Shown: one piece after another, positions 1-28,524 of the stretch
Position numbering within the stretch: the stretch's first letter is position 1
How the letters are laid out: each line of letters begins with the position of its first letter
From: a virus
Virus record (IMG/VR): IMGVR_UViG_3300022205_000010
Coordinates: 1 to 28,524 of that record
Length of the DNA: 28,524 bases
Direction: 5' to 3' (one strand)
The notes under the pieces: generated by a model
Told to the model about the DNA's origin: nothing
Seen by the model: only the letters and a program-made list of their open reading frames with translations
Database searches by the model: none
Program-made: the position numbers and the translations under genes

Positions 1-774
1 CCTAACCGCCGAATTATTTGGTTTCGCTGTATTTACTGTGTTGTTAGACCAGGAAGCGTTGAGATCCCCATCATGATCTGAAAAATTTGTCCCGCTGCTC
101 TCAATGAATGTGTCTTGCATAAAAACCGAGCCGCCAGTAACATCGAGACGTTCAATCTCTACGAGCGCTGGCGCGGCCTCGGATGCTGAATTCTCTTCGA
201 TTGTCATCGAATGCGTCAAAGCAGAAGGAGAGAATACAAACTCCGAAGAATGAGTAATCGCTATGAGCACATTATCAACACTCACTTCTAAAGTCGAAAG
301 TGCAGAGTTATGAATAGACCTTGCTCTGTGAAAAGCTCTGAGAGTAAAAGTTGTAGCGACCGAAACATTCACGTTGCCGGTAGTTCCGTCAGCGAGTGTT
401 ATTTTTACATTTTGCAAACTATCGACTAAAGCTATATCAACCTTCATCCATATATTGCCACCCCCAGCATTTTGAAGTTTGACTGTGTACGTATGGCCCG
501 CAGTTATGGCAACAGGAATTCTAAAATCTAAACGGAATAAATAAGGCCCATGCCCGTAATTCCCCGGCATTAAGGGGGTAACAAGTACCGAACGGTTGTT
601 TGCACTAAAAGTTCCGCCTATCGCTAAAGCGTTATTCTGTATTTCAAGTTTCGCCCCAGCAGGCGTAGGAGTAAACACCGGCGTAGACCAATCAGCGCCA
701 GTTTCCCCAGTATGAGCACTAAGTAAAGTGCCGTCTGTGTCTGTAAACGTGTCTTCTATTATTTTACGTGTCAT
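1..774 (-). CDS. Phage tail/structural protein, C-terminus cut off by the window edge
   Basis: An open frame runs from ATG at 774 to base 1 without a stop (258 codons), so the C-terminus lies outside the window. It starts inside the stop codon of the upstream 229-aa gene (ATGA overlap), which suggests coupled translation. Residues 7-24 (DTFTDTDGTLLSAHTGET) recur in diverged form near residues 222-240 (DTFIESSGTNFSDHDGD). That points to at least two copies of the jelly-roll/lectin-like module that often opens with DxFTDTDGTLLxxHT in phage tail proteins. It is probably a particle-surface or host-binding protein. Its exact role cannot be read from the sequence. Confidence 0.75.
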   Translation of the reverse strand, partial: MTRKIIEDTFTDTDGTLLSAHTGETGADWSTPVFTPTPAGAKLEIQNNALAIGGTFSANNRSVLVTPLMPGNYGHGPYLFRLDFRIPVAITAGHTYTVKLQNAGGGNIWMKVDIALVDSLQNVKITLADGTTGNVNVSVATTFTLRAFHRARSIHNSALSTLEVSVDNVLIAITHSSEFVFSPSALTHSMTIEENSASEAAPALVEIERLDVTGGSVFMQDTFIESSGTNFSDHDGDLNASWSNNTVNTAKPNNSAVR

Positions 775-1463
775 CACACACCATCCGCTGAATAAATAAC
801 TCCGTCAAGAAAAATAGTCCCGTGCGCTTTTTTTAAGGAGGTATAAACAAGTGCGGCGTCAATAAAATATGTCACTACGCCATCAGCATCCCGTATTATC
901 TTAAAAACAGCACCTTCACTCACAGAAGAAGGCGTTATAGATATAAATGTACCTGCTTCCACTACCCGCACGTCCCCCGCCAAAAACTGGAACCCCCAGC
1001 CGATTTCTTCTATGGTAGCCGCCTCATCAGCTTTGTTATTAAACCCTGCTGCCGCCCCGACAGTATCTTGGCTAAAAGTGAACTCAACTTCACACCCTGC
1101 TTTTTCTTCTTGCACAGAACGAGCGCCGGAATTCCACCCGATGTTTAAATCTGTTACTAAAGTAGACTCAGTCCCCGGTGTCCCTGGAACTGGGGGAACC
1201 TCTGGGGTGCCAGGAACAAAAACCAAAGTGGTTATGGTTTGCGGCGGTAAGTTATCCAACGAAGCGACATACTGTTCCTGGGTGATGAACCCACTTGATA
1301 GCTGCGCCGTTAATAAATTCAACGCTGATTGTCGTGCGGCCCCGCTTGAGTCAACTATTTTCTCCCAACGAGCTGGTACCGCTGGCCTGCCCGGAATCGC
1401 CGGAGTACCCGCTGTTCCTGGCTCGCCGGAAACAATTGCTTTTTTAAATAATGTATTCGGCAT
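774..1463 (-). CDS. Proline/glycine-rich virion protein (tail-fibre-like)
   Basis: A 229-aa protein with two Pro/Gly-rich low-complexity segments. Residues about 13-32 contain PGTAGTPAIPGRPAVPA and residues about 83-97 contain PGTPEVPPVPGTPGT. These collagen-like or PG-turn linkers are common in phage tail and fibre proteins. The rest (residues 105-229) looks beta-rich and acidic. It starts 3 bases after the stop of the 487-aa gene and overlaps the next gene by ATGA. I recognise no enzyme motif. Membership of the distal structural operon is clear from context; the precise function is unknown. Confidence 0.65.
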   Translation of the reverse strand: MPNTLFKKAIVSGEPGTAGTPAIPGRPAVPARWEKIVDSSGAARQSALNLLTAQLSSGFITQEQYVASLDNLPPQTITTLVFVPGTPEVPPVPGTPGTESTLVTDLNIGWNSGARSVQEEKAGCEVEFTFSQDTVGAAAGFNNKADEAATIEEIGWGFQFLAGDVRVVEAGTFISITPSSVSEGAVFKIIRDADGVVTYFIDAALVYTSLKKAHGTIFLDGVIYSADGV

Positions 1464-1466
1464 GTT

Positions 1467-2930
1467 TTAATCTCCGCCAACTAAGTTTACAATGTTCGTG
1501 TTATGCAGCACTCCTTCAGCCCCGCCGAACACACTAGCCACATTAATAATTGTGCGCAACGGCGTCCAAGTCACTCCTGAATCAAAAGAACGATACTCTA
1601 TTATATCCCCTCCGACAAAAGATATGAAGGTCGCTAACTCGGCTTCTTGGAACGGAGTGCTCTGTCTGGGTTTAATAACAGCTACTCGCCCCCCTATTCC
1701 GTGGTATAGCCCGGTTGAGAAGTCAATAATCATTGACGCAGCCCAAGTAACACCAAAATCAAAAGTGCGCAACCCGAATACAAGGTTAGGGCCAGCCCTC
1801 ACAATAATATACGCAGCTCCGACACCTATAGGCATTATGCCTGCAGTTCCGAAGTTTCTGCCATCTAAAACGCCAGGAAGATCGCCAATGATAACACGCC
1901 CACCCCAAGCAGTGGGGCCGGAAGAATTAATCCGTAAAAAATCAAAATAATCCGTCTCTACCCCGCCACGTAAAGGGATTGCTGCAATTGCTTCCCCGTT
2001 CCCTACAGAAGCAATTGAAATAAAACCGGAATCGTTAGGCGGGTTGCTATCGGGGGCAAGTAATAGACTAAGCGTGGCAACGTTAGTAGATAGAAAATCA
2101 CTTGTGGTGTTAATGTTAATTCGAACGACACTATCGAAAGTACGAACCATGCTAACTAATGTGTATTTTCGGCCGGTGACTGAATAAACGTATGTAGACG
2201 GTATGCCAACACTAGCTCCGCCCCCACCAGTCATTATATCGTTTGTGGTTTCCACAAGGCGATGAACGCCAGACACAAAGTTTTCTTCTAAAGCCGCGTC
2301 TGCGCTTAATACTAAAGGTAAAGCCCCTATGGTTACAGGCGGGGAAGAAATATTTTTAAAGCTTGCTGAAGCAACAGCATAAGAAATTGGGGATAGTTGA
2401 ACGATTGTAAACACATTATCGTCAGAAGTGCCGTCCCATACCAGTCGCTGATGGTCTACAGGAGCGGGGCGGTCCACAAACGTATCGCCTTCAGCAACAG
2501 AAAACCAAGCTTTTAATCTGTCAGTTGTTGTAGCGTACCCCGAAGGGTTTTCTAAGGATATAAAAAAGAAACGGTTGCGGCTAACCCTAATGATCCCATA
2601 CCCAAAAGATACCGCAGCGGGGTCAGAAATCCCTTCGATAGAAATAGGGAAACTACGAAGTGCGCTCCACTTCGCTTTGCCGCCAATAACATTACCCAGC
2701 ACCGCTGTTTTGCCCTTCGTCAAAGGGGCTAACAAAACAAGTTCGAAGCCCCCACTAAGACAAACTGCTTCGTGGATTCCTGCACGGCTTACCGTTATAG
2801 TAACGCCTTTGACTTTAATTGTATTTACAAAATTGGGGCCTAAGTGTTTCTTTAAAGTCCTAAGACGATTTAAAGCAAACGGCAAAAAACGCCCTGCAGC
2901 AATGTTCTTTATTTTTTTGTGTACTGGCAC
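1467..2930 (-). CDS. Large virion protein with BNR/Asp-box-like motifs, putative beta-propeller
   Basis: A 487-aa beta-rich protein. Near the C-terminus there are at least two Asp-box-like motifs of the SxDxGxTW type (RTFDFGVTW and RSFDSGVTW), the signature of BNR/sialidase-like beta-propeller blades. Such proteins in phages are typically receptor-binding or tail-associated. There is no sialidase catalytic set that I can identify, so an enzymatic role is not claimed. The N-terminal 40 residues are basic (KKIKNIAAGRF, RTLKKHL). The gene sits between a paralogous pair of small structural genes and a Pro/Gly-rich tail protein. Confidence 0.6.
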   Translation of the reverse strand: MPVHKKIKNIAAGRFLPFALNRLRTLKKHLGPNFVNTIKVKGVTITVSRAGIHEAVCLSGGFELVLLAPLTKGKTAVLGNVIGGKAKWSALRSFPISIEGISDPAAVSFGYGIIRVSRNRFFFISLENPSGYATTTDRLKAWFSVAEGDTFVDRPAPVDHQRLVWDGTSDDNVFTIVQLSPISYAVASASFKNISSPPVTIGALPLVLSADAALEENFVSGVHRLVETTNDIMTGGGGASVGIPSTYVYSVTGRKYTLVSMVRTFDSVVRININTTSDFLSTNVATLSLLLAPDSNPPNDSGFISIASVGNGEAIAAIPLRGGVETDYFDFLRINSSGPTAWGGRVIIGDLPGVLDGRNFGTAGIMPIGVGAAYIIVRAGPNLVFGLRTFDFGVTWAASMIIDFSTGLYHGIGGRVAVIKPRQSTPFQEAELATFISFVGGDIIEYRSFDSGVTWTPLRTIINVASVFGGAEGVLHNTNIVNLVGGD

Positions 2931-2936
2931 GAGACA

Positions 2937-3368
2937 TTATAATGTCGGCAACGCAACTACATAGAAATCAATAGTCTGTGTCGCAGACAGAACAAGGGTT
3001 AGATCAGTTAGATTCAGATCAGCCCCAGCCAATCCAACAGAACCTTGAATTCGTGCTTCCGTAGTGCTCGAAGCCCCGGTATCGCCAGCAGCAACATGCC
3101 GATAGTAACCGGCAACACCGCCAGCAGCGACTACTCCGCTCCACACCGCTGCGTCCTTAGATATAACTCCGTCTGCAGCAGAAGCGGCGAATGAGAGTTT
3201 AGTCGCGCCCGACGCTTCTGTTATCGTTACTAAAAGAGTTCCTGTCTCGGCAGCGTCAGCGGTTGCTGGCTCCGCGCCAGAAAAAATCTTAATCTCGCCT
3301 AAAGCCAAAATAGTTTTTAGCGGGTTAGAATCCAGTAGTTTGTTTCTTAAACCGGTTGATGCTTTCAT
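2937..3368 (-). CDS. Small phage structural protein, paralogue of the next upstream gene
   Basis: A 143-aa protein starting STGLRNKLLDSNPLK, followed by IKIFSGAEPATADAAETGTLL and ending in a beta-rich region (GADLNLTDLTL). It shares the order STGxRNxLL, I(K/H)IxSGxxPA, TGTLL, WxxDGL/WSGV and (A/T)GADLNxTxxxI with the 153-aa product of 3385-3846, so the two are tandem paralogues. A good AAGGAG site lies 9 bases before the ATG. Related short proteins recur in tail or decoration modules of podophages and siphophages. The function is unknown, though a virion component is likely. Confidence 0.65.
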   Translation of the reverse strand: MKASTGLRNKLLDSNPLKTILALGEIKIFSGAEPATADAAETGTLLVTITEASGATKLSFAASAADGVISKDAAVWSGVVAAGGVAGYYRHVAAGDTGASSTTEARIQGSVGLAGADLNLTDLTLVLSATQTIDFYVVALPTL

Positions 3369-3384
3369 TGTTTATCTCCTTGTA

Positions 3385-3846
3385 TTAAGCTTGGATAGGA
3401 ACAGTTAACGAAAAAGCATCGATTGTATTCGGCGCGCCGATCGCAATAGCGATGTTTGTCATGTTAAGATCCGCCCCTGTAACACCAATAGAACCGTCAA
3501 TTCTAGGAAGCGTGGTAGACACACCTAGATTATCAACCGGGTTTCCCATTAAGCGAAACCATCCTGCGGTCGCAGCAGCCAACCCATCAAACTGCCAATT
3601 GTCAGTAGATTTAGACACTACGCCGTTTGCTGGTGCTGCCCAAGTAAGCCCGTTCGTAGGGCTGCCAAAAACAAAAGCTAAACCGTCTTTAGTAACGACA
3701 CCTAAAAGAGTCCCCGTCACTGCATTATCCGGTGACGCTGGCTGCGGGCCGCTATAGATATGAATCACGCCATCAGCAAACATGCCGGAAAGACCGTTGC
3801 TGCTGGCTAACAAATTACGTGCTCCGGTGGATAATTTAATAGTCAT
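3385..3846 (-). CDS. Small phage structural protein, paralogue of the next downstream gene
   Basis: A 153-aa protein (STGARNLLASSNGL, then IHIYSGPQPASPDNAVTGTLL, W-rich middle, VTGADLNMTNIAI near the end), homologous along its length to the 143-aa neighbour. The pair probably arose by tandem duplication and diverged a good deal. An AAGGA ribosome-binding site precedes the ATG. It lies directly downstream of a 397-aa virion protein in the same operon. It has no signal peptide or catalytic motif. Confidence 0.65.
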   Translation of the reverse strand: MTIKLSTGARNLLASSNGLSGMFADGVIHIYSGPQPASPDNAVTGTLLGVVTKDGLAFVFGSPTNGLTWAAPANGVVSKSTDNWQFDGLAAATAGWFRLMGNPVDNLGVSTTLPRIDGSIGVTGADLNMTNIAIAIGAPNTIDAFSLTVPIQA

Positions 3847-3857
3847 TTCGTTGTTCC

Positions 3858-5051
3858 TTACAAAATAAATCGTTGATTGGACGCTACCCCTTGACCTGAC
3901 AAGGATACTACAAAACGTTTGTCGCCGCGAGTCCTAATAATAGAACACCCCCCGCACACACCGGGGGGGACGCTCACGTTATCTTCAGTAAGATTTTCAA
4001 ACGGCAGCCCTTTACAAACTCCGCGAGTTGTCCAGAAATATAATGTGTTGTCATCATCGTCTATAACCCAACTTCTCCCGGCAACGGCTCCGTAATTCGC
4101 CAGTTTTATTAACTGCTCGCCAGTGTAAGCGTAAAGCTCTGTCTTCGTGCCTATGACTAACCCGTCGTTGTGTGGGGCAATCATTACGCACTCGCCAGGG
4201 ACCATCACCGCTTTCTCACTTACATTAAAGAGATGGAACCCAAAAGACTCCGATATGAAGATCGCCGACACATCTTCTTGAGGCATGAAAAAAGAAACGT
4301 ACATATTTCCGCGCCAGTATTGATGAACCCCCCACCCAGATTGTAATGGGAACAACCCATAAGTTACAAGTTCTGAGCCTAGAGCTGTAGATGGAGCGTT
4401 CCACAATTCTGCGGTATTGGTTGTTTCAAAAGCTAATTGAAAAACCGTACTGTCCGCTGGGGCTATATAAACTCGAGTCTTGCATGCAGCTTGTTGTGGT
4501 ATATCAATTATTTGTAGTGCTGAACCTTGTGGGAGCTCCGCAACAGCAGCTTGTGCGCAGGAACCAGTTTCTCTGCCGTCAGGGAGAATAAAAGTACAAT
4601 GTACTCTATACTGCCCCGCGTCCAAATTGCCGCCCACTATAGCGAGATTAGGAGTGGTGGGGACTGGCCACGCCCAATTTGATACAACACCGTTGGATGA
4701 AATAATCCCAGAGTCCACGCCGTTAGAAAAATACACTTCATTGTTTACCTCTGTCCAATGCACCTGCGCGGTGCTCAATAGACCAGAACGCAACACAACG
4801 GTAGAAAAATCTGCGTGTACTTGCTTTAAATCGCCAGCGTCTATAATATAAAAACGAGCGTGATCGCGAGTCGAATACCCCGCTGACAAAACGCCGGTCA
4901 GTTTGCGTGTATACCCATCACGACGCTCAATTCCAGCATTACTTCGAATGTTTATATTATCTGCTTTGCGAAGCCACCCATTACCGCCGCCCACTATATC
5001 ACGGCGATTATTCAGCCCTTTGAAATGAGATAACGAAACGGTACGCGGCAC
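3858..5051 (-). CDS. Phage virion protein, beta-rich, possibly tail stopper/nozzle-like
   Basis: A 397-aa protein that I start at GTG 5051 (product MPRTVSLSHFKGLNNRR), because an AAGGA site lies 7-8 bases upstream and the nearby ATG is out of frame. The N-terminus (FKGLNNRRD, then ADNINIRSNAGIERRDGYT) and the middle (VYFSNGVDSG, WPVPTTPNLAIV) match a widespread class of uncharacterised phage structural proteins whose repeated beta segments suggest a propeller-like fold. A role in the tail tip or neck fits the absence of a long tail. This is inference from fold-like features and position. Similarity search would decide. Confidence 0.55.
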   Translation of the reverse strand: MPRTVSLSHFKGLNNRRDIVGGGNGWLRKADNINIRSNAGIERRDGYTRKLTGVLSAGYSTRDHARFYIIDAGDLKQVHADFSTVVLRSGLLSTAQVHWTEVNNEVYFSNGVDSGIISSNGVVSNWAWPVPTTPNLAIVGGNLDAGQYRVHCTFILPDGRETGSCAQAAVAELPQGSALQIIDIPQQAACKTRVYIAPADSTVFQLAFETTNTAELWNAPSTALGSELVTYGLFPLQSGWGVHQYWRGNMYVSFFMPQEDVSAIFISESFGFHLFNVSEKAVMVPGECVMIAPHNDGLVIGTKTELYAYTGEQLIKLANYGAVAGRSWVIDDDDNTLYFWTTRGVCKGLPFENLTEDNVSVPPGVCGGCSIIRTRGDKRFVVSLSGQGVASNQRFIL

Positions 5052-5062
5052 TAAACATTCCT

Positions 5063-5581
5063 TTATTTACGAGCGGCAACAATATCGAGAACGGTCTTGC
5101 CTACTTCGAGCGCTGTCAAAATAGCTTCCACTCGTTCACCCTTCACAATTAATGATGTAACAGCCTCGTCTAACACGATAATTTTATCTTTATAGCCGCG
5201 GATCAACTCGCGTTCGCGTTCGGAATAATGCAGCCATTTAGCTTCAACAAAAGACTCGACGTTCTTGTAATGTCTTACAAGTTCGTTATAATCAATAGAA
5301 AGAACGGAAACCGTAGCTGATGGCAACGTGGTCAGTTTTAGAGCATCGCCCCAACGATCTTTAAAACCGCCATAGAACTCAACGGCATCTCGAAGTGGCT
5401 GTATCTCTTCGTCTGTAGCTTCAACAGATATTATAATGTCCAACGCCGCCCCCGTCACTATCAAACGGTCAACAGCAGTGGCGTTCTGCCCAATTTTTGC
5501 CGTCTTTAGTAATGTGTCACAACCAGTAAAAAATAAAAAGATAACACTAGCTAATAAGATATATTTTGATTTTTTCAACAT
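5063..5581 (-). CDS. Putative phage lipoprotein (possible lysis/spanin-associated)
   Basis: A 172-aa protein starting at ATG 5581, preceded by GAGGAAA. The frame is open further upstream, but that extension overlaps the peptidase gene and lacks a start signal. Residues 1-21 (MLKKSKYILLASVIFLFFTGC) form a lipoprotein signal peptide with the lipobox ending FTGC, so Cys21 would be lipidated. The rest is soluble, charged and helical (residues 50-160). It lies just after an M15 peptidase and a small membrane protein, so an outer-membrane spanin role is possible. However, it is long for an o-spanin and shows no C-terminal membrane segment of a u-spanin. It implies a host with lipoprotein export. 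Confidence 0.65.
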   Translation of the reverse strand: MLKKSKYILLASVIFLFFTGCDTLLKTAKIGQNATAVDRLIVTGAALDIIISVEATDEEIQPLRDAVEFYGGFKDRWGDALKLTTLPSATVSVLSIDYNELVRHYKNVESFVEAKWLHYSERERELIRGYKDKIIVLDEAVTSLIVKGERVEAILTALEVGKTVLDIVAARK

Positions 5582-5591
5582 GTTTTTTCCT

Positions 5592-5966
5592 CTACCAACG
5601 AGCTTTGTGTGGGCGAATGTCCACGTGAGTAAATGTATCATAAGATCCCAAACCGCCTGACCATCCTCGCAGTGCCTCCTGCACGGCTTTGGGTTCCATT
5701 CCATAAACAACTATGTCTGCAGCTTTTCCTAATACATGCTGGCTGTTTTCTGACGCCCCCGGCGTTTTGTTGTTATAAGCAACCGAACGGTATCCAGAGT
5801 TTATAGTAATTGGCCTGCCTAAAATATCACGCACAACTTGAAGTCTGTTAGCAAGACATTCTATGTTGCGGAGTATCTGTTCGTCATCCGGTGGTGTATC
5901 CCCATCCGAGAGGAACTCAGAAAGTTGGAAATTTCGGGTCAATCTTTTTTTTAGGTTTATGTTCAT
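5592..5966 (-). CDS. Peptidase M15A-type endolysin (D-Ala-D-Ala carboxypeptidase-like)
   Basis: A 124-aa protein whose motifs match Peptidase_M15_3. These are NSGYRS at 56-61, SQHVLGKAADI at 75-85 with predicted zinc ligands His77 and Asp84, and HVDIR at 114-118 with His114 as third ligand. It should cleave peptide cross-links of peptidoglycan and acts as endolysin or virion-associated lysin. ATG 5966 is chosen because it overlaps the stop of the upstream membrane-protein gene (ATGA) and gives the usual compact family length. The longer open frame would add 71 residues with no similarity. There is no signal peptide, so export would depend on a holin. Confidence 0.85.
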   Translation of the reverse strand: MNINLKKRLTRNFQLSEFLSDGDTPPDDEQILRNIECLANRLQVVRDILGRPITINSGYRSVAYNNKTPGASENSQHVLGKAADIVVYGMEPKAVQEALRGWSGGLGSYDTFTHVDIRPHKARW

Positions 5967-6256
5967 AAAAACTCCGCTAGCCTTGAGAAAAATTCTGCAG
6001 CAGACATTTTCCCTGCTGCAAATGCGTATATTAAAGCTGCGATGCCAGCTATTGACGAGAAGACTATTATAGCACCTAGCCGCATGCCCAATATTACTCC
6101 TTTCCCCAAAACCATTTTTTCGTAAATCACATTTATTTTCTCTTCCAGTTTCGTGGCTTCGTTTGGTGTCAAAGGACAAGGCCCAGAGTTGCCTTCGGCG
6201 CTAAAAAAACGTCGCCGGTCAGACCTTACTTTCCGTCGCTCTTTTCTAGTAAGCAT
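5963..6256 (-). CDS. Small membrane protein, putative holin
   Basis: A 97-aa protein with a very basic N-terminus (RKERRKVRSDRRR), a short amphipathic stretch (LEEKINVIYEKMVLGKG), and one long hydrophobic segment around residues 52-80 (ILGMRLGAIIVFSSIAGIAALIYAFAAG). The C-terminal tail is short and charged. Its stop codon overlaps the start of the M15 peptidase. Size, membrane segment and adjacency to a peptidoglycan hydrolase are what is expected of a holin. The basic end is N-terminal rather than C-terminal, so holin class is uncertain. Confidence 0.55.
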   Translation of the reverse strand: MLTRKERRKVRSDRRRFFSAEGNSGPCPLTPNEATKLEEKINVIYEKMVLGKGVILGMRLGAIIVFSSIAGIAALIYAFAAGKMSAAEFFSRLAEFL

Positions 6257-6262
6257 AATTAT

Positions 6263-6427
6263 TTAGTTTGAAAGGTCAATATTAGGTATATGATATATCA
6301 AATCAACAGCTATAGGAGAAATTATTTCATTTATTGTGAGCGTCGTAGATCCAACCCAGCCTAACGTAAAGAGGTCATTCTCCCCGCTGCCGACCCAACC
6401 CGAATTTATCCACGCGTCGTCTGTCAT
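6263..6427 (-). CDS. Small phage protein of unknown function (54 aa)
   Basis: The ATG overlaps the TGA of the upstream 194-aa gene (ATGA at 6424-6427). The frame runs 54 codons to TAA at 6263, six bases before the holin-like gene. The product is MTDDAWINSGWVGSG followed by TLGWVGSTTLTI. The twice-used GWVGS motif suggests a small beta-rich structural protein. The tight fit between coupled genes is the main support. No function is recognised. Confidence 0.5.
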   Translation of the reverse strand: MTDDAWINSGWVGSGENDLFTLGWVGSTTLTINEIISPIAVDLIYHIPNIDLSN

Positions 6428-7008
6428 TCGGTTATCTGCACAGTACTTGTGCCGTCTCCGTTATCAGTTTTAGTCAGAGTGAAATCCGCATTTTCTATCG
6501 AAGAACGGTCGTTACTGTATTTGTTTGGGGCGTCTTTGTTCAAATCCAGTCTAGTGTGTATACGCGACACTGCCTCGCCGAAACTACCGGCTAAATTAGC
6601 CAGTGATCTTTGTAGTTCCCACACTTTTTGTGCCATTTCAGTAGAAGTGTCCTGGTTAACGCCTGAAACAAGATTCGATACAAAAGATTGAAACACCGCT
6701 TTCCCTGTAAAGTCTATAAGAGGGGAGGGGAAATCATCGGAAAACAAAGAGCCGGTGATCGCTGTTTCGGTCAAATCTATCTGTAGTTTCCACCCGTTGA
6801 CCAAAAAATAAATATCGCCCGCCTTAAAAACACCAATCGTCGTATCGCCACCAATGCTACGAACAACCCGCCCGATACCGTTATTGTCAGCAAGCAAAGC
6901 CCAGCGCTTCCACCCTGAATACACATCTGCTTTGATGTCAAGAGAAGTCACGCCAGGGTTCACTGAAATGATCCGGGTAAATATATCGAATGTTATTTTC
7001 TCAGCCAT
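6424..7008 (-). CDS. Phage virion-associated protein
   Basis: A 194-aa protein. The first 120 residues have the pattern ITFDxxxxIIxVNPGVTSLDIKADVYSxWKRW, with GGD and FLVNGWKL later. I recognise this as a recurrent uncharacterised structural-module family in podophages and siphophages of aquatic bacteria. The C-terminal 70 residues contain a short helical or coiled region followed by a Thr/Asp/Gly-rich tail (TLTKTDNGDGTSTVQITE). The start directly abuts the stop of the upstream gene (TAAATG). Probably tail or neck associated. Confidence 0.6.
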   Translation of the reverse strand: MAEKITFDIFTRIISVNPGVTSLDIKADVYSGWKRWALLADNNGIGRVVRSIGGDTTIGVFKAGDIYFLVNGWKLQIDLTETAITGSLFSDDFPSPLIDFTGKAVFQSFVSNLVSGVNQDTSTEMAQKVWELQRSLANLAGSFGEAVSRIHTRLDLNKDAPNKYSNDRSSIENADFTLTKTDNGDGTSTVQITE

Positions 7009-7470
7009 TTAACCACCGCTAGCTTTTTTACGTTTTTTACTTTGTTTTTTGGCCTCAGCCTCGACGCGCTTCTTTACCTTGATGTCAGGATAAACGACAC
7101 CGCCGCTTGCTGTTACCTGGGGAAAAGTAGACCGGACAATATCATCCCAAACCTGTTCTTCAGAATGATCTCTAGCTATTATTTTATAAGGGTCAAGAAT
7201 TTCTACGTCCCAATTTACAGCAAAGAAACGCCATCCGCCGAAACCAGTCTGTTTTTCGAATTGTTGCTTGAACTCATTAGTGCACCCACTTGCCCCTTTT
7301 CCTAGCGCTTCGGTTCTACAGCGGTAAAGCTTGTATCGTACTGTGCGACGCGCAGCACGGATTTTCAACCCTTCAGGGGACATGGCGCTAACCAACCTTT
7401 CAACTTCAAAGACTTGTAAATCGGCTAGTTCCACGTATTCATCCTTCACAATATCCTCTATAGTTCCCAT
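7009..7470 (-). CDS. Conserved phage protein of unknown function with basic C-terminus
   Basis: A 153-aa protein preceded by AGGAG 6 bases before ATG. The N-terminus is acidic and helical (IEDIVKDEYVELADLQVFEVERL), the middle contains WRFFAVNWDVEILDPYKII, and the last 22 residues are Lys/Arg-rich (KVKKRVEAEAKKQSKKRKK). A basic tail of this type often contacts DNA or an acidic partner, but nothing more specific can be said. It belongs to the structural operon by spacing. Confidence 0.55.
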   Translation of the reverse strand: MGTIEDIVKDEYVELADLQVFEVERLVSAMSPEGLKIRAARRTVRYKLYRCRTEALGKGASGCTNEFKQQFEKQTGFGGWRFFAVNWDVEILDPYKIIARDHSEEQVWDDIVRSTFPQVTASGGVVYPDIKVKKRVEAEAKKQSKKRKKASGG

Positions 7471-7483
7471 TCAGTCTCCTAGA

Positions 7484-8272
7484 TTATGCTGGGTTGCTAA
7501 AGTTTCTCTCGTCGCCCGCATTAACAGTAATGTTACTATCTTCGAATCTGCAAAGAGTAGCTACCCCTGCGTTATTTTGCCCAATAGCAAAGGTGCCTTG
7601 CAGTTCATTCAGGCCGTTAAATATCCCCCACCGATTAGCAACCAAGTCGTTCTGCGTAGAAAAACCTGCAAACGTACAAGGATTATCCGAAGCATCGCCA
7701 GCAGAAATCAATTCCCCCGCCGTCAAGTACGCACCTGTGCCGTATCTCATAGCATCCAACCCCATATTTGCTGACTTAACGGTTGCAGTAGTATTTAACC
7801 CGCTACCGAACATCTGCAATGTGCCTGAAGGCGTTCCTACTCTGGTTCTGTAAGGAATAGAACCTGTGTTAGACGTGTCAACAGTCTGGTCTATAGGGTA
7901 ACACTTCCCCACCCTGCCAGCAGCTCCGAATGTATCGTTTCCTTCGACATGATACTTAGTAAAATTAGTAGAACTAGACCCTATGTTTACAACAACACCG
8001 CGATTAGCTAGAGTATCCGTCACCCCTGGCGTGGCTGTAAAGTGCCAGATAAAAACATGATCTCCAGCGCCCATCGTAATACCTGCGCCATTATCAAACA
8101 AAATGCCTTTCTCGGCTGCGCTAACCTGTTTATCTACAGCATTTGTGCCCTGCATCGAGAAATCCGCGCCAGCACCTAAACCGGATGCGCCTCCACCATA
8201 AGCCACATAGCCTGTCGTGGACTCAGCTAGATCTATATCTGTCAGGTCTTCGGTGTAAGAAGGTACGGCCAT
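7484..8272 (-). CDS. Phage structural protein
   Basis: A 262-aa protein opening MAVPSYTEDLTDIDLAESTTGY, then GADFSMQGTNAVDKQVSAAEKG. It is Gly-, Ala- and Thr-rich, with alternating hydrophobic residues and ends with a beta-rich portion. The opening is one I associate with uncharacterised structural proteins of environmental tailed phages. No catalytic motif. It lies between an Ig-like small protein and a basic-tailed protein in one operon, with 6 bases to the upstream stop. Confidence 0.55.
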   Translation of the reverse strand: MAVPSYTEDLTDIDLAESTTGYVAYGGGASGLGAGADFSMQGTNAVDKQVSAAEKGILFDNGAGITMGAGDHVFIWHFTATPGVTDTLANRGVVVNIGSSSTNFTKYHVEGNDTFGAAGRVGKCYPIDQTVDTSNTGSIPYRTRVGTPSGTLQMFGSGLNTTATVKSANMGLDAMRYGTGAYLTAGELISAGDASDNPCTFAGFSTQNDLVANRWGIFNGLNELQGTFAIGQNNAGVATLCRFEDSNITVNAGDERNFSNPA

Positions 8273-8278
8273 AATGTT

Positions 8279-8614
8279 TTATGCCTTAAACTCTAAGCAC
8301 TCTACTTCATCCGGTAAAACGCAAGGCGTCAGCCCGCGTTCTTTTGCGGTCGGTTGTGTTTGATCAAAAAGACGCGCCGTGATAGAGTACCAACCAGGCA
8401 CAGTAATGTCTCCTTTGAGGATCAACAAAGTAATAATCCCGTTATCAATCGAAACACCGCCCCCTAAAAAACTATATGTTACCGAGAGCGTGCCTGTTGC
8501 TTTGTCAGTTAGTGTAATCACTAAATCTGAAACATCCCCTGCAACAAAACCGCTTTTTGGGTTCAGTATGATGTCGACATCTGTATTTACGTATATTTTC
8601 TCCGCGCAATCCAT
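8279..8614 (-). CDS. Small beta-sandwich-like phage protein (baseplate/tail accessory)
   Basis: A 111-aa protein with a GGGAG site upstream of ATG. The sequence (VDIILNPKSGFVAGDVSDL, VITLTDKATGTL, then WYSITARLFD) alternates polar and hydrophobic residues as in the N-terminal Ig-like domains of phage baseplate upper proteins. A scaffold or adaptor for the long beta-helix protein encoded immediately upstream is plausible. This is an inference from pattern alone. Confidence 0.5.
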   Translation of the reverse strand: MDCAEKIYVNTDVDIILNPKSGFVAGDVSDLVITLTDKATGTLSVTYSFLGGGVSIDNGIITLLILKGDITVPGWYSITARLFDQTQPTAKERGLTPCVLPDEVECLEFKA

Positions 8615-8642
8615 AATAACTCCCGCCTATGAAACATATATT

Positions 8643-10454
8643 TTACACTGATAAATCTATAACGGGGTCTGTTTTCACTACATCAACCGTTTTTTGAGCT
8701 AAATACAGATCTATTTTTGTAGTGTCTGGTACTCTGTACGCAAAACCGCCTATATCTACCACCACAGAAAACGCCACGTCAACTTCTATGGTTGTAACCA
8801 GATTAACAACTGTTCCAAACGCTGAATTTACTGAACGTGTGCTGTCAACCTCTGCCGCCGCCCCCGTAATTACTCGGTCGTCTGTCGAGACCGAAACGGC
8901 GGTGTCAATCTCTGTGGTCTGTAACACAGATACTCGATCATCACTTTTCACAAGAACAGCGTTGTCAACCTCGACTGTTTGCAAGATGCTAATACGATCG
9001 TCAGTTGCGACTACTTGGGCAGTATCAGTCTCTAACGTAGAGCCAGTTTCGATCCTTGTATCAGATTGTACTGTTTGGGCGCTGTCAATTTCAACTACTA
9101 AAAGAGTCCCGATTCGTTCGTCTGTTTGCACGGGCTGTGCCGTATCTTCTTCTACTGCCTGTTGTGTTTTTATAACATCAATAGGACGTGTAGGTAGGGT
9201 GGTATCTGTCTCTAAAGTCGAAGCGACTGCCTTAGTTCCCAACGGCGTAACACTTTGAGCGGTATCGATTTCAGGAAGCGCTCTGACAACAGGGATGGTT
9301 GTTGTTATGCCAAAAGTTTTTGCGCTATCGGCTTCTACCGCTTGGTCAACTAATACCCCAATACCAATGCTTGAAGCCGTAGAAAAATCTGTCTCCGCAG
9401 CTTGCCCAATAACAACACTGCTCACCGCAGGAGCGGTAAATGCCGAATCTGCTTCAAACGCCCGGCCTATAATATTCGGGTCGACAAACTCAAACGCACC
9501 TATATCAAAAGAACCTGTGGGGCGGGCGGTGCCAAGTATGTCTGGCGTGCCTAAAGCGTCAGTGGTGCCTACATCTATAAGATCAGATGTGCTTTTTAAT
9601 CTAAAATCATGAGAACCTGATGTGCTACTTTCAAAAGCTGCATTTGCTAATGACACCGTAGTCATTCCGGTTATGGGGGTGGTATCATTACTATAACAAG
9701 TAGTAGCGTTTACAGTTCCGGTGAAGGTAACCCCATTACCCCCACCGTAAACAGCACAATTCGTTAGGTTAACCGTTCCCAAACCTCCTAAAACAACAGC
9801 GTTAGCTAAATTGGGGCTTGCACTAGTTTTTATAAATGTACAATTTACATACGTGGCTGTTTTACCCGTAGGTACATTATTGTGAAGGATATTAGAGCTA
9901 GCGTCAGAACCGTTATATATAAATAAACAGTTTGTAACTCTTGGGAGAGAGCTATCAAACTGTCCTACTCTTGTATTGCCTGTACCGGATGTTTCTAATA
10001 TACAATTGTCAATACGCTTGCCGAAATCAGTGCTGCCTGAACTTAGACTTAAAGCGGGGGTATTTAATGCGCCTTTAAATTGGATGCCGCTTACACGGAA
10101 ATGATCTACGGATGTTATCTGTACTGCCCCCGCAGGAGTAAAATTTGTACTCTCTATAGAGCATCCATTGGCGGTGTTAAATCTTAGAGCATTCGTGCTA
10201 GCAGAAGCATGATCTCTGAAACTAGCACCAGGAGCGGTAGTTAGCTCCATATACCTGGTAGCATCTGTAGTTATACTAGATGATTGTAGCTGTATTCCGG
10301 TACCAGAGTAGTTATCGGTGGGTTTGTCAATAACCCCCCGCCAAACCTGGTCAGCAGTTACTAAATTGGCTGGACAATCGTCTTCCCATAACTGAGGAGT
10401 GGAATAGTCTGGTGTTCCTGACTTAGATATGGAGCTAGTAACTGTAGTAGGCAT
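8643..10454 (-). CDS. Beta-helix virion protein with C-terminal ETDTAQ repeats
   Basis: A 603-aa protein in two parts. Residues about 50-325 look like a right-handed parallel beta-helix, with recurrent short strands and Asn/Cys turn positions such as RIDNCILETS, RVTNCLFIYN, TYVNCTFIKT and NLTNCAVYGG. They end in SFDIGAFEFVDP, a typical close of choice-of-anchor/right-handed beta-helix domains. Residues about 330-560 hold ten or so repeats of about 20 residues with consensus (V/L)E(T/I)DTAQxVxxDxRI. It is probably a tail spike or particle-surface protein, with the repeats serving as a stalk or periodic binding surface. AGGGAG precedes the ATG, and the gene follows the 132-aa gene by 3 bases. 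Confidence 0.6.
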   Translation of the reverse strand: MPTTVTSSISKSGTPDYSTPQLWEDDCPANLVTADQVWRGVIDKPTDNYSGTGIQLQSSSITTDATRYMELTTAPGASFRDHASASTNALRFNTANGCSIESTNFTPAGAVQITSVDHFRVSGIQFKGALNTPALSLSSGSTDFGKRIDNCILETSGTGNTRVGQFDSSLPRVTNCLFIYNGSDASSNILHNNVPTGKTATYVNCTFIKTSASPNLANAVVLGGLGTVNLTNCAVYGGGNGVTFTGTVNATTCYSNDTTPITGMTTVSLANAAFESSTSGSHDFRLKSTSDLIDVGTTDALGTPDILGTARPTGSFDIGAFEFVDPNIIGRAFEADSAFTAPAVSSVVIGQAAETDFSTASSIGIGVLVDQAVEADSAKTFGITTTIPVVRALPEIDTAQSVTPLGTKAVASTLETDTTLPTRPIDVIKTQQAVEEDTAQPVQTDERIGTLLVVEIDSAQTVQSDTRIETGSTLETDTAQVVATDDRISILQTVEVDNAVLVKSDDRVSVLQTTEIDTAVSVSTDDRVITGAAAEVDSTRSVNSAFGTVVNLVTTIEVDVAFSVVVDIGGFAYRVPDTTKIDLYLAQKTVDVVKTDPVIDLSV

Positions 10455-10457
10455 CTA

Positions 10458-10856
10458 CTACTCCCTAAAACGTGTCGGGTTAACCTTTTTCAACGGGTTT
10501 AACATGGTGTTTGTAAACGACAGACTGAAGACGGGCTCTGCGCGCGCGTCGTCAGCAATAAATGCCGCAAACGAAGGAGGGAGGCTAGGATGCTCAAAAT
10601 CAAAAGAAAATTTACGTCGGAGCAGCATAGGGTTCGTCTCATGATCTCCATCTTCAGGCGCTAAAAAATCAGCTACCCCCTCCTCAGTCGCTAGTGGTAA
10701 ATGTATAATGCGCCATTCAGGGTTAGTCCTCTCTCGCAATGAGAAAACATGGTCATCAGGCAGTGCGGTAATGATCGAGCCTCGTTTAGTAAGCCCCGCG
10801 TCCCTTACAGCATCGTCGGGGTTAACCTTACTCAACACGCGCAAAACCAACTGCAT
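10458..10856 (-). CDS. Phage neck/connector-region protein of unknown function
   Basis: A 132-aa protein (MQLVLRVLSKVNPDDAVRDAGL, then ALPDDHVFSLRERTNPEWRI). Its start overlaps the region just after the upstream stop (TAAAATG), so it is translationally coupled to the 120-aa gene. The composition is soluble and mixed with no recognisable motif. Position between adaptor-type genes and the tail spike suggests a connector or tail-completion role, but that is inferred only from order. Confidence 0.5.
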   Translation of the reverse strand: MQLVLRVLSKVNPDDAVRDAGLTKRGSIITALPDDHVFSLRERTNPEWRIIHLPLATEEGVADFLAPEDGDHETNPMLLRRKFSFDFEHPSLPPSFAAFIADDARAEPVFSLSFTNTMLNPLKKVNPTRFRE

Positions 10857-10857
10857 T

Positions 10858-11220
10858 TTACAAAGCGCCGGGGTTTATGCGCTTAAAAGCGGCCTTGACT
10901 TCTGCTGCGTATGAAGCGCCTGATTGAAGAGATTCTAATTTGCCCTTCGGGTAGTTAGCAAGCACCCATAAACCGCTAGACTTATCTGTATCCGACACAA
11001 TAAGAACGAGCGCCCCGTTAAGCCCGGGAAGTGCGTCAGTCCCGACAAGAGCATGGCGCACTTCTAGCTTCGCGCATTCAAGCGCCATAGACAGCCAATA
11101 CTGGTCTTTTTCGTCGCAGCCGAGCCTTTCTAACATCTCAGGATACATTTTACTCGCGTGTATTTTAACCCGCCCACGACTGATAAGTTCTGCCCATGAT
11201 GGTAAGTGTAGTGGTCTCAT
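10858..11220 (-). CDS. Phage neck/connector-region protein of unknown function
   Basis: A 120-aa protein with AAGGA 9 bases before ATG. It is helical in the first half (MYPEMLERLGCDEKDQYWLSMALECAKLEVRHAL) and beta-like in the middle (GALVLIVSDTDKSSGLWVLANY). No motif is recognised. It is coupled to the downstream 132-aa gene and preceded by a 146-aa structural gene. Confidence 0.5.
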   Translation of the reverse strand: MRPLHLPSWAELISRGRVKIHASKMYPEMLERLGCDEKDQYWLSMALECAKLEVRHALVGTDALPGLNGALVLIVSDTDKSSGLWVLANYPKGKLESLQSGASYAAEVKAAFKRINPGAL

Positions 11221-11234
11221 CTAATGTTGTCCTT

Positions 11235-11675
11235 TTAAGTAGCGCTAAAGAATCCTGCGGCGTCAATTAAAATCGAAAGATCTGTGCCGCCAGTCGTAGT
11301 TACAAAATCATGATGCGTTAACGGGATCCTTGTGTTGTCCGCCGCCGCGTCTTCATAACCAATTATTGCCTTAGTAAGTGTGTTATTCGTTGCGCCGCCA
11401 GCAGACACCCACGTTTGGTCCGGCAGGTCGCAATCAACTTTATCATTTGTGTTATCTACAGTAATTGTTCCTGTAAGCCCCGTTTTACGAGTGTAATTGG
11501 TAAAGTCCGCTTCTGTGTTGCCAACTTCAAGCAACATGTCGGCAATATCAGTCCTGTCAATCAAAGTTGTCTCTGCCTCATTAGCTTTCATCAACATAAT
11601 AAACAACTTCGTGTTGTTGTCCGCTATTTTTTCAACAACGCGGCCTAATGATATATTAAATACGCCGTCTGCCAT
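11235..11675 (-). CDS. Phage structural protein of unknown function
   Basis: A 146-aa protein with AGGAG placed 6 bases before ATG. It starts MADGVFNISLGRVVEKIADN, has a helical N-terminal half (KLFIMLMKANEAETTLIDR) and a beta-rich C-terminal half (TITVDNTNDKVDCDLPDQTW). This arrangement resembles small structural proteins that follow head-tail adaptors in podophage-like genomes. Good coding support, but the function is unassigned. Confidence 0.55.
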   Translation of the reverse strand: MADGVFNISLGRVVEKIADNNTKLFIMLMKANEAETTLIDRTDIADMLLEVGNTEADFTNYTRKTGLTGTITVDNTNDKVDCDLPDQTWVSAGGATNNTLTKAIIGYEDAAADNTRIPLTHHDFVTTTGGTDLSILIDAAGFFSAT

Positions 11676-11687
11676 GTCAATCTCCTG

Positions 11688-12338
11688 TTAAATCCCGCCG
11701 TATGGAATCCCGCGGGGGGTATGTACGTTACGTTCCTTTTCGATTCTAGAGTCAGAAACATACGCGTCAAAAAGAGTTGCAAACTCACTTGCTTTGCCTT
11801 TGTTAAAAGTTTCAGTGTCTTCTTTAGAATACGCTCGTGCCTTCACCCATAAAAGAAGGTTTACATGATGGTGTGCGTCTATCTCAAAAGACCCGCCGCA
11901 CCCTTCAATTATAGTTAGCGGCATGCGGTCAACAATTAAAGACAACGATCCGTCGCTTTCAGGGAAAGGATGAAGCCTGGCTTTGTTGCGCTCCATACCG
12001 ACAACTAAATAACGTAAACGCCCGGGCTGCAAGTCGAATCGAATGCCTAAAGTCTCCATGTCCTCATATTTAATGCGCTTAACTATGGCGCCAGTAACTG
12101 AGTCGTTTACCCCCCTGATACGAAGGATAGAACGATCCAAAGTTACCCAATCAGAAGCTGTGGTGTAAGGCACTGTTGTAATTGAAGACGAAGCATCGCT
12201 TATCCCCCATGTCCCGCGCGCAAAACGAACTTGAGCATCGTTTATATACGAATAAAGCTCGCCGTCACTCCATAAATACGGCCTCGCCGTATCAAAGAGT
12301 TCTAAGCGCGCTTGTCTTAGCAGGTCGTGAGGCTCCAT
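11688..12338 (-). CDS. Head-tail adaptor (phage adaptor-like protein)
   Basis: A 216-aa protein starting MEPHDLLRQARLELFDTARPYLWSDGELYSYINDAQ. This is the helical opening typical of phage adaptor proteins that dock under the portal: an LLxxxRxxLxD...WSDxELxxYINEA pattern. A second helical block near residues 155-200 contains HHVNLLLWVKARAYSKEDTETF. Position a few genes after the capsid supports this. It would form the ring joining portal and short tail. Confidence 0.65.
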   Translation of the reverse strand: MEPHDLLRQARLELFDTARPYLWSDGELYSYINDAQVRFARGTWGISDASSSITTVPYTTASDWVTLDRSILRIRGVNDSVTGAIVKRIKYEDMETLGIRFDLQPGRLRYLVVGMERNKARLHPFPESDGSLSLIVDRMPLTIIEGCGGSFEIDAHHHVNLLLWVKARAYSKEDTETFNKGKASEFATLFDAYVSDSRIEKERNVHTPRGIPYGGI

Positions 12339-12343
12339 ATTAA

Positions 12344-12742
12344 TTACTCAGTGGTGCTTTCTTCACCAACATTTTTAAGTTTCGCTTGACGAAACTCATC
12401 CCAAAACACATCGCGCTCTTTAGCTGATAGTTTAAGGTTGGTTAGCTTTTCTACCGCAGTAATTGTTGGCGCCCCCGCCCCGGAAAAAGCTTCGCGGTCA
12501 TTCGCTTTCATTAAGGTATCAAAAGCCTGAAACGCAATTTCTTTACGCTCTTCGGGCTCGTCTGGTTGAGGGGGGGTTACTACGGCCTCCTCTATGATTT
12601 CTTCGACGGGAACAGCGCCTTGCGCCTGGACTTCTCGCCACATACGCTGCGGAACATGGGTGGGGACCCCTTTTTCAAACCGAACGGATCGCCCTGCCAC
12701 CTTACTAACTACTACTAACTCGCGATTACATATAAATTGCAT
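12344..12742 (-). CDS. Small phage protein between capsid partner and adaptor
   Basis: A 132-aa protein. ATG 12742 is preferred over TTG 12760 because AGGAG sits 8 bases upstream. The first 40 residues (MQFICNRELVVVSKVAGRSV, RFEKGVPTHVPQRMW) look like the compact beta domain of small head or neck proteins. A Pro/Glu-rich linker follows (EEAVVTPPQPDEPEERKE), then a helical C-terminus. It lies just downstream of the capsid-unit terminator, so its transcription must rely on read-through or its own start. Confidence 0.5.
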   Translation of the reverse strand: MQFICNRELVVVSKVAGRSVRFEKGVPTHVPQRMWREVQAQGAVPVEEIIEEAVVTPPQPDEPEERKEIAFQAFDTLMKANDREAFSGAGAPTITAVEKLTNLKLSAKERDVFWDEFRQAKLKNVGEESTTE

Positions 12743-12762
12743 GGTTTTGTCTCCTAACAACT

Positions 12763-12809
12763 AAAAAAGAACGCAGGAACGTAGTTCTTTAAGCCACGTA
12801 ACTGCGTTC
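12763..12809 (-). terminator. Strong intrinsic terminator after the capsid gene pair
   Basis: On the minus strand GAACGCAG (12802-12809) pairs perfectly with CTGCGTTC (12769-12776), an inner ACGT/ACGT pairing extends the stem across a 2-nt internal loop, and the hairpin is followed at once by TTTTTT (12763-12768). This is a textbook rho-independent terminator oriented with the virion genes. It would stop or attenuate transcripts that started before the capsid gene. Confidence 0.8.
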
Positions 12810-12815
12810 AAAGGG

Positions 12816-13265
12816 TTATAAATTCTCGTGCGCGCGACTATCCAATACATACTGGATATTTAAACGCACCTTGCCCGCAGTAGCGACTGCTATAGTCGAA
12901 GCCATTGTCAGCCGGATTGCTTCACCGTTAGCAGCGGTAAGTGGTGCGGCTAAACTAAGTGCTGTCCGCCCAGCGGCTAAGAGACTAGTTGCTGCAAGTA
13001 AAGAAGTTGGGGCAGCGGCGGTGCCGAGGGCGGCGGTGTAAACCGTAGGGCCTGCACCGGCAGTTTCTACGATCAACTCGCCGCCGACAATGGTAGCGCC
13101 TTGCGTAAGATCCATAATGTCCATCACCAAGTTCTCGGCAATTGCATCGCTACCAAAACTTTTGACTGCGCCGGTAACGGCGTCAACCGCAGTGTCGTCG
13201 TAATTAAACACGAACGACGCATTCATCACGGGTTGTGCTTGGCGCGTTTTTTTTAATTCAGGCAT
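12816..13265 (-). CDS. Capsid-associated small protein (putative head decoration/stabilisation)
   Basis: A 149-aa protein, rich in Ala, Thr and Val and predicted all-beta. It follows the major capsid gene and is followed directly by a strong terminator. It has AGGAG 8 bases before ATG. The gene order scaffold, capsid, small beta protein and the shared transcript suggest an abundant head component such as a decoration protein. No family signature is recognised, so this is inference from context. Confidence 0.5.
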   Translation of the reverse strand: MPELKKTRQAQPVMNASFVFNYDDTAVDAVTGAVKSFGSDAIAENLVMDIMDLTQGATIVGGELIVETAGAGPTVYTAALGTAAAPTSLLAATSLLAAGRTALSLAAPLTAANGEAIRLTMASTIAVATAGKVRLNIQYVLDSRAHENL

Positions 13266-13311
13266 TTTAATACTCCTAGTATTTTGTTGAAAAAAAGTCG
13301 GTTGTTATAGC

Positions 13312-14424
13312 TTAGGTAGCAACATAACAAGAGATAACACCGAAATCCTCAGTGGCATTCAAGTCAACCACACTACCAAATTGAGGCTTCAGCAAACCGA
13401 AAATTTTACCAACAGAAATCGCTTGTTGGTTATTGTAGTCGAAGCCTTTCTCTTCCCACACAGGAGCGCCAATATCAGCTAGTCCTAATGCCTGAGCCCC
13501 ACAAAATAACAACTGCGCGCCGTCAACAGTGCCGCCTGCGCCATATTTACTACCAGAAGCTGCGCGAGAAGTATTAGGCACGTGTCGGAACTCAAAGATG
13601 TTAATTCCATCAACAGTAACGTGCTCGCCAGTAAAAAGCGGGTTGTTTTTTGCCTGTTGCACACTATGCCGTAAGTTCAAATTGTAATCAGCGTCGAGTT
13701 TTAGCTTACGCATCGCATTGGGGGTCAAAAACAGATTATAAGTCTCTCTATTACCCGCCCCGCGAATACCCCGGACAAAGTTGTTTTTTGCATGTGCCTT
13801 CAAAGCGACAATCATCGCCCACGATGGCGTGTCAGTAGCGGTCACGTCGCTAGTAGCAGCGCCGACAACCAACTCGCCTGCAGTAGCATCCCAACGCAAT
13901 CTACGGTTAGTGGTTGGCGCGGAAACGTCAGCGGCAAACTCCAAGAAGGGGAGGTCTGAGCCAACTCGAGCGTTGCCGTTGTTATGATTCGTATAGTTGA
14001 TACCTGCCAGCGTTAAAAACGCCAACTGATCCATCCGGTCAGCAAGCCAATACGCCAAAGCATCACGAGCGTTATTTCGAAACTCAACGATAGATCTCTG
14101 GTCTGCCATTTTACCTTCATGGCGTTCAGCGTTACGCAGTTGGTCTATTTGAATCACTTTCTCGAATGACTTCTGCGTGTCTTCGTTGCCTTCCAGAGTA
14201 CGATCCCCTGCAATACCGTCACCTTCAAGATCAGCAAGTAAAGTAATAACCGCGCGCGCGCCTTTTTCTGACTTCTTCAGCTCGGTAATGTGCTGAATCA
14301 TCGCGTTTTGGCTAGTACCAAGAAAATTGTTAATGAATGATAGATTTCTGGCATTCTTCCAGAGCTCCATCGACCAGATTGTTTTCTGCTCGTTAGTCAG
14401 CAGACCGAAATTAGTTAAAGCCAT
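13312..14424 (-). CDS. Major capsid protein (N4-gp56/DUF4043-like)
   Basis: A 370-aa protein of normal length for an HK97-fold capsid protein. Residues about 40-85 contain MIQHITELKKSEKG, ITLLADLEGDGIAGD and TLEGNED, which I associate with the N4-gp56/DUF4043 family of phage capsid proteins. RNAERHEGKMADQRS and LADRMDQLAFLTLAG follow. It assembles the icosahedral head. GAGGTG lies 6 bases before ATG. It is preceded by a promoter-like site at 14529-14557 and followed by a small beta protein and terminator, which fits high expression. Confidence 0.85.
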   Translation of the reverse strand: MALTNFGLLTNEQKTIWSMELWKNARNLSFINNFLGTSQNAMIQHITELKKSEKGARAVITLLADLEGDGIAGDRTLEGNEDTQKSFEKVIQIDQLRNAERHEGKMADQRSIVEFRNNARDALAYWLADRMDQLAFLTLAGINYTNHNNGNARVGSDLPFLEFAADVSAPTTNRRLRWDATAGELVVGAATSDVTATDTPSWAMIVALKAHAKNNFVRGIRGAGNRETYNLFLTPNAMRKLKLDADYNLNLRHSVQQAKNNPLFTGEHVTVDGINIFEFRHVPNTSRAASGSKYGAGGTVDGAQLLFCGAQALGLADIGAPVWEEKGFDYNNQQAISVGKIFGLLKPQFGSVVDLNATEDFGVISCYVAT

Positions 14425-14528
14425 TTGGCACCTCGAATAAAAATAACATAAAAAGAAAGCGTTTTTTCAGTCGAATGTCGCCTCGACAATGCGAGCAGAA
14501 CGTGTCGTGTTCAAGTCGATAAAACTAA

Positions 14529-14557
14529 AGTGTATGCTAAAATAACACAATGTTCAA
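14529..14557 (-). promoter_or_regulatory. Putative sigma70-type promoter upstream of the capsid gene
   Basis: On the minus strand, TTGAAC (14552-14557) and TACACT (14529-14534) are separated by exactly 17 bases in the 134-bp gap before the capsid gene, with an AT-rich spacer. The -35 box starts just after the scaffold stop codon. Initiation would fall near 14522, leaving a leader of about 100 nt. Each hexamer matches consensus at 4 of 6 positions, so it is moderate by sequence and helped by the matching terminator at the end of the unit. Confidence 0.45.
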
Positions 14558-14558
14558 G

Positions 14559-15593
14559 TTATGTCACGACATCACCGCGAAGTTCTGCAAGTTCTTCATC
14601 TGTTAACTTAGCGAATTGTTCCTGAGACAGCTTTGCCACTTTTTGTGCGGTTAGCTTGCCTGCATCACCTAACTGATCAGAACTCAACCCTACTTTATCC
14701 GTGCTTGGCGGGGAAGATACGGCGGCGGCGGCTTTTTTAGCAATATTTTTCTTGGCCCGTTCTTTAGCATCTGCAATGGCTTGTTCTGGGTCTTTTTTCG
14801 GCCCTTCCTCCTTACCAGGTTCTTTCTCCCCCTCAGGCGCAGCCTCTTCAACAAGAGGCATTACGTAACGAATCGCGCGAGTAAGCGCTTGGCTTGGTGT
14901 GTTGCCATTCGCAACAAACGCATCCCGTAGTTCTAAAACCTCAGTAGCAATATCCGCGTCAAAACCTTCGTCATCAGGATTTAGTATTGGGTACTCTTTC
15001 TCAATGTTCTGCACCAGCAAATCATATCGCGTGCTTTCTATTGCGCGCGCTTCCGAAGACTGAACTCGACGATCAGCGTTGAGCTCAATAACAGTGCGTT
15101 CGAGACGGCGTATTTGTGTCATCAACGATGTAGCCTTCTGCACATCATTGTCTAAGAGCGCTCCACTGTATTGCTCTTCGAGGGTAGTAATTTTTGCTTC
15201 GTACTCAGAAATTTGTGCGTTGTGTTGGGCCGAATCATCACTCTGCTTTATTTTTTTCAGCTCTGTTTCCAGGGCTGTGCGAGCGTTTCGTTCTTTCTCC
15301 AATATAGCTTTGTGGCGGTCTAAAGGAATCGCTGTTGCTTTTGAAGTCTCGTTTTCTTCCGCCGCTTCTGAATCCTCGCTCTCTGTTCCTTCTTGCCCAG
15401 CGTTGATTTCTTCTTGAAGCGCGGCTGTGGTCTCTTCATCGTTTGCGGCGCCTGATTCATCCTCATCTCCTGACAACAGATCGCCTCTGGTTAAAGCTTC
15501 GGCTCGTAGCTCCTCGGCGGTTTTTTCGGGTTCTTTGCCGTCGGTCGTGTTCGAGGCGGTGTTTTCAACATCTATATCGTTGGTATGTGGCAT
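14559..15593 (-). CDS. Putative scaffolding protein
   Basis: A 344-aa, strongly acidic, Glu/Ala-rich protein located between portal and capsid, the usual place for scaffold. Residues 1-95 are low-complexity acidic, residues about 100-185 form a long coiled coil (ILEKERNARTALETELKKI, then TTLEEQYSGALL and LMTQIRRLERTVIEL), and the C-terminus is Lys/Ala-rich and ends in helices (KLSQEQFAKLTDEELAELRG). It would guide capsid assembly and leave or be degraded. AAGGAG precedes ATG. No protease motif is seen. Confidence 0.7.
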   Translation of the reverse strand: MPHTNDIDVENTASNTTDGKEPEKTAEELRAEALTRGDLLSGDEDESGAANDEETTAALQEEINAGQEGTESEDSEAAEENETSKATAIPLDRHKAILEKERNARTALETELKKIKQSDDSAQHNAQISEYEAKITTLEEQYSGALLDNDVQKATSLMTQIRRLERTVIELNADRRVQSSEARAIESTRYDLLVQNIEKEYPILNPDDEGFDADIATEVLELRDAFVANGNTPSQALTRAIRYVMPLVEEAAPEGEKEPGKEEGPKKDPEQAIADAKERAKKNIAKKAAAAVSSPPSTDKVGLSSDQLGDAGKLTAQKVAKLSQEQFAKLTDEELAELRGDVVT

Positions 15594-15622
15594 TACAACT
15601 CCTTTTACAAGTGAAAAAAATC

Positions 15623-17746
15623 TTACGCGGTGCTTTTTTCTTTACGCTCGGTTTTCGAGCGAGAAGCGCGTGCGTTAGCAAAACGTGCTGCGGTTGAGTC
15701 TTTACCGTCGCGAGCAGCTTGTGCTCTCTTAGCTAAATCCAGCTTCTCGCGTTCAAGTTGTAGTTTTTCACGTTGAAACTGCTCGTCAGCACGTTGTTTA
15801 TCAATCGCTAAATTACTCTTGACTTCGGCTTCCAACGCTGCAGATCCGTTACCGCGAGTATCATCCCCAGCGCCTTCGGCTTGTGCCTTAGCATCACTAA
15901 GTGATGACTGCGATGTACTAGCCCCAGCCTTAGCAAGTGCTAGCGCAGCGTCGGCTTTAGTTTTCTCGACATCAGCAGCTTTTTGTTCTAAGTCGAGTTG
16001 CGCGATGCGTTGCGCCTCCTCAGAATTGTTTTTCTGTTCTAAGTCCTGCAGTATCTCGGTTTTGTTTTGTAAACGGCTAGCCCCAATGAGTACCGAATCG
16101 TCAATATCAACGTCGAGCTGACGCAGCGCTAACGCTTGGTCAAACTGACTGTCTTCAAGTGTTTCGCGTTGTGGCACAGAACTAATAACTACTTCGTACT
16201 CCCCCAAAGTCAAATCATTAACAATGACCCCTTCCGGCGAAAACTGATTAACTTTAACTTCTTCGTCCTGAGCACCGCCTTTAGAGTTAGTAATCATAAA
16301 CGTGCGCGGCTCAGTGTAAAAAGTTTGCACCAGCTCCAGTAAACGGCGGGCAAGCCAAAAATCAGTACGCGTGAGGCTGTCAAAGACTTTTGCAAAACCA
16401 GTTGTACCTGCTTGGCGTTTTTGTTGGATGGCTTTAGCAGCAACATCGGCACGGTCTTGACCTTGTAAACTATCACTGACCCCGGAAATACTTTTGATGT
16501 GGTCTTCTGCTTTAAATGAAATGCGATCAAGTCCTTGAGGGACTTGGTTAGGCGTTATTCTATCAATGGCATCTAGCTCGTTGAGCTCAAGAACAAGGCC
16601 GGTCTCAGCCCCTCGTTGCTCTAACTCGTCAACTGACATATTCAGCAGTCCCCCCGCCTTTACTTTCCAGCCGCTGTTAGCAGTAGAGTTCACAACGTGT
16701 AGCTCTTGCGAACTCACTTTATTAAGTAGCTCCTGCGGGGATAAAAGATTCTGGACAAGGCCGATAGTATTCCCACGACGGAAATATGGAAAATACGGAA
16801 TAATAGTAAACGACTCATACGGTGACCAGTCATCATGCAATACTATGTCATCAGCAATAACCGTCCAACGAATTCGCGGAGCGATTTTGGTAATGATCTC
16901 ATAACCAAGAGCTTTTTTGGCGGTTGCGATCTTGTCTTCAGACCAAGAAAGCGGTACTGGGCGCGTCTCCCCCGTAGCAAGATCGACAAAATACCGAGAC
17001 TTATCGAGCCTTCTTTGCTGCAGCTCAATAATACGTATGTTGCGTTCAGTCTCGTCATGTTCTCCGAAAAAGCGAGCAGTTCTAGTGTTCACTAGCTCGC
17101 CAAAACGGTCGCGGGTGCCGTCGATAGAATCGGTGCTATCTGCAAACGTGCTTGTGCCACGCCCCCGTAATATTTCAGCGTCTTTTTTAGAATATAAAAT
17201 TTCTATGTCGTCTGCAGTCAACCACTTCGTAGTGATCACTTGCCCCCACGTATTCGGGTCGGCGTCTTCAGCATCAGGGTCGGGAAGGACATTTTTTGGG
17301 TTTATGGGGGTTATCACTACGTCGCCCTGAAGAGACTCGTCGAACGACATACGAACATCTAAATACCCACGTGACGTAATGATGCCATCAGCAAAAAGAT
17401 CGCTGCGCTTCCAATCCAGTTGAGTGGTGTTGGAGATATGCTTGAATACTTTAGCTAGCGCATCAGCTACTTCGTTCGAGCCGCCAGCTTTTGGTCTGAA
17501 TGTGATCTCTGACCGGTTTAATATCTGCTCCCCCATCACATTAGCCACTGTGCTTAGGATCTTGTTGATTGTGAGCGCTGGCCGACGAGTCTCGCGCAAC
17601 TTAACTAAATCTTCCTGCCGCCATTGATCGCCTGCGAAAAAATTCTCGCATTTATCTGCTTTGTGCACGTATTCAACGTGCCCCGCGTCTCGTGAGCGAA
17701 GGTATAAATTCCAAACCTTACGGGCAAGTTTAGTATTAACCGGCAT
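15623..17746 (-). CDS. Portal protein (P22-type)
   Basis: A 707-aa protein, the length expected for P22-like portals. Residues about 34-60 carry FFAGDQWRQEDLVKLRETRR followed by PALTINKI, and later come VMGEQ and DVRMSFDESLQGDVVI, which are hallmarks of the P22_portal family. A Gln/Lys/Ala-rich C-terminal coiled coil (residues about 580-690) corresponds to the barrel extension of such portals. Twelve copies form the DNA entry channel on which TerL docks. It lies just downstream of TerL, separated by an 88-bp gap with a weak promoter-like site. Confidence 0.85.
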   Translation of the reverse strand: MPVNTKLARKVWNLYLRSRDAGHVEYVHKADKCENFFAGDQWRQEDLVKLRETRRPALTINKILSTVANVMGEQILNRSEITFRPKAGGSNEVADALAKVFKHISNTTQLDWKRSDLFADGIITSRGYLDVRMSFDESLQGDVVITPINPKNVLPDPDAEDADPNTWGQVITTKWLTADDIEILYSKKDAEILRGRGTSTFADSTDSIDGTRDRFGELVNTRTARFFGEHDETERNIRIIELQQRRLDKSRYFVDLATGETRPVPLSWSEDKIATAKKALGYEIITKIAPRIRWTVIADDIVLHDDWSPYESFTIIPYFPYFRRGNTIGLVQNLLSPQELLNKVSSQELHVVNSTANSGWKVKAGGLLNMSVDELEQRGAETGLVLELNELDAIDRITPNQVPQGLDRISFKAEDHIKSISGVSDSLQGQDRADVAAKAIQQKRQAGTTGFAKVFDSLTRTDFWLARRLLELVQTFYTEPRTFMITNSKGGAQDEEVKVNQFSPEGVIVNDLTLGEYEVVISSVPQRETLEDSQFDQALALRQLDVDIDDSVLIGASRLQNKTEILQDLEQKNNSEEAQRIAQLDLEQKAADVEKTKADAALALAKAGASTSQSSLSDAKAQAEGAGDDTRGNGSAALEAEVKSNLAIDKQRADEQFQREKLQLEREKLDLAKRAQAARDGKDSTAARFANARASRSKTERKEKSTA

Positions 17747-17792
17747 TTTTTCGAATCCCTAACTCAATTAGATGTTTTATTTTCACAACCAC

Positions 17793-17820
17793 ATACTACT
17801 ACAAGTCGGTTTTTTTTCAA
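17793..17820 (-). promoter_or_regulatory. Weak promoter-like site before the portal gene
   Basis: In the 88-bp gap between TerL and portal, the minus strand has TTGAAA (17815-17820) and TAGTAT (17793-17798) with a 16-base spacer. Transcription would begin about 40 bases before the portal start. The -35 box lies in an A-run, so chance is a real possibility. Confidence 0.25.
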
Positions 17821-17834
17821 CCAAAATATTAAAA

Positions 17835-19412
17835 TTAAGCCGCCATGTACGAACCGCGCCCCGCGTTTTTACCAAGCCCCAACTTATCGCGCCAGCCCTT
17901 TTCTTTTTTCCTTTTCAAAGGGCGCGGCGCTTCGTGCTTAAGACATAGCTCAACGCCCCAAGCCAAACTGTCAACCCGATCGTCGTGTGTACCTGACGGA
18001 AACCGCAACATTTCGCGCTTCGTTGCGTCATACCAAACACCAGTTTCATTAAAAACCACCATGCCTTGTTGCAGCCGTCCTTGCAACGGAGCAGCGCGTA
18101 CTTTTTTGTCTGTTATCGGTTTAAGTACTTCGATCGGAGGGTAGTATTTACGCCGCCGCATCTCCTTCTTCAGCGTAGCTTGCAAAGTGCGCCATATCTG
18201 GCCGTCCTCAAACCCCAAGATCATCGACTTATGATCCCATTTCTGCGCCAGATCCAATATCGCGCTCACCATACGGTAAGCATCCCCCGTTTTAAACGAA
18301 ACTTGCTCCGCAACATACAGCATGTCCTCATCGTCATGCAACAACACTGTGCCGACGGTAAAATCGTTCGCTTGCTTGGTAGAAATCGCAAAATCCCATG
18401 TGCTCCTAACCGTAAAGTTCTTAGTCCATGGTAACGGACCTCTCTTGAACATATCCTTCGTAAAGAACGCTCCGTCTTCGGGCACCGGGTTTTGTTGATA
18501 CAACGCCGCCCAAAACTTCGGGCTAATTGTGCGCTTGATCTGTTTGAGTCGCTTAAGATCAAAACGCTCAGGATGAAGCGCCTCTCCTTCGCGGCGAAGC
18601 AATTCGTGTTTAGCTAAGTCGGGCTGATCGTCACTGGGCGCAGCACGAATAATTTCAAACGTTTCTTTGTTCAAATACTCATTGCTTTCTGCTATAGCTG
18701 GGTACTTAACAATCTCAAACCTATCCGATTCAGCGTCATCCTCCATGGCCTGTTGTAATCGGCCAGCCAGATCGTCGTCGTGCCACCATGTCTGGATAAC
18801 CAACACCCCTCCGCCCGGAGCAAGACGCGTGTAGGCCGTAGAGCCATACCAATCCCACAAACTCTCGCGCACGCCAGCACTCTCGGCATCTTCACTGTTC
18901 TTTATCGGGTCATCGATGACTAAGCAGTTCGCGCCCTTACCAGTAATGCCGCCGCCAACACCGGCTGCTACATAAGCCCCGCCCTGTATAGTTCCCCACT
19001 CGTCGTTCGACCTGTTCTCTGGGTCTAGCCTTGTCTCAAACACAGACTGGTAATCTGGCAAGTCCATCAAGTTCTTTATCTTCTTGCTAAACCCGATCAT
19101 CAAACTAATATTATACGCCGCGCAGATAAACTCGTGGTTCGAATAACGCCCTAAGTGCCACGGCGGGAACATTTTACTCGCAAGCTCGGACTTTCCCGCA
19201 CGCGGAGGCATCAATAACATCAAACGAGGGGACCTCTGGTTGGCAACATCATCTGAAAACCGCTCTAGTCGTTTACAAATGTCTTTATGCACCCAACCGG
19301 CTGCGTACAATGGGTTCATTCTTTCGACAAAAGGCAGAAACCTACGCTTCGCCATAAGACGGCTAGCTAGTTCTACCTCGGCTGCTGCCGTGATGTCTTC
19401 TAGGTTACTCAT
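17835..19412 (-). CDS. terL: Terminase large subunit
   Basis: A 525-aa packaging motor and nuclease. Walker A is PPRAGKSE at residues 69-76 and Walker B is CLVIDDP at 163-169. A coupling-type motif LVIQTWWHDDD lies at 204-214. The RNase-H-like nuclease acidic residues fit Asp340 (STWDFAIS), Glu402 (GFEDG) and Asp477/Asp481 (HDDRVDSLAWG). ATG 19412 is chosen over TTG 19433 because GAGG sits about 9 bases upstream and it overlaps the TerS stop by only 8 bases. It cuts concatemers and pumps DNA through the portal encoded next. Confidence 0.9.
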   Translation of the reverse strand: MSNLEDITAAAEVELASRLMAKRRFLPFVERMNPLYAAGWVHKDICKRLERFSDDVANQRSPRLMLLMPPRAGKSELASKMFPPWHLGRYSNHEFICAAYNISLMIGFSKKIKNLMDLPDYQSVFETRLDPENRSNDEWGTIQGGAYVAAGVGGGITGKGANCLVIDDPIKNSEDAESAGVRESLWDWYGSTAYTRLAPGGGVLVIQTWWHDDDLAGRLQQAMEDDAESDRFEIVKYPAIAESNEYLNKETFEIIRAAPSDDQPDLAKHELLRREGEALHPERFDLKRLKQIKRTISPKFWAALYQQNPVPEDGAFFTKDMFKRGPLPWTKNFTVRSTWDFAISTKQANDFTVGTVLLHDDEDMLYVAEQVSFKTGDAYRMVSAILDLAQKWDHKSMILGFEDGQIWRTLQATLKKEMRRRKYYPPIEVLKPITDKKVRAAPLQGRLQQGMVVFNETGVWYDATKREMLRFPSGTHDDRVDSLAWGVELCLKHEAPRPLKRKKEKGWRDKLGLGKNAGRGSYMAA

Positions 19413-20091
19413 CCTTAAGCACCTCGCCTTCAATCAACCGGCCTTGCCCTTTCTGAATAATTGTCACCAACTCCTCGTCAGACAGTCTGTTCAGCCGAGC
19501 CATAGCTGAATTATCGTTAACATCAACGCTAATTTTTTGTGGGGCATAGTACCCACACAACAACCCAATCTGCCTCCAGCCAGCAATCATTGTTCCTGGC
19601 TCTGACTGTAGCTCCGCCATATCAATTGCTTTCTTCAGCCCTTCAACTACATCTTCGCGAGTCAGTTGGCAAGCTTCCTGATAAGCCTCTCTTTCAAGCT
19701 GAACAATCTTCAATACCGCGGGATCTTTAGCAAGCTGATACGCCATAGAGCCGCCGTCTGCATAACCGGCTTCGCGGCCAGCCGCTGGGATCGACATGCC
19801 TTTTGCCCATGCTTGTGCAAACCGCATCTGTTTATCGGTCAGTGGTCTGTCCGGGTTTCTCTCCGCTACGGGTTTAGGGTCGAACAACTGTAAGCCTTTG
19901 CGACTCTCTTGGTGTTTTGCGCGTTCCGCGATTTTCGTCGCCGATGGTTTGGTCTTCTTAGGTGTCGGGTCATTGCGTTTGTCCTGCAAAGGCACTACGC
20001 CCTGAGCACGTTGCGCATTGCGCTTAGCAAGCCGCTTTTTGTACCGCGCTTGGTTCTTTTTGTCTACTGTCGGGTCTGCTTGTTCTATCAT
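19405..20091 (-). CDS. terS: Terminase small subunit
   Basis: A 228-aa protein. After a basic N-terminus (KKNQARYKKRLAKRNAQRAQG) comes RPLTDKQMRFAQAWAKGMSI followed by PAAGREAGYADGG and KDPAVLKIVQLEREAYQEA. This is the HTH-like DNA-binding opening of the Terminase_2/TerS family, and helices for oligomerisation follow. It recognises the packaging site for the downstream TerL. ATG 20091 is chosen because longer versions add residues from the high-GC control region. A start at 20139 cannot be excluded, and no strong ribosome-binding site is visible. Confidence 0.75.
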   Translation of the reverse strand: MIEQADPTVDKKNQARYKKRLAKRNAQRAQGVVPLQDKRNDPTPKKTKPSATKIAERAKHQESRKGLQLFDPKPVAERNPDRPLTDKQMRFAQAWAKGMSIPAAGREAGYADGGSMAYQLAKDPAVLKIVQLEREAYQEACQLTREDVVEGLKKAIDMAELQSEPGTMIAGWRQIGLLCGYYAPQKISVDVNDNSAMARLNRLSDEELVTIIQKGQGRLIEGEVLKDE

Positions 20092-20300
20092 GAGCGAAGA
20101 ATACCACAATGTGATTAGTGGAGTACACTTAAATCGCATTGTACCTCGTGCTCCGTGCGGGGGGTTCTTTTTCTGGTAAAAAATTTTCTGAAAAAATTTT
20201 GTTATGTACCGTCGCGCGACACCCCTCCCCGGCAACGGGAGAAACCACACCCCACTTCGGATTCGCGTTTTTTAAAGTCAAAACCAAAACCGCTCGAAGC

Positions 20301-20313
20301 CCTCAGCACGAAG
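20301..20313. repeat. Short motif copy CCTCAGCACGAAG
   Basis: The 13-mer CCTCAGCACGAAG occurs here and again at 20328-20340, 27 bases apart, and in near-identical form at 23243-23255. It is the shortest of three copies of a motif placed upstream of plus-strand gene blocks. Confidence 0.6.
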
Positions 20314-20325
20314 CCCAACCACTCA

Positions 20326-20343
20326 GTCCTCAGCACGAAGTAC
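20326..20343 (+). promoter_or_regulatory. Shared 18-nt leader motif, copy 1
   Basis: GTCCTCAGCACGAAGTAC differs at one base from GTCCTTAGCACGAAGTAC at 23241-23258. Both lie upstream of the first gene of a plus-strand gene block, 72 and 9 bases before the start codon respectively. Conservation in non-coding DNA suggests a promoter, operator or RNA leader element. Orientation is assigned only from the downstream genes. Confidence 0.5.
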
Positions 20344-20346
20344 GAT

Positions 20347-20373
20347 GTGGATAGAAAAAGACCCTCTATCCAC
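20347..20373. other. 9-bp hairpin in the leader of the small-gene operon
   Basis: GTGGATAGA (20347-20355) pairs perfectly with TCTATCCAC (20365-20373) around a 9-nt loop. It lies about 40 bases before the first small gene and has no following T-tract, so it is more likely an mRNA-stabilising or operator-type structure than a terminator. Confidence 0.5.
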
Positions 20374-20414
20374 TTAGCTGAGCTTTTGTGTTTATTAACT
20401 AACTGGAGTACAAC

Positions 20415-20528
20415 ATGAAGACCATATATACAGTAATCACCATAATAATCATCGCATATTTAGTTATCGATATTGACACAGAATATCTAAGCTCGTCAGA
20501 TTCAATAATAGAGTTTTACACATACTAA
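20415..20528 (+). CDS. Tiny membrane protein (37 aa)
   Basis: ATG 20415 has GGAG 6 bases upstream. The product begins MKTIYTVITIIIIAYLVIDI, a single hydrophobic segment at residues 4-20, followed by a short acidic tail (DTEYLSSSDSIIEFYTY). The stop overlaps the next start (TAATG). It is probably an early membrane-located phage protein. No family is recognised. Confidence 0.55.
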   Translation: MKTIYTVITIIIIAYLVIDIDTEYLSSSDSIIEFYTY

Positions 20529-20632
20529 TGCGCTTAGAGACAATACTAGCATGGAAAAGAGCAGCAGGTATTATGACGTTGTTCTTTTTCTACGTACTCG
20601 TTGGTTTAAGCACCTACGAGATTCTAATTTAA
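20528..20632 (+). CDS. Tiny membrane protein (34 aa)
   Basis: Starts in TAATG, sharing one base with the previous stop, and ends at TAA just as an AAGGAG ribosome-binding site for the next gene begins. The product is MRLETILAWKRAAG, then IMTLFFFYVLVGLSTYEILI: an amphipathic start and one membrane segment. Overlap at both ends supports a real translated unit. Function unknown. Confidence 0.5.
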   Translation: MRLETILAWKRAAGIMTLFFFYVLVGLSTYEILI

Positions 20633-20643
20633 GGAGAACTATC

Positions 20644-20814
20644 ATGATGTACATAATCGTGTTGTTTAACCCCGCTACACTTACATCAATATGCCATGTT
20701 GATGATGACTTGGCATTGTATCAAACAAGTAGCTTCCAAGAAGCTTCGGACGAAGCACTACGTGCCAGAGCTACATACCCATGGGCTGAGACCCGTATCA
20801 TCGGACAACGATAA
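20644..20814 (+). CDS. Small phage protein of unknown function (56 aa)
   Basis: ATGATG at 20644 follows AAGGAG by 7 bases, so I use this start and not the longer frame that begins at 20551 within the previous gene. The product (MMYIIVLFNPATLTSICHVD, then SSFQEASDEALRARATYPW) looks like a compact alpha/beta domain, with a hydrophobic first strand and a C-terminal helix. It is followed by a strong terminator. Confidence 0.6.
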   Translation: MMYIIVLFNPATLTSICHVDDDLALYQTSSFQEASDEALRARATYPWAETRIIGQR

Positions 20815-20824
20815 ACTCAAAACC

Positions 20825-20856
20825 ATGGACGATGGCAAACCCACCGTCCATTTTTT
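20825..20856 (+). terminator. Intrinsic terminator of the first small-gene operon
   Basis: ATGGACGATGG and CCACCGTCCAT form a stem of ten pairs with one A/C mismatch around a CAAACC loop, followed by a run of T. It lies 10 bases after the 56-aa gene on the plus strand and should end or attenuate the first mini-operon. Confidence 0.75.
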
Positions 20857-20894
20857 AAAACGTTCTTGTTTTTAACTATTTCTAGGAGAGCATC

Positions 20895-20999
20895 ATGTAC
20901 GAACTAATTTTATACACAGTGTTGTTTCTTTCTATAGCTGCGTTACTCAAACTCATATTATTCGACATCATCGAAGATATGACGGAGGACAGAAAATGA
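20895..20999 (+). CDS. Tiny membrane protein (34 aa)
   Basis: AGGAG lies 6 bases before ATG 20895. The product is MYELILYTVLFLSIAALLKL, then ILFDIIEDMTEDRK: one hydrophobic helix and a charged end. The stop overlaps the next start (ATGA). It is the third one-segment membrane peptide in this region. Confidence 0.55.
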   Translation: MYELILYTVLFLSIAALLKLILFDIIEDMTEDRK

Positions 21000-21262
21000 A
21001 CGAGTCATGGAAAGATGCTGCTAAGAAAGCACAGGATGAAAACGATAAAAGACTACTAAATAGTTTTAGATTCAAAGTGTTAGTCTTTATTTATAACATT
21101 GAAGCCAAGATACTTCGTGCGAAAAGATTAATTGCGGAGTATCTTAAACTTAAGACATTGTGCTTTAAACTCAAATACTTGTGCTTCTGTCTTAATGTTA
21201 AGAGTAAGATTCTTAGCATGAAGATACTATGGGCGAAGTACATCGAGCGAAGGAGGAAATAA
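20996..21262 (+). CDS. Lys-rich helical protein with internal repeat (88 aa)
   Basis: Coupled to the previous gene by ATGA, with GGAGG 9 bases upstream of the start. The first 22 residues are charged and helical (MNESWKDAAKKAQDENDKRL). The rest is a Leu/Lys/Ile repeat where NIEAKILRAKRLIAEY recurs as NVKSKILSMKILWAKY and LKLKTLCF recurs as FKLKYLCF. It is likely an amphipathic helical hairpin, perhaps membrane-associated. No known family. Confidence 0.55.
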   Translation: MNESWKDAAKKAQDENDKRLLNSFRFKVLVFIYNIEAKILRAKRLIAEYLKLKTLCFKLKYLCFCLNVKSKILSMKILWAKYIERRRK

Positions 21263-21264
21263 TC

Positions 21265-21498
21265 ATGAAGCACGTAATAGATTTTTACAATGAGCTCTTA
21301 TACAAATACAGAGTACATCGTGCTAACCAACTAATGAAACGCGCCCATCAAGCAATTGAAGCGGCTCGAAACTGCAATAAAACTAATGCACACGTTGTAC
21401 TCTGTAAAGAAATGTACGCTATGGGGCTTATTATACAAGCTGAAGTAGCAATTGCAGCAATTAACAAAATGAATAACGGAGGCAATCATGTTAGTTGA
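21265..21498 (+). CDS. Small helical phage protein (77 aa)
   Basis: ATG 21265 has AAGGAGG at ideal distance (8 bases), so the 12-residue longer frame is rejected. The product is almost entirely helical (YKYRVHRANQLMKRAHQAIE, then GLIIQAEVAIAAINKM), with scattered His and Cys. Its stop overlaps the next gene by 11 bases. No function recognised. Confidence 0.6.
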   Translation: MKHVIDFYNELLYKYRVHRANQLMKRAHQAIEAARNCNKTNAHVVLCKEMYAMGLIIQAEVAIAAINKMNNGGNHVS

Positions 21499-21787
21499 AT
21501 TTGGAACCATTGCATTCTTACTAACGATGAGCTTAGTGCTGCTATTTACACGACTCACACGTTATTGGAAGCGCAAAGTACTTGAGAACCCGCTAACGTG
21601 TGACATTAGTATATTCACTATCGTTTATTGGCTTCATATGGGTTCGTTTAGTGGCGGTATGATTGCAGCGCTTGCTGCTTTTTTTACAAGCCTTTGTTTA
21701 TCAACAGGAAGATGGTGGTACCGCATAGGACAAGAAGAATCTAATTTAAACAACAAAGAGGAGGTGCGCGACAAAAGAGAACTGTAA
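21488..21787 (+). CDS. Small integral membrane protein of podophage type (99 aa)
   Basis: GGAGG lies 4 bases before ATG. Two membrane segments are seen: residues 5-22 (FGTIAFLLTMSLVLLFTR) and about 46-72 (VYWLHMGSFSGGMIAALAAF). A WWYRIG turn and a charged tail follow. The LHMGSFSGxMIA segment is one I associate with small membrane proteins of marine podophages. A role in superinfection exclusion or membrane takeover is possible but not shown. Confidence 0.6.
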   Translation: MLVEFGTIAFLLTMSLVLLFTRLTRYWKRKVLENPLTCDISIFTIVYWLHMGSFSGGMIAALAAFFTSLCLSTGRWWYRIGQEESNLNNKEEVRDKREL

Positions 21788-21793
21788 CACAAC

Positions 21794-21813
21794 TCCCTAG
21801 TAATTGCTAGGGA
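21794..21813. other. Hairpin between small-gene block and 270-aa gene
   Basis: TCCCTAG (21794-21800) and CTAGGGA (21807-21813) form a perfect 7-bp stem with a 6-nt loop. The T-run is not immediate, so termination is possible but weak. An RNA-processing or stability role is the alternative. Confidence 0.45.
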
Positions 21814-21853
21814 CGATTAAACTTAAATTTTAAAAACTTTAAAAGGAAATATC

Positions 21854-22666
21854 ATGAAAAAGACTAATACAAAACCAACAGTTATAAACCACCCAACAAA
21901 AGATGCAGCAAAAAATCTAAATGTTGTGGATCTGGTGTGTGACCCATCCAAAAGTGATGATGAACGGCGATTAGGAATTAAAGTCGCTGTTAACGCAGTC
22001 ACATCTCAAATTGTCAGTAACTCTCTGGCATTAGCCAGAAAGAAAACAGAGTTATTGCCAGAGGAACCAACACTAGACCTGCGAAACGAGCAAGACATCA
22101 ACGCAGAACCACGTGCGGTTCCATACGGATTTGAAGAACCTGTAGATCGTGCAAAATTACTAAATCAGCTTGTTACTTTACGAGCTGATCTTATTAAAGA
22201 GTATGACCCTTTAATAAGATTTGCCGAGATAAACATGGTGCAAAACAAATTTGATCTACTGTTAACACCAGCGCAATTTTTAGAATTTCGAATTAAAACG
22301 GCTGGTGAAGTAAACATCAACGCAATCAAGCGAGGTGTTGAAATGTTCAATGAACCAGAAGACCTAGTACGCCAAATCATGATAGAAGACGCACGGAAGC
22401 AAAAAGCTAATCTGGTTGCGTTAAAAGATGAAACTTTAGACATCATGAATGATGCAATTGAAAGTTCATCTGATTCAGGCGAACCAAGCGCTATTTTTGA
22501 CTCTCTAATTGACGATGTAAAAATCGCTATTAAAGACAGAATAGCAGATAAAATAAACGCCGAATATCAGCGTTTATTCCCAATAGTTTTAAGAACCGGG
22601 AACCTTGAAATGTCAAGTCTGATGACGCTTTATAAAGCAATGTTTGAAGAAATTAAAGCTTTATAA
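21854..22666 (+). CDS. Phage protein of unknown function (270 aa)
   Basis: AAAAGGAAAT precedes ATG 21854. The protein is soluble, acidic and mostly helical. The N-terminus is low-complexity and basic (MKKTNTKPTVINHPTKDAAK). Later segments include DERRLGIKVAVNAVTSQIVS, then DRAKLLNQLVTLRADLIKEY and NEPEDLVRQIMIEDARKQK. I see no nucleotide-binding, nuclease or HTH motif. It is the only mid-sized gene of the plus-strand region and its base composition is intermediate between the virion block and the array. Replication accessory or structural function cannot be separated here. Confidence 0.65.
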   Translation: MKKTNTKPTVINHPTKDAAKNLNVVDLVCDPSKSDDERRLGIKVAVNAVTSQIVSNSLALARKKTELLPEEPTLDLRNEQDINAEPRAVPYGFEEPVDRAKLLNQLVTLRADLIKEYDPLIRFAEINMVQNKFDLLLTPAQFLEFRIKTAGEVNINAIKRGVEMFNEPEDLVRQIMIEDARKQKANLVALKDETLDIMNDAIESSSDSGEPSAIFDSLIDDVKIAIKDRIADKINAEYQRLFPIVLRTGNLEMSSLMTLYKAMFEEIKAL

Positions 22667-22669
22667 ACG

Positions 22670-22810
22670 TTACGCTCCGGCATCCTTTAAAGCTTTATCT
22701 ACACGCTTAGGACGTCGGAGCAATTTCTTTTTAGCCTTATCTAACAATCCACTCCCTAATCCCCCAGGACTCCGTAAACCACGTTTTTTTACATCAGTAG
22801 TATTTGCCAT
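22670..22810 (-). CDS. Small basic protein on the opposite strand (46 aa)
   Basis: ATG 22810 has a perfect AAGGAG 7 bases upstream and an extended -10 promoter further back. The product is MANTTDVKKRGLRSPGGLGS, then GLLDKAKKKLLRRPKRVDKA, ending LKDAGA. It has a Gly-rich turn and a basic amphipathic helix. It ends three bases from the stop of the convergent 270-aa gene. A nucleic-acid-binding or antimicrobial-like peptide is conceivable. The lone opposite orientation hints at separate regulation. Confidence 0.6.
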   Translation of the reverse strand: MANTTDVKKRGLRSPGGLGSGLLDKAKKKLLRRPKRVDKALKDAGA

Positions 22811-22839
22811 AATAATCTCCTTGACACACTCAAAAACAC

Positions 22840-22848
22840 AGTATACCA
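22840..22848 (-). promoter_or_regulatory. Extended -10 promoter for the 46-aa gene
   Basis: Reading the minus strand, TGGTATACT is an extended -10 element (TG, one base, TATACT) with no clear -35 box. Initiation near 22833 would give a leader of about 23 nt containing the AAGGAG site. Confidence 0.4.
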
Positions 22849-22946
22849 TGCAACTCTGCTTTAAAAAACCCGTAATCTTATTAGTGGTAACACTATAAAC
22901 AGTGGGGTTATTTCAGAACACTATAAGTTCTTGAAAACAAAAGAAT

Positions 22947-23207
22947 GTTCCAAAACTTCGGAACACCTTTAAAATTTCGGAACAGCTTGAAACACCCACC
23001 AATAAACACATCCAGCTACTTTTGTTCCAATGTTCCAAAATTCTTCGTACTAGCTATACACGAGGGAGATTTTTTTATATTTATTTTTATTTTTATATAT
23101 ACAATTATTTAACTATATTTTAGAACATTGGAACAATTATATATAAGTATATAATAATAAAGAAAAAAAGCTGTTCCAAAGTTGTTCCAAAGTTGTTCCG
23201 ATGTTCC
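22947..23207. repeat. Cluster of GTTCC(A/G)A(A/T) elements, putative operators or iterons
   Basis: Ten copies of GTTCC or its complement lie at 22947, 22960(-), 22979(-), 23024, 23032, 23130(-), 23173, 23184, 23195 and 23203. Five are exact GTTCCAAA. The first two form an inverted pair around 8 bases, and the copies at 23173, 23184 and 23195 are spaced 11 bases, one helical turn. Fewer than one such 5-mer would be expected by chance in this length. This is a protein-binding array: repressor operators or initiator iterons. Confidence 0.65.
23128..23155 (+). promoter_or_regulatory. Putative promoter of the paralogue array
   Basis: TTGGAA (23128-23133) and a perfect TATAAT (23150-23155) are separated by 16 bases. 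The -35 box overlaps one GGAAC element and four GTTCC elements lie just downstream of the predicted start near 23162. Binding there would block initiation, so this looks like a repressible early promoter with a leader of about 105 nt. Confidence 0.5.
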
Positions 23208-23240
23208 AAAATAAACCTAAAAAACACTGTTTAAGCCTTC

Positions 23241-23258
23241 GTCCTTAGCACGAAGTAC
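23241..23258 (+). promoter_or_regulatory. Shared 18-nt leader motif, copy 2
   Basis: GTCCTTAGCACGAAGTAC matches the copy at 20326-20343 except for one base and ends 8 bases before the first array start. Here CTTAG and CTAAG flank the motif core and could form a small stem. Confidence 0.5.
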
Positions 23259-23266
23259 TAAGTAAA

Positions 23267-23572
23267 ATGTACAAGAAGTATAATAAATGGCGTAGAAATA
23301 TAATGAAAAACACCCGGAAAGATGAAAAAAGAACACTAAACTCGCAAAAAAAAGTCGCTGAAGCGAGAGATTTCGCACGTAAAGCCATACATAACCACTA
23401 TAATTTTACTGAAATCTATAATCCTACCCCCCAACAATGCTTAGAATATTTACATTTTCCGACTAAAAATCACCTCACACGCATAACTTTAAAATCTAGA
23501 ATGCGTAATATTCCTGAAAAACACCGTGAATTTTGTGAAATACAATTAAAATTAGAAGGTTTATGGCCATAA
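23267..23572 (+). CDS. Array gene 1: founding/longest single-domain member (101 aa)
   Basis: The first gene of the array and the only one with a long basic N-terminal extension (residues 1-45, Lys/Arg-rich, including KKVAEARDFARKA, like type C). The core is NPTPQQCLEYL at 52-62 with Cys58, and NIPEKHREFCEIQLKLEGLW at 81-100 with His86 and Cys90. It ends GLWP instead of GLL, so it does not create an overlapping start; 48 bases separate it from gene 2. An internal ATG at 23303 is an alternative start; neither has a strong ribosome-binding site. Confidence 0.75.
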   Translation: MYKKYNKWRRNIMKNTRKDEKRTLNSQKKVAEARDFARKAIHNHYNFTEIYNPTPQQCLEYLHFPTKNHLTRITLKSRMRNIPEKHREFCEIQLKLEGLWP

Positions 23573-23620
23573 AAACTACCCTTAATAAACAATAAACCCT
23601 ATAAAAACTGAAAAATTATT

Positions 23621-23803
23621 ATGTCATACGCTAAATTTCATAAGCTTAAAAATCCTAACGCTCAACAATGCCTAGAATATCTACATATAGAAATTAAATA
23701 CCCTTTTCTTACAAATATGATTTTAGAAAATAGATTAAGTCACATTCCTAAAGAACATCGCACGTTTTGCGAAGCTCAACTAAAGCTTGAAGGTTTATTA
23801 TGA
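23621..23803 (+). CDS. Array gene 2: type A, 60 aa
   Basis: A compact type A member: FHKLKNPNAQQCLEYLHIEI with Cys17, then HIPKEHRTFC with His46 and Cys50. The middle combines the IEIKYP front also seen in gene 7 with the NRLS back seen in gene 6, which suggests mosaic origin. Its final codons carry the start of gene 3 (ATGA). Confidence 0.8.
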   Translation: MSYAKFHKLKNPNAQQCLEYLHIEIKYPFLTNMILENRLSHIPKEHRTFCEAQLKLEGLL

Positions 23804-24051
23804 CATCCATTACAACGCATACTACTTGGACTCAATACAAACAAGCTCGCAAAGAATTTATTGCTATTAACAAACCTACTATACAACAATGTTTAAAATA
23901 TTTACGAGTTAAAACTACTTATTTTAATGAATCAGATCTAATAGCTACAAATGTTCTTGTTGGCAATACAGATCTAACGCAAGATTACTATGTTCCTAAA
24001 GAACATCGCGCCTTTTGTAGAACTCAATTAAAGCTCGAAGGACTATTATGA
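23800..24051 (+). CDS. Array gene 3: type C with enlarged variable middle (83 aa)
   Basis: The N-terminus TTWTQYKQARKEF is nearly repeated in gene 11. Cys31 lies in QQCLKYLRVK, His69 and Cys73 in VPKEHRAFC. The middle is about ten residues longer than in gene 11 (NVLVGNTDLTQDYY), the longest of all copies. Start overlaps gene 2. The end supplies AAGGA and ATG for gene 4. Confidence 0.8.
   Translation: MTSITTHTTWTQYKQARKEFIAINKPTIQQCLKYLRVKTTYFNESDLIATNVLVGNTDLTQDYYVPKEHRAFCRTQLKLEGLL
24024..24050 (+). promoter_or_regulatory. Typical array junction: C-terminal codons act as ribosome-binding site and start
   Basis: Representative of 15 junctions. The codons for QLKLEGLL contain AAGGA (24038-24042) 5 bases before the ATG (24048) whose bases also make the TGA stop. 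The same DNA therefore encodes a conserved peptide tail and the initiation signal for the next gene. Confidence 0.75.
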
Positions 24052-24245
24052 CTAAAAACGAACGTTATAAAATTAATTGCATGTTTATCGACGAATTTAA
24101 AAAAATAAAAAACCCAACTGCAGAACAATGCTTATTATGGATAATAAGTTATCCTAGATTCATCAGAGTAAACCAATTAAAACACATTCCTGAAGAGCAC
24201 CGTAATTTTTGTGAAGCTCAATTAAAATTAGAAGGATTAATGTAA
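24048..24245 (+). CDS. Array gene 4: type B, 65 aa
   Basis: A type B member with Cys28 in AEQCLLWI, His51 and Cys55 in IPEEHRNFC. The N-terminus (MTKNERYKINCMFIDEFKKI) has an extra Cys11. It ends LEGLM-TAA: the final ATG is followed directly by a stop, so the coupling seen elsewhere is broken, and gene 5 starts after a 20-base spacer. Confidence 0.8.
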   Translation: MTKNERYKINCMFIDEFKKIKNPTAEQCLLWIISYPRFIRVNQLKHIPEEHRNFCEAQLKLEGLM

Positions 24246-24265
24246 CTAAAAGACTAAACATTATT

Positions 24266-24448
24266 ATGACCCCTATTGAATTTCGTAAACTTAAAGATCC
24301 TAGCATTCAACAATGTTTAAAATATTTACATCTAAAAATTACATATCCTTTATTCCCAGATATAGTTTTAAGGGCCAGAATAGAACGCATTCCTGAAAAA
24401 CATCGTAAATTTTGTGAAACTCAATTAAAGCTAGAAGGATTACTATAA
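24266..24448 (+). CDS. Array gene 5: type A, 60 aa
   Basis: First of the 203-bp series. FRKLKDPSIQQCLKYLHLKI with Cys17; ARIERIPEKHRKFC with His46 and Cys50. Its front (HLKIT) matches gene 6 and its back (RIERIP) matches gene 7. The spacer before it is open in frame, reading back TKRLNII, as in genes 6-8. Confidence 0.8.
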   Translation: MTPIEFRKLKDPSIQQCLKYLHLKITYPLFPDIVLRARIERIPEKHRKFCETQLKLEGLL

Positions 24449-24468
24449 TCAAAAAATTAAAAACCATC

Positions 24469-24651
24469 ATGACACACGATAAATTTTTCAGACTCAAAGA
24501 TCCTAATATCCAACAATGTCTAGAATACTTACATCTAAAAATCACCCCCTCTCTTTTTACAGATGTGGTTTTAAAAAATAGATTAAGTTACATTCCTGAA
24601 AAACACCGTGAACTTTGCAGAATACAATTAAAGCTTGAAGGATTACTATAA
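24469..24651 (+). CDS. Array gene 6: type A, 60 aa
   Basis: FFRLKDPNIQQCLEYLHLKI with Cys17; NRLSYIPEKHRELC with His46 and Cys50, where Leu replaces the usual Phe before Cys. The middle is TPSLFTDVVLK. The stop is TAA in place of TGA, so no ATGA overlap forms and gene 7 begins 20 bases later. Confidence 0.8.
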   Translation: MTHDKFFRLKDPNIQQCLEYLHLKITPSLFTDVVLKNRLSYIPEKHRELCRIQLKLEGLL

Positions 24652-24671
24652 CTAAGAAGCTAAAAATTATT

Positions 24672-24854
24672 ATGACACGTACTGAATTTCGTAGACTTAG
24701 AAATCCTAGCATTCAACAATGCTTAGAATATTTACATATAGAAATTAAATATCCTTTACTTGCAAGTAGAATTTTAAAAGTTAGAATAGAACGTATTCCT
24801 GAAAAACATCGTGAGTTTTGCAAAATACAATTAAAGCTTGAAGGATTACTGTAA
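24672..24854 (+). CDS. Array gene 7: type A, 60 aa
   Basis: FRRLRNPSIQQCLEYLHIEI with Cys17; RIERIPEKHREFCKIQLKLE with His46 and Cys50. The middle pairs a gene-2-like front (IEIKYP) with a gene-5-like back. Ends CTGTAA, again without an overlapping start. Confidence 0.8.
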   Translation: MTRTEFRRLRNPSIQQCLEYLHIEIKYPLLASRILKVRIERIPEKHREFCKIQLKLEGLL

Positions 24855-24874
24855 CTAAGAAGTTAAAAATTATT

Positions 24875-25057
24875 ATGACACGTGCTGAATTTTACAACCT
24901 CAAAGATCCTAGCATTCAACAATGCTTAGAATATTTACATATAAAAATTTTATACTCTTCATCTTCAGATATAGTTTTAGCAAACAGAATGAAACGCATT
25001 CCTGAAAAACACCGTGAATTTTGCAGAATACAATTAAAGCTTGAAGGCTTATTATGA
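24875..25057 (+). CDS. Array gene 8: type A, 60 aa
   Basis: FYNLKDPSIQQCLEYLHIKI with Cys17; RMKRIPEKHREFC with His46 and Cys50. The middle is Ser-rich (LYSSSSDIVLANR), different from its neighbours. It is the last of the 203-bp series and returns to the ATGA junction with gene 9. Confidence 0.8.
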   Translation: MTRAEFYNLKDPSIQQCLEYLHIKILYSSSSDIVLANRMKRIPEKHREFCRIQLKLEGLL

Positions 25058-25251
25058 CCGAAGATGAACGTGAAAAAATCTACTGGATGAGTGCGGATGC
25101 ATTTATGAACATAAAAAACCCAACCTTAGAAACATGCTTAGTGTGGCTACGCAGCTACCATAAAAAATTCAGACCAGAGCAATTAAGGTACATCCCTATA
25201 GAGCACCGTGAACTTTGCAAAATACAATTAAAGCTTGAAGGATTACTATGA
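25054..25251 (+). CDS. Array gene 9: type B, 65 aa
   Basis: MTEDEREKIYWMSADAF opens it; Cys28 lies in LETCLVWLRSY (Thr in place of Gln before Cys), His51 and Cys55 in IPIEHRELC. The front of the middle (SYHKKFRPEQL) resembles that of the first domain of gene 13. ATGA overlaps at both ends. Confidence 0.8.
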   Translation: MTEDEREKIYWMSADAFMNIKNPTLETCLVWLRSYHKKFRPEQLRYIPIEHRELCKIQLKLEGLL

Positions 25252-25475
25252 ACGCAGATGAAATACTTACTCATTTTGGAAAACATATTGTTGAAATTAC
25301 TGACCATAAAGAATTATATAAAACACCCTATAAATTTCGTACACCTGATGTATGCATAGCATTTCTAAAAGGGTTGCGTTTTTCTGTAAATCGTAATCAT
25401 TACATTAATGTTTGGGTTCCTAAAAAACATAGGGAGTTTTGTAAAACACAATTAAAACTCGAAGACTTACTATGA
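25248..25475 (+). CDS. Array gene 10: divergent member, 75 aa
   Basis: The N-terminus (MNADEILTHFGKHIVEITDH) resembles no other copy, and RTPDVCIAFLKGL replaces the NPTxxQCLxxLR motif, with Cys36. The C-terminus VPKKHREFCKTQLKLE is fully typical (His61, Cys65). It ends LEDLL, which weakens the ribosome-binding site for gene 11 to GAAGAC. Confidence 0.8.
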   Translation: MNADEILTHFGKHIVEITDHKELYKTPYKFRTPDVCIAFLKGLRFSVNRNHYINVWVPKKHREFCKTQLKLEDLL

Positions 25476-25675
25476 CACGTGATACTTGGCCTCAATATAA
25501 ACAAGCTCGCGATGAATTTACTATTATTGCTAACCCTACTAAACAACAATGTTTAAAATATTTACGAGTTAAAGTTATTTTTTTTAGCAAGTCAAACCTA
25601 ATGGAAAATTGTTATATCCCTATAGAACATCGTGAGTTTTGCAAAATACAATTAAAGCTCGAAGGGCTGTTATGA
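25472..25675 (+). CDS. Array gene 11: type C, 67 aa
   Basis: TWPQYKQARDEF and KQQCLKYLRVK are near-copies of gene 3, but the middle lacks the ten extra residues. Cys27, His53 and Cys57 are present, plus an extra Cys47 in MENCYIP. ATGA overlaps at both ends. Confidence 0.8.
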   Translation: MTRDTWPQYKQARDEFTIIANPTKQQCLKYLRVKVIFFSKSNLMENCYIPIEHREFCKIQLKLEGLL

Positions 25676-26043
25676 CTGAAGAAGAACACAATAAATTTTA
25701 TTTTATGGGCGATTATGCATTTACTAGAATAAAAAACCCAACCGCACAACAATGTTTAGCTTTTTTACGAGGATACAAAACTGACAAAGCAAAACCTATC
25801 CATTTAACCAATATTCCTGAAAAACATCGCACCTTTTGTAAAGCTCAAATAAAGATGGACTTACAACTACTCGAAGAAACACCAACACCAACACCAATAC
25901 CAACACCAATACCAACAGCAGAACAATGCATGGTATGGTTACGTAACTATCCTAATTACGCTAGAGTAAGACAATTAAGATACATCCCTAAAAAACATAA
26001 AGAATTTTGTAAAGCACAGTTAAAGCTCGAAGGACTGTTATGA
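25672..26043 (+). CDS. Array gene 12: two fused domains with Thr-Pro linker (123 aa)
   Basis: ATG 25672 overlaps the gene 11 stop; the longer frame merely reads back into gene 11. Domain 1 has Cys28, His52 and Cys56, and ends AQIKMDLQLLEE in place of QLKLEGLL. Domain 2 has Cys86, His109 and Cys113 and lacks the N-terminal helix. The linker TPTPTPIPTPIPT (residues 70-82) comes from a simple ACCAAC/ACCAAT repeat at about 25880-25918. It is type B at the start. Confidence 0.8.
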   Translation: MTEEEHNKFYFMGDYAFTRIKNPTAQQCLAFLRGYKTDKAKPIHLTNIPEKHRTFCKAQIKMDLQLLEETPTPTPIPTPIPTAEQCMVWLRNYPNYARVRQLRYIPKKHKEFCKAQLKLEGLL

Positions 26044-26390
26044 CAAGAGATGAGTATGCTATATTTTATTTTATGACCTCTTCTATATTCACCAAGATAA
26101 AAAACCCAACTACAGAACAATGCCTGGTATGGCTACGTAGCTATGGTAAAGAATTCAGATCAAGCCAATTAAATTATATCCCTGAAAAGCATCGCAAATT
26201 TTGCGAAGCTCAAATAAAAATAGACTTACAACTATCAAAATCACCAATAACAACAACACTAACAGTAGAACAATGCATAACATGGTTATACAATTATCCT
26301 AAACACATTAGAATAAAACAATTAAAGCGCATCCCTAAAAAGCATAGAGAATTTTGTAAAACACAATTAAAGCTTGAAAATTTGCTATGA
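26040..26390 (+). CDS. Array gene 13: two fused domains (116 aa)
   Basis: Cys28, His51 and Cys55 in domain 1; Cys79, His102 and Cys106 in domain 2. Domain 1 ends AQIKIDLQLSKS, the same derived junction as gene 12, so both descend from one fusion. Its linker is short (PITTTLT), without the Thr-Pro expansion. It ends LENLL, giving a weak site before gene 14. Confidence 0.8.
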   Translation: MTRDEYAIFYFMTSSIFTKIKNPTTEQCLVWLRSYGKEFRSSQLNYIPEKHRKFCEAQIKIDLQLSKSPITTTLTVEQCITWLYNYPKHIRIKQLKRIPKKHREFCKTQLKLENLL

Positions 26391-26587
26391 CAAAAAAAGA
26401 ATATTACACTTTTTATAATATGAACTTTACAGAATTTAAAAAGCTTCAAAACCCAACAGCAGAACAATGTTTAATTTTTTTACGGGGGTATACTAATAGC
26501 AGAGATCGTATAAATATGGTGCATGTTATACCTTCAAAGCATAAAGAATTTTGTAAAACACAGTTAAAACTCGAAAGCTTATTATGA
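26387..26587 (+). CDS. Array gene 14: type B, 66 aa
   Basis: MTKKEYYTFYNMNFTEF start; Cys28 in AEQCLIFLRGY; His52 and Cys56 in IPSKHKEFC (Lys in place of Arg). The middle TNSRDRINMVHV is unlike the others. It ends LESLL, where Gly to Ser removes the AAGG core of the next site. Confidence 0.8.
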   Translation: MTKKEYYTFYNMNFTEFKKLQNPTAEQCLIFLRGYTNSRDRINMVHVIPSKHKEFCKTQLKLESLL

Positions 26588-26766
26588 AAAAACGTATAAC
26601 TATTGCCGAATTCTACAAAATACCAGATCCAACAATAGAACAATGTTTAGCGTTTATTCGAACCTACGAACGTGAATCATGGCGTCGCTTTCTAATAATA
26701 AAATATGTTCCTGAAAAGCATCATGAATTTTGCATAACACAATTAAAGCTCGAAGGGTTATTGTAA
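26584..26766 (+). CDS. Array gene 15: type A relative, 60 aa
   Basis: MKKRITIAEFYKIPDPTIEQ: it begins directly at the overlap ATG, and its KKRITIAEF matches the stop-free spacer plus start of genes 6-8 (TKKLKII-MTRxEF). Cys21, His46 and Cys50 (VPEKHHEFC, His replacing Arg). It ends with TAA and a 41-base spacer follows. Confidence 0.8.
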   Translation: MKKRITIAEFYKIPDPTIEQCLAFIRTYERESWRRFLIIKYVPEKHHEFCITQLKLEGLL

Positions 26767-26807
26767 TTATAGAAAACACCAAATGAAAATATATTTAAAA
26801 AATCATT

Positions 26808-27002
26808 ATGACTAAAACCGAATATGAAAAGTTCTATTATATGGAGCCCCCACAATTCGAAGAAATAAAAAACCCAACCGCAGAACAGTGCTTAGTTTTT
26901 TTACGGGGGTTCGGTAAATGCAACGCACTACATTATCAGCATCTTATCCCTAAAAAATATCGCGCTGCTTGCGAAACACAATTAAAACTTGAGGGTTTGT
27001 AG
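26808..27002 (+). CDS. Array gene 16: type B lacking the conserved His, 64 aa
   Basis: Cys28 and Cys55 are kept, but KHREF is KYRAA, so Tyr51 stands where His is expected. There is an extra Cys38 in GFGKCNA. The protein stops one residue early (LEGL-TAG), which destroys the overlapping start. Gene 17 starts 9 bases later. It may be a decaying or specialised copy. Confidence 0.75.
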   Translation: MTKTEYEKFYYMEPPQFEEIKNPTAEQCLVFLRGFGKCNALHYQHLIPKKYRAACETQLKLEGL

Positions 27003-27011
27003 TAACAAAAA

Positions 27012-27239
27012 ATGAGTAATTTTTACATGCTTAAAAATCAAAATAGATGGAAAGAATACACAATAGCACATAGTAAATTTTTAAATATAGACAACCCCAC
27101 CCCCCAACAATGTTTAGAGTACTTACGCCTTATTAACACATTTAATTTTAATTGGGCACTCCTCTACAATATAAAATATGTTCCTGAAGAACATCGCGCT
27201 TTCTGTGAGACACAATTAAAATTAGAAGGTTTGCTATGA
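27012..27239 (+). CDS. Array gene 17: type C, 75 aa
   Basis: RWKEYTIAHSKFLNIDNPTP is the type C opening in diverged form. Cys34 in QQCLEYLRL; His61 and Cys65 in VPEEHRAFC. The middle is aromatic (NTFNFNWALLYNIK). It regains the ATGA junction to gene 18. Confidence 0.8.
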   Translation: MSNFYMLKNQNRWKEYTIAHSKFLNIDNPTPQQCLEYLRLINTFNFNWALLYNIKYVPEEHRAFCETQLKLEGLL

Positions 27240-27436
27240 CTGAAAAAGAATATGAAAAATTCTTCGTAATGGGATCTAATACTTTCCACAATCTACAGAA
27301 CCCAACGGCAGAACAATGCTTAGCTTTTTTACGAGGGTATAGAAGCCAGTTAAGCCTTAAAAAGGTAGATGAACACATCCCTAAAAAACATCGCGAATTT
27401 TGCAAAGCCCAATTAAGATTAGAAGGTTTATCATGA
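27236..27436 (+). CDS. Array gene 18: type B, 66 aa
   Basis: MTEKEYEKFFVMGSNTF; Cys28, His52, Cys56. The middle is RSQLSLKKVDEH. It ends LEGLS (TCATGA), showing that the last codon can change as long as ATGA is kept. Confidence 0.8.
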   Translation: MTEKEYEKFFVMGSNTFHNLQNPTAEQCLAFLRGYRSQLSLKKVDEHIPKKHREFCKAQLRLEGLS

Positions 27437-27636
27437 CAAAGAACATTACTTTGCACGAATACGTAGCCGTAAAAAAAAATTTTTTAGAACTTCATAACCC
27501 TAACCCACAACAGTGTTTAGATTTTTTACGTGAGTGTAAATCAGTACTACTACTTCATCATCATATACGAACATACATCCCTAAAAAACATCGTGCATTT
27601 TGCAGAACACAATTGAAGCTCGAAGGCTTATTATGA
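27433..27636 (+). CDS. Array gene 19: type C, 67 aa
   Basis: ATG 27433 overlaps the gene 18 stop; the longer frame would read back into gene 18. LHEYVAVKKNFLELHNPNPQ is type C-like. Cys28, His53 and Cys57, with an extra Cys35 and a His-rich middle (LLLHHHIRTY). Confidence 0.8.
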   Translation: MTKNITLHEYVAVKKNFLELHNPNPQQCLDFLRECKSVLLLHHHIRTYIPKKHRAFCRTQLKLEGLL

Positions 27637-27830
27637 CCGAAAATGAATACGAAACATTTTATTATATGGGGAAAACAAGATTCGCAAAATTAACAAACCC
27701 AACCTTAGAACAATGTTTAGTATGGTTACGCAGTTATAAAACAGAAATTATACCCCAACGAATAAATTATATTCCTAAAAAACACCGAGAGTTTTGTAAA
27801 ATACAATTAAAGCTCGAAGGCTTGTTATGA
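27633..27830 (+). CDS. Array gene 20: type B, 65 aa
   Basis: MTENEYETFYYMGKTRF; Cys28 in LEQCLVWLRSY, His51 and Cys55 in IPKKHREFC. The middle is KTEIIPQRINY. First unit of an exact 194-bp series with genes 21 and 22. Confidence 0.8.
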   Translation: MTENEYETFYYMGKTRFAKLTNPTLEQCLVWLRSYKTEIIPQRINYIPKKHREFCKIQLKLEGLL

Positions 27831-28024
27831 CTGAAAAAGAATATAAAGATTTTTATTATATGGAGGAATTAGAATTTAAAAGTGTTAAACACTTAACAGC
27901 AGAACAATGCTTAGCTTTTTTACGAGGATACGAACCCTATTTAGATATAAATGATTTACAAAGAATACCTGAAAAGCATCAGGAATTTTGTAAAATCCAA
28001 TTGAAGCTCGAAGGCTTGTTATGA
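27827..28024 (+). CDS. Array gene 21: type B, 65 aa
   Basis: MTEKEYKDFYYMEELEF; the usual KNPT is KHLT, removing the helix-capping Asn-Pro, and HREFC is HQEFC. Cys28, His51 and Cys55 remain. The middle is EPYLDINDLQR. ATGA overlaps at both ends. Confidence 0.8.
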   Translation: MTEKEYKDFYYMEELEFKSVKHLTAEQCLAFLRGYEPYLDINDLQRIPEKHQEFCKIQLKLEGLL

Positions 28025-28218
28025 CTGAAGAAGAATACAATATATTTTATTCTATGGGTGTATATAAATTTACCCAGATAAAAAATCCAACAGCAGCACA
28101 ATGCTTAGCTTTTTTACGAGGTTATGAAAAAGAAATAAATTTTTCGCGTTTAATTGACATCCCTAAAAAACATCGTGAATTTTGCATGACACAATTAAAA
28201 CTAGAAGGCTTACTATGA
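28021..28218 (+). CDS. Array gene 22: type B, 65 aa
   Basis: MTEEEYNIFYSMGVYKF; Cys28 in AAQCLAFLRGY; His51 and Cys55. The middle is EKEINFSRLID. Close to the type B consensus and a good representative for structure prediction. Confidence 0.8.
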   Translation: MTEEEYNIFYSMGVYKFTQIKNPTAAQCLAFLRGYEKEINFSRLIDIPKKHREFCMTQLKLEGLL

Positions 28219-28433
28219 CTGAAGAAGAATATAAAAAATTTTTCATTATGGGCGCTTGCACTTTCCGTGAATTAAAAAACCCAACTGCGGAACAGTGTTT
28301 AGCTTTTTTACATTACTACATCCTTAACAAAGGCGGGTATACTATACCTGAAGCACTTGAATTTATCCCCGAAAAACAGCGTGAATTTTGCAAGTCTCAA
28401 TTAAAATTAGAAGGGATTGATATCGATGAATGA
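28215..28433 (+). CDS. Array gene 23: type B with altered ends, 72 aa
   Basis: MTEEEYKKFFIMGACTF with extra Cys15; Cys28 and Cys59 kept, but the His is Gln55 (EKQREFC). The middle is longer (ILNKGGYTIPEALEF). The C-terminus is LEGIDIDE, four residues longer than normal, so it overlaps the next start by 8 bases in place of 4. Confidence 0.8.
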   Translation: MTEEEYKKFFIMGACTFRELKNPTAEQCLAFLHYYILNKGGYTIPEALEFIPEKQREFCKSQLKLEGIDIDE

Positions 28434-28524
28434 AGAAAAAATAATCAATAAAATCAAAAAAGATTTTTATGACTATCATTATATTGAACGCCCTACAGTT
28501 CTAATGTGCCTTACTTATTTAAGA
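28426..28524 (+). CDS. Array gene 24: divergent member, cut by the window edge
   Basis: ATG 28426 overlaps the previous stop and the frame is open for 33 codons to the end of the window. RPTVLMCLTYLR near the end matches NPTxxQCLxxLR with Cys28 at the type B position, so the array continues to the right. Confidence 0.65.
   Translation, partial: MNEEKIINKIKKDFYDYHYIERPTVLMCLTYLR

Follow-up and report, generated by a model that had tools for sequence, protein, structure and literature searches.

Why would a phage carry some two dozen or more diverged versions of one small gene side by side, and what might their products do? Phages are short of genome space, so that giving nearly 6 kb to one small-protein family implies strong selection. 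The window analysed here is a complete IMG/VR record of 28,524 bases, representing a fragment of the virus. A preliminary description of this sequence had reported an unrecognised tandem array of at least 24 paralogous phage genes, all intact, that ran off the window. We followed the array to its end, searched for relatives of the encoded family, predicted its fold and examined selection across the copies.

The array and its gene organisation

Within the window, the array comprises 23 complete ATG-started ORFs of 60–123 codons, all on the plus strand, and a twenty-fourth that begins close to the window end and passes it (Table 1), in agreement with the earlier count and with an array that continues beyond the record. 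ORFs 12 and 13 are two-domain fusions, and the window therefore holds 25 domain copies. Repeat detection recovered a 73-nt core 25 times in the array, while a single copy used as query returned 25 matches in the window with no internal stops, a recurrence far beyond chance. The GC content of the array is ~30%, against ~47% in the structural region. To our knowledge, an array of this size is unusual for a podovirus.

We aligned 29 domains, comprising the 25 from the window and four from an overlapping contig (locus L009, described below). Four columns are invariant (C28, P48, C55 and Q58, copy 22 numbering) and the His of the HRxFC motif is present in 26 copies, so the constant cysteines and near-constant histidine noted previously hold across the larger set. 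ORFs 2 and 5–8 form a subgroup of 60 aa with a short N-terminus.

Table 1. Coordinates of the array and adjoining features in the window
Feature	Position	Strand	Remarks
Non-coding stretch before the array, GTTCC/GGAAC-rich	22850–23266		10 sites, ~1 expected at window average density
Array	23267–28433	+	23 complete ORFs, 25 domain copies
ORF 1	23267–23572	+	101 aa; longest and basic N-terminus, pI 10.1
ORFs 2–8	23621–25057	+	
ORF 5	24266–24448	+	Inside the 203-nt unit (24248–24450) missing from L009
ORFs 9–11	25054–25675	+	
ORF 12	25672–26043	+	Two fused domains, Pro/Thr-rich linker
ORF 13	26040–26390	+	Two fused domains
ORFs 14–23	26387–28433	+	Mostly coupled by ATGA overlaps
ORF 24, start	28426–28524	+	Runs off the window; complete in L009 at 8406–8615

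The genes are closely packed, with 4-nt ATGA overlaps at 15 of the 22 ORF junctions. An AAGG-type site lies 4–10 nt before the ATG in 12 of the 23 ORFs, where it is built from Glu-Gly codons in the conserved C-terminal tail of the preceding gene; among the 83 other ATGs of the array, 4 have such a site. ORFs 5–8 are each preceded by a 20-nt spacer and have no Shine-Dalgarno site. No strong terminator stood out inside the array, and no Rfam families were found in the region. Translation is probably coupled off one early transcript, where ‘early’ is read solely from gene position. A ribosome-binding site embedded in the preceding gene would be a simple reason why whole units can come and go without breaking expression.

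Repeats were also observed near the array. The non-coding stretch immediately upstream holds six TGTTCCAAWGTTCC-like matches, where 0.44 would be expected in the whole window, and judged by this composition it may contain candidate operator sites or an origin region. Separately, AGCACGAAGTAC-like repeats occur 12 times in the window (allowing up to 2 mismatches) against 1.8 expected, including those at 20141, 20332, 21313 and 23247; two copies are exact, one of them lying directly before ORF 1.

The end of the array and a difference in copy number

Contig IMGVR_UViG_3300022221_000282 (loci L009, L014 and L123) overlaps the window from position 18488. Across the ~10 kb of overlap, L009 is identical to the window, with no substitutions, except that the single 203-nt unit containing ORF 5 is absent. 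Past the window end, L009 carries four further intact copies, followed by a broken remnant and a primase-like ORF, and completing the contig in this manner, as had been proposed, places the end of the array at ~9340 of L009, directly before the primase-like gene. The whole array, from the window and L009 together, comprises ~27 ORFs (29 domains) and one remnant in ~5.9 kb. The remnant (L009 9246–9340, E 0.01, one TAA) is a truncated last copy, in which one copy's N-terminal start is fused out of frame to a CxxQxKLE-like C-terminal end. The statement that all copies are intact thus stands for every copy within the window and fails for this one at the edge.

At the junction, the flanks of the missing unit have only a very short identical run in common, which speaks for genuine recombination rather than a collapse during assembly. 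Should the difference nevertheless be an assembly artefact, the array would be static, which is compatible with any function. Both forms come from metagenome contigs, but the identity at the junction falls far below the usual assembler word length and the remainder of the overlap is identical; we regard an artefact as very unlikely. That two viruses differ by one gene and are identical in all else suggests that the array is a diversified toolkit able to change.

The carrying phage and its genomic slot

The portal, terminase and major head protein encoded in the same record match PHROG head and packaging families. The assignment of the paralogues to a phage is supported. Among named phages, the nearest relatives are KPP25 and phiR18 of Pseudomonas, with 46% identity in the portal and 35% in the primase-like protein, and by homology the carrying phage is a KPP25-related (Kochitakasuvirus-like) podovirus, a description that makes no claim to membership of the genus. 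In KPP25 and phiR18 (Kochitakasuvirus) this slot is also filled with many small early genes, but they contain no member of the array family and no comparable paralogue array in the stretch examined.

Among IMG/VR relatives that retain both ends of the slot, the closest (L021, portal 55% identical) encodes a membrane protein and a primase-like protein at those ends (40% and 34% identical to those of the window phage, respectively). Between them, ~2 kb holds proteins of 132 and 247 aa, a small possible RHH protein and an HTH protein, and the family profile detected no array-family member in L021. Because L021 keeps the slot ends without the array, these records point to an insertion or expansion specific to the lineage. 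A 270-aa protein upstream (21854–22666) was also considered as a synteny anchor with L021, for which BLASTP gave no support.

Family searches and predicted fold

Sequence searches of Pfam, PHROGs, NCBIfam, PADLOC and the PDB gave chance-level matches only, of which the PADLOC result says little because its content is defence, not anti-defence, proteins. No relatives were found by tblastn in phages and plasmids, scans of GTDB species genomes found no family members, and IMG/VR scans with different members and alignments matched only the contig of L009. The family profile found nothing in 46 related records, many of which are fragments, so that absence from those viruses is not proven. We found no description of such an array in the part of the literature covered. 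The family is new to the databases searched, as its earlier labelling as unrecognised implied, and the kind of locus, a lineage-specific tandem paralogue array, is already known.

Using the family alignment, AlphaFold2 predicted a single domain of five helices (mean pLDDT 91.8, pTM 0.75). The fused ORF 13 was modelled as eight helices forming one helical unit (pLDDT 92.7, pTM 0.82), with its second domain covered by few aligned rows. Foldseek and VIA-align returned no strong structural match; the highest Z scores (single domain 4.0, with 9a67, FliF-YlxF; fused pair 3.2, with the MgtE N-domain) may reflect common helical packing only.

Comparison with DUF4116

DUF4116 (PF13475) was tested as a possible relative because weak Foldseek matches, to proteins of giant viruses at E 1.8–6.3, carried that name; both of our models are all-helical and confident. 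DUF4116 has been modelled earlier as an alpha-solenoid (PMC8078820). The Pfam DUF4116 model matched none of the 29 members at E up to 1, leaving all below the curated cut-off, and a family search of the whole record found no DUF4116. Using hhalign, the family profile scored 22.7 against 22-aa DUF4116 units, compared with at most 15.5 for 400 column shuffles and at most 15.9 for 255 natural windows of unrelated phage proteins, with NPTxxQCLxxLR...LxxIPxKHREFCxxQLKLEG aligned across two 22-aa units. This signal was gone against a small set of 25-aa units, and only one of the four subgroups scored above shuffles alone. The resemblance to DUF4116 appears weak, offering a lead rather than membership.

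A DUF4116 consensus query found repeat proteins in Pseudoalteromonas phage vB_PtuP_Slicky01 that Pfam confirmed as DUF4116 (2.3e-23). This phage has three paralogous DUF4116 ORFs, annotated as hypothetical, in its early region (L111 16667–18979; OQ508958.1 52666–54978). Relatives in IMG/VR carry long ORFs of 22-aa units, and a 170-kb viral contig has three nearby DUF4116 repeat ORFs (L116 3557–5925), one with ~16 very similar 22-aa units. The DUF4116 proteins of Slicky01 and several IMG/VR contigs resemble the array family in having Cys in a similar motif (TPEICLAAVKQNG versus TAEQCLAFLRGY) and possibly in being helical repeats, and in Slicky01 the paralogous ORFs likewise cluster in a podovirus early region. 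They differ in Cys-Cys spacing, which is 22–25 residues in DUF4116, whereas each array domain has one Cys-bearing segment pair ~27 or more residues apart rather than 22–25-residue repeats in series; the array family also has one module per cistron and no member that reaches the Pfam model.

Selection and duplication history

The proposal that selection acts on the proteins was supported across the copies, with pN < pS in every paralogue pair and dN/dS of ~0.26–0.6 in the closest pairs; synonymous change is near saturation for most pairs. The core codons are under purifying selection. For the C-terminal block KLEGLL, pS is 0.80 and pN is 0.16 (pN/pS 0.20). Recent gene conversion behind this conserved tail was ruled out, as its synonymous sites are as diverged as those elsewhere, and the tail is thus conserved as protein. 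The middle of the domain, described earlier as variable, is indeed so at the protein level: the helix 3–4 loop has a pN/pS of 1.07 when all copies are counted, and the subgroup that is least saturated (ORFs 2 and 5–8) gives 1.20 for the loop against 0.31 for the core. These loop values near 1 may indicate relaxed rather than diversifying selection.

Identity drops with the separation of copies (Mantel r −0.30, p 0.0002), and neighbours more alike than distant copies are expected from local tandem duplication. Nearest paralogues are 50–70% identical, so the expansion is not recent overall.

Possible functions of the array

Our preferred reading, held tentatively and at somewhat less than an even chance, is that the array encodes small early proteins that bind host proteins, a set that has been duplicated locally and diversified and may serve counter-defence. 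We infer the binding of host proteins, which the preliminary description had also suggested. The ~27 genes would constitute one co-oriented, largely overlapping early operon of all-helical mini-proteins, generated through successive local tandem duplications in the slot that lies between the early genes and the primase-like gene. The conserved core would act as a scaffold, with the variable N-terminus and helix 3–4 loop as recognition surfaces. Made early in infection, such binders would act on a number of host proteins, or on variants of a single one, and their most plausible role would be in host take-over or counter-defence; while duplication would supply new binders, deletion would trim those unused.

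A precedent for part of this scheme is phage T4, which overcomes toxIN by tandem amplification of tifA, the gene for an 85-aa early inhibitor, via short microhomology (PMC9391042). A small early protein, tandem units and recombination at short microhomology are common to both; the tifA copies are identical and recent, whereas the ~27 ORFs here are diverged, with differing N-termini and loops, and the identity of nearest paralogues falls below that of near-identical tandem copies. This divergence also weighs against simple dosage, in which many copies would provide more of one activity as in T4: the tandem architecture and the difference in copy number between the window and L009 are what dosage would produce, but copies this far apart are not a recent amplification, and we consider dosage quite improbable. 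A near-neutral expansion, or filler sequence that recombination maintains while most copies have no particular role, would suit an AT-rich region, a lineage-restricted family, a broken remnant at the array edge and the loss of one copy without other change. We think this very improbable, since all 23 window ORFs are intact despite their divergence, no pair departs from pN < pS, and loop and core show opposite pN/pS patterns. A set of binders fits better than either dosage or filler because a constant scaffold is combined with a variable N-terminus and loop, and because many diverged intact copies occupy an early slot and change in number.

The products might alternatively assemble into one mixed structure, each cistron supplying one module of a helical solenoid, as if a repeat protein had been split into separate genes. 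In favour of this, ORFs 12 and 13 each join two modules directly in one chain, and the model of the fused pair is a single confident unit. The profile of the whole family is also similar to pairs of 22-aa DUF4116 repeats, above all controls, and long single ORFs of such repeats exist in other viruses, some in tandem. Against it, most units in the array form ORFs of their own, each with its own start and with N-termini that differ, and the profile link is lost with 25-aa DUF4116-type units and stays within the range of shuffles in three of the four subgroups; we judge a shared structure of this kind rather unlikely.

An extension of the binder reading, which we consider rather unlikely, would make the array a modular repertoire: ~27 single-module helical binders kept as separate cistrons and directed at many host or defence proteins, in effect a viral version of a variable binder library. 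As the conserved tail often carries the next start signal, duplication, deletion, fusion and diversification could proceed without breaking the operon. Should the copies bind distinct host proteins, the array would offer a natural set of inhibitors ready for use, and would show directly how a phage diversifies such proteins.
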